Assembly: GCF_913061305.1 (NCBI RefSeq)
Contig: NZ_CAJXST010000010.1
Coordinates: 27,444-91,443, forward strand
DNA from: an uncultured Porticoccus sp.
Lineage (GTDB): Bacteria > Pseudomonadota > Gammaproteobacteria > Pseudomonadales > Porticoccaceae
DNA: 64,000 bases
Direction: 5' to 3'
Below the pieces are notes generated by a model. The model saw nothing but the letters and a program-made list of their open reading frames with translations. It did not search any database and had not been told where the DNA came from. Made by a program: the position numbers and the translations under genes. Shown piece by piece: positions 1 through 64,000 of the stretch (position 1 is the first letter of the stretch; each line of letters starts with the position of its first letter).

Positions 1-2
1 GC

Positions 3-374
3 GCGGTGCTTGATTATTGGGAGGCCCGCGCAGAGCGACATTCGGTGAGGGCACACCAGATCCGGGAGGCATTGATCTCCCGGGTGGCGCTGAAGCTCAA
101 TCGTAACCTGTCACTGATTCGGGCACTGATGACCGTCGCTCCTCTGCTGGGGCTGCTGGGGACGGTGACCGGTATGATCGGTGTGTTCCAGGTGTTATCC
201 CTCAGTGGCGGTGGTGATGCCCGCGCCATGGCCGCAGGTGTCTCCCAGGCCACTATTCCCACCATGGCCGGTATGGTGGCAGCGCTGTCCGGGGTTTTTG
301 CCAATACCTATTTGCGTCGCGTGGCCGAGCGGGAGCGATTGCTGCTGGCCGACCATCTGACCATGGACCACTGA
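3..374 (+). CDS. exbB: ExbB/TolQ-family proton channel subunit (5' truncated)
   Basis: The C-terminal part of a MotA/TolQ/ExbB proton channel protein. The frame is open to the window edge, so the true start lies outside; the GTG at 6 is only the first possible start inside. The visible part holds the conserved last two membrane segments, with APLLGLLGTVTGMIGVFQ near residue 46 and SQATIPTMAGMVAALSGVFAN behind it, the signature of the family. Inner-membrane ExbB pentamers carry protons to drive TonB. exbD and tonB follow directly, and the order exbB-exbD-tonB-TPR is that of TonB2 systems of Vibrio, where an extra ExbB-like protein (TtpC) lies upstream; that gene may lie just outside this window (inference). 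Confidence 0.9.
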   Translation, partial: AVLDYWEARAERHSVRAHQIREALISRVALKLNRNLSLIRALMTVAPLLGLLGTVTGMIGVFQVLSLSGGGDARAMAAGVSQATIPTMAGMVAALSGVFANTYLRRVAERERLLLADHLTMDH

Positions 375-391
375 GGCGGTGAGTGACGACG

Positions 392-793
392 ATGCGTGAC
401 AGAATTTACCGCCAGCCGGATCCCCCCCAGTCGATTGATCTGACCCCCATGCTTGACGTGGTTTTTATCATGCTGATTTTTTTTATTGTCACAGCCACGT
501 TTATTCGCGAACCCGGTATTGATGTGGACCGTGCGGTCGCGGTCACCGGTGCCGGGCAAACACCCGCCATTCTGGTAGCAGTTGGTCAGGATGACAGTAT
601 CTGGATCGACCAGCAAAAGGTGGATCCAGGCAACTTGCGTCTGCATATTCTGCGTCTGCGCACTGAAAACCCCCACGGAGGCCTGGTGATCCAGGCAGAT
701 GGCCGGGCGGCCATGGCAACCCTGTCCCAGGTGGCTGATGCAGCGCGCTCGGCCGGGATAGATAACGTCTCCGTTTCCACCCGGAGTCCCTGA
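392..793 (+). CDS. exbD: ExbD-family biopolymer transport protein
   Basis: ExbD partner of the ExbB channel. The protein (about 133 aa, usual for the family) has a short cytoplasmic N-terminus, one membrane segment preceded by the SIDLTPMLDVVFIMLIFFIV motif, whose Asp is the proton-carrying residue in ExbD/TolR, and a periplasmic domain. Two starts are possible: GTG at 383 or ATG at 392. I chose ATG because GGTGAG at 378-383 is well spaced from it and the TolR/ExbD motif then lies at the usual distance. It begins 17 bases after exbB and is followed 5 bases later by tonB, so all are surely co-transcribed. Confidence 0.92.
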   Translation: MRDRIYRQPDPPQSIDLTPMLDVVFIMLIFFIVTATFIREPGIDVDRAVAVTGAGQTPAILVAVGQDDSIWIDQQKVDPGNLRLHILRLRTENPHGGLVIQADGRAAMATLSQVADAARSAGIDNVSVSTRSP

Positions 794-798
794 AACCC

Positions 799-1404
799 AT
801 GGTGTTGATGCGGTATGCACTGGCGGCAGTTCTCGGGTTGATCATGACGTTGGCACTGTTGCTGGGCATGCATGGGCTCATCACATCCTCGGGTGGGGCT
901 GAGCCGGACAGGTCATTGCGCAAAATAGCGGATATCTGGCAACCGCAACGAACCATTGAGGAGCAGCGCAAGGTAGTCCGACCGGAAAAACCCCGGGAAG
1001 CCGAGCGTCCGCCACCCCCGATGCCCGACCTCCAGGTCAATGTTGAGACGCCAAAGGGCACCGTCGATATGATGACGCCTTCAATGGAGGGGCTGCAGGT
1101 GGGGCTCGGTGGCTCATTTACCCGCGATTCGGATTACATTCCCGTCTATGTGCCCCAGCCCGATTATCCACCCATGGCCCTGCGGCAGGGTGTGGAGGGT
1201 TATGCAGTGGTGGAAGTGGTTATCACGGTTACCGGCAGTGTGCGGGATGTCAGACTGCTCGAAGAATCGCCGGCCAATAAAGGTTTTGGGAAATATGCCC
1301 TGAGAGCGGCAGAAAAACTTAAATACAAGCCCCGGGTTATCGATGGCAAGGCAGAAGAGGTGCCGGGTGTGTTGTATAAATTTTCTTTCCAGATTGCCAG
1401 GTAG
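799..1404 (+). CDS. tonB: TonB-family energy transducer
   Basis: Short TonB of 201 aa, the length of TonB2-type proteins rather than the longer E. coli TonB. An N-terminal membrane anchor (about residues 4-26) is followed by a small Pro-rich stretch (KPREAERPPPPMP, about residues 59-71) and a C-terminal TonB domain (about 114-200) with YVPQPDYPPMALRQGVEG and a closing LYKFSFQI strand. It spans the periplasm and contacts TonB boxes of outer-membrane receptors such as the two encoded at 50658 and 54589. The brief Pro-rich linker would need help to reach the outer membrane; in TonB2 systems accessory proteins are thought to matter, which fits the TPR gene downstream. Confidence 0.92.
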   Translation: MVLMRYALAAVLGLIMTLALLLGMHGLITSSGGAEPDRSLRKIADIWQPQRTIEEQRKVVRPEKPREAERPPPPMPDLQVNVETPKGTVDMMTPSMEGLQVGLGGSFTRDSDYIPVYVPQPDYPPMALRQGVEGYAVVEVVITVTGSVRDVRLLEESPANKGFGKYALRAAEKLKYKPRVIDGKAEEVPGVLYKFSFQIAR

Positions 1405-1407
1405 GTG

Positions 1408-2760
1408 ATGAAGCTATTATTGCAACAGCGGATGGGGTTGAGTCGTTGGTGGCTGCTGGTGGTGCTGGTGTTGGGGCCCTTGCAGCCCTGGGCAGTCTCC
1501 GAGGAGGCCGCCGAACAGAGACAGTATCAGGACACCAAGACCCGCCAGAGACAGGCGGTTGGGCAGGCCTGCGCTAATCAACTGGAGCCCCTTCAGGCGG
1601 TGTTGCAAGGCGACAGTGCCCCGTCCCTGGCCCAACTCAGTGAATTGATTGAACAGCTGGGCGGTCTGCTGGACCGGCCCTGCAGTTCCAGTTATGAAAA
1701 ATCACAAATCTACAATTTGCTGGGCTATAGCCACTATTCTCTGGAGCAGTATCCCCGCGCTATCGATAACTACCTGAAAATGCTCGCCGAGCCAGAGGTG
1801 GACGATCGGCAGAAAGTGGCTACCCGCTATACCGTGGCCCAGCTGTATTTCATGCAGGAGGATTATGGCCGGGCTGCCCGGCAGCTGGAAACCTGGCTGG
1901 CGGAAGCCCCGGAGCCGGGCAGTGATGGACGTATGTTGCTGGCTCAAGCGTATTACTACCTCAAGCGTCAGGACGAATCCCTGCGTCTGGTTAACCAGAT
2001 CGTGGCGGAGGCCCTGTCCGGTGGAAAAATACCGAAAGAGAGCTGGTGGTCCCTGCAGCGTGTACTTTTCTACGAGCGGGGCGAGTATCAGAAAGTGATA
2101 GCGGTGCTCAAGCAGCTGGTGACGCACTATCCCAGCACCCGCTACTGGCAGCAGCTGGGCGGGATTTTTGGTCAGCTTGAGCGGAGTGGCGATCAGCTTG
2201 CCGTGATGGACCTGCTGCATTTGCAGCGACAATTAAACGATCAGCGGCAGTTGCTGTCCCTGGCGTATCTCTATCTGGGTGCCGAGGTACCTTTTCGGGC
2301 CGCCAGGATTCTCGATGAAGGCATGAACAGTGGTGTCATTGAACCGACGGCAAAGAACCTGGAGACCTTGGGTGGCGCCTGGCAGCTGGCACGCGAGACT
2401 GACAAGGCGTTGCCGGTGTTGCAGCGGGCGGCGAATCTGTCGGATAGCGGGGCAATTGCTTCCCGGTTGGCGTCTGCCTATCTGGATGCCAACGATAATT
2501 CGGCCGCCGTTCGGGAGGCGCGCAATGCCCTGCGCAAAGGCGACCTGTCCCGTCCGGCCCTGACGCGTCTCACCCTCGGCGCGGCACTGGTCAACCTGAA
2601 CTGTTATCGGGAGGCAGAGCCAGTATTTGAGGCGGCGACAGCGGATCAAAATGTCCGTAAAACTGCCCGGCAGTGGTTGCAATATGTTCGCAGCGAGGCG
2701 GCCCGCAGAGAAAAACTCATGGAGATGGATGCGGATATCGCGGGTTGCCAAGCGACTTAG
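1408..2760 (+). CDS. exported TPR-repeat protein of the TonB2-type cluster
   Basis: About 450 aa with an N-terminal signal sequence (hydrophobic WWLLVVLVLGPLQPWAV, roughly residues 14-30) followed by many degenerate TPR helices (for example YNLLGYSHYSLEQYPRAIDNY and YTVAQLYFMQEDYGRAARQLE). Members of this family occur at the end of exbB2-exbD2-tonB2 operons in Vibrio and many other gammaproteobacteria; their precise role is unsettled. It follows tonB with no gap (TAG at 1402-1404, then GTGATG), and the operon closes with a terminator. Either GTG 1405 or ATG 1408 could start it; the proteins differ by one residue. No lipobox was seen. Confidence 0.82.
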   Translation: MKLLLQQRMGLSRWWLLVVLVLGPLQPWAVSEEAAEQRQYQDTKTRQRQAVGQACANQLEPLQAVLQGDSAPSLAQLSELIEQLGGLLDRPCSSSYEKSQIYNLLGYSHYSLEQYPRAIDNYLKMLAEPEVDDRQKVATRYTVAQLYFMQEDYGRAARQLETWLAEAPEPGSDGRMLLAQAYYYLKRQDESLRLVNQIVAEALSGGKIPKESWWSLQRVLFYERGEYQKVIAVLKQLVTHYPSTRYWQQLGGIFGQLERSGDQLAVMDLLHLQRQLNDQRQLLSLAYLYLGAEVPFRAARILDEGMNSGVIEPTAKNLETLGGAWQLARETDKALPVLQRAANLSDSGAIASRLASAYLDANDNSAAVREARNALRKGDLSRPALTRLTLGAALVNLNCYREAEPVFEAATADQNVRKTARQWLQYVRSEAARREKLMEMDADIAGCQAT

Positions 2761-2790
2761 GGCTTGTACACATCACTAATCTATCAGATT

Positions 2791-2821
2791 AAAAAAACCG
2801 GCCATGTTGGCCGGTTTTTTT
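2791..2821. terminator. bidirectional intrinsic terminator
   Basis: A-tract, perfect CCGGCCA/TGGCCGG stem with a 3-base loop, then a T-tract. It works on both strands and separates the plus-strand TonB cluster from the minus-strand ilvD that ends at 2839. Confidence 0.9.
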
Positions 2822-2838
2822 ATAGCGGTCGCCCGTGG

Positions 2839-4680
2839 CTATTTGATGGTGATCAGATTCAGATCACGCACGGCGCCGCGGTCGGCGCTGGTCGCCAGTG
2901 CGGCATAAGCCTGCAGTGCAGCAGATACCCGGCGAGGCCGTTTTTCCACTGGATGCCAGCCCAGGTCATCCTGTTCGACACGGCGCTCCGCCAGTTGCTG
3001 ATCGCTGAGCGCTACGTTGATGGTGCGCCCGGGGATATCAATTTCAATGATATCGCCATTCCTGACCAGGCCGATGGCGCCGCCGGCGGCGGCTTCAGGT
3101 GAGACGTGGCCGATGGACAGGCCGGAGGTCCCTCCCGAAAAACGCCCGTCGGTGATCAGTGCGCAGTCCTTGCCCAGCCCTTTCGACTTGAGATAGCTGG
3201 TGGGGTAGAGCATCTCCTGCATACCCGGGCCGCCGCGGGGTCCCTCATAGCGAATAATGACCACATCGCCAGCTTTGACCCGGTCGTTGAGAATATCCTC
3301 GACCGCCTGGTCCTGGCTTTCGCAAATATGGGCCGGGCCGGAGAAAACCAGAATTGAGTCATCCACGCCGGAGGTTTTCACCACACAGCCGTTCAGGGCG
3401 ATATTGCCGTACAGTACGGCCAGCCCCCCCTCCAGACTGAAGGCGTGCTCAAGGCTGCGGATACAGCCGTTTTGGCGGTCGGCATCCAGGGAGCCCCAGC
3501 GGGTATCCTGGCTGAAGGCCTGTTGGGTGGGGATGCCGGCGGGGCCGGCCTTGAAGAATTTTGTCAGCGCCTCGTCATTGTTGCGCATGATATCCCAGCT
3601 GGCTAAGGCCGCCGCCATGGTCGGTGTGTGAACCGTAGAGACATCCGTGTGCAGCAGTCCCGCGCGATCCAGTTCGCCGAGAATGCCGAACACGCCACCG
3701 GCGCGATGTACGTCCTCGACGTGATATTGCGGGGTACTGGGCGCCACCTTGCAGAGTTGTGGCACTTTCCGCGACAGTCGGTCGATGTCGGCCATGGTGA
3801 AGTCCACGTTGGCTTCCTGGGCGGCGGCCAGGAGATGGAGAATGGTATTGGTGGAACCACCCATGGCGATGTCCATGGTCATGGCATTTTCAAACGCCTC
3901 GAAGCTGGCAATGGAGCGGGGCAGCACGGCCAGGTGGTCCTCTTCGTAGTACTCCCGGGCCATTGAGACGATGCGGCGACCCGCTTCTTCAAAGAGTCTG
4001 CGGCGGTCTGCATGGGTCGCCAGCGTGGTGCCATTGCCCGGCAGGGACAAGCCCAGTGCTTCGGTGAGACAGTTCATCGAATTCGCCGTAAACATCCCCG
4101 AACAGGAACCGCAGGTAGGGCAGGCGGAGCGTTCATATTCATTGGCTTTTTCGTCGGAGGCATCGGGATCAGCGGCAATCACCATGGCATCCACCAGGTC
4201 CAGCTTATGCTCGGAAAGCTTGGTTTTACCGGCTTCCATGGGCCCGCCGGAGACAAAAATGGTCGGTATATTGAGCCGCATCGCCGCCATCAGCATGCCG
4301 GGGGTGATCTTGTCACAGTTGGAAATACACACCAGTGCATCGGCACAGTGGGCATTCACCATGTATTCCACCGAGTCGGCGATAATATCCCGCGAAGGCA
4401 GTGAGTAGAGCATGCCGTCGTGGCCCATGGCGATGCCGTCATCCACGGCAATCGTATTGAATTCCTTGCCCACCCCGCCGGCTTTTTCGATCTCGCCGAT
4501 GACCAGTTGGCCCATGTCTTTCAGGTGGACATGCCCCGGCACAAACTGGGTAAAGGAGTTGGCAACGGCGATGATCGGCTTGTCAAAGTCGCCATCTTTC
4601 ATGCCGGTGGCCCGCCACAGGGCGCGGGCACCAGACATGTTGCGGCCTTGGGTGGTGGTGTGTGAGCGATATACCGGCAT
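2839..4680 (-). CDS. ilvD: dihydroxy-acid dehydratase
   Basis: Fe-S enzyme of branched-chain amino acid synthesis, converting dihydroxyisovalerate and dihydroxymethylvalerate to the 2-oxo acids. Protein of 613 aa, close to E. coli IlvD (616). It starts [19 protein letters not shown], the typical N-terminus; the upstream in-frame extension to 4719 lacks family similarity, and AGAGAAGG-type Shine-Dalgarno sequence sits just upstream of the ATG at 4680. Cluster cysteines are visible in CISNCDK (Cys-122) and in [10 protein letters not shown] (Cys-187 to 193), and the C-terminal half has [20 protein letters not shown]. It lies 71 bases after argA on the same strand, and may share the arginine-gene transcript. 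ilvE for the last step is at 12570. Confidence 0.97.
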
Positions 4681-4751
4681 GATTGGCCTCTTCTCTTCCT
4701 CAACAAAACAGGGCGCCAAGGATAGCAGAGACCGGCCCGGGTAATCAGCAG

Positions 4752-6059
4752 TTATACGAGATTCTTGCAGAATATCCGGGAGTTGCGCTGGAAGTTGTAC
4801 AGGGACTTGCGCTCGGCCGGCAATTCATCCAGCGAGCTGTCTACAAAGCCCTTTTCCTTGAACCAGTCGCTGGCCCGGGTGGTCAGTACGAATAACTGCC
4901 TGATGCCCTGCAGGGCCGCCTGGGTTTCCAGTTGGGCGAGCAGGCGACTGGCAAACCCGCGATTGAGAAAATCGGGATGGGTTACCACACAGGCCAGTTC
5001 CGCCGACACCCCGTCCCTGAACGGGTAGAGTGCAGCACAACCCACCAGCATCCCCTCGGCATGGAGCATGACAGTAAAACGGGAGATCTCTGTTTCGAGC
5101 AATTCCCTGGAGCGCTTGACCAGAATGCCTTTTTGCTCCAGTGGTTCGATGAGTTCCAGCAGTCCGCGCACGTCATCAATGGTGGCCTGGCGAATCACCT
5201 CCCGACCGTTTTTCAGCACCAGCGTACCGCTACCTTCGAGGGTAAACAGTTCGGTGAGCAGGGCGCCGTTGTCCTCATAGCTGATGATGTGTCCTCTTAG
5301 CACCCCGTTCTCGCAGGCCTGGTAGCAGGCCATCAAGGCATGCTGCAGTGGCACATTGTCCTTCAGCACGTTGAGGCATTGGGGTACCTCGTTCAGCGAC
5401 AGCATCTTCAACAGATCGCCCTGTTGGGTTTTTACGCCGCCGCCCGTGCTGAAAATGATCAGCTTTTCCGCCCCCATACTGACGGCGGCCTGGGTGGCGA
5501 TATCCTCATAATTGAGATTGTAGGCTTCACCGGTAGGTGAGTAACCAATCGGCGACAGCAGTACGATGGCCTCGTCTTCCAGTTGTCTCTGAATGGCCTT
5601 GTGGTCGATTCGCCTCACTTCACCGGTGTGATGGAAATCGATGCCCTCGCGAACCCCCAGTGGTTTGGCGGTGATCAGGTTGCCACCCAGTACCCGAATC
5701 CGTGCGCCGTGCATGGGCGAGTTGGTGGCACCGGTAGAGAGCTTGGCTTCGATGGAAATGCGCGCGCTGCCCACGGCATCCTTGACGCAGACCATAGTGG
5801 CCGAATCGGTAATCCGTGTGTACTGGTCAAACTGTGGGCTGATAGCATTGCCCTTCAGCCGTTCCTCAATCTGCGGCCTGGCGCCGTGCACCAGCACCAG
5901 CTTTATGCCGAGGCTGTGCAGCAGTGCGATGTCATGGACGATATTGATGAAATTGGCATGGGCAATGGCCTCGCCGCTCAGGGCAAGAACAAAGGTTTTC
6001 CCCCGGTGTGTGTTGATGTACGGGGAGGTATCGCGTAGAAATTTTACGTAGTCGGACAC
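4752..6059 (-). CDS. argA: N-acetylglutamate synthase
   Basis: First enzyme of arginine synthesis, transferring acetyl from acetyl-CoA to glutamate. 435 aa against 443 in E. coli ArgA. Domain order is the classical one: an amino-acid-kinase fold (about residues 20-280; KTFVALSGEA-like start, [32 protein letters not shown]) that binds arginine for feedback control, then a GNAT acetyltransferase domain (about 290-430) with [19 protein letters not shown] as the acetyl-CoA loop. It lies 30 bases downstream of argE on the same strand, so the first and fifth steps of the linear acetyl-ornithine pathway are encoded together. Confidence 0.96.
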
Positions 6060-6089
6060 AGCGTTGGCCTGAAGATTATCCTGTCATCA

Positions 6090-7217
6090 TTATAAGCAGC
6101 AGCGACCGATCAGTTGTACCAGAAAATCAACTGTGGGCTGTATTCGGTCAATGGCCAGGTATTCATCGGGTTGATGTGCCTGCTCGACGCTGCCGGGTCC
6201 AAGTACCACCACATCCATCCCCAGCTCTTTCAGGTAGGGCGCTTCGGTAGCAAACGACACCGACCCGCTGGTGTAATTGGTCAGGGATTCACAAATTTTC
6301 ACCAGAGTGGAATCCGCGCCTGAGTCAAAAGCGGGGACACTGTAATGCTCCAGTGAAATAGCGACCCCGTCACGCTGCCGAAAGGGCAGGATGCGGTCGT
6401 TTATCTGTTGCTGCAATGCCACCGTATCCATGCCCGGCAATAGTCGGATTTCAAAGCCCAGTTCGCAGTGGCCACAGATACGATTGGGGTTGTTACCGCC
6501 GTGAATACAGCCCAGATTCATGGTTGGATAGCCGACACTGAACATCGGGTTATGATATTTTTCGCGCAGCTCATTCCGCAGTGACAGCAGCTCGCCCATC
6601 GCGCTGTGCATGGTTTCCATGGCATTGCGTCCCAGGGTGGGATCGCTGGAGTGGCCGGAGCGGCCCTCTATGATCAGCTTTTCCACCATGATGCCTTTGT
6701 GCATATTGATGGGTTTCATTCCAGTGGGCTCGCCAATCAGGGCATAGCGGGCGCTGGGTTTGCCCGCCGCGGTCAGAGCCAATGCGCCGGACATGGAGGA
6801 CTCTTCATCTGCAGTTGCCAGCACAATCAGTGGCTGCTGAAGTGTTTGACGGGAAAACTGTCTGGCGGCTTCAATGACCAGTGGAAAAAACCCCTTCATG
6901 TCACAGGTGCCGAGACCGTAGAGGCGCCGGTCTTTCTCCAGCAATTTTAAGGGGTTGTGTGTCCAGCGGGCTTCATCGCAGGGCACCGTGTCGGTGTGAC
7001 CCGCCAACACTAATCCGCCGGGACCACTGCCCAGCGTGGCGATCAAATTGGCTTTGCGGGGATCCTGCAGGGGCATGATCTCCACGGTAAAACCGAGATC
7101 TTCCAGCCAGCCTGCCAACAACTCAATCACCGCCCGGTTTCCCTGGTCGAGGGCGGGGTTGACGCTGCTGATCGAAGGGGTGGCAATCAGCTGTTGCAGC
7201 ATGGGCATAATTTGCAT
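6090..7217 (-). CDS. argE: acetylornithine deacetylase
   Basis: M20-family zinc hydrolase that releases ornithine from N-acetylornithine, about 375 aa (E. coli 383). Metal-site motifs are present: LAGHTDTVP with the metal His/Asp, then TCDMKGF, and ADEESSMSGA carrying the catalytic Glu pair. The frame is open up to 7292, but the extra N-terminal 25 residues are not like the family; MQIMPMLQQLIATPSIS at 7217 aligns with the usual ArgE start. No strong Shine-Dalgarno sequence supports either, so the start is uncertain by a few codons (7208 is also possible). Presence of both ArgA and ArgE implies the linear pathway. Confidence 0.93.
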   Translation of the reverse strand: MQIMPMLQQLIATPSISSVNPALDQGNRAVIELLAGWLEDLGFTVEIMPLQDPRKANLIATLGSGPGGLVLAGHTDTVPCDEARWTHNPLKLLEKDRRLYGLGTCDMKGFFPLVIEAARQFSRQTLQQPLIVLATADEESSMSGALALTAAGKPSARYALIGEPTGMKPINMHKGIMVEKLIIEGRSGHSSDPTLGRNAMETMHSAMGELLSLRNELREKYHNPMFSVGYPTMNLGCIHGGNNPNRICGHCELGFEIRLLPGMDTVALQQQINDRILPFRQRDGVAISLEHYSVPAFDSGADSTLVKICESLTNYTSGSVSFATEAPYLKELGMDVVVLGPGSVEQAHQPDEYLAIDRIQPTVDFLVQLIGRCCL

Positions 7218-7311
7218 GGCCTGCAGTGTACGGGCGGCGGGTAAAAAAGCAATTGCCACCATCAGGCGACCAGCTAAAGGCTCGTGGCGCATGACAGGTG
7301 GAACGAGTGGT

Positions 7312-7551
7312 TTATTTGCTGGATAGGGTTTTCATCAGTACACGGAGATTGGATAGGGCCTCAACGTCGGAATGCCCGCTCTCTATATCCTTGATGTAGG
7401 CACAGGCCGCCTTTTGCGCGGCCTCCCTGCTGGGAAAAGGACCGAGCATGCCATGGGTCTCACGGACGGCAAAATACCAGGAACCGTTCATACACTCGAT
7501 GCGTTCCGAGCGGAAGTGGGTGGCGTTTTCCTCGCCGTGCCTGATGGTCAT
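7312..7551 (-). CDS. small conserved protein, DUF6316-like
   Basis: 79-aa soluble protein, MTIRHGEENATHFRSER at the N-terminus with a central NGSWYFAVRETHGMLGPF block followed by SREAAQKAACAY, which resembles the DUF6316 family of short gammaproteobacterial proteins of unknown function (assignment from memory). The start at 7551 is fixed by a perfect AAGGAG six bases upstream. It is on the same strand as argE, 94 bases before that gene's chosen start, so it may head the argE-argA-ilvD transcript. The GPF-SREAA segment recalls GYF-like or SPOR-unrelated small folds, but no function can be claimed. Confidence 0.7.
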   Translation of the reverse strand: MTIRHGEENATHFRSERIECMNGSWYFAVRETHGMLGPFPSREAAQKAACAYIKDIESGHSDVEALSNLRVLMKTLSSK

Positions 7552-7761
7552 GACAGACTCCTTCACCTAGCGAAAACAGGGGCAATGCCCTATTGAAAGT
7601 ATGAGTCAATTATCCCCGGAAAGCCCGGGTTGGGTAACAAATATGTTTTGTGTGACCTGATTCGGCGGTGCGTACTTGTACTATGCATGCGGTGATCATT
7701 GTCGCTACAACCCTCAGCCGTCATACTCTGATCTGTGAATCGGATAAATCGGGTAAATGTT

Positions 7762-9540
7762 ATGGTATCAGCCGCTGAGATGCCGGAGCGTCTACTGGAC
7801 CTGGGCAATGTGCTCAACGATCTGGTGGCCGATGGCCTGTTGTCGCGCAGCGATGCCAATATGCTCGCCGGGGCGCAGCGCAGCCGCGAGCAGGCACTGC
7901 TGCATCCGCTGGCCTATATCGCAGGACAGCGTCCAGACAACCCCTCGAAACCCGGCAAGCAGCTCAATATCGATACTCTGACCCGCTGGCTGGCAGAGAA
8001 GGCCGACCTGGAAGTGGCACATATCGACCCGTTGCAGATTGATGTTGCCAGGGTCACCGAGGTCATGTCTTTTCAGTTTGCCCGCCGCCACAGTATTCTG
8101 TGTATTGGCGTCAACGATACGGAATTGCTGATCGCGACGATGCAACCCTTCATCACGGAGTGGATGGCAAACCTTGAACAGACCAGCCGCAAAACCATCA
8201 GGCGGGTGGTGGTCAATCCGGTCGATCTGGCCAAGTACACCGTGGAATTCTACTCGCTGGCCAAATCGGTGTTTGGTGCGAAGGGCATTGCTGGCTCTAA
8301 ACGGTCGGGTGTCACGAATTTTGAGCAGTTGTTACAGATCGGCTCCCTCAAGGATCCCGATGCCCAGGATCAGCACATTATCAATATTGTGGACTGGTTG
8401 CTGCAGTATGCTTTCGACCAGCGGGCCAGTGATATTCATCTGGAGCCGCGGCGGGACAAGGGCCGGATTCGCTTTCGCATCGATGGCGTGTTGCATCAGG
8501 TCTATGATCTGCCCGATCAGGTGATGACCGCCGTCACCAGTCGTCTGAAAATTCTCGGCCGCATGAACGTAGCGGAAAAACGCCGCCCCCAGGACGGTCG
8601 GGTCAAGACCGTCACGCCAGCGGGTGGCGAAGTAGAGCTGCGTCTGTCCACCCTGCCCACCGCTTTTGGCGAAAAGCTGGTGATGCGGATTTTTGATCCC
8701 GATGTGCTGCTGCGCAGCTTTACCGATTTGGGGCTCAGTGGCGATGACCTGAAACGCTGGGAGATCATGACCGGTCGGCCCCATGGCATCGTGCTGGTCA
8801 CCGGCCCCACTGGCTCGGGTAAAACCACCACCCTTTACTCCACCCTCAAGCGACTTGCCACCGAGGATGTGAACGTCAGTACCATCGAGGACCCCATCGA
8901 GATGGTCGAGGACAGCTTCAACCAGAGTCAGGTACAGCATAAAATCGACTTCGATTTCGCCGCGGGCATTCGAACCCTGATGCGGCAGGACCCGGATATC
9001 ATCATGGTGGGCGAAATCCGGGACCTGGAGACAGCGCAGATGGCGATCCAGGCCGCCCTCACCGGACACCTTGTGTTGTCAACGCTGCACACCAATGATG
9101 CGCCCTCAGCGATCACCCGACTGCTGGACCTGGGCATTCCCGCCCACCTGATCAAGGTGACGGTCAACGGTATTATGGCCCAGCGCCTGGTGCGGACACT
9201 CTGTCCGCACTGCAAGGAGGCGGTAACCGTTGATCCGGCAGACTGGGAGTCGCTGGTGCGCCCCTGGAAAGTCAAATCACCGGCGACCATCTACCGCCCG
9301 GCAGGTTGTCTGGAGTGCCGCAATACCGGTTATCTCGGGCGGCAGGGTCTCTACGAGATTCTGCCGTTGACGGAAACCATCAAACCACTGATCACCTCGG
9401 ATACCAATATTTCCGCACTGCGTCTGCAGGCCATGAAAGAGGGGATGAGAACGTTGCGTCTCAGTGGTGCGCAGAAAGTGGGTGCGGGGTCTACCTCGGT
9501 GGAAGAGGTGATGCGCGTGGCCCCTGAATCGGGTGGATAG
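7762..9540 (+). CDS. orphan PilB/GspE-type secretion ATPase
   Basis: Hexameric ATPase of the type II secretion/type IV pilus family, about 592 aa. An N-terminal GspE-N domain is followed by the RecA-like core with Walker A GPTGSGKTTT near residue 348, Asp box STIEDPIEM, Walker B-like RQDPDIIMVGEIRD and His box LSTLHTNDA. A zinc-binding CPHC...CLEC pair sits in the C-terminal part, as in PilB and GspE. No pilin, platform protein (PilC/GspF) or peptidase gene is nearby, so partners must be encoded elsewhere or the protein has another role. Starts at 7735 (GTG), 7762 (ATG) and 7780 (ATG) are all possible; none has a good Shine-Dalgarno sequence. Confidence 0.87.
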   Translation: MVSAAEMPERLLDLGNVLNDLVADGLLSRSDANMLAGAQRSREQALLHPLAYIAGQRPDNPSKPGKQLNIDTLTRWLAEKADLEVAHIDPLQIDVARVTEVMSFQFARRHSILCIGVNDTELLIATMQPFITEWMANLEQTSRKTIRRVVVNPVDLAKYTVEFYSLAKSVFGAKGIAGSKRSGVTNFEQLLQIGSLKDPDAQDQHIINIVDWLLQYAFDQRASDIHLEPRRDKGRIRFRIDGVLHQVYDLPDQVMTAVTSRLKILGRMNVAEKRRPQDGRVKTVTPAGGEVELRLSTLPTAFGEKLVMRIFDPDVLLRSFTDLGLSGDDLKRWEIMTGRPHGIVLVTGPTGSGKTTTLYSTLKRLATEDVNVSTIEDPIEMVEDSFNQSQVQHKIDFDFAAGIRTLMRQDPDIIMVGEIRDLETAQMAIQAALTGHLVLSTLHTNDAPSAITRLLDLGIPAHLIKVTVNGIMAQRLVRTLCPHCKEAVTVDPADWESLVRPWKVKSPATIYRPAGCLECRNTGYLGRQGLYEILPLTETIKPLITSDTNISALRLQAMKEGMRTLRLSGAQKVGAGSTSVEEVMRVAPESGG

Positions 9541-9612
9541 ACCATCCCCGATGGCTGCCATGTCTGTGTCAATGCCAACCCTATTATCCTGTCGAATCGA
9601 GAAAGTCGCGTT

Positions 9613-12516
9613 ATGTTGAAAAGCCCCGAAGAACTACCGTCAGTCCTGCAGGAGCAATGGGTGCTGCGCAGGAATTACTTTACGGGACGGGCCACCGCTG
9701 GGCAGCAAGAATGGCTGGCCTCGTTACTCGAGGGCGGGACAATGGTACGACAGCTGCCACTGGTCTGGGCCTGCAGTGAATACGTTGCCGCCACCTGTGC
9801 CGGCCAGCCGACCCTGTTCCAGCAGTTGGTGGAATCCGGCGATCTCGAGGCCAGCTATTCCGATACCGCGCTAAAAGAGCACCTCGCCCTGTGGCTCGGG
9901 GATGTCGCCGGTGAAGCTGAGCTTCTCAAGGTGTTGCGCCAGTTCCGAACGCGGGAAATGGTGCGCATTATCTGGCGGGATCTCTCCCGATCAGCTGAGC
10001 TGGAGGAGACCACCGCGGATATGTCCCGGCTGGCCGAAGCCTGCCTGCAGGGTGCGCTGGATTTTCTGTATCCCCTGGCGTGCGCCGAATGGGGCACTCC
10101 GGTTGATGCAGGCGGTGAGCCCCAGCAGCTGGTGATTCTGGGTATGGGCAAGCTGGGGGCCTGCGAGCTGAACGTGTCTTCCGACATCGATCTGATTTTT
10201 GCTTACCCCGAAGCCGGCGAGACCCGCGGTGGCCGCCGCAGTCTGAGCAATCAGGAGTTTTTTATTCGTCTCGGCCAGTGGCTGGTCAAGGCGCTCGATA
10301 CCCCCACCGCCGACGGCTTTGTTTTCCGTGTGGATATGCGTTTACGGCCCTACGGCCAGAGTGGCGCGCTGGTGCTCAATTTCGATGCCATGGAAGAGTA
10401 CTACCAGACCCAGGGGCGGGACTGGGAGCGCTACGCCATGATCAAGGCGCGGGTGGTGGCCGGTGATCGGGCGGCGGGCAGTCGGCTGATGGCGATGTTG
10501 CGACCCTTTACTTACCGCAAGTACCTCGATTTCAGTGCCTTTGAATCCCTGCGGGGGATGAAGGCGATGATCAACAGGGAGGTGCAGCGAAAGGGCTTGG
10601 TGAGTGATGTCAAGCGCGGTGCGGGTGGTATACGCGAGGTTGAATTTGTCGCCCAGGCCTTCCAGATTATTCGCGGGGGCCGCGACCGGCGGTTCCAGAC
10701 GCCACCGCTGAAAGAGGTGCTGGAGCTGTTGGGGCAGGAGGGATTGCTGCCGCTCGAAGATACCGAAAGACTCTACCGGGGTTACCGGTTTCTGCGCAAT
10801 GTGGAGCATGTGCTGCAGGGGTGGCAGGACAAGCAGACCCAGTCATTACCGGCTGATGAGCTCGGCCAATGCCGGGTCGCTTATCTGATGGGCTGCGCAG
10901 GCTGGGATCAGTTTCTGGAACAGCTGGACCAATACCGCCAGTTTATTCACCAGCTGTTTGAAGACGTGGTTGCCGAACAGCATCAGGGTGATGGGGGTGA
11001 GAATGTGCCTGAGGAACACCCGTTGGCGGAGCAGGTTTGGCAGGCTGTCGATGGCGATGAGTTAATGCCCGAAGAGCTCGGGACCATGGGTTACGATCTG
11101 CCGGAAAAGGCGGCGGAGATGATCAACACGGTGCGCGGCAGTCGGTCGGTGCAATCCATGGCCAATGACACCCGCAGTCGGCTGGACAGGTTGATGCCCC
11201 AACTGATCAGCATTTGCGGACAATGGGATAATGCCACCGAAACCCTTGGGCGGGTGCTCAAACTGGTAGAAGCCGTTGCTCGCCGCAGCGCCTATCTGTT
11301 GCTGTTGAAGGAAAACCCGGCGGCGTTGCAAAGCACCGTCAAGCTCTTTTCCGGCAGTTCGTGGGTGGCAGACCAGCTGGTCCGCTATCCGGCACTTCTC
11401 GATGAGTTGCTGGACAGCCGAACACTTTTTTCGCTGCCGGAAAAATCAACCCTTGAGGACGAGTTGCACCAGCAATTGCTCCGGGTGCCCACCGATGACC
11501 TGGAATCCCAGATGGAAGTGCTGCGCTATTTTCAGCAGTCACACAGCCTGCGGGTGGCCGCCTGTGAGCTGGAAGAAATATTGCCCTTGATGAAAGTGAG
11601 CGATTATCTGACCTGGCTGGCGGAGGCGATCCTGAGCCATGTGCTGCAATTGGCCTGGAGCCAGCTGGTGGAGCGGCATGGTTACCCGAAAACGGCAGAG
11701 GGGGAAACAGCGGGATTTTTGATTGTCGGTTACGGCAAGCTCGGCGGCATTGAGCTGGGGCACGGCTCCGATCTCGATCTGGTATTCCTCCACGACGCCG
11801 ATGCGGCCGCTGCCACGGATGGCGTACACCCGCTGGACAGCGCGACTTTTTTTGCCCGGTTGGGGCAGCGTATTGTGCATATTCTCACCGCCAAAACGTC
11901 CTCCGGTGACCTCTATGAAGTGGATATGCGGCTGAGGCCGTCCGGTAGCTCCGGCATGCTGGTCTCTTCCCTGGCAGCATTTGAAAAGTACCAGTTGGGC
12001 GAAGCCTGGACCTGGGAGCACCAGGCGCTGGTGCGCGCCAGGCCGGTAGCCGGGTCCGAAAAGCTGGTCCGGGCTTTTGCCGAGATTCGTCACCGAGTGC
12101 TGGTGCTGCCGCGGCAAAGAGACAAGCTGATAGCCGATGTGCTCGAGATGCGCGGCAGAATGAAGAAACACCTCGCCAGTGGTAAAGCGGATCAGGACCG
12201 GGTATTCCACCTGAAGCAGGACCCGGGAGGTATCGTCGACATCGAATTTATGGTTCAATTTGCGGTCTTGGCCTGGTCCCATGAAATTCCCGATTTGACT
12301 CGCTGGAGCGATAACATCCGTATCCTTGAATGCCTTGAGGAAAGTGATGTCCTGTCAGTTGAGGAGGTGGACATTTTGACCAGCGCCTACAAAAATTACC
12401 GATCTGCCGGCCATCGACTTCAGCTGCAACAGGCGGAGCTTGTCGTCAGTGCGACAGAGTTTGCGGCGCAACGGCAACAGGTGGTGGCACTCTGGCATCG
12501 GTTGCTCGGAGAATAA
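9613..12516 (+). CDS. glnE: bifunctional glutamine synthetase adenylyltransferase/deadenylase
   Basis: Controls glutamine synthetase by adding and removing AMP. 967 aa, against 946 in E. coli. Two nucleotidyltransferase domains are visible: the first with MGKLGACELNVSSDIDLIF near residue 176 (deadenylation half) and the second with YGKLGGIELGHGSDLDLVF near residue 706 (adenylylation half), each followed by a GlnD-PII-uridylyltransferase-like helical region (GAGGIREVEFVAQ; DPGGIVDIEFMVQ). It precedes ilvE and the LPS core genes in the same order as in Pseudomonas. A link to nitrogen control matches the NtrC-type promoter of amt at the other end of the window. Confidence 0.97.
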   Translation: MLKSPEELPSVLQEQWVLRRNYFTGRATAGQQEWLASLLEGGTMVRQLPLVWACSEYVAATCAGQPTLFQQLVESGDLEASYSDTALKEHLALWLGDVAGEAELLKVLRQFRTREMVRIIWRDLSRSAELEETTADMSRLAEACLQGALDFLYPLACAEWGTPVDAGGEPQQLVILGMGKLGACELNVSSDIDLIFAYPEAGETRGGRRSLSNQEFFIRLGQWLVKALDTPTADGFVFRVDMRLRPYGQSGALVLNFDAMEEYYQTQGRDWERYAMIKARVVAGDRAAGSRLMAMLRPFTYRKYLDFSAFESLRGMKAMINREVQRKGLVSDVKRGAGGIREVEFVAQAFQIIRGGRDRRFQTPPLKEVLELLGQEGLLPLEDTERLYRGYRFLRNVEHVLQGWQDKQTQSLPADELGQCRVAYLMGCAGWDQFLEQLDQYRQFIHQLFEDVVAEQHQGDGGENVPEEHPLAEQVWQAVDGDELMPEELGTMGYDLPEKAAEMINTVRGSRSVQSMANDTRSRLDRLMPQLISICGQWDNATETLGRVLKLVEAVARRSAYLLLLKENPAALQSTVKLFSGSSWVADQLVRYPALLDELLDSRTLFSLPEKSTLEDELHQQLLRVPTDDLESQMEVLRYFQQSHSLRVAACELEEILPLMKVSDYLTWLAEAILSHVLQLAWSQLVERHGYPKTAEGETAGFLIVGYGKLGGIELGHGSDLDLVFLHDADAAAATDGVHPLDSATFFARLGQRIVHILTAKTSSGDLYEVDMRLRPSGSSGMLVSSLAAFEKYQLGEAWTWEHQALVRARPVAGSEKLVRAFAEIRHRVLVLPRQRDKLIADVLEMRGRMKKHLASGKADQDRVFHLKQDPGGIVDIEFMVQFAVLAWSHEIPDLTRWSDNIRILECLEESDVLSVEEVDILTSAYKNYRSAGHRLQLQQAELVVSATEFAAQRQQVVALWHRLLGE

Positions 12517-12569
12517 TAAACCTCTGACCGGCGGTTCTTTCGGTCAGTCTAAATTTTTAGGAGACACCC

Positions 12570-13499
12570 ATGTCATTTGCTGATCGCGATGGCTATATCT
12601 GGTTTGATGGTGAGATGGTGCCCTGGCGTGAAGCCAAGGTTCACGTACTGACCCACACGTTACATTATGGCATGGGCGTCTTCGAGGGGGTGCGCGCCTA
12701 CCAGACGCCGGATCGCGGCGCGGCTATTTTCAGGCTCAAGGATCACACGGACCGACTGTTCAATTCCGCCAAGATCATGGGCATGAAGATGCCCTTCAAC
12801 AGGGATCAACTGAATGCAGCGCAGAAACAGGTGGTGCTGGAGAACGATCTGCACGAAGCCTACCTGAGGCCGATGGCCTTTCTCGGCTCCGAAGGCATGG
12901 GGTTGCGGGCTGATTCCCTGCAGACCCACGTGATTGTCGCTGCCTGGACCTGGCCTTCCTACATGAGTCCGGAATCCCTGGAAAAGGGTATCCGCATTCG
13001 CACGTCGTCCTTCACCCGCCACCATGTCAACATTGCCATGACCAAGGCCAAGGCCAACGGCAACTACATCAATTCCATGCTGGCCCTGCGGGAAGCGCTG
13101 GATTGTGGTTGTGAAGAGGCTTTGTTGCTGGACCCGGAAGGGTATGTCGCCGAGGGCAGTGGTGAGAACGTCTTCATTGTTCGCGACAATGTGCTCTATA
13201 CACCGGAACTGACCTCCTGCCTCGACGGTATTACCCGAAAAACAGTCATGCAGCTGGCCGGGGAAGCCGGCTACCGGGTAGTGGAAAAGCGGATCACTCG
13301 CGACGAGGTTTATATTGCCGATGAAGCATTTTTCACAGGCACTGCGGCCGAGGTGCTGCCCATCCGCGAGCTGGATGGCCGCACCATTGGTGAAGGCGCA
13401 CGGGGTCCCATCACCGGGCAGCTGCAGTCACAGTACTTTGATCTGGTGCGCGGCCTTCGCGGCGAGCATCAGGAGTGGCTTGCGCCGGTGGGGCAGTAA
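12570..13499 (+). CDS. ilvE: branched-chain amino acid aminotransferase
   Basis: Class IV PLP aminotransferase making valine, leucine and isoleucine. 309 aa (E. coli 309). The PLP lysine is in KAKANGNYINS (Lys-161), with YVAEGSGENVF and TEELTS-type LDGITRKTVMQLA motifs after it. Clear Shine-Dalgarno TTTAGGAGACACCC precedes the ATG. It sits 53 bases after glnE, a gap that holds a 7-bp hairpin without a clean T-tract, and 23 bases before waaF. Confidence 0.96.
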   Translation: MSFADRDGYIWFDGEMVPWREAKVHVLTHTLHYGMGVFEGVRAYQTPDRGAAIFRLKDHTDRLFNSAKIMGMKMPFNRDQLNAAQKQVVLENDLHEAYLRPMAFLGSEGMGLRADSLQTHVIVAAWTWPSYMSPESLEKGIRIRTSSFTRHHVNIAMTKAKANGNYINSMLALREALDCGCEEALLLDPEGYVAEGSGENVFIVRDNVLYTPELTSCLDGITRKTVMQLAGEAGYRVVEKRITRDEVYIADEAFFTGTAAEVLPIRELDGRTIGEGARGPITGQLQSQYFDLVRGLRGEHQEWLAPVGQ

Positions 13500-13522
13500 G
13501 CCCGGATCCGCCGGGACATTGC

Positions 13523-14560
13523 ATGGCATCGGGTAAAAAAATTCTCATCATCGGTCCCTCGTGGATAGGGGACATGGTGATGGCGCAGTCTCTGTTTATT
13601 CTTCTCAAACAGCAGTTTCCGGACGCTCGGATTCATGTGTTGGCTCCGGCCTGGAGTCGGCCATTGCTGGCGCGTATGCCCGAGGTCGAACGGGCGATTG
13701 ATATGCCCGTTGGGCACGGCAGCCTGATGTGGTCGGTGCGCCGCCAGATTGCCCGGGAGTTGCGCGCCGAAGGTTACAGTCAGGCCATTGTGTTGCCGAA
13801 TTCTCTCAAGTCTGCGCTGATTCCCTGGCTAGCCCGGATCCCTCTCCGGACTGGCTGGAAAGGGGAAATGCGCTATCTGCTGTTGAACGATCTCCGCCAT
13901 CTGGACAAGCAGCAGTACCCCCTGATGGTGCAGCGTTTTGATGCCCTGGCGTTGCCGGAGGCCGCCGCGCTGCCAACCTCGTTGCCGGCTCCCGACCTGC
14001 ATGCGAAAACAGACCGGGTTCCGGCACTGCGCCAGCAGTTTGACCTTCAGGCCAATCAAAACATTCTGGCACTCTGTCCCGGAGCCGAGTTCGGCCCGGC
14101 CAAGCGCTGGCCGGAGCAGCATTACACGACCGTGGCTGGCCACCAGATTGCCAGGGGCTGGCAGGTCTGGTTGCTGGGCTCGGAAAAAGACCGCCCGGTG
14201 GCGCAGGCCATTATCGACGGTTTGCCTGAGCAGCAGCGAAGCCAATGCCATAACCTGGCGGGCAAAACCAGCCTGGATGAGGCGATCGACCTGATGTCGG
14301 TCGTCGATGCCGTGGTGAGCAATGATTCCGGGTTGATGCATATAGCCGCTGCCCTGAACCGTCCGCTGGTGGTGGTTTATGGTTCCACCTCGCCCGCCTT
14401 TACGCCGCCGCTCAATGATGAGGTGGCGATTTTGTCAATTCCCGTGGATTGTGGGCCGTGCTTCAAGCGCGAATGCCCGCTGGGACACCTCAAGTGTCTC
14501 AGGGAGTTATACCCGGAACGGGTGACGGCGGCTCTCGATCGACTGGTGTCTGCACCATGA
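13523..14560 (+). CDS. waaF: ADP-heptose:LPS heptosyltransferase II
   Basis: Adds the second L-glycero-D-manno-heptose to the LPS inner core. 345 aa, GT9 family, E. coli 348. It starts MASGKKILIIGPSWIGDMVM, and has the GT9 C-terminal site NDSGLMHIAAALNRPLVVVY followed by GSTSP and paired Cys in CGPCFKRECPLGHLKCL. The 16-codon upstream extension to 13475 overlaps ilvE and is not family-like. The stop overlaps the start of waaC in ATGA, so the two are translationally coupled. Confidence 0.96.
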   Translation: MASGKKILIIGPSWIGDMVMAQSLFILLKQQFPDARIHVLAPAWSRPLLARMPEVERAIDMPVGHGSLMWSVRRQIARELRAEGYSQAIVLPNSLKSALIPWLARIPLRTGWKGEMRYLLLNDLRHLDKQQYPLMVQRFDALALPEAAALPTSLPAPDLHAKTDRVPALRQQFDLQANQNILALCPGAEFGPAKRWPEQHYTTVAGHQIARGWQVWLLGSEKDRPVAQAIIDGLPEQQRSQCHNLAGKTSLDEAIDLMSVVDAVVSNDSGLMHIAAALNRPLVVVYGSTSPAFTPPLNDEVAILSIPVDCGPCFKRECPLGHLKCLRELYPERVTAALDRLVSAP

Positions 14561-15621
14561 CGTCGATACTGCTGATTAAAACCTCGTCCCTGGGTGATGT
14601 GATCCACAGTTTGCCGGCGCTCACCGATGCAGCCGCCGCCATCCCCGGCATCCGTTTTGACTGGGTGGTGGAGGAGTCCTTTGTGGAGGTTCCGGCCTGG
14701 CATCCGGCGGTTGATCGGGTGATTCCGGTTGCCCTGCGGCGCTGGCGAAAACACCCGTTGCAGGCCCGGCGTAGTGGTGAGTGGGCCGAGTTCAAAAGCC
14801 GTATTGCCGAGCGCCCCTACGACGCGGTGATCGACGCCCAGGGGCTGTTGAAGAGCGCGTGGCTGACCCGTTATGCAAAAGGCCGAAGATTTGGTCTGGA
14901 CCGGCAGTCGGCGAGGGAATCGCTGGCGGCACTGTTTTACCACCAGCCCATTGCCGTACCGAGAGGCCAGCACGCGGTCGAGCGGGTGCGGCAGTTATTT
15001 TCGGCGGCGCTGGGTTATGCTTTGCCGACGGGCCTCGGTGACTACGGTCTGAATCGTCAGGCCCTGGCCGGGCTCTCCTCGGATCGGCCCCAGGTGCTGT
15101 TTTTTCATGGCACCACCTGGTCGAGTAAGCACTGGCCCGAGTTGTATTGGCGTGAGCTGGCTGAAAAGCTGGTCGAGCGTGAAATCGGGGTTCAGCTGCC
15201 CTGGGGCAACGCCGAGGAAAAGGCTCGGGCAGAACGGATTGCCGAGGGCCTCCAGCGAGTGCAGGTGCTGCCCTCATTATCCCTGGCCGACATGGCCGGC
15301 GTAGTGGCGGGAGCGCAGGCCTGCGTCGCCGTTGATACAGGTTTGGGGCACCTCGCCGCAGCGCTTGATGTGCCCTGTCTGTCGCTGTTTGGCCCCACCG
15401 ATGCGGGGCTTACCGGCGCTTATGGTCCCTCGCAAGTCCATCTTGCCAGCGACTTTCCCTGCGCGCCCTGTTTGCAGAAAACCTGCCAATACCGTCCCAC
15501 CGCCGAGGAGGCTCGACAATTCGACCTGCAGCGCGAACAACCGCTATGCTTTACCCGTGTTGCCCCCGACAATGTATTTGAGCGCCTGCAGAAGCTGCTG
15601 GCGGACCATGGAGCGATTTGA
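14557..15621 (+). CDS. waaC: ADP-heptose:Kdo heptosyltransferase I
   Basis: Adds the first heptose to Kdo. 354 aa (Pseudomonas WaaC is of similar length, E. coli 319). GT9 family: MTSILLIKTSSLGDVIHSLP at the N-terminus and VDTGLGHLAAALDVPCLSLF with GPTDAGLTGAYG in the C-terminal nucleotide-sugar site. The start is the ATG in the ATGA overlap with waaF; the longer frame from 14449 lies entirely inside waaF and is discarded. It ends in TGATG, coupled to the next gene. Confidence 0.96.
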   Translation: MTSILLIKTSSLGDVIHSLPALTDAAAAIPGIRFDWVVEESFVEVPAWHPAVDRVIPVALRRWRKHPLQARRSGEWAEFKSRIAERPYDAVIDAQGLLKSAWLTRYAKGRRFGLDRQSARESLAALFYHQPIAVPRGQHAVERVRQLFSAALGYALPTGLGDYGLNRQALAGLSSDRPQVLFFHGTTWSSKHWPELYWRELAEKLVEREIGVQLPWGNAEEKARAERIAEGLQRVQVLPSLSLADMAGVVAGAQACVAVDTGLGHLAAALDVPCLSLFGPTDAGLTGAYGPSQVHLASDFPCAPCLQKTCQYRPTAEEARQFDLQREQPLCFTRVAPDNVFERLQKLLADHGAI

Positions 15622-16754
15622 TGCAACTGGCGTTTTTACTCTACAAGTATTTTCCGTTTGGCGGTTTGCAGCGGGACCTGGTCAGGATTGCACAAACCTG
15701 TCAGCAGCGCGGACACCGCATCAGGGTTTATACGCTGAGTTGGCAGGGGGATATGCCGGAGGGGTTTGAAGTGGTAACAGTGCCGGTGCGGGCCTGGCTC
15801 AATCATCGCCGCTATAAAAAGTTTACCCGCTGGGTTGAGGCCGACATGCGCAGGCGACCGGTCGATCGGGTGGTCGGCTTCAACAAGATGCCCGGCCTCG
15901 ATGTCTATTACGCAGCGGACCCCTGTTTCGAGGACAAATCCCGCCGACTGCGAAAGCCGTGGTATCGCTACAGCCCGCGCTACCGGCATTTTTCTGCCTA
16001 TGAAAGAGCGGTTTTCTCCCCCGCGGCAAAAACCGAATTGTTGATGATCTCTGCCACCCAGCAGGCCCTGTTCAAACAGTATTACGCCACGCCCGAGCAC
16101 CGTTTCCATCTGTTGCCGCCGGGTATTTCTCCCGACCGCCGCGCCCCGGCCAATGCTGCCGAGTTGCGGGTTGCCGCCCGCCAGAAGCTGGGTGCAGAAT
16201 TCGCCCTGCCAGCCGATGGCCTGTTGCTGGTTCAGATAGGGTCAGACTTTGAGCGCAAAGGACTCGATCGCAGTATTCAGGCCCTGGCGGCGCTGCCCGA
16301 AGCGCTGCGCGCCCGAACCCGGTTGGTGGCGCTGGGTTCTGACGATCCTGCGAAAATGCAGGGTCTGGCGGATCAGTTGGGCGTCGGGACGCAGGTCTTT
16401 ATGCCCGGCGGCCGGTCCGATGTCCCGGATTTTCTATTGGCGGCAGACCTGCTGCTGCATCCGGCCCGCCACGAAAACACCGGTACCGTACTGCTGGAAG
16501 CTTTAGTGGCCGGCCTGCCTCTGCTGGTGACCGAAGCTTGTGGTTATGCCCATTATGTACTCGATGCGGACTGTGGTCGTGTGGCTACTCAGCCGTTCGA
16601 CCAGTCGACCTTCAACCGTCTGCTTGCGGAGATGCTGGCCAGTGACCGGGATCGCGCACGCTGGCACGACAATGCCCTGCGGTTTGCCGACGAGACCGAT
16701 TTATACAGCATGCCCGAGCGCGCGGCTGACATTATTCTGGGGAGCACAGCTTGA
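15621..16754 (+). CDS. waaG: LPS core glycosyltransferase WaaG
   Basis: GT4 glycosyltransferase, 377 aa (E. coli WaaG 374), that adds the first outer-core hexose onto heptose II. N-terminal MQLAFLLYKYFPFGGLQRD is the family signature, the acceptor domain has VVGFNKMPGLDVYYAADPC, and the donor domain has VQIGSDFERKGLDRSI and HPARHENTGTVLLEALVAGL carrying the E-x7-E motif. The start ATG overlaps the waaC stop by one base (TGATG); the ORF can be extended one TTG codon upstream. It ends overlapping waaP by four bases. Confidence 0.95.
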   Translation: MQLAFLLYKYFPFGGLQRDLVRIAQTCQQRGHRIRVYTLSWQGDMPEGFEVVTVPVRAWLNHRRYKKFTRWVEADMRRRPVDRVVGFNKMPGLDVYYAADPCFEDKSRRLRKPWYRYSPRYRHFSAYERAVFSPAAKTELLMISATQQALFKQYYATPEHRFHLLPPGISPDRRAPANAAELRVAARQKLGAEFALPADGLLLVQIGSDFERKGLDRSIQALAALPEALRARTRLVALGSDDPAKMQGLADQLGVGTQVFMPGGRSDVPDFLLAADLLLHPARHENTGTVLLEALVAGLPLLVTEACGYAHYVLDADCGRVATQPFDQSTFNRLLAEMLASDRDRARWHDNALRFADETDLYSMPERAADIILGSTA

Positions 16755-17566
16755 AGTTGTTTCTGGCCGAGCCCTTCGCGTCGCGATGGCGGGACAGCGA
16801 TCCGTTTGAGGCGGCGTTTTCCCTGACTGGTGAACTGTTCCGGGATATGGGTGACCGCCGCACAACCCGTTTTGAATGTGAAGGTGGCGCGTACTTCGTG
16901 AAAACCCATGCCGGTATCGGTATCGGGGAGTTGCTCAAAAACCTGCTCTATCTGCGCGCCCCGGTGTTGGGCGCCGAAAATGAATACCGGGCCATCTCCC
17001 GTCTGGCAGAGTTGGGGGTGGAGACCATGACGGCAGTGGCGTTCGGTCGACGCGGCTGGAATCCGGCCAACGAGAAATCCTTCCTGATAACCCGTGCGCT
17101 GGAGCCCACATTGCCCCTGGACGAATACTGTAATCCCCAGGTGCTGGCCTCAATGGGCGTGAGTGAACGCCGCGCCTTGGTGCGACGGCTGGCGCGCATT
17201 TCCAGAACCCTGCATGACAACGGCATCAATCACCGGGATTACTATCTGTGTCACTTTCTGCTCGATACCTCCTCTGCAATGGAGGCGGTTGCGGTGTCGA
17301 AGCGGCCGCTTTATCTGATTGATCTGCACCGGGTGCAGATCCGCCACCGTACCCCCCGCCGCTGGCGACACAAGGATCTGGCGGCACTCTTTTATTCGGC
17401 GCGCCGGGTGGGTTTCGACGAACGGGATGTGGCGTGTTTTCTGGTGGAGTACAAACAGCAGCCCCTGCGAAGGGCCCGCGACGAAAACCGTCGACTTTGG
17501 CATGCTGTGCGCGAGGACGCGGATAAGTTGCACCGTAAGGGCATCAGAAAGGGGTATCACACCTGA
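16751..17566 (+). CDS. waaP: LPS core heptose I kinase
   Basis: Eukaryotic-like kinase phosphorylating O4 of heptose I; this activity is essential in Pseudomonas. 271 aa, with kinase landmarks Lys-51 in AYFVKTHAGIGIGE, catalytic Asp-163 in NHRDYYLCHFLL and metal Asp-191 in LIDLHR. The start is TTG at 16751 within a TTGA overlap with waaG; no ATG or GTG is in a sensible place and MKLFLAEPF matches known WaaP N-termini. First of a run of kinase-fold genes. Confidence 0.94.
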   Translation: MKLFLAEPFASRWRDSDPFEAAFSLTGELFRDMGDRRTTRFECEGGAYFVKTHAGIGIGELLKNLLYLRAPVLGAENEYRAISRLAELGVETMTAVAFGRRGWNPANEKSFLITRALEPTLPLDEYCNPQVLASMGVSERRALVRRLARISRTLHDNGINHRDYYLCHFLLDTSSAMEAVAVSKRPLYLIDLHRVQIRHRTPRRWRHKDLAALFYSARRVGFDERDVACFLVEYKQQPLRRARDENRRLWHAVREDADKLHRKGIRKGYHT

Positions 17567-18297
17567 TGTCATGCTGGTTTGTCGACAGGGCGATCCTCAG
17601 TGAGACCGCTGCCGAGCGATTCTCCTCTCTGGACAGTGTCTTCGCCGTTACCGGCCGGCGGGTTACCCGTTGCCCCATCAGTGAGTTGATCCTGACGGAA
17701 ATCGACGGAAAATCCTATTATGTGAAACGCTATTCGCGGCGGGGCAAAGCCGTCAGGCGCTGGCTGGGGCGAAGCCGCGTCAGGGCCGAATGGGAAAACC
17801 TGCTGTTGTTTCACGAGCTGGGCCTCAGGGTGCCGCCCATCGCGGCCTATGGTGAATCCGGCGCCAGGGGCGTATTGATAACCGAGGAAGTGCCCGGTGC
17901 CATCGACCTGCATTCTCTGGTCAGGCAGCGGCCCGAGTTGTTGCGAGATCGCACCTGGCTGGATCAGGTTGTGGTTCAGGTGGCTGAGGTGGCCAAACGG
18001 CTCCATGCCAACAGCTTTGCCCACAACGATTTGAAGTGGCGCAATATTCTGGTGGCCGGGGAGGTGACGCCAGAAGTGTATCTGATCGATTGTCCGATGG
18101 GGCAGACGTGGAGGGGCCCGCTTTTGGCCTACAAGAAGATTAAGGATATCGCCTGTCTCGATAAAGTGGCCAAATACTGTCTCAGCCGAACTGTGCGATT
18201 GCGCTTTTACCTTCACTATGTCGGCAGGGATCGACTCACTGCGGCTGACAAGACATTTATCCGCAAGGTGCTGGCGTTTTTTGCGGGGCGGGAATAG
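17566..18297 (+). CDS. LPS core kinase, second member (WapP-like)
   Basis: 243-aa kinase-fold protein of the RIO/WaaP type, corresponding in position to the gene after waaP in Pseudomonas (PA5008, called wapP in my recollection). All expected active-site residues are present: Lys-54 in SYYVKRYSRRGK, Asp-155 and Asn-160 in AHNDLKWRNIL, and Asp-175 in LIDCPMG. It probably phosphorylates a core heptose (inference from family and place). ATG overlaps the waaP stop in TGATG. Confidence 0.87.
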   Translation: MSCWFVDRAILSETAAERFSSLDSVFAVTGRRVTRCPISELILTEIDGKSYYVKRYSRRGKAVRRWLGRSRVRAEWENLLLFHELGLRVPPIAAYGESGARGVLITEEVPGAIDLHSLVRQRPELLRDRTWLDQVVVQVAEVAKRLHANSFAHNDLKWRNILVAGEVTPEVYLIDCPMGQTWRGPLLAYKKIKDIACLDKVAKYCLSRTVRLRFYLHYVGRDRLTAADKTFIRKVLAFFAGRE

Positions 18298-19068
18298 ATG
18301 AAAGCGCAGTTTTTTCAGCTTGAACCAACGTTTGTCGCGCTTTTTGAATCGCTGAATCTGGACCATTTTTCCGCCTGGTGGAATGTCGCCATTGAGCGGG
18401 TGGACGAACCTAACCTGACCCGCGGTGGTCGAAGCGAAGTGGGTCAGTTGTCGGTTCCCGTGAACGGTCAACGGCAAACTTTCTATCTCAAGCGTCAGGC
18501 CAACTATAACTGCCGCACTCCCGGTAGCCCGATACGGGGCATTCCGGTTGCATTGCGGGAGTGGCAGAAAATAAGCTGGTTAAAAAAGCAGGGGGTCCAG
18601 ACACTAGAGGTTGTCTGCGTCGGGCGGGAAAGTCTCAGAGAGGACCGGGCGATTCTGGCCACTGCCGCGCTAGAACAGTTCTCGCCTTTCGATGTATGGC
18701 TCGCCCGGCCAATGCCGGATCGTGATCGCGCCAACGGGCTTTGCGCATTGGGGCAGCTGATCGGCCGACTGCACTCCGCCGGGGTGAAACATGGCTGTCT
18801 TTACGCCAAGCATATTTATTTCTCGGATAATGATCCCACCGAATTGCGCCTGATTGATCTGGAAAAATGCAAGCGGATCTTCAGTCGCTGGGCCGGCCTG
18901 CGGGACCTGGACACGCTGCTGCGCCACAGCCCGTCTCTGACCCGGGATGAACGCCGATTGCTCTATACGGCGTACAACGAGGCGAGCCCTTATCCCTGGT
19001 CCCTGGCTTCGCTGGAGCAGGCCGTGATGCGAAGAATGTACGCTAAGGGGGCGGCTCGGGATGAATGA
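18298..19068 (+). CDS. InaA-family kinase-fold protein of the LPS core locus
   Basis: 256 aa, begins immediately after the previous stop. It has the kinase-fold Lys-65 in TFYLKRQANYN and the LIDLEKCKR metal-binding segment (Asp-187), but where a kinase has HxD it carries KHGCLYAKHIYF, so the catalytic Asp is replaced by Cys-167. I recall the HGCxYxKH form as typical of the InaA family, so this is probably a family trait and not damage. It may be a scaffold, a divergent kinase or a pseudokinase. It overlaps the next gene by 8 bases. Confidence 0.82.
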   Translation: MKAQFFQLEPTFVALFESLNLDHFSAWWNVAIERVDEPNLTRGGRSEVGQLSVPVNGQRQTFYLKRQANYNCRTPGSPIRGIPVALREWQKISWLKKQGVQTLEVVCVGRESLREDRAILATAALEQFSPFDVWLARPMPDRDRANGLCALGQLIGRLHSAGVKHGCLYAKHIYFSDNDPTELRLIDLEKCKRIFSRWAGLRDLDTLLRHSPSLTRDERRLLYTAYNEASPYPWSLASLEQAVMRRMYAKGAARDE

Positions 19069-20479
19069 CCCACTGACTCTGGATGCGCTGCAGCGGAGTG
19101 ATCTTTCGTTGGCGGCACCGTTTTCCCTGCAGGCCACCGGGCTCGACAGCATGGTCTGTGAAGAGATTTATCGCCATCTCCCCGGCCGTCGACTGGTGTT
19201 CAGAACCCATTGGGGTGGTGCCCATGTGCTGGTGAAGCTTTTTTTTCGTCGCAAGGACTTTGCGCGCGAACGAAGTGGCCTGAAGGCCATGGAGGATGCC
19301 GGTGTTCCCTGCCCTGGAGAAGTCTGGTCCCTGAAGGACAGCACGGGCAAGCGTGGTGATTTCCTTGCCACCGCATTTCTTGAAAATGCCATCAGTCTAC
19401 GTCAGGTGTATGCTTCACGGCCGCTGGAGGCGATGCTGACATTGCTGAGCGACGCCGTTGCCATGATCGGGCGTCTGCACCGTGCCGGTGTCATGCAGGC
19501 GGATATTCATCTCGATAATTTTCTTTGCAGAGATGGCGTGCTCTTTATGATCGACGGCGGTGGCATTCAGCCGCTAAAAAAACCGCTGCACAATCTCGCC
19601 ATGTTCTTTGCGCAGATGGTGCCGGAATATGATCAGCTGATGCCGCAGGTGATTCAGGCCTACGGAGCCGGTGCACCGAAACCAGAACAACTGCAGCCGC
19701 TGATTGCCCGGATGCGGGAAAAACGGATTCGCCACTATTTGGCGAAGACGATCCGCGACTGTACCCAGTTTCAGCGGCTGAAGGTCAGGAGTGCTTTTGT
19801 CGTGATGGCCAGACAGCGGGTCACTGATAGACTGCTACAGGTCATCACCCAGCCGGAGGTGGCTGTGGGGCAGGCGACCTTTCTCAAGCGCGGCAATACC
19901 GCGACCGTGATGAAGCTGGCCGGTGATAGCGGTAGCTGGGTGCTCAAACGTTACAATATCAAAGACGTATGGCACGGGTTGGGGCGCGCTCTGCGGCGCA
20001 GTCGTGCCTGGATTTCCTGGCAAAATGCCCATCGGCTGGAACTGCTGGGTATTGCCACACCCAGGCCGCTGGCCATGCGGGAAAACAGGGCTGGCCTCTT
20101 TTGCCAGGGGGCGTACCTGGTTACCGAGTGGTCCAGTGGCGAAAGTCTGCAGGGCTGGCTGTTGAGGCATGGACCCGCCGGGATTCCGGATTGGCTGGAC
20201 CGGGAGGTCAGTCGTCTGTTTGCTATCATGTGGCTGGGTCGAGTCAGCCACGGTGATATGAAGGCCACCAACCTGATTGTGTGCGGGGAGCAGCTCCAGT
20301 TGATCGATCTGGATGCGCTGCGCCGCCACCGCTGCAAATGGTTCTTCAAGGCTGCGTACGGTAAGGATTTACAGCGCTTTATGGATAACTGGCAAGGCAA
20401 AACCTGGCAGCATTTTGAACAGCTGTTGCGGCCCTATGCCGGTCAGTGCGGTATTAAACTCATCAATAAAAAGGTTTAA
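19061..20479 (+). CDS. two-domain kinase-fold protein of the LPS core locus (WapQ-like)
   Basis: 472 aa made of two kinase folds in tandem. Domain 1 (about residues 50-240) has Lys-59 in HVLVKLFFRR, Asp-148 and Asn-153 in MQADIHLDNFL, and Asp-165 in FMIDGGG. Domain 2 (about 275-460) has Lys-296 in WVLKRYNIKD, Asp-399 and Asn-404 in SHGDMKATNLIV, and Asp-416 in LIDLDAL. Both keep full active-site sets. In Pseudomonas the gene in this place (PA5006, named wapQ as I recall) is of similar length. Likely an LPS core heptose kinase, but acceptor unknown. Confidence 0.83.
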   Translation: MNDPLTLDALQRSDLSLAAPFSLQATGLDSMVCEEIYRHLPGRRLVFRTHWGGAHVLVKLFFRRKDFARERSGLKAMEDAGVPCPGEVWSLKDSTGKRGDFLATAFLENAISLRQVYASRPLEAMLTLLSDAVAMIGRLHRAGVMQADIHLDNFLCRDGVLFMIDGGGIQPLKKPLHNLAMFFAQMVPEYDQLMPQVIQAYGAGAPKPEQLQPLIARMREKRIRHYLAKTIRDCTQFQRLKVRSAFVVMARQRVTDRLLQVITQPEVAVGQATFLKRGNTATVMKLAGDSGSWVLKRYNIKDVWHGLGRALRRSRAWISWQNAHRLELLGIATPRPLAMRENRAGLFCQGAYLVTEWSSGESLQGWLLRHGPAGIPDWLDREVSRLFAIMWLGRVSHGDMKATNLIVCGEQLQLIDLDALRRHRCKWFFKAAYGKDLQRFMDNWQGKTWQHFEQLLRPYAGQCGIKLINKKV

Positions 20480-20481
20480 CA

Positions 20482-22218
20482 GTGTCGACAATTGTTCTCG
20501 GTATTTCCGGTGCGCTGAATCACGATTCATCCGCAGCCCTGTATGTGGATGAAAAGCTGGTGGCGGCGGCGGAAGAAGAGCGCTTTATCCGCGACAAGCA
20601 TGCCAAGGGAAAAATGCCCTATCAGGCAGCGAAATTCTGTCTGGAGTTCGCCGGTATCAAGCCGGAAGCGGTGGATGTGGTTGCCGTTCCCTTCGCAGCG
20701 ATCTCGCTTTTTACCCCGGCCCGCTGGCATTTTGCCAAGCGTTATTGGTACGCGCCCGACCGGGCACTGGATGCCCTGCTCAACGGCAATCGCCGTTTCC
20801 GGCGTTATCGCAAGCGGGTTTTCAGCTTGCTGCGTGAATTGGGGATCAACCCGGCCGATGTGGAGTTTGAGCCGGTGGAGCACCACCTGGCTCATGCCTC
20901 GAGCGCCTACCACCTGAGTGGCTTCAAGGAAAAAACAGCCATCATGGGGGTCGACGGCAAAGGTGAATATGCCACCACCTTTTTTGGCTATGGCGAGAAC
21001 GGAAAAATCCATAAAATCAAGGAATTCTATGACCCTGATTCCCTCGGTGGCCTGTACGGTGCCATGACCGAGTACCTCGGTTTCGAAATGCTCGACGGTG
21101 AATACAAGGTGATGGGCATGGCGCCCTACGGCGATGCCAGCAAGTATGACTTTTCCCGGTTAATCGATTTCGATGGCAAGGATTTTCGGGTCAATACCAA
21201 ACTGGTCAATACCGTGGGTCTGCGCCGCTACAAGCAGGATGGCGTTGGTTTCTATTTCAGCCCGCAGCTGATTGACTGGCTCGGGCCGAAACGCGAGGGT
21301 GATATCGCCGATGAGCCCTACATCGATTATGCCGCCACCATACAGGCCCTGTTTGAAAGCGTGGTGCTCAAGCTGATGGACTATTACCTCGGCGACATTC
21401 TCCGGGAGACGGGCAAACTGGCGTTTTCCGGCGGTGGCGCGCTCAACGTGAAGCTGAATCAGAAAATTATCGCCCGGGAAGAAGTCAAGGAGCTCTATGT
21501 GCAGCCGGCTTCCGGAGATGCCGGCACGGCGGTGGGTGCTGCCTCCTATGCACTGGTGAAGCGCGGCATCCAGCCGGAGCCCATGCAGCACGTTTACCTC
21601 GGGCCGAGCTACAGCAATGAAGATTGTATTCGCGCCTGTGAGGTGCATCCGAACAAGCCCGACTACCAGTTGATTGACCAGGTTCCGCAAAAAATTGCCG
21701 CCCTGCTGACGGAGGGACATCCTGTGGCCTGGTTTCAGGGCCGGATGGAGTTCGGTCCGCGTGCTTTGGGTGGCCGCTCCATTCTGGGCTGCCCAAGTGC
21801 TCCGGGAGTAGCGAACCGGATCAATGAGCAGATCAAGTTTCGCGAACGCTGGCGACCCTTCTGTCCTAGCATGCTGGATCGCGTTGCGCCACAGATGTTC
21901 AGGATAGATCACCCGGCACCGTTCATGACGTTTACCTTCGAGGTGAACGATGAGTGGAAAACCCGAGTGCCGGAAGTCGTCCATGAGGATGGCACTGCTC
22001 GCGCACAGGCGCTCAAGCGCGAATACAACCCCCGTTACTATGAGTTAATGGAGGAGATGGAAAAGCTGACCGGCAATGGGGTGGTATTGAATACATCGCT
22101 GAATCGTCGGGGAGAGCCCATGGTTTGCTCGCCGACCGATGCCCTGAATATGTTTTTTGGTTCCGACTTGCAGTATCTGATTATGGAAGATGTGTTGGTG
22201 ATAAAAGCGGGCGCATGA
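20482..22218 (+). CDS. LPS core O-carbamoyltransferase (WapO-like)
   Basis: 578-aa member of the NodU/CmcH carbamoyltransferase family. The N-terminal Kae1-like half begins MSTIVLGISGALNHDSSAAL and has the metal site EHHLAHASSAYHLSGF near residue 133; LAFSGGGALNVKLN follows; the C-terminal YrdC-like half has FGPRALGGRSILG and FRERWRPFCPSML. In Pseudomonas the neighbour of the same kind carbamoylates heptose II, so the same role is inferred here. GTG start at 20482, two bases after the kinase gene's stop, inside the continuous plus-strand operon. Confidence 0.88.
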   Translation: MSTIVLGISGALNHDSSAALYVDEKLVAAAEEERFIRDKHAKGKMPYQAAKFCLEFAGIKPEAVDVVAVPFAAISLFTPARWHFAKRYWYAPDRALDALLNGNRRFRRYRKRVFSLLRELGINPADVEFEPVEHHLAHASSAYHLSGFKEKTAIMGVDGKGEYATTFFGYGENGKIHKIKEFYDPDSLGGLYGAMTEYLGFEMLDGEYKVMGMAPYGDASKYDFSRLIDFDGKDFRVNTKLVNTVGLRRYKQDGVGFYFSPQLIDWLGPKREGDIADEPYIDYAATIQALFESVVLKLMDYYLGDILRETGKLAFSGGGALNVKLNQKIIAREEVKELYVQPASGDAGTAVGAASYALVKRGIQPEPMQHVYLGPSYSNEDCIRACEVHPNKPDYQLIDQVPQKIAALLTEGHPVAWFQGRMEFGPRALGGRSILGCPSAPGVANRINEQIKFRERWRPFCPSMLDRVAPQMFRIDHPAPFMTFTFEVNDEWKTRVPEVVHEDGTARAQALKREYNPRYYELMEEMEKLTGNGVVLNTSLNRRGEPMVCSPTDALNMFFGSDLQYLIMEDVLVIKAGA

Positions 22219-22237
22219 AGCTAAATAACGAGGGAGA

Positions 22238-23119
22238 ATGTCAGTGCTGCAACATTTGCTAAAAGCTGCGTACAGTAGTAAGAAAAGTTTATCTTACCAT
22301 TTGGTCTCTAATATATTGAGGTCTAAAAATAAAATAATAAAGAAATACCTTGGACGGAGAATTAAAAAAGCGATCAAAATTTATGCAAAAAAAACAAAAA
22401 TAAATCTTGGTTTCAATAATATTATTAAAAATGAAAAAACGGAAGTTGAATGCTTTTCATCTGACTTGAATACAGCAGTAGTTTATTTTAATGCGGTGCC
22501 AGATTACATATATCCATTCTACAAAAAATATCTCTTGGATGACTCTCTGTTTTTGGATATTGGTGCAAACGTAGGTATTCATACGTTAATCGCATTGGCT
22601 GCCAACAAACATGTTTATGTTTATTCATTTGAGCCTTCGCCGAAAATATTTTCCAGGCTTGAAAAAAATATAAAAAAAAATACAGCCGACCGTGTTGAAT
22701 TACATCAGCTGGCAGCTTCAAACAGCAATGGATTCGTTTTTTTTCAAGATTGTAGTGAGGAGGTAAATATTGGTATTTCGCATATTTCAAGCGAAAAAAC
22801 AGGGATGAAAGTTCAGTCTGTGACCATCGACTCGTTGTTGAGCGATGTAGAGAAAAGGGTTTGTTTGGTAAAGATTGACGTTGAAGGTTATGAGCCGGGT
22901 GTTTTAGAAGGCGCAAAAAGTCGGCTTCTCAGAGATAAGCCAGTTATTACATTAGAATTTAATCGGCGTCATTATCCGCTGGAAAATATTTGTGAAAAAA
23001 TTCCCTACGACCACGATATCCTTCTCTGGGAAAAAACTCGATTTGCTCCCGTTAAAGATTTCTCTGTCTTAAATAAAATCAAGAATTCCAGGGATATTGT
23101 TATTATTCCAAAATCGTAG
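22238..23119 (+). CDS. FkbM-family SAM methyltransferase, AT-rich
   Basis: 293-aa putative O-methyltransferase. SAM-binding LFLDIGANVGIHTLIAL lies near residues 104-120, followed by YSFEPSPKIFSRLEKNI (motif II acidic residue) and VKIDVEGYEPGVLEGAK (motif typical of FkbM). The N-terminal 70 residues are Lys-rich. Base composition drops sharply here, with many A runs, unlike the GC-rich neighbours, which suggests recent transfer. Start choice is open: ATG 22238 lies too near AGGGAG (22231-22236), while GTG at 22244 would be seven bases from it. It likely methylates an LPS sugar (inference from place). Confidence 0.85.
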   Translation: MSVLQHLLKAAYSSKKSLSYHLVSNILRSKNKIIKKYLGRRIKKAIKIYAKKTKINLGFNNIIKNEKTEVECFSSDLNTAVVYFNAVPDYIYPFYKKYLLDDSLFLDIGANVGIHTLIALAANKHVYVYSFEPSPKIFSRLEKNIKKNTADRVELHQLAASNSNGFVFFQDCSEEVNIGISHISSEKTGMKVQSVTIDSLLSDVEKRVCLVKIDVEGYEPGVLEGAKSRLLRDKPVITLEFNRRHYPLENICEKIPYDHDILLWEKTRFAPVKDFSVLNKIKNSRDIVIIPKS

Positions 23120-23145
23120 AATTTTATTTATAGGTTTTATAAAAA

Positions 23146-23994
23146 ATGAAAAAAAAACTAATTTTTATTCTTTCATCAAATTACAGCGGATCGCACTTCT
23201 TCTCACTTCTTTTGGGTAGTCATAGTCGTGGCGAACATCTTGGCGAACTGAAAAATATTTATAAAAGTTTTGATGCGGTTTCCTGCTATATTTGTGAGGA
23301 TCTTGGTGACTGCCGCCTCTATCACAATATAAAAGAATGTCCGAAACCGGATTTATATAAGGAATTATTCTCAAGGGTCGATGATAAAGTTGAGTTTTTG
23401 GTGGACATTTCCAAAAAATCAGAATGGTTTGAAAACTTTATTCCCAGCAGTGAATACGATATTCGTCTGATTCATCTTGTCAGGGATCCCCGCGCCCTGG
23501 CGAGACGCTGGCTGATGCGTTTTGATGAAAAACAGATTGGGTTGCGTGAGCGGATCAAGCAGATCAGAAAGAATCCACTTAAAATCGGCAAGCTGCTTTT
23601 TGGCGACCTGTTGACCGTCTGTATCTACAAGTGGATTTCCCAGAATCGAAAAATGGCCGCTTTTGTGAAATCAAGTGGGTTGCCCGCCAGAATGGTTACC
23701 TACAAAGAGCTGGCGTTAAGGCCGGACGAGACGTTGGCGGATATTTGTAAATGGATCGATGTCGACTATGAGCCCGGGCAAAAGGGCTACTGGAATTTTG
23801 AGCATCACGGTACTCAGAAAAAAGAGTATGAGTGGGTCAGGGAGAAAGGCGGCGCCCAATTCTTTGATCAACGCTGGCGAGAATTTTTGACGGAGACTCA
23901 GATAGAGAGAATAGAAAAAAACCGAGATCTTCAGGCGCTGCTAAAGCAGTTTTCCTTGAGGTTTTCTTCCGAAGGACTTGATCATGCGGGGTAG
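23146..23994 (+). CDS. PAPS-dependent sulfotransferase-like protein
   Basis: 282 aa with the two PAPS-binding elements of sulfotransferases: an N-terminal SSNYSGSHFF loop (residues 10-19, the 5'-phosphosulfate loop) and RLIHLVRDPRALARR near 107-121 (3'-phosphate-binding Arg/Ser region). The first third is AT-rich like the FkbM gene; the later part returns toward local composition. It ends the plus-strand core operon and converges on a minus-strand glycosyltransferase 51 bases away with no evident terminator hairpin. A role in sulfating the LPS core is inferred only from location. Confidence 0.82.
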   Translation: MKKKLIFILSSNYSGSHFFSLLLGSHSRGEHLGELKNIYKSFDAVSCYICEDLGDCRLYHNIKECPKPDLYKELFSRVDDKVEFLVDISKKSEWFENFIPSSEYDIRLIHLVRDPRALARRWLMRFDEKQIGLRERIKQIRKNPLKIGKLLFGDLLTVCIYKWISQNRKMAAFVKSSGLPARMVTYKELALRPDETLADICKWIDVDYEPGQKGYWNFEHHGTQKKEYEWVREKGGAQFFDQRWREFLTETQIERIEKNRDLQALLKQFSLRFSSEGLDHAG

Positions 23995-24045
23995 AGGGAG
24001 CATCCGTGTCAAAAGGCGTCGTAGGCAACGCAGTGGTGGATCATT

Positions 24046-24957
24046 TCATGAATTGATCGCGGTAAAACCTTCCGGTGAAATCTTGAAGCCCTCTTTGGCC
24101 GCGATATCAATGGCAACGTGAACGAGCTTATCCAGTTTCATCCAGGCAGAGGGCTCGTTGCGAAGGGGTTTCGGCAGCCAGGTATTGGATTTCCAGTTCA
24201 TGAAGTGCAGGTACATAAACTCCCGCTCGCCGTCGCTACTATTGGTCAGCTTCCCATTTTGCCAAAACCATTGCTGAGGATGATTCATGCTCCCATCCCA
24301 CCATGGCATGGGAGAGAGGATTGTAGAGTATTGCTCCTTGTAGAGCGTATTTCGCTGGTAAGAAGACGATAACGACCAAAAACACTGTAGCCATTTGGGA
24401 TGCTTTCGGTGCGGCAGGAATACCTTTGAAAATTTCGATTCATCAATTCCCAGGTGTTGATCGTTTTCAAGTAGTTGCTGCCAGTGCGGTATTTTTCGAA
24501 AGGCGTTGCGATATTTCTCGCTATTTCTGAGCAGGCAAAAGTGCCCTGAAATACGCCGTTCATGGTTGCTGATTACGTTATATTTCTGCAGTACGCGCTC
24601 TGTCAGAAAAGCCCTCAATTTGCCATAAATGATATCAATGTCGCCAAAGGCGAAGAAATCGTATCCGGTTAGTTGATCCTGGTGGATAAAACCCAATGCC
24701 GGCTTCAAGTCACAAAGCTTGTAGGGGTTAGCCGGGTTGAAATCAATACCCAAGTGCGAACTGGCCAGCTGTTTGTAGTCTTCAAACGTGGTTTCGATAA
24801 ATTGGACATTGGCTGGACAGATTGCCGGTTTTTCGCAATCCGTATAAAAAAGCCAGTTGATATCCGGGTTATACCGGCAGCTCTCAAGATAAAAGTCGAT
24901 CCACTCGGGCCATTTGCCAAAGTAGGGAATAATTTTAAGAATAGACGAAGTTCTCAA
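24046..24957 (-). CDS. glycosyltransferase-like protein, DUF6625 type
   Basis: 303 aa. Resembles DUF6625-type sugar transferases: LKIIPYFGKWPEWIDFYLES at the N-terminus, then FFAFGDIDIIYGKL (about residue 115), where DID is the metal-binding DxD of a GT-A fold, then SGHFCLLRNSEKYRNAF. No ATG fits the N-terminus; the frame begins with TTG at 24957 with only a weak ribosome site, so the start is not secure. Last gene of a four-gene minus-strand run with a GT4 enzyme, a WaaL-like ligase and a kinase-fold protein, hence assumed to build the outer core. Confidence 0.75.
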   Translation of the reverse strand: MRTSSILKIIPYFGKWPEWIDFYLESCRYNPDINWLFYTDCEKPAICPANVQFIETTFEDYKQLASSHLGIDFNPANPYKLCDLKPALGFIHQDQLTGYDFFAFGDIDIIYGKLRAFLTERVLQKYNVISNHERRISGHFCLLRNSEKYRNAFRKIPHWQQLLENDQHLGIDESKFSKVFLPHRKHPKWLQCFWSLSSSYQRNTLYKEQYSTILSPMPWWDGSMNHPQQWFWQNGKLTNSSDGEREFMYLHFMNWKSNTWLPKPLRNEPSAWMKLDKLVHVAIDIAAKEGFKISPEGFTAINS

Positions 24958-24980
24958 GCCGGGTTGTCACTCTGTTTGAA

Positions 24981-26123
24981 TTATTGTTCTGAATCAGCGG
25001 CAACAGCTTTGCCCAGAGTGCTGGTGACCTGAGGCAGTTGCCAGAATTGCTCCCTGACTGCGCAATCGGAGAAATGGTTTTGTAATCGTTGGAAGATCCG
25101 ATTGTGGTCGGCTTCTGTCAGCTGCTTTTGTGAAACCCGTATCAATCCTTCAGCCAGCGCGTCAGCGTCCCCGAAGGGGAACAGTTCGCCAGTGTCTCCC
25201 ACGACCTCAGGACCGCCGCCGCAGCCTGAACAGATAATCGGCAGCTCTGCGGCCATGGCCTCGAGCAGAACCATGCCGAATGGCTCGTGGTCCGAGGTCA
25301 GGGCAAAGGCATCAAAGGCTCTGAAGTAGCGCCTTGCCTCAATCACGTTGCCCGGAAGCAGGACGTTGTCGCTGATATTGAGTTGAGCGGCGAGCGCCTT
25401 CAGTGGTTGCAGCAGTTTTCCGTCACCCAGCATGACCAGCAGCGCACCATCGGGAAGATTGGGCAGTGCCCGGGCAAATCCTTTTATCAGTGTCTGCGGA
25501 TCCTTGTCGGGGTGCAGTCGGCCAACGCTGCCCAGTATCCAGCTGTTCTCGGGTAGCCGGAGTTTATGTCGTGCCTCCCGACGTTCAAACAGGCCCTGAC
25601 GTGCGGCATCAACATCAATACGGTTGTAGAGCGTGATGATTTTTTCCTCGGGCCAGTCGGGCAGGTGGGATCGTATTTCATCGCGCACGGCATTCGAGAC
25701 GGCAAGTAACGTCAATCGGGATTTGAACAGGTTCCCCATGAGGCGTCGGCCAAAGCGGTCAAAATCGCCAAATGAGTGGCGCACACTGAAAATGGGCAGT
25801 TCTGTTGCCAGTAGTCCCACATAGGCGGATTTGGCGCGGTGAGCAATACAGGCAGAGAAAGGGTATTGCCGGGCGATTTTTTTGACTTCACGGATAACGG
25901 TCAGTTTGGCGCCTGCAAGGGCTTTGCTGTTGTGGCCGAGAAAAATGACCTCATCAGAGCAAGCTTTTTTCGCGACGTCCGGGTCTGGCTCCCCGGTCAT
26001 AAAAACGGTAATCACCTTATAGGGCGTATCCTTGAACAAAACGGCATACTGCCGGGCACAATCCAGAAAGGGATCGTAGTAGCAGTGGCACAGTTGCAGA
26101 ATATATCGTTGATCACTGTTCAT
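24981..26123 (-). CDS. GT4 glycosyltransferase of the LPS core
   Basis: 380 aa with a clear GT4/GT-B pattern: donor domain with GSVGRLHPDKDPQTLIKGF, LLVMLGDGKLLQPLKAL and the E-x7-E motif in SDHEPFGMVLLEAMAAELP. It resembles the LPS-locus transferase that lies between the carbamoyltransferase and waaL in Pseudomonas (PA5004, wapH in my recollection), so an outer-core sugar is the probable product. It starts six bases after the waaL-like gene ends, on the same strand. Confidence 0.88.
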   Translation of the reverse strand: MNSDQRYILQLCHCYYDPFLDCARQYAVLFKDTPYKVITVFMTGEPDPDVAKKACSDEVIFLGHNSKALAGAKLTVIREVKKIARQYPFSACIAHRAKSAYVGLLATELPIFSVRHSFGDFDRFGRRLMGNLFKSRLTLLAVSNAVRDEIRSHLPDWPEEKIITLYNRIDVDAARQGLFERREARHKLRLPENSWILGSVGRLHPDKDPQTLIKGFARALPNLPDGALLVMLGDGKLLQPLKALAAQLNISDNVLLPGNVIEARRYFRAFDAFALTSDHEPFGMVLLEAMAAELPIICSGCGGGPEVVGDTGELFPFGDADALAEGLIRVSQKQLTEADHNRIFQRLQNHFSDCAVREQFWQLPQVTSTLGKAVAADSEQ

Positions 26124-26129
26124 CTTTGG

Positions 26130-27332
26130 TTACACAAAGGCTTTTCTGGGCAATGATTTCAACTCGTAGAGTGATAATACAATAACCGGCAACCAAAAAA
26201 TCAGCCAATAGCCGCGCGGTCTGGAAATCACGGAATCGAGATTGACCAGGCCCATTGTACAGGCGAATACAAATAGAACAGTGGCCACGACGGCATAGGG
26301 GTTGGCCCGCAATTTCCAGCCGGTGAGCAATACCGTCAATATCATCAGTAGCAGCAGACTGAGGCCGACAATGCCGCCTGATAGCAGGGCGCCGAGATAG
26401 ACGCTGTGGTAGGCACTCCAACCGGCTAGCCCGCCTTCAGCGATATAAATGGTCGTTCCATGGCCATGGCCGAACCAGTAATGATGGAACTCCTTCAGAT
26501 AGCCCGACCAAAGATCAAGCCTGGAGCTTTGTCCCTTTTCGATATAGGCATCAATGAGTGGTGCGAGAAAAATGCAGGCCGCTATCAGTAACATCAGGCC
26601 AAGCCCGATCAATAAAAACTTGGTTCTTTTATTGATGGGGGAAAAGACAATCATGGCAAAACCAAAAAACAGGGTTCCGGTAATGGCCAATCGGGTATGG
26701 GTCAATACCAGGGTGACCAGAAAAACAGTTAACCCTACCAGCAACAGCAGGACAGTGGACTTCCGCTCCCGGTTGGCCGGTTCATAGAGAAGGCTGGCGA
26801 GACAGAGAAGGGCCCCTGCGCCAAGACAAAACCCGGTTCGCACCTTGTCGACCAGGGGGCCGGGAATGGCAAACCGTCTGGTGAGGGGGTAGTCCAGATA
26901 CAGGTAGTGGTAGGCTGCATAACAGGCGGCGGTAATACTGCCGACAATAATCAGCCATTTGACGAGAGACTGTAACCGGTGGCTTGCCCCGTTAAACGTA
27001 AATAAAAAAATAACCCAGAAACTGACCAGATAAAAAATATTTTTAATTGGATTGAGAATGTCGCTGCTTCTTTCTGGCTCGGACCAGAACAGGCTCAGTA
27101 AGGAAAAACCCAAAAACAGGGAGGAGGCGATTACTATTCGTGATTCAAGTAGGGCGGACCATTTGCACAGGCCTTTGACGACGATTAATGGGAAAGCAAT
27201 ACACACAAATAGTATAAATAATTTCAGGTGAAGGTTTTTTTCGGGGATAAAAAAAAGGCTTGTCAGCAAAAAAACAACGCTGTAAAAAAAGAGTGTTTTT
27301 GTCTTTTCTTCAAACTGTGAAGTCGCAATCAT
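26130..27332 (-). CDS. waaL: O-antigen ligase (WaaL/Wzy-like membrane protein)
   Basis: 400-aa polytopic inner-membrane protein of the Wzy_C/WaaL family, about ten hydrophobic segments by eye. The large periplasmic loop contains RLDLWSGYLKEFHHYWFGHG and a following AYHSVYLGALLSGGIVGL, where the conserved His and the W-x-x-x...G pattern of ligases lie. It would join undecaprenyl-linked polymer to the finished core. Position, between a core kinase and a core glycosyltransferase, matches waaL in Pseudomonas. A Wzy polymerase cannot be excluded from sequence alone, since the two share folds. Confidence 0.8.
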   Translation of the reverse strand: MIATSQFEEKTKTLFFYSVVFLLTSLFFIPEKNLHLKLFILFVCIAFPLIVVKGLCKWSALLESRIVIASSLFLGFSLLSLFWSEPERSSDILNPIKNIFYLVSFWVIFLFTFNGASHRLQSLVKWLIIVGSITAACYAAYHYLYLDYPLTRRFAIPGPLVDKVRTGFCLGAGALLCLASLLYEPANRERKSTVLLLLVGLTVFLVTLVLTHTRLAITGTLFFGFAMIVFSPINKRTKFLLIGLGLMLLIAACIFLAPLIDAYIEKGQSSRLDLWSGYLKEFHHYWFGHGHGTTIYIAEGGLAGWSAYHSVYLGALLSGGIVGLSLLLLMILTVLLTGWKLRANPYAVVATVLFVFACTMGLVNLDSVISRPRGYWLIFWLPVIVLSLYELKSLPRKAFV

Positions 27333-27383
27333 TGTGATGCTAAATCCAAAACGGTTTTTTTAGGGGAGGATGCGATAAGTCCG

Positions 27384-28037
27384 CTACTTCTGTTTGGTGT
27401 AGATGGTCGTCAATAAATCCTGCAGCTCATCTGTTGTAAAGGGGGAGCCCTCGCGGGCCTGGTATCCCTGAATGAAACCGGGGAGGAATCGCATGATAGC
27501 CGCCATATCTTCGGGGTAGCGAGCGGTGTGCTGGAAGTTTCGCAGTCGAAATTCCCTGTCCAGCGGCTTGCTGTATATCTTCATGTCGGCAACATCGATA
27601 AGCCCCAGGCGGTTTTCCGGGGTGACAACAATATTCCCCATGTGCAATGAGCGAAAATGGATTCCCTTCTCATGCAGCTCCCGAATAAACCTGCCCAGTT
27701 TGTTTATGATGATGAGGTCAATCTTGTCGGCCAGCTTCTTGAGTGTTTTACCGGTTAACGGGGAGTAATGCACGGCGGTTCGGTGGATGCATGAAATGCG
27801 AAACAGCTCAATCACTGTCACCGTAGGGATCCCTTTTTCGGCCAGCTTCTGCGCATTGCGAACAAACCGCTTCGAGTAAGGGTATATCCGGGCCAATGAG
27901 AAGAGGTGCCTTGCCCGGAACAACTTCAAATAGGTGCCATCGGATAAAAGCAGCACTTTTTCACCGAAAGGGTCCGCCTCAATCACGGTAGCGCCTTCCC
28001 GGAGGACCTGATACTCCTGCTTGGTCAGTTTTTTCAT
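27384..28037 (-). CDS. kinase-fold protein of the LPS locus, lacking catalytic Asp
   Basis: 217 aa, similar to proteins once labelled toluene tolerance proteins near waaL in Pseudomonas. The fold keeps Lys-38 in GTYLKLFRARHL, Asn-135 and Asp-148 (LIDVADM), but the catalytic loop reads HFRSLHMGNIV, with Ser-130 where Asp is expected. I recall FRSLHxGN as normal for this family. Head of the minus-strand waaL operon; a perfect TATAAT reads toward it at 28069-28064 but without a good -35 element. Confidence 0.8.
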   Translation of the reverse strand: MKKLTKQEYQVLREGATVIEADPFGEKVLLLSDGTYLKLFRARHLFSLARIYPYSKRFVRNAQKLAEKGIPTVTVIELFRISCIHRTAVHYSPLTGKTLKKLADKIDLIIINKLGRFIRELHEKGIHFRSLHMGNIVVTPENRLGLIDVADMKIYSKPLDREFRLRNFQHTARYPEDMAAIMRFLPGFIQGYQAREGSPFTTDELQDLLTTIYTKQK

Positions 28038-28120
28038 AACACTCCGGTCCTTGCTGCGGGCCCATTATAAAGGTCGTGCCCTATGGTAAGATACCCTCAA
28101 TTTACCCTTGGATAATTCCG

Positions 28121-29545
28121 ATGAAATTGACTGTTCCTCGCTTTGACAAGGCTCAGGTTCTGGTGGTCGGTGATCTGATGCTGGATCGCTACTGGCACGG
28201 CAATACTTCCCGGATATCGCCTGAAGCCCCGGTCCCGGTTGTCAACGTAGCCCAGTGTGAAGACCGTATGGGCGGTGCAGGCAATGTGGCCCTGAATATT
28301 GCCACGCTGGGCGCCGGCGCGTCGTTGGTGGCCGTTGTCGGGCGGGATGAAGCCGCAACTGCGTTGCGGGCCCGTCTCGATTCCGCAGGCATCCACGCGG
28401 ATCTGCAAGTTTCTGCCACAAAACCGACCATTACAAAATTGCGGGTGATCAGTCGACACCAGCAATTATTGCGTCTCGATTTTGAGGAAAGTTTTGCGGC
28501 GGCGGACTGCGATCAACTGCCTGCGAAAGTCGCCTCTCTACTGGCTAATGTCGGTGTACTGGTGTTGTCCGATTATGCCAAAGGCGCACTGCAACAACCC
28601 CAGGCGTTCATTCGTGCCGCCCGGGATGCCGGTATTCCCGTGTTGGTGGATCCAAAGGGGACCAATTACGAGCGTTATCGCGGTGCTACGCTACTGACGC
28701 CCAACCTTGCCGAGTTCGAGTCTGTGGTGGGGCCCTGTGAAAATGAACAGGCATTGGAAGATAAGGGTGCCGCATTACTTGAGAAGCTGGATATCGATGC
28801 CCTGCTGATTACCCGCAGCGAGCAGGGGATGACCCTGTTGCGCAAGGGGGTGCGGGAGCTGCACCTGCCCGCCAGGGCACGTGAGGTGTTCGATGTCACT
28901 GGTGCCGGCGATACCGTTATCTCGGTGCTGGCCGCAGCGCTAGCCGCTGGTGAGAACTTGCCTGAGGCCGTGGCCATGGCCAATATTGCCGCCGGTATCG
29001 TGGTGGGCAAATTGGGCACGGCAACCGTCAGCATGCCGGAGCTGCGCCGCGCCATTCAACAGGAGCAGGGCTCCGAGCGGGGCGTGGTCAATGAAGAGCA
29101 GTTAGCTGCCGATGTGGCAGATGCTCGCGCCCATGGCGAGAGGATTGTATTTACCAACGGTTGCTTTGACATTCTCCATGCCGGCCACGTGGGTTATCTG
29201 GAACAGGCGCGGAAATTAGGTGACCGCTTGATCGTCGCGATCAATTCCGATGCGTCCGTGACCCGGCTCAAGGGTGAAGGCCGGCCGATCAATCCGGCAG
29301 ACCGCCGTATGACGGTTTTGGCGGGCCTGGAGGCGGTCGACTGGGTGGTGTCTTTTGATGACGACACCCCGGAGCGGCTGCTTGAGCTGATCCGTCCTGA
29401 CATCCTGGTGAAAGGGGGCGATTACAGCCGCGAGCAAGTGGTGGGGTGGCAAATTGTCGAAGGTTATGGCGGTCAGATCGCAGCCCTGGATTTTCTGGAC
29501 GACTGTTCTACAACGGCTATCGTCAGCAAAATTCAGAAAAAGTAA
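28121..29545 (+). CDS. hldE: bifunctional heptose-7-phosphate kinase/heptose-1-phosphate adenylyltransferase
   Basis: Makes ADP-heptose precursor for WaaC and WaaF. 474 aa (E. coli 477). N-terminal ribokinase-type domain (about 1-315) with [13 protein letters not shown] and [17 protein letters not shown], then a cytidylyltransferase-type domain (about 340-474) with [17 protein letters not shown], which carries the HxGH motif. The start at ATG 28121 gives [18 protein letters not shown]; an upstream extension to 28076 is not family-like. Confidence 0.96.
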
Positions 29546-29553
29546 GCGGTTAC

Positions 29554-30357
29554 TTACTTGCTGTTTCCTGGAGCTGTTGCCCGGATAGCTTTGTCAATAT
29601 TATCCCGCAGGTGAGCGGGGTTGATGGTGCCGATAATCGCACTGCTCACGCCGGGATGCTGAAAAATCATCTGAAAGGTTTTTTGCACGGGATCTTCCCC
29701 TGTCGACAAGGCGGCGTGGCCGCTGGCCAGCGCTTTCTTGATCAGGACGCCTCTGTGCTGTGCCAGGCAATAATCGACCACCGGCAATTCGTGGTCGTAC
29801 TGAAGATTCCAGGTCACCATGACTGCATCGGATTTTTCGGCGGCCAGCAGCCCCCCCTCGACGGTTTTTGTGGACATGCCGAAGGCGCGAATTTTCCCCT
29901 CTGCCTTGAGCTGGGCCAGCATGTCCAGGGTGCCGTAGTCCCGTATGATGGCCTCATCGTTACCATCGGAATGAACCAGCACAATATCGATCATTTCCGT
30001 GCGTAGCCGTTGCAGGCTGCGCTCGATGCTGAAGCGGGTATGCTCCGGGGTGAAATCAAAGAACGACTTTCCCTGCTCGAACTCCTCGCCGACCTTGCTG
30101 CAAATGACCCATGCCTCCCGCTGTCCTTTCAGCAGCTGGCCCAACCGGGTTTCACTGGTGCCGTAGGCGGGCGCGGTGTCGATCAGGTTAATACCCTGTT
30201 CCCGGGCGATGCCGATGAGTTGGGCGGCCTGTTGATCATCCGGTATGGCAAAGTTGTTGGGGTATTTCACACCCTGGTCACGGCCGAGTTTTACGGTGCC
30301 GAAACCGAGAATACTTACGTCGATACCGGTGTTTCCAAAGGGTCTTCTGGGCAGCAC
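29554..30357 (-). CDS. aldo/keto reductase
   Basis: 267 aa, NADPH-dependent aldo/keto reductase fold: FGNTGIDVSILGFGTVKLG at the start, NLIDTAPAYGTSETRLGQLL with the active-site Asp/Tyr, and VICSKVG with the catalytic Lys. The best start is GTG at 30357, seven bases after GGAG; ATG at 30384 would overlap the upstream gene. Substrate unknown. A homologous pair (reductase plus FAD oxidoreductase) stands between hldE and waaA in Pseudomonas (PA4992-PA4991). Confidence 0.88.
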   Translation of the reverse strand: MLPRRPFGNTGIDVSILGFGTVKLGRDQGVKYPNNFAIPDDQQAAQLIGIAREQGINLIDTAPAYGTSETRLGQLLKGQREAWVICSKVGEEFEQGKSFFDFTPEHTRFSIERSLQRLRTEMIDIVLVHSDGNDEAIIRDYGTLDMLAQLKAEGKIRAFGMSTKTVEGGLLAAEKSDAVMVTWNLQYDHELPVVDYCLAQHRGVLIKKALASGHAALSTGEDPVQKTFQMIFQHPGVSSAIIGTINPAHLRDNIDKAIRATAPGNSK

Positions 30358-30359
30358 CG

Positions 30360-31586
30360 CTATGCTCCAAAAACCGTATGCCACGGCGTGGGCGCCAGTG
30401 GTGGGTGTCCAAGAAAACCAAGCTCTGGGATAGGTGCTGCTGAAGGTTGCAGTAGGGATTGTCCCTGTATCAGGGCAATGGCTTCGTCGGCAAGGTTGGG
30501 TGTCAGGGTCAGCTTGGTGGGCCAGGCGACCATGACATTCGGGCAGTTTTCTGCCCGGGAGACAAACGCTTTATCGGGGCGGGCAAAATTGCGTTGCCGG
30601 GGTTCGGCGCGGTCTACCCGCAAGGTTGCCCACTGTGCGCTGCCGAGATCGACCCAGGGCATCAACGCAGTGAGCTCCTGTCTGGCGGTCCCGATCAGTT
30701 GCTCAGCTGTTTGGTGAACACCCTTCTCTGCCAGGCTCCCCCCCAGGTACCAGACCTGTGCGCCGTCAGCGCAGGGGTGGCTGGAGATTGTCAGTCGGGG
30801 TGTGGTTTCTGCCCCCAGGCAGTGACCATAAAAGCGGTGTGGATAATGGTGTTTGATCATGACCTGATGCAGTGGTCGGCGCTGCATTTTTGGAGCGGTG
30901 ATGCCGAGTTCGTTGAGCATGGCTTCATTGCCCTGCCCCGCAGTCAGCACAAACTGGCGAGCGTCAAGCCGTCGGGTCTGCTGGTCGTGCTCAATATGGA
31001 TGGCCACGGATTGGTCGCTGTTACGCAGCCAATGGGCATGCTGCCAGTCAATATGAAAAATGCGTTCGGCGCAGTTATCGACCAGCGCCTTGACCACGGT
31101 GGGCACATCGAGAACCATATCCACCAGCTGGTAGAGGCTGCCCTTGAATGCATTGTGCTGGAAAATGGCGGGACGGTCTTTTTTGGCGACCTTGTTGACT
31201 CGCCCACGGGTCGCCTTGCTGGCGAGGAAGGTGGTCATCCGCGACAGTGCACTGCTGCTGGACCACAGATAAAAATGATCGCTGAGAATGGCTGCCCCGC
31301 GGAGGTCAACGTCGCCTTCGCCCGCCAGGCAGGATCGCCAGTGGTTCGGCATATCCGCAATGGCCTCCGAGGCACCGGTGATACTGCCGCTGAGGGTATA
31401 TTTGATACCGCCGTGAATCATGCCCTGGCTGGCAGCGGTCTGATCGCCACCCAGCGCAGTTTGTTCAAGCAGTATCGCGTTGTAGCCAGCCTTGACCAGC
31501 CTGTTGAGTAACCAGAGACCGGCGATCCCTCCACCAATAATGGCGATATCGCAACTGAGGTCGGTGTGGTTTTGGCTTTTTTCCAT
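30360..31586 (-). CDS. FAD-dependent oxidoreductase (DAO family)
   Basis: 408 aa with an N-terminal Rossmann FAD site DIAIIGGGIAGLWLLNRL (about residues 11-28) and VLTAGQGNEAMLNELG in the DAO-type second half. The family includes amino acid and glycerol-3-phosphate oxidases, but no substrate residues were recognised here. It is followed two bases later by the aldo/keto reductase, so the two may act in one redox step; the pairing is conserved in Pseudomonas. Confidence 0.85.
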   Translation of the reverse strand: MEKSQNHTDLSCDIAIIGGGIAGLWLLNRLVKAGYNAILLEQTALGGDQTAASQGMIHGGIKYTLSGSITGASEAIADMPNHWRSCLAGEGDVDLRGAAILSDHFYLWSSSSALSRMTTFLASKATRGRVNKVAKKDRPAIFQHNAFKGSLYQLVDMVLDVPTVVKALVDNCAERIFHIDWQHAHWLRNSDQSVAIHIEHDQQTRRLDARQFVLTAGQGNEAMLNELGITAPKMQRRPLHQVMIKHHYPHRFYGHCLGAETTPRLTISSHPCADGAQVWYLGGSLAEKGVHQTAEQLIGTARQELTALMPWVDLGSAQWATLRVDRAEPRQRNFARPDKAFVSRAENCPNVMVAWPTKLTLTPNLADEAIALIQGQSLLQPSAAPIPELGFLGHPPLAPTPWHTVFGA

Positions 31587-31651
31587 AGAAAATAGAGGGT
31601 CTTGTTGCTGCTCGCCGAGCGATGAGTGGTGGGCCCGTCAGCCATTTGCTT

Positions 31652-31680
31652 TTGACAGGCCTGAAAGGCGCTAGTATACC
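31652..31680 (+). promoter_or_regulatory. sigma-70 promoter for waaA
   Basis: Perfect -35 TTGACA (31652-31657), 17-base spacer, -10 TATACC (31675-31680). The predicted start near 31687 leaves a 57-base leader to the TTG start of waaA. Confidence 0.7.
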
Positions 31681-31743
31681 CTGCCCAATATCTTTATGCT
31701 TTCCGCAAATCCGCCCATTACCGGGCAGGCAGGAGACAGTTTT

Positions 31744-33024
31744 TTGGCACGTTTTTTTTACTCAGCATTGTTCTATCTGCTGATACCCCTGATCCTGATA
31801 CGCCTGCTGTGGCGAAGTGCCAGAGCCCCGGAGTATCGCCGGCGCTGGCTGGAGCGCTTTGGTTATGTGCCGGGCATTGATCAAGCTCAGACAGCAAAAA
31901 CTATCTGGGTTCACTCGGTTTCGCTGGGAGAGACCCTCGCTTCAGTGCCGATGATTCGCCGGCTTCAGCAGCGCTATCCCGAGGCGCAACTGGTGGTGAC
32001 CACCATGACGCCGACCGGCTCAGCCTGCGTCAAAAACACGTTCGGCGACAGGGTCTACCACGTTTATGCTCCCTATGACCTGCCCTGTGCGGTGAATCGT
32101 TTTTTGCGACGGGTCCACCCGGACTTGTTGATCATCATGGAAACCGAGCTCTGGCCCAACATGATTCACGGCTGTGCCGATCAAAATATCCCTGTGGTGC
32201 TGGCCAATGCCCGCCTGTCGGAAAAATCAGCCCGTGGCTACCGACGATTTGCCGCTCTGACGGAGCCCATGTTGCAGTGTATTGATAGCGTTGCTGTGCA
32301 GCACGAAGAAGACGGCAATCGCTTTCTGTCGCTGGGTTTGCCTGCATCACAATTGGCTGTGATAGGAAATATCAAGTTTGACCTGACACTGGATGAGCCA
32401 TTGCGGACCAGGGCTGCACAACTCCGGGTCCAATGGCAGGCTGGGTGCCGACGTCCGGTTCTGTTGGCCGCCAGCACACATCGCGGGGAAGATGATATTT
32501 TACTGGATGCTTTTGAGCGGATCCGCCAACAATTCCCGGCGGTGTTGTTGGTGCTGGTGCCGCGGCACCCGGAGCGTTTCGACGAAGTGGCACAGCGCTG
32601 TCTGGCCAGGGGGCTAAATGCCGTGCGTCGCAGTAGTGGCAAGTCCCCTGCGAAGACGGATCAGGTGCTGATCGGCGATACCATGGGCGAACTGCTGGTG
32701 TTTTTTGGCGCCTGCGACATAGCCTTTGTCGGCGGCAGTCTGGTGCCCACCGGCGGCCACAACCTGATTGAACCGGCAGCCTGGCAGGTGCCGGTATTGA
32801 GTGGGCCACACCTGTTTAATTTTGCCGATGTCTCGAGATTGTTGCTGGAGGCCGGCGGCATGGCCATCTGCAAAGATGCCCGGTCAATTGCCAATACCGT
32901 GATAGGGCTGCTGGGCGATCCCGGTGCTGCCGCCCGAATGGGGGAGGCAGCAAAAGTTGTGGCCGAGAAGAATCGCGGTGCGCTTGATCGGTTATTGGCA
33001 GTTATCGAACGCCAGCCTTGGTAA
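31744..33024 (+). CDS. waaA: Kdo transferase
   Basis: Adds Kdo to lipid A precursor. GT30 family, 426 aa from the TTG at 31744, matching E. coli WaaA (425). Evidence for that start: AGGAGACAG eight bases upstream, and the resulting N-terminal LARFFYSALFYLLIPLILI membrane anchor matches the family; ATG 31696 would add 16 unrelated residues and lies almost on the predicted transcription start. Motifs include WVHSVSLGETLA, ETELWPNMIH, HRGEDDILLDAF and FVGGSLVPTGGHNLIEPA. Its last 23 bases overlap the 3' end of tolC on the other strand. Confidence 0.94.
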   Translation: MARFFYSALFYLLIPLILIRLLWRSARAPEYRRRWLERFGYVPGIDQAQTAKTIWVHSVSLGETLASVPMIRRLQQRYPEAQLVVTTMTPTGSACVKNTFGDRVYHVYAPYDLPCAVNRFLRRVHPDLLIIMETELWPNMIHGCADQNIPVVLANARLSEKSARGYRRFAALTEPMLQCIDSVAVQHEEDGNRFLSLGLPASQLAVIGNIKFDLTLDEPLRTRAAQLRVQWQAGCRRPVLLAASTHRGEDDILLDAFERIRQQFPAVLLVLVPRHPERFDEVAQRCLARGLNAVRRSSGKSPAKTDQVLIGDTMGELLVFFGACDIAFVGGSLVPTGGHNLIEPAAWQVPVLSGPHLFNFADVSRLLLEAGGMAICKDARSIANTVIGLLGDPGAAARMGEAAKVVAEKNRGALDRLLAVIERQPW

Positions 33025-34417
33025 CATTGATGGCTGGATCCAGCCAGGCATTGAGCTGATAAATGTCTTCCGGACTCAATTGACCGGCCACTTCCTTCAG
33101 GCGCAACAGGCTGTCGATATAATCGAAACGGGCGTTGGCGTAGTCACGGCGCGCCTGGTAGAGGTTTTGCTGGGCCAGCAACACATCGACAATGTTGCGG
33201 GTCCCCGCGTCGTAGCCAGCTTGGGTCGCTTCCAGCGCACTGGCTGCCGAAGTGATGGCCTGGTTTCTGGCATTCACCCGGGCCTTGTCGGTGAGGACCG
33301 ACAGGTGCTGAGAACGGGCTTGCTGCACAGTATTGCGTTGTGCGCCGGTAAAGATCTCCTTTGCTTCAACGGATCGATGGAAAGCCTGCCGGCGCTCAGC
33401 GCTGACCAGACCCCCGGTAAAAATGGGAATAGTCAGCTGCAGCCCCACCACATGGCCGTCCTGCTTGGTTTCCGACGGGCTGATGTAATACGGGTTGGGG
33501 GGATCACTGATATCCCGCCCTCTAAATTCACTTTTTGATTTATCGTCAAAATAGGATATCGAGCCAGACAAGGTGGGGGCATGTTCGTATTTTTTTGAGG
33601 TGGCGTTTTCTTCAGCCGCATCCCGCTGGTATTTGGTAGCCTGCAGTGTGAAGTTATTCTGCAGGGCAAATTGAACCCAGTCTTCGCGGCTGAGGGGTTG
33701 GGGGTCGACAATGGGGAAGTCCGGCATCAGACCCGCCAGCTGTTCATATCGCTGGCCGGTGAGCACGGTTAAACCCTCAAAGGCGATATCCAGCGCACCG
33801 CGGATTTCCAGGGTGTTCACCTTGGCACTATCAAAGGCCGCCTGGGCCTCGTGGACATCGGTGATGGGCAACAGGCCCACTTCGAAGCGCTCTGTGGTTT
33901 GTTCGAGCTGACGCTGGATGGCTTTTTGTTCGGCCAGGGCGGTTTCCAGGTTTTCCCTGGCCCTCAGAACCTCAAAATAGGCGTCGGCAGTGCGGAGGAT
34001 CAGGAGCTGCTGGTCAGCGGCAAACTGCAGCCGGGCCTGTTCGCTGAGGGCTTTGCCCTGCTGGAAGGTGAACCAGGCGGGCAGGTCGAAAATGGGCTGT
34101 GTCAGGCTGATGGAATAGCCCTTGGTATCCGTATCCGTATGACCCTCGCGGCCAAAGACAGCGCCCTGCCCCAGCACGGTGGTATTTGCCCCGTCAGACT
34201 CCAGCTCTTCGTACTCGCCGCTTGCCGTAATTTGTGGCAGTAAGCCGGCACGGGCAATATTTTTTGATTCGCTGCCCGCCCGGAACGCGGCCTGGGCTGC
34301 CCGCAGTTGCGGGTCGTGTTCCACCGCCTGTTCATAAATTTGAGACAGCGTTTCGCCGACGGCAAATGGGCTGATCAAAACCAGTGCCAGACAGCGTAGA
34401 TGTTTCAAGGGGTGCAT
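33002..34417 (-). CDS. tolC: TolC-family outer membrane efflux/secretion channel
   Basis: Outer-membrane channel with a periplasmic alpha-barrel for tripartite efflux and type I secretion. 471 aa from the ATG at 34417, which has AGGATTTCCG upstream; signal peptide LALVLISPFAVG ends near residue 22. Two OEP repeats are present, the second with GYDAGTRNIVDVLLAQQNLY (the first counterpart being ERFEVGLLPITDVHEAQAAF), which is the classic TolC duplication. No adaptor or pump genes adjoin. Convergent with and overlapping waaA. Confidence 0.93.
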   Translation of the reverse strand: MHPLKHLRCLALVLISPFAVGETLSQIYEQAVEHDPQLRAAQAAFRAGSESKNIARAGLLPQITASGEYEELESDGANTTVLGQGAVFGREGHTDTDTKGYSISLTQPIFDLPAWFTFQQGKALSEQARLQFAADQQLLILRTADAYFEVLRARENLETALAEQKAIQRQLEQTTERFEVGLLPITDVHEAQAAFDSAKVNTLEIRGALDIAFEGLTVLTGQRYEQLAGLMPDFPIVDPQPLSREDWVQFALQNNFTLQATKYQRDAAEENATSKKYEHAPTLSGSISYFDDKSKSEFRGRDISDPPNPYYISPSETKQDGHVVGLQLTIPIFTGGLVSAERRQAFHRSVEAKEIFTGAQRNTVQQARSQHLSVLTDKARVNARNQAITSAASALEATQAGYDAGTRNIVDVLLAQQNLYQARRDYANARFDYIDSLLRLKEVAGQLSPEDIYQLNAWLDPAINVTKAGVR

Positions 34418-34732
34418 CGGAAATCCTTCCATCAGGTGGCTTGTCAGCGCGAGAGTCTAGCAGATTTTCGGCGCTGGAACATGGCTCTGTCCGTAGAACA
34501 GGGCTTTCGAAATGGTCTGCGCGGCTGATGAGATTTCAGGCATTGTGAATGCTGGGAGTGACATGAATTTGAGCCGAGAAAGTTGCCGGCTGGGTGTTTA
34601 TTGACGACGGGTGGTATTTGTGGAGAGTGCCCTGCTTGGAACCCCGGTCGTCAAGGGCCGTTGATTGCCCCTTGAAAGCATGACCCGCCAATGGCTATCG
34701 GTTACAGTACCAAAAGAAGAGGGGGGTTGGTT
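34418..34732. other. gene-free divergent region between tolC and nudF
   Basis: About 315 bases with no credible gene. In Pseudomonas thiC stands here with its TPP riboswitch; neither thiC nor a TPP aptamer is seen. Only weak promoter-like hexamers were found: TTGAAA at 34672 with TATCGG 18 bases on, toward nudF, and a TAGACT toward tolC near 34460. An antisense frame 34598-34834 is probably chance. Confidence 0.5.
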
Positions 34733-35338
34733 ATGTCCAAAGCGGATCGCTATACAGGGAAGGATGTCGAGGTGCTCGGCCGCGAACAGCTGTTTCGTGG
34801 CTTTTTCTCGATGATAAAACTGACCCTGCGGCATAAACTGTTCTCCGGTGAATGGTCAGAGCCCATTGTGCGGGAGTTATTCGAGCGGGGCAGTTGCGTG
34901 GGTGTGCTGCTCTATGATCCCCGACATGAACTGTTGGCCCTGGCGGAGCAGTTTCGTGTGGGGGCGCTGGAGGATGCCGAAAGCCCCTGGTTATACGAGG
35001 TGGTTGCCGGGATGGTTGAACCGGGCGAGCAACTCGAAGAGGTGGCCAGGCGCGAGACCCTTGAAGAGGCGGGCCTGACTCCCGATCGGTTGCTGCCAAT
35101 CTGTGATTACTGGGTCAGCCCCGGTAATACCAGTGAGCGCATGTATCTGTTCTGCGCGCTGCTGGACTTGAGCTCAGCGGGCGGTATTTACGGGCTGGAT
35201 CACGAGTCGGAGGACATCAGGCTCCATGTCATGCCAAGAACCGAAGCGTTTGCCCGACTGGACGAGGGGCAGTGCAATAACGCCGCTACTATGATTAGTC
35301 TGATGTGGTTGCGAATGAATTACCCGCATTTTGTGTGA
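34733..35338 (+). CDS. nudF: ADP-ribose pyrophosphatase
   Basis: Nudix hydrolase splitting ADP-ribose into AMP and ribose-5-phosphate. 201 aa (E. coli 209). The full Nudix box GX5EX7REUXEEXGU occupies residues 93-115, GMVEPGEQLEEVARRE continuing TLEEAGL. The ATG at 34733 is preceded by AGAGGGGGG at good distance, so the 14-codon upstream extension is dropped. First gene of the conserved block nudF-yqiB-cpdA-yqiA-parE known also in E. coli. Confidence 0.93.
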   Translation: MSKADRYTGKDVEVLGREQLFRGFFSMIKLTLRHKLFSGEWSEPIVRELFERGSCVGVLLYDPRHELLALAEQFRVGALEDAESPWLYEVVAGMVEPGEQLEEVARRETLEEAGLTPDRLLPICDYWVSPGNTSERMYLFCALLDLSSAGGIYGLDHESEDIRLHVMPRTEAFARLDEGQCNNAATMISLMWLRMNYPHFV

Positions 35339-35409
35339 CAGATTGCGCCATTTTTGATGCCGAGAAAGTGAAGTTGGCAAAAACGTGACTGAGCACTGTG
35401 ATTTCGAAG

Positions 35410-35868
35410 ATGAAAGTACGTTACAAAGTAGACCTGATCGGGTACATGGCCGAGTGTGACGCAAATTACCTGCGGCTCATGAAGCTGTTTCCCGATATGG
35501 CGAACGGTGGCGAGCGCAGAATCGGTCTGCGTCACAACGGCGAGCATGTTTTGCGATTGATTGCACGCGAGCAGACCGCTTACACCACGCTGCTTGAACT
35601 GTCTCAGGGAGCCCGGGATGGTGGTAGCGATGGTTGGTTCAAACTGCCGATACTGATGCTGCGTCTCTATCACGATGCCCGTGTTGCGGAGGTGTTGTCC
35701 TGGGAAGGTGTCCGGCAAATCAGGCCCCGTTACGATTATCCCAACCGGCAGATGTACCATCAGGATGAAAAGGCACAGTGGAATCGTTTTTTGGGAGATT
35801 GGTTATCCCATTGCCTGAAATATGGTTATCATCTGGAGCCGTTATTCGGCGAAACGCCATACGGATGA
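35410..35868 (+). CDS. yqiB: DUF1249 protein (YqiB-like)
   Basis: 152-aa conserved protein of unknown function, DUF1249 family: MKVRYKVDLIGYMAECDANY at the start, then LPILMLRLYHDARVAEV and RPRYDYPNRQMYHQDEKAQ. It always lies between nudF and cpdA in many gammaproteobacteria (yqiB in E. coli). GTG at 35398 is an alternative start four codons earlier; the chosen ATG matches known N-termini. Function not known. Confidence 0.88.
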   Translation: MKVRYKVDLIGYMAECDANYLRLMKLFPDMANGGERRIGLRHNGEHVLRLIAREQTAYTTLLELSQGARDGGSDGWFKLPILMLRLYHDARVAEVLSWEGVRQIRPRYDYPNRQMYHQDEKAQWNRFLGDWLSHCLKYGYHLEPLFGETPYG

Positions 35869-35919
35869 AACTGGCTGGATTGCCATTGCCAGTGAGCATT
35901 AAAAGGGAGTCGAATCACC

Positions 35920-36717
35920 TTGCAGCACAGCACCCGGCACATTGCCCGAATCCTGCAATTATCGGATAGCCATCTCGGGCCCGGCCGTGATTTTAAATTG
36001 GCAGGCATCAACACCTACCAGAGCCTTGGTCAGGTGCTGGAGGCCTTGCCCGGCGAGGATGTGGTCCCTAATCTGTTGGTGGTGACCGGGGATATTGCCG
36101 GTCACGGTGATGAAGGCGCATACCATTTGTTCAATGAAGTCATGGCAGAACAACCCCGGTCTTTTGCCTGGCTGCCGGGCAATCACGACGACTTTCCCCT
36201 AATGCGTCAGGTACTGCATCAGCCGTTCAGGCGAGTCGTCGAGCTGGATAACTGGGTGGCAATTTTCCTGGTCAGTGCCCAGGCGGGTGAGGTGGCAGGG
36301 CAACTGGCAGATGCCGAGTTGGCTGAGCTGGCAGACCTGCTGCACCGTTATCGCGATCGCCATGTGCTGTTGTTTATGCATCATATGCCGGTTGAGATCA
36401 GCTGCCAGTGGCTCGACAAACACCGGGTTGCCAACCATCGTCAACTGGCTGAACTGGTGGCCGGGTTTCCCGGGGTCAAAGCACTTTTTGCCGGTCATGT
36501 GCACCAGGCATTCTCGACCTCCTGGCAGGGGATCGGGGTACACAGTGCGCCGTCGACCTGTTTTCAGTTTGCCCCTGGCAGTGATGGCTTCGAGTTGTCC
36601 GAACACCCCCCCGGCTATCGCTGGATTGATCTGTACGCCGATGGTCACCTGAAGACCGGTGAGGGGTTTGTTTCCGGGGCTGAGCAGCAGGTGGATCATC
36701 GTTGCAGTGGCTACTGA
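35920..36717 (+). CDS. cpdA: 3',5'-cyclic AMP phosphodiesterase
   Basis: Calcineurin-type metallophosphoesterase that hydrolyses cAMP. 265 aa (E. coli 275). Metal motifs in order: LQLSDSHLGP, VVTGDIAGHG, WLPGNHDDFP, MHHMPV and AGHVHQAFS. The start is TTG at 35920, ten bases after AAGGGAG; there is no ATG near, and MQHSTRHIARILQLSDSHL fits the family. Presence implies cAMP signalling. Confidence 0.93.
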   Translation: MQHSTRHIARILQLSDSHLGPGRDFKLAGINTYQSLGQVLEALPGEDVVPNLLVVTGDIAGHGDEGAYHLFNEVMAEQPRSFAWLPGNHDDFPLMRQVLHQPFRRVVELDNWVAIFLVSAQAGEVAGQLADAELAELADLLHRYRDRHVLLFMHHMPVEISCQWLDKHRVANHRQLAELVAGFPGVKALFAGHVHQAFSTSWQGIGVHSAPSTCFQFAPGSDGFELSEHPPGYRWIDLYADGHLKTGEGFVSGAEQQVDHRCSGY

Positions 36718-36757
36718 TATATTCTGACTGCGGTTGCGGCGGGGTATCAACCACAGC

Positions 36758-36786
36758 CTGTCACTGCCGGTCGATAGCGTTATAAT
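36758..36786 (+). promoter_or_regulatory. sigma-70 promoter for yqiA-parE
   Basis: Perfect -10 TATAAT (36781-36786), 17-base spacer, -35 CTGTCA (36758-36763, four of six). Leader to yqiA about 18 bases. Confidence 0.6.
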
Positions 36787-36810
36787 CTCCGGTCTGGTCC
36801 TGCAGGTTGT

Positions 36811-39281
<2,471 letters not shown>

Positions 39282-39343
39282 GCCCTGGCCAATGAGTAAG
39301 TGCGCGGTATGATTCGACGGAATGTTTCCGGGGAGAAAATTCC

Positions 39344-42160
39344 ATGAAAAAGCTACAGATGTTTCTCCGCTGGAGTCTGATCAGCGTTGCGCTGCTGGTA
39401 GTTGTGGTGCTTTCACTGCTGCCGTTTATGATTCGCTGGCAAGGCACTGTCTGGCTTGAGCAGCAAGGGCTGGATGCCGATATCGGTTATGTGGAAATCC
39501 GCCCGATGCTGGGCACGGTGCAAGTGAACAACGTCCACATCCAGTCTCCCGACGGTGAGCGATTGATACTCGACCAGCTGTTGTTCGATATTGCCTGGAA
39601 CCCCCTCTTTGAAAACAGCCTGGACATTGAAGAGGTATCCATTGAAGGGTTGACGCTTGATCTGGCGATGACGCCTTCCGGTCTGCGTGTGGGCGGTATC
39701 CCATTGCCCACCGACGAGGCCGCGCCGGATACAGCGGGCCCGCCACTGTTTGAGCGATTGGCGCTGGATCAGTTTCAGCTTCGCGATCTGACATTTTGTT
39801 ACCTCCCGATGAATGAGCGCGGTGAACAGCAGGCGAACCAGTGTGCCGGGCTGGATGCATTGCGGCTCAGTGACCTCACCATAGCATTGGGTGAGATGCC
39901 CTCACTGTCGCTGCCCGGCGTATCACTCCGTGGGCTGCGCTGGTTTGACCGGCTTGACCCCCTGCAACTGGCGGCGGTCGAGTCACTGTCCGTCACCGGT
40001 CTGAGCAGTCCCGATATGACTCGCTGGCAGTTGGAGACGGTCAATCTTCAGTCGCTGGCTCTGTTGCCGGGGGACACGCCTGCCGTGCAACTGAATGAGC
40101 TGGTGTTGACCGGTTTCAACCTTGCGGAAGATGTGGAACTGAATTCCGTATCGCTTGATGCCCTTGCTGTCGGGCTGGCACTCGACCAGACCAATGGTCT
40201 GACATTTGCGCCGGCACTGCTGAAACGCGTGGGCCAGCTCTCGCCCGAGACCGCTTCCCAGGGGGCTGTCGATGCGAGTGGCGAGGCAGACGACAGGCAG
40301 ATCAGGCTGAAGCAGTTTGCCCTGCGGCAACTCGACATTGCGGCTGACCGACCACTATTGTCTGCCGGCAAACTGCGGTTCAGCGATATGCGGTTGGCAG
40401 GTGCAGCGGTGGCGGTGGATACCCTGGCCCTCGGCCATCTCAACCTGCTCCCCGGTGCAGAGGAGGCACTGGCGTTGGACAGTCTTGAGGTGCGGGGGCT
40501 TGATGTGAACCGGGATGTCGCTATCGCCGGACTGACGCTGGGCGACCTTCAGGTGCGCCTGGAGACCGGCCCGCAGGGTGCACTGGTGTTTGCTCCGGCG
40601 TTGATCAATCAGCTTGCGCTGACGCCGGAAAAAAATGATGGTGTCGCGGAGGGTGTTGAACCGCCAGCGGAGGAACCCGTTGCCATGGGTTTTGAGATGG
40701 GTGATCTGCAACTGGGATCGCTGGCCGTTTTCGCCGATCGTGAGTTACTGTCGCTCGATGCGCTCGGTCTGCAACAGTTGAAACTTGCCGGCGATCAGGT
40801 CGAGCTGGCCCGGCTGGAGGTGTCCACGGTGGATTTTCTTGCGCCCGCCCCGGGTACCGCCAAGGTGAGTCACTATGTGCAAATCCCCCGGTTATCCCTG
40901 GACAACCTGGCAAAAAATTCCGGTACGCTCAGTCTCGGGAAACTCCAGATAGACGATCCCGAGATCTTTGTGCACCGCAATGCCGATGGCATGCTGTCGA
41001 TGTTCAGCGAGCTCGCCGTTTTGCTGGGGCAGGATGACGAGCCGGCTGCGGGTGGGTCAGAGGATTCTGCACCGCAACCCGCCACAGAAAACGCGCCGCC
41101 GTTAAAGCTGCAACTGGCGTCTCTGACGATTGGCGAGCAGGGCCGGTTGCACGTATTGGACGAAAGTGTGTCGCCGCCGCTGGATCAACACTTTACTGAC
41201 GTTGATGTAAGGGTCAGCCATCTTGGCGGTGACAGACCTGATACCTCTGCTGATGTGAATCTGAATATGGCTCTGAATCAGTTTGGTGCGCTGTCCCTGG
41301 CAGGCCAGATTGCCCCCTTTGGCGACACCATAAGCACAGATCTCGAAGGGGAGATCAAAGGCATTGATGTGCGCGACATTTCCGGTTACGCAAAAAAATT
41401 CAGCGGTTATCACCTCGACCAGGGGCTGGTAGATGTCGACATGAGTGTCGATATTCTTGAAGATACCATTGATGCGGTGGTCACCACCCGCTTCCACAAG
41501 CTGCAGGTATCACCGGTGAGCAAAGCCGACCTTGAAGCGGGTGCCGCTGAGCTGGGCGTACCGCTGGAGTTCGCTCTGTCATTGTTGCGCGATAAAAATG
41601 GCATGATCGAATTGAAGCTGCCGATTAGCGGCAATATCAATTCGCCGACTTTTTCCATCAGGCATATTGTCAACAAGGTCATGTTCAAGGTGATTAAAGA
41701 GACGGTGATCAATTATTACCTGCCTTTTGGGCTGGTGGTGAAGACGTTGGTTGGCGACAGCCTGGCCGGGATGGGGTTTGAGCCGGTGGTCTTTGCGCCG
41801 GGTACGGCGGCATTGGATGATGCCGGCGAGGCTAATCTCAACCGTCTCTCGGACATGCTGCAAAAACGCCAGCAGCTGCAATTGGTGTTCTGTGCGCCCG
41901 CTACCCTGCAGGACTGGGCCGCGCAATTTTCACCGGATGAGCTGGCAAGTCCGCAGTCATCAGAGGAAAATCCCCCGCCTCCCGACATCACGGCAGAGCA
42001 ATCTGCCGGGTTGGCCGCGCTGGCCAATCAGCGCACCGCAGCCGCCAAGCAGTACCTGATTGATCGGGGTATTGATCAGGGGCAGATGGTCCTCTGTACT
42101 GGAAAACTTGATCAGACCAGTACCCTGCGCCCGGAGATGTCCATTACCGTTGGCCAGTAA
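39344..42160 (+). CDS. DUF748/AsmA-like envelope protein with OmpA-like C-terminus
   Basis: 938 aa. An N-terminal membrane anchor (about residues 9-30) precedes a long periplasmic region of repeated beta segments with [17 protein letters not shown] and [17 protein letters not shown], typical of DUF748/AsmA-like bridge proteins that are linked to lipid transport. The last 110 residues, [20 protein letters not shown] to [17 protein letters not shown], recall an OmpA-type peptidoglycan-binding fold but with a long Pro-rich insert. Shine-Dalgarno GGGGAG stands eight bases before the ATG. It sits between parE and parC with the same orientation. Function inferred only from family. Confidence 0.77.
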
Positions 42161-42204
42161 TCCATAACCGCAAACCCGTTGTCACCGCACGAGCAGTAAA
42201 ATTT

Positions 42205-44460
42205 ATGACAGAGACCACCATCATTAATCCGGCGATTGAACAGATACCGCTGCGCAGCTATACCGAAAAAGCCTACCTTGATTACTCCATGTATGTGATT
42301 CTCGATCGGGCATTGCCGCATATCGGTGATGGCCTGAAGCCGGTTCAGCGGCGAATCATCTATGCCATGAGTGAACTGGGGCTCAAATCCACGGCCAAGC
42401 ACAAGAAATCCGCCCGCACTGTGGGTGACGTCATCGGTAAATTCCATCCCCATGGGGACAGCGCGGCTTACGAGGCGATGGTATTGATGGCGCAACCGTT
42501 CTCCTACCGCTACCCACTGGTGGACGGCCAGGGTAACTGGGGCTCCTCCGATGACCCAAAATCCTTTGCTGCAATGCGTTATACGGAATCGAAGCTGGCG
42601 CATTTTGCCGAGCTGCTGTTGGCGGAATTGGCCCAGGGCACGGTTGACTGGAAAGCCAATTTTGACGGTACCCTCGATGAGCCCATTACACTGCCGGCCC
42701 GTGCTCCCCATGTGTTATTGAATGGTACGACCGGTATTGCCGTGGGCATGGCCACAGATATTCCACCGCACAACCTGCGGGAGCTGATCAGTGCCTGTGT
42801 GCATTTGCTGGATCAGCCCGGCGCTACCACGGCGGAATTGTGCGAGCATATACAGGGACCGGATTATCCCACCGAAGCGGAAGTTATCACGCCCAGGGAA
42901 GACATCCTGAAAACCTATGAAACCGGCCGGGGTAGCCTGAAAATGCGCGCTGTCTGGCAATCAGAACAGGGCGATATTATCGTCACCGGGCTGCCTTTTC
43001 AGGTGTCAGGCGCCAGGGTTCTGGAGCAGATTGCCGCCCAGATGCAGGCCAAAAAGTTGCCGATGGTTGCGGACTTGCGCGATGAATCCGATCACGAGAA
43101 CCCGACCCGACTGGTGATTGTACCCCGCTCCAACCGGGTTGATCTGGACGGGCTGATGCAGCATTTGTTTGCCACCACGGATCTGGAAAAGAACTATCGG
43201 GTTAACCTGAATATGATCGGGGTGGACGGTCGCCCGGAAGTGAAGCCCCTCAATAAAATTCTCACCGAGTGGCTCGCCTACCGCATGGGTACTGTGCGCC
43301 GCCGGTTGCAGTTTCGGTTGGACAAGGTGGATCACCGGTTACACCTGCTGGAAGGCCTGTTGATCGCATTTTTGAATATTGATGAAGTGATTCACATTAT
43401 TCGCAGTGAGGATGAGCCAAAACCGGTATTGATCCAGCGTTTTGGCCTCAGTGATATTCAGGCAGAGTACATTCTCGATACCAAACTGCGCCAACTGGCC
43501 CGCCTGGAGGAAGTTCGCATTCGTGCCGAACAGGAAGCGCTGGCGGCGGAGAAGCTCGAGCTGGAAAAAATTCTCGGTTCCGCAAAGCGTCTCAAGACGC
43601 TGGTGCGCAATGAATTGCTGGCCGTGGCCGATGAATTCGGCGATGAGCGCCGCTCACCGCTGACCCGTCGCGAGGAAGCCAAGGCATTTTCTGAAACCGA
43701 ACTGTTGGTGTCCGAGCCGGTAACCGTGGTGTTATCGGAGAAGGGCTGGATACGCTCTGCCAAAGGCCACGAGGTCGATGGCACATCACTCAGCTACAAA
43801 TCCGGCGATCGCTTTCTCTGTGCGGCCAGGGGGCGCAGTAACCAGTCGGTGGTTTTGCTGGACTCCACCGGTCGAACCTATTCGTTGGCGGCCCACAGCC
43901 TGCCCTCGGCCAGGGGCCAGGGTGAGCCGGTCACCGGTCGCCTCAACCCCCCGTCCGGGGCCGGTTTTGTGAGCGTGATCATGGGCGAGGATTCGCAGCA
44001 GGTGCTGATGGCAACTGATGCCGGTTACGGTTTTATGGCCAATCTGGCAGACCTGCACAGTAAAAACCGGGCGGGTAAAACGACCCTGACGATTCCCAAG
44101 GGCGGTCGAGTCATAAAACCGGTGGCGATTTCTGACCGTGAAAACAGTCTGGTGGTGGCCGTCAGCAACGAGGGCCGTATGCTGGCGTTTCCGTTGGCGG
44201 AACTCCCCCGCCTGGCGCGAGGCAAGGGAAACAAGATACTCAGTATTCCCTCCTCCCGAGTTCAGTCCCGGGAAGAGTTTATGGTGGCGGTGGCGGTCGT
44301 GACCCCGGCGCAGCAATTGCTGGTGTTTTCAGGTAAACGGCATCTGAACATCAGGGCCAGCGATCTTGAGCATTACCGTGGAGAGCGGGGCCGCCGCGGC
44401 AACAAGCTGCCCCGGGGCTTCCAGAAAGTGGACAGGGTGGAGGTGGCCGGCAATGATTAG
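42205..44460 (+). CDS. parC: DNA topoisomerase IV subunit A
   Basis: Breakage-reunion subunit, 751 aa (E. coli 752). Catalytic Tyr-126 in [11 protein letters not shown]. The quinolone region [10 protein letters not shown] has Ser-86 and Glu-90, equivalent to E. coli Ser-80 and Glu-84, so it is wild type for fluoroquinolones. C-terminal blades include [15 protein letters not shown]. Start is ATG at 42205. Confidence 0.97.
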
Positions 44461-44581
44461 CCCCGGTTTGGGCGTGTTGCCCTCACATGGCTGTTTACCA
44501 GCTAAGTGATTTTCATTATATTTAAAACGGTTAGAGCGGGGCTGCGGCCCACCGTATAAATCTTGTCCAGAGGATGAACAG

Positions 44582-44746
44582 ATGGATAATAATAAGGTGT
44601 TGCTGGTTATTGCGTCGCTGTTACTGCCACCACTGGCGGTGTTCCTGAAAAAGGGTGCCGGTAAGGATTTGGTGATCAATATTGTGCTCTGCCTGTGCTT
44701 CTGGGTACCGGGTATCCTGCATGCGCTTTGGGTGACGTTGGCCTGA
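44582..44746 (+). CDS. Pmp3/YqaE-family small membrane protein
   Basis: 54 aa: MDNNKVLLVIASLLLPPLAV, then FLKKGAGKDLVINIVLCLC and FWVPGILHALWV. This is the two-helix Pmp3/YqaE (UPF0057) fold, small plasma-membrane proteins linked to membrane potential and salt or pH stress. LLPPLAVFL and FWVPGILHA are family landmarks. AGAGGA lies seven bases upstream of the start. It begins 121 bases after parC; a TATAAA at about 44558 could be part of a promoter, but no -35 was found. Confidence 0.87.
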   Translation: MDNNKVLLVIASLLLPPLAVFLKKGAGKDLVINIVLCLCFWVPGILHALWVTLA

Positions 44747-44777
44747 ACCGAATATTGGCAGGGGGCAGAAAACCCGC

Positions 44778-44990
44778 ATGGCATTCAGTCAATACAAGGT
44801 GATGGCCATCAGTGAGGGCGCCCTGGGAACGATTTTTCTTGGCGCGTCCGGCTTCCCCCTGAAAAAGATGGAAACGGTCCTCAATGAGCAGGCGGCCGAC
44901 GGCTGGCAACTGGTTTTTCAGGTGGTGGAAAGGCGTCGCCTCTGGCTGTTCTGGGCACGGGAAACCGTCATCGTCACCCTGGGCAAATAA
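44778..44990 (+). CDS. DUF4177 small protein
   Basis: 70 aa, MAFSQYKVMAISEGALGTIF at the start and NEQAADGWQLVFQVVERRR in the middle; the Y-K-V...L-N-x-x-A-x-x-GW-x-L pattern is that of DUF4177. Function unknown; predicted cytoplasmic and possibly membrane-peripheral. It starts 31 bases after the Pmp3-like gene and ends 3 bases before the next. Confidence 0.78.
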   Translation: MAFSQYKVMAISEGALGTIFLGASGFPLKKMETVLNEQAADGWQLVFQVVERRRLWLFWARETVIVTLGK

Positions 44991-44993
44991 CCG

Positions 44994-45380
44994 GTGTCTT
45001 TCCGCGACGAACAATACCGGGAAGACCAGCTTCGCAACCGAATTGCGGAACTCCCCGCAGAGCAGCGCAGGGTTTTTCACGGGCGTATGGCGAGACGTCT
45101 CAAAGATCCGGACAGCTATGCGGTGCTGAACTATTTGTTTATCGCCGGGCTGCACCATTTTTATCTCAGGCGCTGGTTTCGCGGCGCAGTCAATCTGGCT
45201 GTTTTTCTGGCCGGTATGGCCTGCCTGTTCACGGGTCAATGGCGCTGGGGACTTGGTTTGCTGTTCGTGATTACCTTGATTGAATTGCCAGCGCTGTTCT
45301 GTTCTCAGCGCATTGTATTGCGATATAACAACGACCTGGCTGAATCGCAGTTAGCGGAGACTGGTCACAGTCAGAACTGA
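44994..45380 (+). CDS. TM2-like membrane protein
   Basis: 128 aa. A charged N-terminal third (QLRNRIAELPAEQRRVFHGR) is followed by two membrane segments around residues 43-58 and 60-98, with the YLFIAGLHHFYLRRWFRGA pattern of TM2 domains (G-x-H-x-F-Y). Start is GTG at 44994, three bases after the DUF4177 stop. Role unknown; TM2 proteins are small envelope components. Confidence 0.72.
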   Translation: MSFRDEQYREDQLRNRIAELPAEQRRVFHGRMARRLKDPDSYAVLNYLFIAGLHHFYLRRWFRGAVNLAVFLAGMACLFTGQWRWGLGLLFVITLIELPALFCSQRIVLRYNNDLAESQLAETGHSQN

Positions 45381-45403
45381 TTTTTTACTTAATGGAGCGT
45401 GTG

Positions 45404-46210
45404 ATGGAAACGATAGGAAATGCCATTATTTTTTATGGCCTGAAGGTTGTTATGGCAGCCGTTATCTTTTTTGTGGGTAAATTTCTGGCGGGCTGGCTGA
45501 GGGGCCTGGTAGCCGGTTTGATGAAAAAGAAAGACATGGATGTGGCGATTCAGCAGTTTGTCTCTACGCTGGTTTACTACGCACTTCTGACCTTTGTCTG
45601 TATTGCAGCACTGGGTCAGCTGGGTATACACACGGCCTCCCTGGTGGCCGTGGTGGGTGCCGCCGGTCTCGCCATCGGCCTGGCTTTACAGGGCGCGCTG
45701 GCCAATTTTGCCGCCGGTGTCCTGATTCTGATTTTCCGCCCCTTTCGTGTTGAAGACTATATCGAGGCGGCAGGGGTCAGCGGTACGGTGTCGAAAATAC
45801 TGGTGTTTACCACCGAGCTGAACACCCCGGACAACAAACGGATTGTGATTCCCAATGGCCAGGTGATGAGCGGCACCATTACCAACTACTCCACCCACGA
45901 TACCCGCCGGGTCGACCTGGTTATCGGTATCAGTTACGGCGATGACATCGACAAGGCCAAGGCGGTGCTGCGTGAAGTGGTCGAAGCGGATGAGCGTGTG
46001 CTGGCAGATCCGGCGCCGAATATCGCGGTTACCCAGCTGGCGGACAGCAGTGTCAATCTGATAGTCCGGCCCTGGGTTGCCACGGGTGATTACTGGGGGG
46101 TCTACTGGGATCTCACCGAGGCCATCAAGAAACGCCTTGATAAGGAAGAGATTTCCATTCCTTTCCCGCAGCGCGATGTGCATTTGTACCCGGCATCCGA
46201 TAATGCTTGA
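45404..46210 (+). CDS. mscS: small-conductance mechanosensitive channel
   Basis: 268 aa, like E. coli MscS (286). Pore helix AAGLAIGLALQGALANFAAG with the Gly/Ala pattern of TM3, followed by LILIFRPFRVEDYIEAAGVS, the beta-domain hinge, and a cytoplasmic vestibule. Relieves turgor after hypo-osmotic shock. The ATG at 45404 has GGAG six bases upstream; the earlier ATG at 45392 falls on the ribosome site. A terminator follows. Confidence 0.93.
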   Translation: METIGNAIIFYGLKVVMAAVIFFVGKFLAGWLRGLVAGLMKKKDMDVAIQQFVSTLVYYALLTFVCIAALGQLGIHTASLVAVVGAAGLAIGLALQGALANFAAGVLILIFRPFRVEDYIEAAGVSGTVSKILVFTTELNTPDNKRIVIPNGQVMSGTITNYSTHDTRRVDLVIGISYGDDIDKAKAVLREVVEADERVLADPAPNIAVTQLADSSVNLIVRPWVATGDYWGVYWDLTEAIKKRLDKEEISIPFPQRDVHLYPASDNA

Positions 46211-46224
46211 AGGTCAAATGCTGA

Positions 46225-46249
46225 AGGCCCCTGTCAAGGGGCCTTTTTT
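46225..46249 (+). terminator. intrinsic terminator after mscS
   Basis: AGGCCCC stem, six-base loop, GGGGCCT and then six T. Ends the parC-distal small gene run before the GlsB-like gene. Confidence 0.9.
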
Positions 46250-46272
46250 GTTCTATAAATAGAGAGGCACAC

Positions 46273-46521
46273 ATGGGTATTCTTTCCTGGATTGTACTTG
46301 GCCTGGTGGCCGGAATTCTTGCCAAATGGATCATGCCGGGCAGGGATGGTGGTGGGTTTATTCTCACGGTGCTGTTGGGCATTGCCGGCGCTTTTGTCGG
46401 TGGCTGGATTGGTTCGTTACTGGGCTTCGGTGGTGCGGGTGGCTTCAGTTTGGCCAGTATCGCCACGGCCACGGTGGGCGCGATTCTGATTTTGCTGCTT
46501 TACCGGCAGTTGAGAAAATAG
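46273..46521 (+). CDS. GlsB/YeaQ/YmgE-family stress membrane protein
   Basis: 82 aa of nearly pure membrane sequence, MGILSWIVLGLVAGILAKWI then MPGRDGGGFILTVLLGIAGA and GGWIGSLLGFGG. It belongs to the transglycosylase-associated (GlsB/YeaQ/YmgE) family of general-stress membrane proteins. GAGG lies seven bases upstream. A terminator precedes it, so it needs its own promoter, not identified. The older name transglycosylase-associated does not imply enzymatic activity. Confidence 0.88.
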   Translation: MGILSWIVLGLVAGILAKWIMPGRDGGGFILTVLLGIAGAFVGGWIGSLLGFGGAGGFSLASIATATVGAILILLLYRQLRK

Positions 46522-46567
46522 TGAATTCCGGCAGTTGTTCTATTTGGTAAAAACTGAGGAGAACACG

Positions 46568-46966
46568 ATGAAATGCACGATCCTATCTATTGCAATGGTT
46601 GCTTTGCTGGGCACTGGTATTGCGTCGGTGACACTGGCTCAGAAGCCGGAGCATGCCGGAAGTGGCAAAGGTGTTATGAAAGACGAGGCCCCGGTAATCC
46701 GGGAAACGGAACAGTCGCGCGAAAAAAATATGCTCAAAGACATGGAGCAGAAACGGGAGATGACAGAGGAGCAGCGACGACTGCGTGATCCGGACCGCGA
46801 TGAGCATGAACCCAGGGAGGAACGTGACAGGGAAGAGGCCAGGGATATGGAAAAACAGCGGGAGATGAAGGCCGAGCAGCAGCGCAAGGAACTTGGCAAA
46901 GGCTCTGAGCAGGGCCAGGACATGCGCCAGGAGCACAGTCGCAAATGGTGGCGCTTCTGGGATTAA
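46568..46966 (+). CDS. exported Glu/Arg-rich repeat protein, unknown
   Basis: 132 aa. Signal peptide MKCTILSIAMVALLGTGIAS with AxA-like SVTLAQ end near residue 25, then an extremely charged helix-forming region rich in Glu, Arg, Lys and Gln. An internal duplication is visible: DMEQKREMTEEQRRLR (58-73) and DMEKQREMKAEQQRKE (93-108), 35 residues apart. It ends RKWWRFWD, a possible membrane-interfacing tail. GAGGAG six bases before ATG fixes the start; a strong terminator follows. Not recognised; likely a periplasmic coiled coil. Confidence 0.72.
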   Translation: MKCTILSIAMVALLGTGIASVTLAQKPEHAGSGKGVMKDEAPVIRETEQSREKNMLKDMEQKREMTEEQRRLRDPDRDEHEPREERDREEARDMEKQREMKAEQQRKELGKGSEQGQDMRQEHSRKWWRFWD

Positions 46967-46987
46967 TTGCGCCCTTTCCATCCCTGT

Positions 46988-47027
46988 CCCACAGAAAACG
47001 CAGCTGATCGGCTGCGTTTTCTGTGGG
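46988..47027. terminator. bidirectional terminator between the Glu/Arg-rich gene and aceK
   Basis: Perfect 17-bp stem: CCCACAGAAAACGCAGC (46988-47004), loop TGATCG, exact complement to 47027, with A/T-rich core. Serves the convergent plus gene and aceK. Confidence 0.88.
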
Positions 47028-47049
47028 ACATCAATATTTGAATGGGCGA

Positions 47050-48801
47050 TCAGCGGGCGCGATCAAAGCGCCGTTTGCGGCGATAGGGAAATACATCGAC
47101 AATTTTGCCGTTGCGGATCTGTTCCTGCAGCCCCCACCAGAATTCCACATCGTAGATATCGCTGTGGAGCGCCTGAAAGGCTTCCCGGGCAACGGGATTG
47201 CCGGAAAAGAATAACCGGAATTCCTCCGGAAAAATATCGTTGGTTGCCACGGTATACCAGGGGGTGGCTGACATCTCCTCCTCGTCAGTCTTCGGTTGAG
47301 GGATGCGCCTGAAATGACACTCGGTCAATGGGCAGATTTCATCGTAATCGTAAAACACCACCCGGTTGTGGCGGGTGACCCCGAAATTTTTCAGCAGCAT
47401 GTCACCCGGAAAAATATTCGCCGCCGCCAGTTGTTTGATGGCGTTGCCGTATTCCTCGATGATGTTGCAGGTTTGTTGTTCATCGGCTCGCTGCAGGTAG
47501 ATATTGAGCGGTGTCATGCGGCGCTCGGTATAGAGATGCTTGATGATCAGCCGGTCTCCCTCGAAGGTCAGCAGCGAGGGTGCCACTTTCTGTAACTCGG
47601 CGAGCAGTTCGTCGGAAAAGCGATCCACCGGAAACGAAAAATTGGCAAACTCCTGGGTGTCTGCCATTCGCCCGATACGGTCGTGCCGGGAGACCATGTT
47701 GTACTTCTCCCGCACGATTTCGTGGGTGACCTCCTTGGGTGGATCGAAGCGATCCTTGATGATTTTAAAGACAATATCGTAGGACGGCAGCGTGAATACC
47801 GACATCACCATCCCCTTGATGCCCGGCGCAATGACAAACTGATCCTGAGAGTTCCTCAGGTGACTGACAAACTCCCGATAGAATTCCGTCTTGGCGTGTT
47901 TGGGAAAACCAATGGACGTGTAGATTTCGTTGTCGCCCTTGTGGGGCATCAATTGCTTTAAAAAATGCAGATAGAGGTAGGGCAGCGGGGCATCTACCAT
48001 AAAATGGGTTCGGGTAAAGCTGAACACCACGCTCATCTCTTCCTTGTTGAAAATGGCAGTGTCAACAAACAGGCCGCCTTTTTCATTGTTCAGTACGGGC
48101 AGCACCAGTGGAAAAAGCCGGTCGCCGTCGATGATGCGACCGACGATATAGGCCGCCTTGCTGCGATAAAACACCGAATCGAGCGTATCAAATTGCAGTG
48201 CCGAAACCGGATTCTTCAGGTGGGGTAGCAACTGCTCGTTGAATTCCTGAACGATGAAGTTTACATCCCTGGTGAGGTTCTCCGGTGGCGTAGAGAACTC
48301 GGCATCCAGCAGGATCTGTTCAAACACGGCGGCGATATTGTCCATGCCCTCATAGCGCACATAAATGCTGTATTCCGCTTCCGGTATCGACGCCATTTGC
48401 GAAGACAGTACATAGATCAGGTCGTCATCAATCTTGTCGTGATCATTGATGCAGCCAAACACGGAGTTGAAAAAGGTCTCGGCAATTTCGTAATTGGGGA
48501 AGTTAAAAACCAGTTGGGTATAGACGGCCTTTGCCTGGCGCCATAATTCCAGATCGGTAATATCCTTGTTGGTCACGGTGGCGAGCAGCTCCGACACCTG
48601 ACGCACCTTGGCCTTGTAGAGTTCCAGTCGGTCCACGTTGGCGCTTTGCACCGCGTGCCAGTCGGCCTTTTCAAAGCGTGCCTTGGCGCCCAGAGTCATA
48701 TTCAGGTAATCGGCAAAATAGCTGCGAAAGCCATTGAGGATGGTTTTCGCCATCCGCCGGGCAGTGCTGTTGCGAAAAAACCGGGGATCCGGAGCGGTCA
48801 T
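47050..48801 (-). CDS. aceK: isocitrate dehydrogenase kinase/phosphatase
   Basis: Bifunctional enzyme that switches isocitrate dehydrogenase off by phosphorylation so that carbon enters the glyoxylate shunt. 583 aa (E. coli 578). The family start MTAPDPRFFRNSTARRMAKT and the AceK nucleotide-binding APGIKGMVMSVFTLPSYD near residue 320, and KNFGVTRHNRVVFYDYDEIC near the catalytic region (Asp after the DYDE motif), are present. It stands without aceA or aceB. Its start lies 18 bases after the lambda P-like gene, so the three minus-strand genes here may be co-transcribed. Confidence 0.95.
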   Translation of the reverse strand: MTAPDPRFFRNSTARRMAKTILNGFRSYFADYLNMTLGAKARFEKADWHAVQSANVDRLELYKAKVRQVSELLATVTNKDITDLELWRQAKAVYTQLVFNFPNYEIAETFFNSVFGCINDHDKIDDDLIYVLSSQMASIPEAEYSIYVRYEGMDNIAAVFEQILLDAEFSTPPENLTRDVNFIVQEFNEQLLPHLKNPVSALQFDTLDSVFYRSKAAYIVGRIIDGDRLFPLVLPVLNNEKGGLFVDTAIFNKEEMSVVFSFTRTHFMVDAPLPYLYLHFLKQLMPHKGDNEIYTSIGFPKHAKTEFYREFVSHLRNSQDQFVIAPGIKGMVMSVFTLPSYDIVFKIIKDRFDPPKEVTHEIVREKYNMVSRHDRIGRMADTQEFANFSFPVDRFSDELLAELQKVAPSLLTFEGDRLIIKHLYTERRMTPLNIYLQRADEQQTCNIIEEYGNAIKQLAAANIFPGDMLLKNFGVTRHNRVVFYDYDEICPLTECHFRRIPQPKTDEEEMSATPWYTVATNDIFPEEFRLFFSGNPVAREAFQALHSDIYDVEFWWGLQEQIRNGKIVDVFPYRRKRRFDRAR

Positions 48802-48819
48802 GCGATCAGTCCAGCTGCG

Positions 48820-49494
48820 TTATTCATCGAGCTTTAAATCAGCTTTCAGTTCTGCCAGTCGTTGCCGCGACGCCTCGCGACTCAGCGGTGGTTTTTCCGC
48901 AGCTTCCCCTGTGGGATCTGGTAACGCCAGCTGCCGGCCCTTCCCCAGTTCGCGACAGAGCCGCCGGTAGTGATCGAGAAACAGGGGGTAGCTGACTGCC
49001 TCTGCCTCATGGGTTAACAGATACCAGCCAGTGGCCAGCCCGGCGTGATAGACCACCGGGTGAGACCAGTGGTGAGTGGTTTTTGGGGAGGGCGCATTGC
49101 AGGCTTCGAGATACGCACTGCGCGGCGAGGGCAGCCCCGCCGGGTTCTGACAGGCCTCACAACATTGCAGCATGCGATTCAGCGTGGGCAGATAGTCGGA
49201 GGTTTCGATCACCCGTTTGGCGCCCAGCAGAATCTGATCCCGATCGAAGTGTGCCAATGCGTCCAGCCACAGGCGTTTTGCCTGATTGAGCAGATCGGTA
49301 TCGGAGTAGGCACTGTAGAACTGGTTGTGAAAGTTCAGCCGAAACAGGGCGAACACCTGATTGATGGTGTCTACCAGATGTTCCGGCAGGGGTTCTGGGC
49401 GCTCAGGGGGTCGCCCAGCTGCGGTCACTGAGTTCGTCGACGAGGGTGCGACTCCGCGTACTGCCTGGTCGATCAGATCGTTGTTGTTTTCCAT
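48820..49494 (-). CDS. lambda P-like replication protein (putative helicase loader)
   Basis: 224 aa resembling the phage lambda P family of helicase loaders: INQVFALFRLNFHNQFYSAY, then AKRLWLDALAHFDRDQILLG and YLPTLNRMLQCCEAC with an acidic C-terminus EASRQRLAELKADLKLDE. In lambda, P brings DnaB helicase to the origin; in this chromosomal setting it is likely a domesticated loader. AGGA nine bases upstream supports ATG 49494. It overlaps the DnaT-like gene by 92 bases in a different frame, unusually long. Confidence 0.75.
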   Translation of the reverse strand: MENNNDLIDQAVRGVAPSSTNSVTAAGRPPERPEPLPEHLVDTINQVFALFRLNFHNQFYSAYSDTDLLNQAKRLWLDALAHFDRDQILLGAKRVIETSDYLPTLNRMLQCCEACQNPAGLPSPRSAYLEACNAPSPKTTHHWSHPVVYHAGLATGWYLLTHEAEAVSYPLFLDHYRRLCRELGKGRQLALPDPTGEAAEKPPLSREASRQRLAELKADLKLDE

Positions 49495-50527
49495 CGCTTG
49501 AGTCCTGGGTATGTGTTTGGTGGCGCGACCATTCCCGTTTTACCTGCTGCAGGAACTTGGTGTTCCAGGAGCCATAGAGCTGGCCGCTATCTCGCCAGTA
49601 CAAGACAAATTCCGGTACCAGGCGTTCGGCAAAATCGCGCGGGATATTCGCCAACGTCAGCACCTCAAAAAGCTCTTCCCTGGGCTGCCAGTCCGCCGCC
49701 AGTGGGCGGGGCATGGTGTCCTGCTCCATCGTGTGTGTGAATCTGGCCCACTGGCGTTTCACATGCATGATAAAGCGGCTGTTCCAGGTGCTGGAGGATT
49801 CGCCCCGCTCCAGCCAGTAGAGGACAAACTCGGGGATGGCGTCCTCGACAAAATTACGGTTGATGGCCGCCTGTTGGGTAAGAATATCCATGGCATCCTG
49901 TGAGGGTTGCCAGTCCCGGCTCATAAGCGTGTCCTGACCGCGCCTGGCCGTTTCCGTCTGCTGTGCCCGCCAGAGACGCAGTACATGCTTGATAAATTTT
50001 GAGCCCCAGCTGTAGCGCGGCTCGCCACGCTCCGTCCAGTAAGTAATGAACTCCGGCAACTGGTCGGCAATGAACGCCGCTGGAATGTTGTACTGGGCCA
50101 GTTGTTGCAGAACGTCATTTTCCGGCCGCCAGTCAGGGGGTATGGGCCGGGTACTTTGGTGTGCAGGGGTTGCCGGAAGTGTGGCGGGAAATTCGCCGTG
50201 CTTCGTTGTATTGGTATTGCCGGCACACTGCTCATTAAAGGCAAAGCGCAATAGATTGCCCTCGGTCAGGGGGGGCGATGCTACCAGCAGAATGCCCTTG
50301 TCCCGAAGATTGCCGACGACTCGTTGCAGGTCAGCGAGACACCAAAAGGGGGTAAATTTCTGCAGTTGCCCGCTATCGATATTGAGCCACTCGTAGTCGC
50401 CCTGCCGTTCGGGCTTGCCATGACACATCAGCTCATTGAGTAATTGCAGTAAAACTGTCTCCTCCAGGCCAATGGTAGCGGCCAGGGAGGGAGAAATAAT
50501 GAGCGGTTTTTCCGGGAGCAGTGACAT
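49403..50527 (-). CDS. DnaT-like primosomal protein with three DnaT C-terminal repeats
   Basis: 374 aa. The N-terminal 100 residues are winged-helix-like, ISPSLAATIGLEETVLLQLL, similar to replisome organiser N-domains. Then come three copies of the DnaT ssDNA-binding domain: residues 129-189, 202-264 and 277-336, each beginning with a DWxP motif and holding PEFxxYWxxRG and SWxxKFIxHVxRxW (spacing 73-75 residues). E. coli DnaT has one copy. The C-terminal tail is Ser/Arg-rich. Followed by the lambda P-like gene in overlap, it seems a phage-like organiser plus loader pair used by the host, a proposal that needs testing. Confidence 0.78.
   Translation of the reverse strand: MSLLPEKPLIISPSLAATIGLEETVLLQLLNELMCHGKPERQGDYEWLNIDSGQLQKFTPFWCLADLQRVVGNLRDKGILLVASPPLTEGNLLRFAFNEQCAGNTNTTKHGEFPATLPATPAHQSTRPIPPDWRPENDVLQQLAQYNIPAAFIADQLPEFITYWTERGEPRYSWGSKFIKHVLRLWRAQQTETARRGQDTLMSRDWQPSQDAMDILTQQAAINRNFVEDAIPEFVLYWLERGESSSTWNSRFIMHVKRQWARFTHTMEQDTMPRPLAADWQPREELFEVLTLANIPRDFAERLVPEFVLYWRDSGQLYGSWNTKFLQQVKREWSRHQTHTQDSSDGKQQRSDRPGSTRSRTLVDELSDRSWATP
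49520..50143 (-). repeat. three tandem DnaT-domain repeats in coding DNA
   Basis: Copies map to about 49961-50143, 49736-49924 and 49520-49699, each 180-190 bases, separated by linkers of 36 bases. They are diverged at protein level, so old duplications, not assembly artefacts. Confidence 0.8.
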
Positions 50528-50657
50528 GCTGACACTCTATCAGAAAGCGGTGGGCAAGTTTATCGGTCGCATTCGCTCAGAGGTGGTTTTCTATGTGGTT
50601 GCCGCATCGTTACAATAGCGCTTCAAAAAAAACAACAAACAGCAAGGTGGCAATGGA

Positions 50658-52715
50658 ATGGTTCCGAAGCAGGTCAGTTTGGTAGGAAGGCGACCAGCAA
50701 GCTGGCTTTGTTGTGTCCTGTTGTCGCTCAAATGGCTGCCGGTATTGGCCGCTTCGGTCGAGGGTTATACTGAGGATGATCTGATCGCAGACATTCCGGT
50801 GGCTTTGTCTGTCACACGACTGCCCCAGTCGGTGACCGATACCTCCATGGCCGTTTCGGTTGTTGACCGATCCATGATTAAAGCGTCCGGATTTATCGAA
50901 ATTCCCGATTTGCTGCGCCTTGTGCCGGGCTTTCAGGTCGGACTCAGCTGGCGTGATCACCATGCATCGGTGACCTATCACGGTCAGTCCGACGGTCTCT
51001 CGCGGCGTATGCAGGTTTTGCTCGACGGTCGTGTGGTGGTGGGATCACTGTTTGGGCTGGTGGATTGGGATCGGCTGGGAATCACTGTCGATGACATTGA
51101 GCGGATAGAGGTGGTTCGCGGTCCGGCGGGTGTTTCCTTCGGCTCCAATGCTTTCGTTGGCGTCATCAATATTGTGACCCAGAAACCCTACCACAATCCC
51201 GGCTGGCGGTTCAGCGCAACGACAGGCAGCCGCGACACCAGTCTGCTTGCGGCACGCTATGCCCATAGCGGTGATCAATTGGATTACCGGGCTTCCCTCA
51301 GTTACTTCAACACCGATGGCTTCCGCGGTGTCAATGACGAGTCGATCGCTCGTTCCAGTCGCTTTCAGGGGACTTTTCAGGCGACGCCTGAAACTTCCCT
51401 GGATTTTCAACTGGGTTACGCCGAGGGCCCCTGGGGTCGTGGCGGCAATGGTGTCTCTGTGGATCCTGTCGGCACCAAGGAAGCCAGCGAGCAATATGGC
51501 AGCCTCCGTCTGACCCGCACCACGGACCCTGGCAGTGCCTGGTATCTGCAGTTCGGCTTCAGCTCCGGTGAAGAAAACGATAAATTTTCTGCCGGGCTAC
51601 TGTCGGACTTACTGGGGGTCGATCCCGCCGATATTGGTGGGGTGATCCCCGGTCAACAGGAACAGGAGGTGATTGGTCGCACCTTTGACTATCAGGTTAA
51701 CCGGCGCGATATCGAGTTTCAGCAACTGTTAAATGGACAGCGCTACCGGATTGCCTGGGGCCTGGGTTATCGCAAGGATATGGTCAATAGCCTGGAAATC
51801 GTCGGCCAAAAAGAGTGGCAGGCCATGGAGACCTACCGGGCGCAGGGTAATATCGAGTACCGGTTGACTGATCAACTGTTGTTGAACGCCGGTGCCATAT
51901 ATGAAAAGAACAACATCAATCCCGGTGAGCTGTCCTGGCGGTTGGGCCTGAACTTCACCCCGACTGAGGGACAGATGTTCCGGGTCTCGGTTGCGGAGAG
52001 CTGGCGGCAACCATTTTTGGTGGAGAATTTTCACAATATTGCCGTGCGGCTGAATGACGGTACCGCGATCGAAACCGTTCAGATGGCGCCCGAGTCCATT
52101 GATGCAGAGCGGCTGCGCAGTTATGAGCTGGGCTATATCGGCAACTGGTTGGATGAACGGTTGACCGCTGAGGTCAAGCTCTATCGGGAAACCTTTGAGG
52201 ACGAAATTGAATATGTCTGGGACCCCACTTACCCGGAGGTGGCATCGATTTTTAATCAGGGCGCCATCCTTGACGTCAATGGCGGCAGTACCGCTATCGA
52301 GGGATTTGAAACCGGGGCGCGCTGGCTGGCATCCGATCGCACCCGTTTATGGCTGTCCTATGCCTACGCGGACGCCGATCAGTCCAGTTTGCCCATGGCA
52401 TTTCGCAGTCTCTATCAAACTTCAGCGACACCGCGCCACACCGCCAGCCTGTTGATGTCCCATGATCTCGGTCGCCACTGGCAGGTGAGTGCCGGTTATT
52501 ACTATCTCGACGATATGGTCTGGATTCTGTGGGGCTCCGAAACCGATGCCTATCGACGGCTTGATTTACGGATTGCCCGCCAGTTCCCGCTGCGCAATGC
52601 GGATCTCAAGCTGGAATTGATCGGTCAGAACCTCGGTGGCGATTACGTCGAGTTCAAGCAGGCCAACCGTTTTGAAACGCGGACATTTTTGCGTGCCACA
52701 CTGCAGTTTCACTGA
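50658..52715 (+). CDS. TonB-dependent outer membrane receptor
   Basis: 685 aa. Signal peptide (hydrophobic WLCCVLLSLKWLPVLAAS, about 18-34), a TonB-box-like segment, a plug with IPDLLRLVPGFQVGLSWRD and IERIEVVRGPAGVSFGSNAF, and a barrel ending RTFLRATLQFH with the terminal Phe-X typical for outer-membrane insertion. Substrate unknown. No cobalamin riboswitch or Fur box was recognised upstream; only a TACAAT (50611-50616) with a poor -35. It is unrelated in operon terms to the btuB at 54589, but both can use the TonB system at the start of the window. Confidence 0.88.
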   Translation: MVPKQVSLVGRRPASWLCCVLLSLKWLPVLAASVEGYTEDDLIADIPVALSVTRLPQSVTDTSMAVSVVDRSMIKASGFIEIPDLLRLVPGFQVGLSWRDHHASVTYHGQSDGLSRRMQVLLDGRVVVGSLFGLVDWDRLGITVDDIERIEVVRGPAGVSFGSNAFVGVINIVTQKPYHNPGWRFSATTGSRDTSLLAARYAHSGDQLDYRASLSYFNTDGFRGVNDESIARSSRFQGTFQATPETSLDFQLGYAEGPWGRGGNGVSVDPVGTKEASEQYGSLRLTRTTDPGSAWYLQFGFSSGEENDKFSAGLLSDLLGVDPADIGGVIPGQQEQEVIGRTFDYQVNRRDIEFQQLLNGQRYRIAWGLGYRKDMVNSLEIVGQKEWQAMETYRAQGNIEYRLTDQLLLNAGAIYEKNNINPGELSWRLGLNFTPTEGQMFRVSVAESWRQPFLVENFHNIAVRLNDGTAIETVQMAPESIDAERLRSYELGYIGNWLDERLTAEVKLYRETFEDEIEYVWDPTYPEVASIFNQGAILDVNGGSTAIEGFETGARWLASDRTRLWLSYAYADADQSSLPMAFRSLYQTSATPRHTASLLMSHDLGRHWQVSAGYYYLDDMVWILWGSETDAYRRLDLRIARQFPLRNADLKLELIGQNLGGDYVEFKQANRFETRTFLRATLQFH

Positions 52716-52789
52716 TATCCCCACGGTCAAACCCCCTGATCGGGGGGTATCACATGGTAGACTGAAAAGCATTTTCGGGAGATTGTTAC

Positions 52790-54160
52790 TTGGCCAGAAA
52801 GAAAACCACCGCCTATGTTTGCAACGACTGTGGTGCGGATTACACCAAATGGCAGGGGCAGTGCCCCGACTGCGGTGCATGGAATACGTTGACTGAAGTG
52901 CGTCTCGGCGCTGTTGTCACCTTGGGTAGCCGCAGTGGCGGTGGCTTTGCCGGGGCTGCCGACGGTGTGGTGAACACGCTGGCGGAAATCGATCTGGCCG
53001 ATATTCCCCGTATCAGCGCGGGTAGTCAGGAGCTGGATCTGGTGCTGGGTGGTGGGCTGGTGCCCGGATCCTGCATTCTGGTGGGCGGCGAGCCGGGCGC
53101 GGGGAAAAGCACCTTGCTGCTGCAGACCCTCTGCAAACTGGCAGAGAGTCAGGTGGCGCTCTATGTCACCGGTGAAGAATCCCCGCAACAGGTCGCCATG
53201 CGGGCCCATCGCCTGGGTCTGCCGGTAAACCGGTTGCAGATTATGGCAGAGACCTCCGTGGAAACCGTTTGTGCCACCGCCGCGCGAGTGCGGCCCAAAA
53301 TTCTGGTGGTTGATTCCATTCAGGTCATGCAGCTTGAGGAGATTGCCTCGGCGCCCGGCAGCGTTTCACAGGTGCGGGAATGTGCCGCAATGCTGGTTCG
53401 CTACGCAAAACAGACGGGCACAGTGTTGCTGCTGGTGGGCCATGTCACCAAGGATGGCAGTCTGGCTGGCCCCAAGGTGTTGGAGCACATGATCGATTGT
53501 TCGCTGATGCTCGAGGGAACCAGCGACAGCCATTTCCGGACCCTGCGCAGCCACAAAAATCGCTTCGGTGCGGTCAATGAGCTGGGCGTGTTTGCCATGA
53601 CCGACAGGGGGCTGCGCGAAGTGGCAAACCCCTCCGCGATCTTTTTGCAACGGGGTGATGAGGTGGCTTCCGGCAGCGTGGTCATTGTGGTCTGGGAGGG
53701 TACCCGACCTCTGTTGGTAGAGTTGCAGGCGCTGGTGGATGACAGTCACCTGAGCAACCCGAGGCGGGTGACCGTGGGGCTGGAGCACAATCGGCTGGCG
53801 ATGCTGCTGGCGGTGTTGCACCGTCACGGCGGGATCATGGTCGGTGATCAGGACGTCTTTGTGAATGTAGTGGGTGGCGTCAAGGTATTGGAGACCAGTG
53901 CCGATCTGGCGCTGATCCTGGCGGTTATTTCCAGCTTCCGCGATCACCCGCTGCCCCGTGATCTGGTGGTCTTCGGCGAGGTGGGACTGTCCGGTGAGAT
54001 CAGGCCCGTGCAAAACGGTCAGGAGCGACTGCGAGAGGCCGCCAAACACGGTTTCAAGCGCGCCATTATTCCTTTTGGCAATGCGCCTCGCCAACCGATC
54101 AAGGGGATGGAAGTGATACCGGTGCGCAAACTGACCGATGCGCTGGATGCCCTTGGCTAA
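52790..54160 (+). CDS. radA: DNA repair protein RadA
   Basis: 456 aa (E. coli 460), branch-migration ATPase in homologous recombination. Zinc finger with Cys at 11, 14, 25 and 28 (YVCNDCGADYTKWQGQCPDC), Walker A GGEPGAGKST at about 99-109, the RadA-specific KNRFG motif in SHKNRFGAVNELG, and a C-terminal Lon-like domain with HGGIMVGDQDVFVNVVGGV. Start is TTG at 52790 with GGGAG eight bases upstream; no ATG is near and MARKKTTAYVC is the usual N-terminus. Confidence 0.96.
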   Translation: MARKKTTAYVCNDCGADYTKWQGQCPDCGAWNTLTEVRLGAVVTLGSRSGGGFAGAADGVVNTLAEIDLADIPRISAGSQELDLVLGGGLVPGSCILVGGEPGAGKSTLLLQTLCKLAESQVALYVTGEESPQQVAMRAHRLGLPVNRLQIMAETSVETVCATAARVRPKILVVDSIQVMQLEEIASAPGSVSQVRECAAMLVRYAKQTGTVLLLVGHVTKDGSLAGPKVLEHMIDCSLMLEGTSDSHFRTLRSHKNRFGAVNELGVFAMTDRGLREVANPSAIFLQRGDEVASGSVVIVVWEGTRPLLVELQALVDDSHLSNPRRVTVGLEHNRLAMLLAVLHRHGGIMVGDQDVFVNVVGGVKVLETSADLALILAVISSFRDHPLPRDLVVFGEVGLSGEIRPVQNGQERLREAAKHGFKRAIIPFGNAPRQPIKGMEVIPVRKLTDALDALG

Positions 54161-54196
54161 CGCCTCCCTGTCCGCGTCTCTCATGCAAAACCCAAA

Positions 54197-54225
54197 TTGA
54201 CTTTGCCCGGTTCCGGGCGTAAATT
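54197..54225 (+). promoter_or_regulatory. sigma-70 promoter for the B12 operon
   Basis: -35 TTGACT (54197-54202), 17-base spacer, -10 TAAATT (54220-54225). Transcript would begin near 54232, just ahead of the cobalamin riboswitch. Confidence 0.68.
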
Positions 54226-54246
54226 CCTCCACCTTGCTTAGGCAAC

Positions 54247-54460
54247 AGGTTCTCGACGCAGCGTTCAGTGCGTCGGGTGAAACGGGAAGTCGGTGCGCTC
54301 CATGACGCCAGTCAAAGGCAAACCCGACACTGCCCCCGCAACGGTAATTGAGTGAACCCGCAGTACGGGTTCAAACGCCAGATCACACAGCCACTGTGCA
54401 CATGCATGGGAAGGCGATCTGGCAGGGGAAACCGCTCATGAGTCCGGAGACCGGCCTGTC
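54247..54460 (+). ncRNA. cobalamin riboswitch
   Basis: Adenosylcobalamin-type aptamer, recognised from conserved blocks in order: GGGTGAAACGGGAAGTCGGTG (54281 region), GACACTGCCCCCGCAACGGT, CACTGTGCAC, ATGGGAAGGCG, and the B12 box-like ATGAGTCCGGAGACCGGCC (about 54439-54457). It precedes btuB by about 130 bases and controls the whole uptake operon. Likely repression of expression by bound cobalamin. Confidence 0.95.
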
Positions 54461-54557
54461 GCTACGCAAACGAACCACGGGGTGTGGTTGCGTTGGTGTC
54501 GACAGTTTTCCTGTTTCATCGCCAATCATAACTCCGTGGACTGATCTCACTCAGCAC

Positions 54558-54580
54558 GCGTTCGGGGTCGAACGCCGGAG
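54558..54580 (+). promoter_or_regulatory. hairpin next to the btuB ribosome site (possible expression platform)
   Basis: Perfect 7-bp stem GCGTTCG/CGAACGC with GGGT loop (54558-54575), directly followed by CGGAG (54576-54580), the btuB Shine-Dalgarno sequence. A CTCCG at about 54530 could pair with that site. A bulged hairpin (54469-54494) lies between aptamer and this one. No T-tract, so control of translation initiation is more likely than termination (inference). Confidence 0.5.
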
Positions 54581-54588
54581 ACTTGTTA

Positions 54589-56538
54589 ATGAAAAAATTT
54601 CATCCCGTCAGTTGCCTGGCACTCCTTGTCATCTCTATTGCCAGCGCACAGGCTGCCGAAACGGCGATTGACACTGAAACCGGTAAAAATAATCTTCAGG
54701 AAGTCGTGGTCACCGCGTCCCTGGCACCGGTTCAGTTGCAGCAGACCGGCAACGCCATTCATGTTATTTCCGCCCGGGATATCGAAGTCAGTGGTGCCGC
54801 CGTGGTCAGTGACCTGTTGCGCGATGTGCCCGGTATCGCCATCAATCGGAGTGGTCCACTCGGTTCCACTACTCAGTTGAGAATGCGCGGTGCCGAAGGC
54901 AACCATGTGCTGGTGCTGGTGGATGGTGTTGAAGTGAACGACGGTGCCCAGGCCGATGAATTTAACTGGGCTCACCTGTCCACCGCCGGGATCGAACGGA
55001 TCGAGGTGGTGCGCGGTGCACAGAGCGCCCTTTGGGGCAGTGATGCGGTGGCGGGGGTGATCAATATTATTACCCGTCAGGCGGACGAGCCCTTTCAGGC
55101 ACAGGTCTTCTCCGAGGGCGGTAGTCATGGCACCAATCATACGGGCTTTACGATCGGTGCCAGTGCCGGGACGGCCCACATCAACCTCAGTGGTTCACAC
55201 CTGTCTGCCGACGGCGACAATATTTCCCGCTCTGGCAGTGAAGATGATGGCTATCGCAATAGCACTCTCAACCTCAACGCTGGCTGGCGACCGCTGGACA
55301 ACCTGGGCCTGTCCCTGACGGCCCGCCAGACCGAGGGTGAAAATGAATTTGATGGCATTGATGATCTGATTACCGGTTTGCCGGAGGACGGTGACCATGA
55401 ATCAGACTTCCGTCAGCGTTTTGTCCGCGCCCAGGCGGACTTGTCCCTGCTGGATGATCGCTGGCAGCATCGGGTCGCTCTGGCGGTCAGTCGCCACAAC
55501 AATGAAAACTATACCGATGGCGCGACTACCGGTTCTAATGCCACGCGGAAAAAACAGTACAGCTACCTCACCAGTTTCAGCTGGGATGAGCAGAGCCAGC
55601 GCCTGTCGCTGCTGCTGGAGCGGGAAACCGAGGATTTCCGCCAGCGAGGCCCCATTCTGTTCGGCGACCCGAATCAGAACCAAAGCCGCGAAACCGACAG
55701 TGTGGCACTGGAGTATCGGGTGGCGCTGTGGGACCGGCTGACATTGGGTGCCAGTGTGCGCCACGATGACAACAGCGAATTTCAGAACGCCTACACGCGG
55801 CGCTTCGATGCCAGTTACCGTATCCCCGCATCGGCCACACGTTTCCGTGCCAGCTGGGGCACAGCGGTGAAAAACCCCACGTTCTCCGAGCGTTTTGGTT
55901 TCTATACAAATTTTGTCGGCAACCCCGACCTGCGCCCGGAAAAATCCACCAGTTGGGATGTGGGTGTCGATCAATCGCTGTTTGATGACCGGTTGATGCT
56001 TGGCCTGACCTATTTCCGTGCCCGCCTGGAAAATGAAATCAACGGGTTTGTCTATGATCCCGACCACTTGGCATTCACCGCAGAGAATGTCAGTGGTAAC
56101 AGTGACCGGCAGGGTGTGGAGTTGACGTTTGATGCCAGCCTGACGCCGACCCTATCCCTCAAGGGCAGTTATACCTACACGGATGCCACCGAGCCCGACA
56201 GTGATGGTCGGGATGTGGATGAACTGCGTCGGCCCCGCCATCTCGGCAGTACGACGCTGAACTGGCAGGTGGCCGAGCGCCTCAATATCGTCCTTAATGC
56301 CCAGTACAATGGCCACCAGGATGACCAGTATTTTCCACCCTGGCCACAGCCCTCAACGCGGGTTGAGCTGGATGACTACACACTGGTGAATCTGAGTGCC
56401 CAGTACCAGGTGAGCAATTCGCTGACCATTTATACCCGGCTGGAAAACCTGCTGGATGAGGATTATGAAGAGGTTTTTGGCTATGAGACACTCGGTTTTG
56501 GTGCCATGGTGGGTGTTCGCTACAGCTTCACCCAATAA
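54589..56538 (+). CDS. btuB: vitamin B12 TonB-dependent receptor
   Basis: 649 aa (E. coli BtuB 614). Signal peptide CLALLVISIASAQAAE, TonB box-like LQEVVVTASLAP, plug with LLRDVPGIAINRSGPLGSTT and IERIEVVRGAQSALWGSDAV, barrel to the last Phe-Thr-Gln. Assigned to cobalamin because of the riboswitch upstream and the B12 genes downstream. Start is ATG at 54589 (SD GGAG eight bases before). It binds corrinoids at the cell surface and passes them, powered by TonB. Confidence 0.93.
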   Translation: MKKFHPVSCLALLVISIASAQAAETAIDTETGKNNLQEVVVTASLAPVQLQQTGNAIHVISARDIEVSGAAVVSDLLRDVPGIAINRSGPLGSTTQLRMRGAEGNHVLVLVDGVEVNDGAQADEFNWAHLSTAGIERIEVVRGAQSALWGSDAVAGVINIITRQADEPFQAQVFSEGGSHGTNHTGFTIGASAGTAHINLSGSHLSADGDNISRSGSEDDGYRNSTLNLNAGWRPLDNLGLSLTARQTEGENEFDGIDDLITGLPEDGDHESDFRQRFVRAQADLSLLDDRWQHRVALAVSRHNNENYTDGATTGSNATRKKQYSYLTSFSWDEQSQRLSLLLERETEDFRQRGPILFGDPNQNQSRETDSVALEYRVALWDRLTLGASVRHDDNSEFQNAYTRRFDASYRIPASATRFRASWGTAVKNPTFSERFGFYTNFVGNPDLRPEKSTSWDVGVDQSLFDDRLMLGLTYFRARLENEINGFVYDPDHLAFTAENVSGNSDRQGVELTFDASLTPTLSLKGSYTYTDATEPDSDGRDVDELRRPRHLGSTTLNWQVAERLNIVLNAQYNGHQDDQYFPPWPQPSTRVELDDYTLVNLSAQYQVSNSLTIYTRLENLLDEDYEEVFGYETLGFGAMVGVRYSFTQ

Positions 56539-56565
56539 GTTGTCGGCTCAGGGGAGCGGTGTGGC

Positions 56566-57261
56566 GTGACCGATTTGAGCAGACCCGGGAAAACCCGGGT
56601 GTTACTGTCCTGGAGCAGTGGCAAGGATTCCGCCTGGACGCTTTATCAATTGCAGCGGGATCCCACCGTGGAGGTGGTCGGGTTATTGACCACTTACAAT
56701 CAGGCATTTGTCCGCTCGGCCATCCACGGCGTCCGCCTGAGCCTGGTGCGCGCCCAGGCGGATGCTGCCGGCTTGCCGCTGCTGGCGATTCCCCTGCCCT
56801 GGCCGTGCAGCAATGAGCAGTATGAGCAGGCTATGCATACCGCGCTGGAGGAAGCCATACAGCAATTCTCACCCGACGCCATTGCCTTTGGTGATCTGTT
56901 TCTGGAGGACATTCGCGCCTACCGTGAAAGCCGCATGGCACAGACCGGGCTTGAGGTGTTGTTTCCGATCTGGGCTACGCCGACGGATCAACTGGCCCGA
57001 GCCATGGTCGACGGTGGCTTGCAGGCGCGTGTGACCTGTCTGGATCCCGGCAGGATGCCCCAGTCACTGGCGGGTGCCGCGTTCAATCTGGATTTTCTGA
57101 CGAAACTGCCGGCAGCGGTCGATCCCTGTGGGGAGAATGGTGAATTCCACAGCTTTGCCTGGAACGGGCCGATGTTCAAATGGCCGATACGGGTTGAGGT
57201 GGGTGAAACAGTGACCCGCGAGGGGTTTGTGTACACCGACCTGACGGAGGTGGTGGCTTGA
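56566..57261 (+). CDS. DUF71 (COG2102) PP-loop ATPase of the B12 group
   Basis: 231 aa. N-type ATP pyrophosphatase with PP-loop LSWSSGKDSAWTLYQLQ near residue 14-30 and GDLFLEDIRAYRESRMAQ. The family's diphthamide branch acts in archaea and eukaryotes; a bacterial branch found with B12 genes has been proposed to act in corrinoid salvage, perhaps amidation. This gene's place in the btuB operon supports that branch. GTG start at 56566, nine bases after GGGGAG. Confidence 0.84.
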   Translation: MTDLSRPGKTRVLLSWSSGKDSAWTLYQLQRDPTVEVVGLLTTYNQAFVRSAIHGVRLSLVRAQADAAGLPLLAIPLPWPCSNEQYEQAMHTALEEAIQQFSPDAIAFGDLFLEDIRAYRESRMAQTGLEVLFPIWATPTDQLARAMVDGGLQARVTCLDPGRMPQSLAGAAFNLDFLTKLPAAVDPCGENGEFHSFAWNGPMFKWPIRVEVGETVTREGFVYTDLTEVVA

Positions 57262-58181
57262 GAATAGTCTCGCTGTTGCCCAGCGCCACAGAGATCATCT
57301 GTGGCATTGGACTCCGTGACAGTCTGGTGGGCGTCACCCATGAATGTGATTTTCCACCCGACGTGGTGGGATTGCCGGTGGTGACTGCCTCCAGGATTCC
57401 CAAGGGGCTTGCCAGTGATGAGATCGATACGCTGGTCAGCGACCAACTGGAAACGGACAGTGCGCTGTACAGTCTGAACGAGCCGGTATTACGGCAGCTC
57501 GCCCCTGACTTGATCGTCACCCAGGCCCTTTGTGACGTCTGTGCGGTCTCTGCCGGTGAGGTGAACGACATGGCCTGTCAGTTGCCCGGTGATGTCCGGG
57601 TGATCAATCTGGAGCCCAGCTGTCTGCAGGATGTTCTGGATACGGTGTTACTGGTGGGAGAGGCGGCGGGTTGTACCGCCGCGGCCGCTACCTATCACGC
57701 CGAGCTCTGCCGCCGGGTCAATCAGGTGGCGGTCCGGACGGCGGCTGTGCCGGCGTTGCGTCCCCGAGTGGCAATTCTGGAGTGGCTCGACCCGATCTAC
57801 GATGGCGGGCACTGGTACCCGGAGCTGATTGAGCTGGCCGGTGGCACGCCCTGTTTTGGCGAACAGCAGCGGCCGTCCCGCCGCCGTTCGTGGGAGGAAT
57901 TGGTGGCTGCGGCACCGGATGTGGTGGTGGTATCACTGTGCGGATTTGACTTGCAGCGCACGGCCCTGGATATTCCCCTGCTGACAGGCAGGCCAGGTTA
58001 CGGCATGCTGCCAGCGACGGAGTCTGACCAAGTTTATATGGTAGACGGCAACAGTTATTTCAGTCGCCCCGGTCCCCGGCTGGTGGATAGTCTGGAAATA
58101 CTGGCCAATCTGCTGCACCCCGAAATTCATCCACTGCCCCGGGGTATGATGGGCGCAGTGAAAATTCCGAACACCCCCTGA
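57258..58181 (+). CDS. leaderless cobalamin-binding protein (BtuF-like)
   Basis: 307 aa of the periplasmic-binding-protein fold (COG0614) but with no signal peptide: the frame starts MRIVSLLPSATEIICGIGL, which is the mature-domain start of BtuF proteins. It is thus likely cytoplasmic. HEC (Cys-30) and ALCDVCAVSAGEV (Cys-92, Cys-95) are conserved in this subgroup in my recollection. TTG start in a TTGA overlap with the DUF71 gene. The true exported BtuF follows at 60601, so this is a second, different binding protein. Confidence 0.82.
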   Translation: MRIVSLLPSATEIICGIGLRDSLVGVTHECDFPPDVVGLPVVTASRIPKGLASDEIDTLVSDQLETDSALYSLNEPVLRQLAPDLIVTQALCDVCAVSAGEVNDMACQLPGDVRVINLEPSCLQDVLDTVLLVGEAAGCTAAAATYHAELCRRVNQVAVRTAAVPALRPRVAILEWLDPIYDGGHWYPELIELAGGTPCFGEQQRPSRRRSWEELVAAAPDVVVVSLCGFDLQRTALDIPLLTGRPGYGMLPATESDQVYMVDGNSYFSRPGPRLVDSLEILANLLHPEIHPLPRGMMGAVKIPNTP

Positions 58182-58190
58182 GGACATGCA

Positions 58191-58784
58191 ATGACGGACA
58201 AACACCAGCAGAAGATGCAGAAGCTCAAGGAAAAAGTGGACGCCGGTATAGCGGCCGCAGACCAGGAGCGCGGTGTGATGGTTTTCCTCACCGGTGACGG
58301 CAAGGGTAAATCCAGTTCTGCCTTTGGCATGGTGATGCGGGCGCTGGGCTATCACTATAAGGTGGGGGTGGTGCAATTCATCAAGGGCGAGCAACTCTCG
58401 GGCGAAGAGCTTTATCTGCAGGAAAAATGTCCGGAAGTGGACTTCTACCAGATGGGCACCGGGTTTACCTGGAATACCCAGGATCGCCAGGGTGATATGG
58501 AGGCCGCCTTGCGCACCTGGCTGGTGGCCAAGCGGATGCTGGCGGATGAAAGTTTCCATCTGGTGGTACTGGATGAGCTGACCTACATGCTCAGTTTTCA
58601 GTATCTCGATGAGGCCGAAGTGCTGGATGCATTGCGCAACCGACCGTTCGGTCAGAGTGTTGTGGTGACCGGCCGCGGTGGCGGGGCGGGGCTACAGGCG
58701 CTGGCGGATACCGTCTCCGAGATACGGGAAGTCAAACACGCCTATCGCGCCGGTATTATGGCGCGGCGCGGCGTGGACTTCTGA
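58191..58784 (+). CDS. cobO: cob(I)yrinic acid a,c-diamide adenosyltransferase
   Basis: Transfers adenosyl from ATP to reduced corrinoid (BtuR/CobA/CobO family), 197 aa. P-loop VFLTGDGKGKSSSAFGMVMR near residue 30-49, then VVQFIKGEQ, FVVLDELTYML-type VVLDELTYML and TGRGG. Converts imported cobalamin or cobinamide to the adenosylated coenzyme. Nine bases after the previous stop. Confidence 0.94.
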   Translation: MTDKHQQKMQKLKEKVDAGIAAADQERGVMVFLTGDGKGKSSSAFGMVMRALGYHYKVGVVQFIKGEQLSGEELYLQEKCPEVDFYQMGTGFTWNTQDRQGDMEAALRTWLVAKRMLADESFHLVVLDELTYMLSFQYLDEAEVLDALRNRPFGQSVVVTGRGGGAGLQALADTVSEIREVKHAYRAGIMARRGVDF

Positions 58785-58807
58785 CGGGCCGACCGAGGAA
58801 CTGCGCG

Positions 58808-59824
58808 TTGCATCGTCTTCCCCCGCGGGCCTTTATGGTGGTTGCCCTGGTTTTGCTGGTGCTGGCTGTATTGCTTGGCTTGCTGGTGGGCCCGGTACAG
58901 ATTGCCCCGGTAAAACTGCTGACGCTCTGGTCTGCCGACCAGGATATGGACGGCCGTGTGCTGGAACTGATCCGTCTGCCACGGGTGTTGTTGGCGGCCC
59001 TGGTCGGCGCCTGTCTGGCCAGTTGTGGTGCCGTGATGCAGGGTCTGTTTCGCAATCCACTGGCCGACCCCTCCCTGATCGGTGTTTCCAGTGGCGCCTC
59101 GGTGGGCGCCAGTTGTGTGATTTTTTTCGGTGGTTTCGGGTTCCTGGGTTCCGGATTGGGTCTGCCGGCGATTGCGATCGGTGCCTTTCTTGGCGGCATG
59201 GCCGCCACGGCCGTCGTTTACCGGCTGGCAACCTCGGTAACCGGTACCTCCGTATCCACCATGTTGCTGGCCGGAATTGCCATCACGGCATTGGCGGGGG
59301 CAGTAACCAGCCTGTTCAGTTTTTTCGCCGATAATGAAATGCTGCGTCGCATCAGCCTCTGGCAGATGGGCAATCTGGACAGTGCCAATTGGCACCGTGT
59401 GATGGTGATTGCCGCGGTGGTGATACCGCTGGTATTGGTCCTGCCGCGCGAAGGTCGCGCGCTGAATGCCATGTTGCTGGGAGAATCCGAGGCCCGCCAT
59501 CTGGGAATTGGCGTCGAGCAGCTGAAACGGCGATTGATCGTACTGACGGCACTCGGGGTTGGTGTGGCGGTGGCGGTGTCGGGTGTGGTCGCTTTTGTGG
59601 GGCTGATTGTGCCCCATCTGGTGCGGTTGCTGATCGGGCCCGATCACCGTTACCTGATTCCCGGTTCTGCCCTGTTGGGGGCGGTGTTGCTGTTGCTGGC
59701 GGATACCGGGGCCCGGACCCTGATGTCGCCGGCTGAATTGCCCACCGGGGTGATCACGGCCCTGCTGGGGGCACCATTCTTCGTTGCCCTGTTGCTCCGA
59801 CAGCGCCGGGATCTGGTGAGTTAG
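58808..59824 (+). CDS. btuC: vitamin B12 ABC transporter permease
   Basis: 338 aa of the FecCD/BtuC family (E. coli BtuC 326) with about ten membrane segments; LPRVLLAALVGACLASCGAV, GLFRNPLADPSLIGVSSGAS and AFVGLIVPHLVRLLIGPDHR are family landmarks. Start TTG at 58808, seven bases after GAGGAA; ATG 58835 is possible but would lose the positive N-terminus. Works with BtuD and BtuF. Confidence 0.92.
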   Translation: MHRLPPRAFMVVALVLLVLAVLLGLLVGPVQIAPVKLLTLWSADQDMDGRVLELIRLPRVLLAALVGACLASCGAVMQGLFRNPLADPSLIGVSSGASVGASCVIFFGGFGFLGSGLGLPAIAIGAFLGGMAATAVVYRLATSVTGTSVSTMLLAGIAITALAGAVTSLFSFFADNEMLRRISLWQMGNLDSANWHRVMVIAAVVIPLVLVLPREGRALNAMLLGESEARHLGIGVEQLKRRLIVLTALGVGVAVAVSGVVAFVGLIVPHLVRLLIGPDHRYLIPGSALLGAVLLLLADTGARTLMSPAELPTGVITALLGAPFFVALLLRQRRDLVS

Positions 59825-59828
59825 CGCG

Positions 59829-60599
59829 ATGCTGGAAGCACAGGGTCTGTCATTTTCCATCGCCGGGTTTTCGCTGCTGCGGGAGATCGATTTACGCGTG
59901 GAACCGGGCAAGGTCACGGCCATTATTGGTCCCAATGGGGCCGGGAAAACCAGCCTGTTGCGCCTGCTGACAGGCGAACAGCGGCCCACGGCGGGCAATA
60001 TTGCGCTGAGTGGCCAGCCACTGGGGGACTGGTCGCCAACACAACTGGCCAGCGTCATGGCCGTGCTACCGCAGAGTTCGAGGCTCGATTTTCCCTTTAC
60101 CGCCCGGGAGGTGGTGATGATGGGCCGCATTCCCCACGCCACCGGGCTGGTCCGCGATACCGCCATTGTCGATGCAGCGCTGGCGGCTGTGGATGGCAGT
60201 TATCTGGACAAACGCTTTTATACCCACATGTCCGGCGGTGAAAAACAACGCGTTCAGCTGGCTCGGGTACTGGCCCAGATCTGGGAGCCGGTGGCCGACC
60301 ATGCCCGGGTGCTGATACTCGACGAGCCCACCTCCTCTTTTGATCTCGCACACCAGCAACTGACCATTGCCAATATGCGCAGCTTTGCCGCCCAGGGGGT
60401 TGGCGTACTGGTGGTGATTCACGATCTGAATATGGCGGCTCGCTGTGCCGACCAGTTGCTGGTATTGAGCTGTGGGCGGATTGCCGCCTGCGGTTCGCCG
60501 CAACAGGTACTCACAGCCACGACGATCAAGCAGGTCTTCAATGTGGATGTGTCCATCGGTATCAACCCGTTGACGGGCACGCCACTGGTGATTGCCTGA
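59829..60599 (+). CDS. btuD: vitamin B12 ABC transporter ATPase
   Basis: 256 aa. Walker A GPNGAGKTS (about residues 38-46), signature MSGGEKQRVQLARVLAQI, Walker B VLILDEPTSSFD, switch His in VIHDLN. Closest by domain to heme/B12 importer ATPases; the operon and riboswitch point to B12. Starts four bases after btuC ends and its stop precedes btuF by one base. Confidence 0.92.
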   Translation: MLEAQGLSFSIAGFSLLREIDLRVEPGKVTAIIGPNGAGKTSLLRLLTGEQRPTAGNIALSGQPLGDWSPTQLASVMAVLPQSSRLDFPFTAREVVMMGRIPHATGLVRDTAIVDAALAAVDGSYLDKRFYTHMSGGEKQRVQLARVLAQIWEPVADHARVLILDEPTSSFDLAHQQLTIANMRSFAAQGVGVLVVIHDLNMAARCADQLLVLSCGRIAACGSPQQVLTATTIKQVFNVDVSIGINPLTGTPLVIA

Positions 60600-60600
60600 G

Positions 60601-61464
60601 ATGCCACGAACCCTGCTTGCACTGTTGTTGGCACTGTGTGGAGCCGCGGTGTCTGCAGAAATCCGAGTTCAGGATGATATCGGTGAACAGCTTGTGCTCG
60701 AGGGCCCGGCCCAACGGGTGATCACCATGGCGCCGCACCTGACCGAGCTGGTGTATGCCGTGGGTGGTGGGGACCAGATGACCGCTACCGTGGCCTGGAG
60801 CGATTTCCCCGCAGCGGCAAAAGCCCTGCCGGTGATTGGCTCCAACAATAAAATCAATTATGAGGCCCTGCTGCAATATCAGCCGGATCTGGTGCTGGTA
60901 TGGCTGAGCGGCAATGGGGAGAGCATGATCAACCGGCTCAAATCCCTGGGACTTAACGTCTATGTCAACAAGCCCCGCCACCTGGACGATATTCCCCGCA
61001 CTGTGTTGAATATCGGCAAGCTGCTGGGTCGCGAAGAGGCTGCCGAGCCTGTGGTTGGCCAGTTTCGCCGGGCCATGAAAGCACTGGGTGATGAGTACGG
61101 TCAGTCGCGCCCGGTGACGGTGTATTACCAGATATGGCAGTCGCCGCTGATGACCTTCGGTGGCAGCCACCTGGTCTCGGATGTGATGGCCCTGTGCGGC
61201 GGGCGCAATGCGTTTGCCGATACCGCAGGGCTGGTGCCAAGACTGGGCGTGGAATCAGTTCTGGCAGCCGATCCGGAAGTGATTGTGGTGGGACAGTACA
61301 CGGAAGCCGAGACAACGTTTGATTACTGGCGTCAGTGGCCACAGCTGCGCGCTGTAGCGGGGGGGCATATCTACGGTGTGGACCCCTATCTTTTGCACCG
61401 CCATACCCCGCGTATCGTCAAGGGTGCCCGGCAATTGTGCGAGGCCATCGACCGCGCCCGGTGA
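60601..61464 (+). CDS. btuF: periplasmic cobalamin-binding protein
   Basis: 287 aa with signal peptide PRTLLALLLALCGAAVSAE, cleaved near residue 20. Binding-protein fold: RVITMAPHLTELVYAVGGGD, SDFPAAAKALPVIGSNNKI, VLVWLSGNGESMINRL. The start ATG at 60601 is one base after btuD, the earlier TTG at 60592 is inside btuD. It delivers corrinoid to BtuCD. Hemin binding (HutB) is a possible alternative in general, but riboswitch and neighbours favour B12. Confidence 0.9.
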   Translation: MPRTLLALLLALCGAAVSAEIRVQDDIGEQLVLEGPAQRVITMAPHLTELVYAVGGGDQMTATVAWSDFPAAAKALPVIGSNNKINYEALLQYQPDLVLVWLSGNGESMINRLKSLGLNVYVNKPRHLDDIPRTVLNIGKLLGREEAAEPVVGQFRRAMKALGDEYGQSRPVTVYYQIWQSPLMTFGGSHLVSDVMALCGGRNAFADTAGLVPRLGVESVLAADPEVIVVGQYTEAETTFDYWRQWPQLRAVAGGHIYGVDPYLLHRHTPRIVKGARQLCEAIDRAR

Positions 61465-61497
61465 CACAACGCCGGACCGCAACAATATCGCACCCGG

Positions 61498-61527
61498 AAA
61501 AAAGCCGCCCGGGGGCGGCTTTTTTTG
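61498..61527. terminator. terminator of the B12 operon
   Basis: A-tract, AAGCCGCC/GGCGGCTT stem, T-tract. Symmetric, so it can also end amt from the other strand. Confidence 0.92.
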
Positions 61528-61563
61528 CTGTTTTCCTCGACTGGAAAACCAATAGGAAACTAC

Positions 61564-62874
61564 TCAGATATCGTAACCCCTCTCATCGTGCTGGGAGATA
61601 TCGAGCCCCTGGGTTTCCTGCTCGTCGTCTACTCTCAGGCCAACCATCAGGTTAACCAGTTTCAACAATACAAAAGTCAGCACGGCGGTATAGGCAAGTG
61701 TACTGAGTACCCCGATAAACTGGACTTTCAGCTGGGAATCCATCGCCATGCCCTCGGCATAGCCTGGACCACTGAAGACGCCGAGATCGGCGGAGATGAA
61801 TATCCCGGCCAGCAGGGTGCCGAGGATACCGCCGATACCGTGTACCGGGAAAACATCGAGGGAGTCGTCAATCCGGAATTTCAGTTTGATTGCCTGGGTT
61901 GCGAAATAGCAGATGATACCGGCGCTGAAGCCGATCAGCAGTGCCCCGCCGGGACCGACAAAGCCCGATGCCGGGGTGATGGTGCCGAGACCCGCCACCA
62001 TACCCGTGACGATGCCCAGTACCGAAGGCTTGCCGTGTTTGATCCACTCCATCATCATCCAGGCCAGTGAACCGGTGGCGGCGGAGATGTGGGTCACCAG
62101 CATGGCCATACCCGCGTCGCCGTTGGCGGCCAGAGCCGAACCGCCATTGAAGCCAAACCAGCCAACCCAGAGCATACCTGCCCCGGTAACAGTCATGGTC
62201 AGGTTGTGCGGCATCATCGGCTGTTGCTGGAAGCCACGGCGGCGCCCCAGTACAATCGCCGTCACCAGCGCGGCAACCCCTGCGGTAATATGCACCACCG
62301 TGCCACCGGCAAAATCCAGCAGACCCATTTCGCCCAGCCAGCCACCGCCCCACACCCAGTGGGTAATCGGCACGTAGACCACCAGCAGCCAGAGGCAGCT
62401 GAACAGCATGACCGCCGAAAAGCGCATACGCTCGGCAAAACCGCCGACAATCAGCGCCGGGGTAATAATGGCGAAGGTCATTTGAAACATGAAGAATACA
62501 GTCTCGGGAATATCCCCGGCCAGACTTTCTGCCGTTACGCTGGCGAGCATGACATTTTGCAGGTTGCCGATCCAGGCATTCATTGAGCCGCCATCACCGA
62601 AAGCCAGGCTATAGCCGCAGATCAGCCATATCAGTGAGGCCGCGCAGGTAATGGCAAAGCACTGCATTAATACCGACAGCACGTTTTTTGCCCTGACCAG
62701 CCCGGCGTAAAAAAGCGACAGACCGGGAATCGTCATGAACAGCACCAGCGCAGTGGCAGTCAGAATCCATGCTGTGTTTGCACCATTAATGGTCTCGGTG
62801 TGGCCTATAGTCGGTGCAAGCAGGCTTAATAATAGGGCATACAGGGTGGTGCGGTGTCTTACAGGCCTGAACAT
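61564..62874 (-). CDS. amt: ammonium transporter
   Basis: 436 aa Amt/Rh channel with signal-like N-terminus (YALLLSLLAPTIGHTE) and eleven expected membrane segments; motifs FYAGLVRAKNVLSVLMQC, DFAGGTVVHITAGVAALV with the pore His, and GWFGFNGGSALAANG. E. coli AmtB is 428 aa. The ATG at 62874 has GAGGGA upstream; the frame from 62898 adds eight non-family residues. glnK, its usual neighbour, is absent on both sides. The upstream region carries a sigma-54 promoter and NtrC-like boxes, so nitrogen limitation likely induces it. Confidence 0.95.
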   Translation of the reverse strand: MFRPVRHRTTLYALLLSLLAPTIGHTETINGANTAWILTATALVLFMTIPGLSLFYAGLVRAKNVLSVLMQCFAITCAASLIWLICGYSLAFGDGGSMNAWIGNLQNVMLASVTAESLAGDIPETVFFMFQMTFAIITPALIVGGFAERMRFSAVMLFSCLWLLVVYVPITHWVWGGGWLGEMGLLDFAGGTVVHITAGVAALVTAIVLGRRRGFQQQPMMPHNLTMTVTGAGMLWVGWFGFNGGSALAANGDAGMAMLVTHISAATGSLAWMMMEWIKHGKPSVLGIVTGMVAGLGTITPASGFVGPGGALLIGFSAGIICYFATQAIKLKFRIDDSLDVFPVHGIGGILGTLLAGIFISADLGVFSGPGYAEGMAMDSQLKVQFIGVLSTLAYTAVLTFVLLKLVNLMVGLRVDDEQETQGLDISQHDERGYDI

Positions 62875-62892
62875 AATCAATCCCTCATAATC

Positions 62893-62911
62893 TTGCACTA
62901 TTTACGTGCAA
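62893..62911 (-). promoter_or_regulatory. NtrC-like box between promoter and amt
   Basis: TTGCACTATTTACGTGCAA, TGCAC/GTGCA half-sites at 7-base spacing as in NtrC sites of glnA. Lies 19 bases before the amt start, downstream of the sigma-54 promoter, and could repress or help looping. Confidence 0.55.
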
Positions 62912-62998
62912 TATATTGGCTCATGCCGGTGCATATGCATCAGAATAGAGCAATTTTTTTGTTTTTTAGCCTTTAGCAAGGCGTTCCGATAAGGTTTC

Positions 62999-63013
62999 GC
63001 AAATGCTGTGCCA
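62999..63013 (-). promoter_or_regulatory. sigma-54 promoter for amt
   Basis: TGGCAC-N5-TTGC on the minus strand, perfect in both the -24 and -12 elements. Predicted start near 62987, giving a leader of about 113 bases. Confidence 0.85.
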
Positions 63014-63027
63014 GAAAAGCCGATTTG

Positions 63028-63042
63028 GCGCTATTATGGTGC
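63028..63042 (-). promoter_or_regulatory. NtrC-like enhancer upstream of the sigma-54 promoter
   Basis: GCGCTATTATGGTGC (plus-strand reading) matches 12 of 15 positions of GCACTAAAATGGTGC, the glnA-type NtrC site. Centre is about 48 bases upstream of the predicted start, nearer than usual. Confidence 0.5.
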
Positions 63043-63177
63043 TTGAAATTTTTTGGTCTCCGTATCAAGCGCATATCAATATGCCTGCTTGCCGGCGACA
63101 GGAACTTGATTCAGGATTGATACAAACCAGAAATTCACATGACCCAGCGCGGTTCTGTGTCCGGAGGAGTAACGACC

Positions 63178-63453
63178 ATGTCCAATGACAATGATGATTT
63201 GCGTGACCAACTGACCACGCTGCACAACGAGCTGGAAAAGGCAAAGACGCTAGACCCGGAAGACCGGGACATGCTGGGACACCTGATGTCTGACATGATC
63301 CGCATTGCCCAGGGGGATCTCGAAAAAGGGGCTCACCACGAATCGCTGCGGGAGCAACTTGAGCGAAAAGCCGGTGAATTTGATCTCGACCACCCCCGCC
63401 TGGCAGGCGTGGTGCGTCAACTGCTGGATTCACTGGGAAAAATGGGTATCTAA
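63178..63453 (+). CDS. DUF4404 small protein
   Basis: 91 aa, soluble and charged: MSNDNDDLRDQLTTLHNELE, then DPEDRDMLGHLMSDMIRIAQ and DHPRLAGVVRQLLDSLGKMG, which is the DUF4404 pattern. Function unknown; predicted helical. ATG at 63178 follows GGAGGAG by ten bases. It is divergent from amt. Confidence 0.82.
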   Translation: MSNDNDDLRDQLTTLHNELEKAKTLDPEDRDMLGHLMSDMIRIAQGDLEKGAHHESLREQLERKAGEFDLDHPRLAGVVRQLLDSLGKMGI

Positions 63454-63496
63454 CCCCGGGGCTATAGCGATCCGGGTTGCTGGGGTCTATTGAGCA

Positions 63497-63955
63497 ATGG
63501 AGAGAAGAGTCTTTGGTCTGATGGTGGTCGGCGCGCTGATTGCCGGCTGTGCTGGCTCAGACACAAATGAAGACAGCGATAACTACATTGGCTGGGTCTG
63601 TGGTGGCGCCAGGCAAAGTGATGACTGGTCCTGTGAGATGCGCGAAATCAAGGACGGTCGAGCGGTTGCCACATCAACAGTGGCGTCAGTAGGCGATCCG
63701 ACAGTTGCCGATGGACAGGACGTCAGCCCGTTTTCCGAGCGGGACCGGCCGCGCAACCTGCAGGTTGTCTCTCCGCCCAACCAGAACTGGCGAAACCAGT
63801 TACCGGGGCTTGACAGCACGCCGGTGATCCCCGAGTCGGAGTCTTCGACACTGGCAGAGCGTAAACTGAGGGAGCGGCCGCCCCGTGTCCCCGAGGCGGT
63901 GCCCTCAGTTGTGGCAAGAAAGACCTCGCCCCCGCCTGCCCCAACGCCTCAATCC
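63497..63955 (+). CDS. lipoprotein gene, cut off by adapter
   Basis: Frame open from ATG 63497 to the window end without a stop. The signal peptide VFGLMVVGALIAGC ends in a lipobox (LIAGC, Cys near residue 18) with Ala at +2, so an outer-membrane lipoprotein is predicted. The visible rest, about 135 residues, is low-complexity and Pro/Ser/Arg-rich with WVCGGARQSDDWSCEM (Cys pair) near the start. Only bases to 63955 are real; beyond, the adapter reads as LSLIHISEPTRRTPI. Domain and full length unknown. Confidence 0.78.
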
Positions 63956-64000
63956 CTGTCTCTTATACACATCTCCGAGCCCACGAGACGGACTCCTATC
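63956..64000. other. Illumina Nextera adapter contamination at contig end
   Basis: 63956-63974 is CTGTCTCTTATACACATCT, the mosaic-end complement; 63975-63989 is CCGAGCCCACGAGAC, the rest of the read-2 adapter; 63990-63997 is GGACTCCT, an i7 index; then ATC begins the P7 flank. Not genomic. Confidence 0.99.

Follow-up and report, generated by a model that had tools for sequence, protein, structure and literature searches.

The window analyzed here (the whole stretch of 64,000 nucleotides) ends on the last base of its contig, C10 (91,443 bp), and an open reading frame runs right through that end. Do the final 45 bases belong to the genome, and where is the rest of the gene? We are nearly certain of a two-part answer: positions 63956-64000 are Nextera adapter attached to a true end of C10, and the gene that runs into them is split between two contigs. 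These are the features at the end of the window:

63178..63453, + strand: upstream neighbor gene, DUF4404 (PF14357), genuine; an alternative in-frame start lies at 63139
63497..63955, + strand: genuine 5' part of a predicted lipoprotein gene, 153 codons, MERRV...PTPQS
63947..63955, + strand: CCTCAATCC, the final 9 genomic bases on C10; likely a Tn5 target duplication
63956..63974, + strand: Tn5 mosaic end CTGTCTCTTATACACATCT (adapter); exact letter match
63975..63989, + strand: CCGAGCCCACGAGAC (adapter), which we take to be the Nextera read-2 (i7) arm
63990..63997, + strand: i7 index GGACTCCT (N705)
63998..64000, + strand: ATC (adapter), presumably the first P7-side bases; C10 stops here

Adapter letters at the end of C10

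The last 45 bases of C10 are an exact Nextera read-through, in the order mosaic end, read-2 arm, index GGACTCCT (N705), and ATC, and the exact 19-base mosaic end directly abuts genomic DNA. This 19-base sequence derives from Tn5. PMC8460729 prints the oligo of the mosaic end. Table A2 of PMC7589761 lists GGACTCCT as N705 and CTCTCTAT as S502; since the oligos of that table bear a different arm, it backs the index names only. The initial annotation had read these bases as a mosaic end, a read-2 adapter, and an i7 index, with a trim point at 63955. Its coordinates and letters are exact, and the trim point is right as well: genuine DNA stops at 63955 and adapter begins at 63956. C10 needs to be trimmed after 63955. 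Leftover adapter at the end of a contig is a known kind of artefact.

Elsewhere in the window, there is no further copy of the mosaic end or of the i7 arm on either strand (up to three mismatches). The genome that C10 belongs to has 16 contigs (2.68 Mb). Allowing up to two mismatches, we found six copies of the mosaic end in it, all of them exact, at the 3' ends of C3, C4, C7, C10, C11, and C15. Every one of the six begins 42-48 bases short of the contig's 3' end, which leaves a tail of 42-48 bases. At the same threshold, no mosaic end was internal or on the opposite strand, and a control search of the genome with the reversed pattern gave no matches. On C3, C10, and C15, the mosaic end is followed by the i7 arm with GGACTCCT. 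On C4, C7, and C11, it is followed by the i5 arm and then by ATAGAGAG, which is CTCTCTAT (S502) reverse-complemented. That the six adapter ends of the entire genome show one i7 index and one i5 index is what a single dual-indexed library leaves.

All six adapter ends are 3' ends and none is a contig start; G060 has a similar distribution of exact mosaic ends (2 to 0). Other genomes with mosaic ends use both strands (55/73, 22/21, 10/12, and 1/4). No exact mosaic end was found in 16 genomes from the same genus.

A predicted lipoprotein gene split between two contigs

The open frame from 63497 crosses the adapter and reads ...PTPQS followed by LSLIHISEPTRRTPI. As the initial annotation had claimed, this tail is an artefact: LSLIHISEPTRRTPI is adapter read in frame, and it contributes 15 false residues to a window frame of 168 amino acids. 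This 168-residue frame has no match to any Pfam family at E = 0.01. Reading the translation by eye, we noticed LIAGC at residues 14-18, a possible lipobox with its cysteine near the N-terminus. A scan of the end region for promoters and terminators gave nothing above shuffled sequences.

The comparison covered 31 outward-facing ends of contigs, namely all 16 starts (that of C16 consists of N only), 9 plain 3' ends, and the 6 with adapter; among 3' ends, only that of C16 was left aside. The sole match among the adapter ends was a 9-mer between C10 and C7: CCTCAATCC is also the first 9 bases of the reverse complement of the genomic end of C7. If C10 and C7 are joined over this 9-mer, then the frame stays open and encodes a protein of 275 amino acids. 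C7 carries the remaining 122 codons at its 3' end, oriented the other way, and they hold a SPOR domain: this piece alone matches PF05036 with 29.8 bits (cut-off 21; E = 7.4e-7). SPOR is also matched in the intact homologues P0006 and P0011. In a protein search, an intact protein of 267 amino acids is identical to the joined protein at 262/267 positions, and an intact 275-residue protein from Tara data is identical at 252/275 positions. The annotated length of the predicted lipoprotein, already suspected to be wrong, should therefore change from 168 amino acids with a kit-derived tail to 275 amino acids with a SPOR domain, and the gene on C10 should be marked as partial (153 codons).

We also searched for the C10 half and the C7 half separately in 38 genomes (this one and 37 relatives). 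Counting this genome, the C10 half was matched in 14 genomes and the C7 half in 21. Thirteen relatives have the C10 half. In 11 of them (G002, G003, G005, G007, G008, G009, G010, G011, G012, G016, and G017), both halves are in one open frame on one contig, and these frames are of similar length (265-341 codons). As for the other two, the C7 half of G015 shares a frame with residues 81-153, and residues 1-88 are in another; G022 has a weak match to the C10 half (E = 3.9e-4) and no C7 half.

At the DNA level, the C10 and C7 pieces adjoin in all four of the relatives that we compared (G002, G009, G012, and G005). In G002, the C10 piece maps to 3795-3066 of the locus and the C7 piece maps to 3074-1571, so they overlap by exactly 9 bp, and the nonamer CCTCAATCC is present at the junction. 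The overlap is exact in G002 only; small length differences blur it in G009, G012, and G005. The adapter is absent at the equivalent place in independent genomes. The initial annotation had named a long-read genome that continues differently after 63955 as the way to confirm its reading, and G009, which is a one-contig genome, and the three other relatives do go on past the equivalent position, with the other half of the gene. Because relatives have the halves joined and a nearly identical intact protein exists, we conclude that the gene is whole elsewhere and was split here by assembly. The copy in the window has no SPOR half, since C10 ends before it. By sequence comparison, C10 should adjoin the reverse complement of C7, as is shown in the relatives.

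In relatives, the six adapter ends sort into three pairs that face each other, and every pair combines an i7 end with an i5 end. Besides C10 and C7, these are C3 with C11 and C4 with C15, whose ends we mapped to four relatives. The gap between C3 and C11 is 66 bp in three of them and 65 bp in G009; that between C4 and C15 is 369-379 bp. We re-mapped the ends of C3/C11 and C4/C15 on fetched stretches of two and three relatives, respectively. If the order in this genome is the same as in the relatives, then the three breaks are local and short, with gaps of -9, about 66, and about 370 bases, and not large losses. A hairpin at the C3/C11 and C4/C15 gaps was considered and rejected, as the G002 stretches have no inverted repeat of 10 bases or more there.

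The false tail is not confined to this genome. We queried a protein database with the last 40 residues of the window frame, tail included (E up to 10), and 359 proteins matched. Among the 120 matches listed, 118 contain LSLIHISEPTR and 116 contain all of LSLIHISEPTRRTPI; the two without the tail are intact homologues. The same false tail thus sits on many otherwise unrelated proteins, which agrees with the earlier claim that the peptide pollutes protein databases. Given the weak E-values, and since the tail was within the query, the search shows that the tail is common and not how common it is. Within the collection of papers searched, none contains LIHISEPTR or CLLYTSPSPRD. NCBI screens for adapters with VecScreen, and contamination still occurs (PMC7218494).

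Origin of the break and competing readings

Tn5 joins mosaic ends to staggered target positions and so duplicates a few bases (PMC5240201), and adjacent Tn5 fragments are described as sharing 9 bases or, more rarely, 8 or 10 (PMC8460729, PMC8557372). The ends of C10 and C7 share exactly 9 bases, and one has an i7 arm and the other an i5 arm, which makes it likely that one transposome produced both ends, although we are less sure of this than of the adapter and the split gene. A single transposome with one arm of each kind would have cut at 63947-63955, and the 9-bp target duplication from that cut would be left on both fragments. Most likely, reads from short inserts then ran into the adapter, which was not trimmed before assembly. 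Apparently, no read crossed the site. Poor amplification or sequencing of a G-rich strand may be the reason, since the junction is richer in C-runs than any stretch of the window: the joined junction has five runs of four or more C's in 80 bp, while the maximum over 63,875 stretches of the window is four per 80 bp. Counted on G002, the gaps at C3/C11 and C4/C15 have three and two such runs, so the argument is weaker at the first and does not hold at the second. We rejected the idea that long C-runs caused all three breaks, as the case is strong for C10/C7 only.

An alternative, which we consider unlikely, is that the adapter and the adjacency are real and the 9 bases are the overlap of two separate transpositions. 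Short overlaps of other lengths do occur: in G057, the adapter ends at the start of C149 and the end of C179 (one i7 and the other i5) overlap by exactly 14 bases, which is beyond a single Tn5 event. Across all the sets that we examined, though, there are three overlaps of 8 bases or more among adapter ends, and two of these, the C10/C7 pair and one in CAJXUF01, have precisely the 9 bases known for Tn5. We found an exact mosaic end in 6 of 97 genomes, including this one, in which 1 of the 15 pairs of different adapter ends overlaps by 9. In the five other adapter-bearing genomes, none of 9273 pairs has an exact 9-base overlap, so the pattern is rare, and we rejected the idea that 9-base pairs are a common feature. 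Overlaps of 5, 6, and 7 bases were seen 7, 3, and 1 times among all 9288 pairs, close to what chance would give (9.1, 2.3, and 0.6 expected). A between-genome control of 11,827 pairs gave 7 overlaps of five bases and none longer. In the N705 set, drawn from the 80 listed stretches with the exact 45-mer, 1 of 602 within-genome pairs overlaps by at least 5 bases, namely by 9: this is the pair from CAJXUF01, whose two sides, read apart, keep one frame open for 857 and 174 codons. Given these counts, a 9-base match is informative when it is seen, yet rare.

It is far less probable that C10 and C7 are not neighbors at all and share the 9-mer and the open frame by chance. We saw no read-level link between the two contigs, but the adjacency in relatives led us to reject a chance 9-mer: of 13 relatives that have the first half, 11 have both in one open frame, the overlap on G002 is exactly 9 bp, and the intact P0011 is nearly identical to the joined protein. 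The relatives thus contradict this reading, unless a rearrangement in the present strain falls at just that point. We can dismiss the reading of 63956-64000 as a genomic Tn5/IS50-like mobile element end in the chromosome, which has the Tn5 origin of the mosaic end in its favor, because next to the mosaic end comes either of two kit arms with one 8-base index per arm, mosaic ends are confined to contig ends, and G002 has ordinary gene sequence at the same place.

Returning to a cut by one transposome, we examined the composition of 206 genomic ends, 128 of which come from one genome. C is at the last position in a fraction of 0.52 and G is at the ninth in 0.43, which resembles the G/C pair that PMC8557372 describes for the outer positions of the 9-bp core. 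There is also a preference for C at position 11 (0.48).

Other breaks, leftover adapters, and related systems

Other contig breaks in this genome do not involve a mosaic end. The 3' end of C9 and the start of C7 overlap by 55 bases, and this overlap is unique in the genome. At its end stands CCGAGCCCACG, an 11-base piece of the i7 arm with no mosaic end beside it. The contigs would have been parted here if the i7 index primer misprimed on this genomic sequence. (There are two further genomic copies of CCGAGCCCACG, in C2 and C3, without a break.) Other breaks are at 6-base tandem repeats (CCTGTT, AACACG) and at a repeat of the unit CGTCTGCATCGG; these affect the C1 end and C10 start, the C12 end and C15 start, and the C11 start. 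Among the ends without adapter, two pairs have an overlap of exactly 55 bases, and in two pairs at tandem repeats the overlap reaches up to 55, which would fit a de Bruijn assembly with k = 55.

At least 119 stretches of genome contigs in GTDB contain the exact 45-mer from the end of C10. The 80 stretches listed have 101 mosaic ends, all of which start within 77 bases of the end of the contig or locus. In G084, a mosaic end with an i7 arm and CGTACTAG lies inside a contig of 80,948 bases (C15:77087-77105), 3.8 kb from its end.

We tentatively suggest, while thinking it somewhat less probable than the opposite, that adapter-ended contig pairs that share exactly 9 bases are in general true neighbors and preserve a record of the enzyme's cuts. 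If so, then the deposited contigs could be enough, without the reads, to put some draft genomes and split genes back together. The 9-base rule would be a cheap way to rejoin a few contigs, but it would rarely apply (1/15, 1/602, and 0/9273 pairs).

The end of C10 is alike in kind to Nextera read-through in other assemblies, which has the same letters, the same place, and the same false peptide; what differs here is that the pair of ends shares an apparent 9-bp duplication and splits one gene. The predicted protein has the same match as lipoproteins with a C-terminal SPOR domain (PF05036), and this match is on the C7 half. As described for BIGseq (PMC8460729) and for paired fragments (PMC8557372), neighboring fragments have 9 bases in common through which they can be linked, as here, and BIGseq also takes the rarer junctions of 8 and 10 bases (PMC8460729). 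BIGseq, as its authors describe it, works on mapped reads, whereas the 9-base junction between C10 and C7 is visible in deposited contigs because of the leftover adapters.
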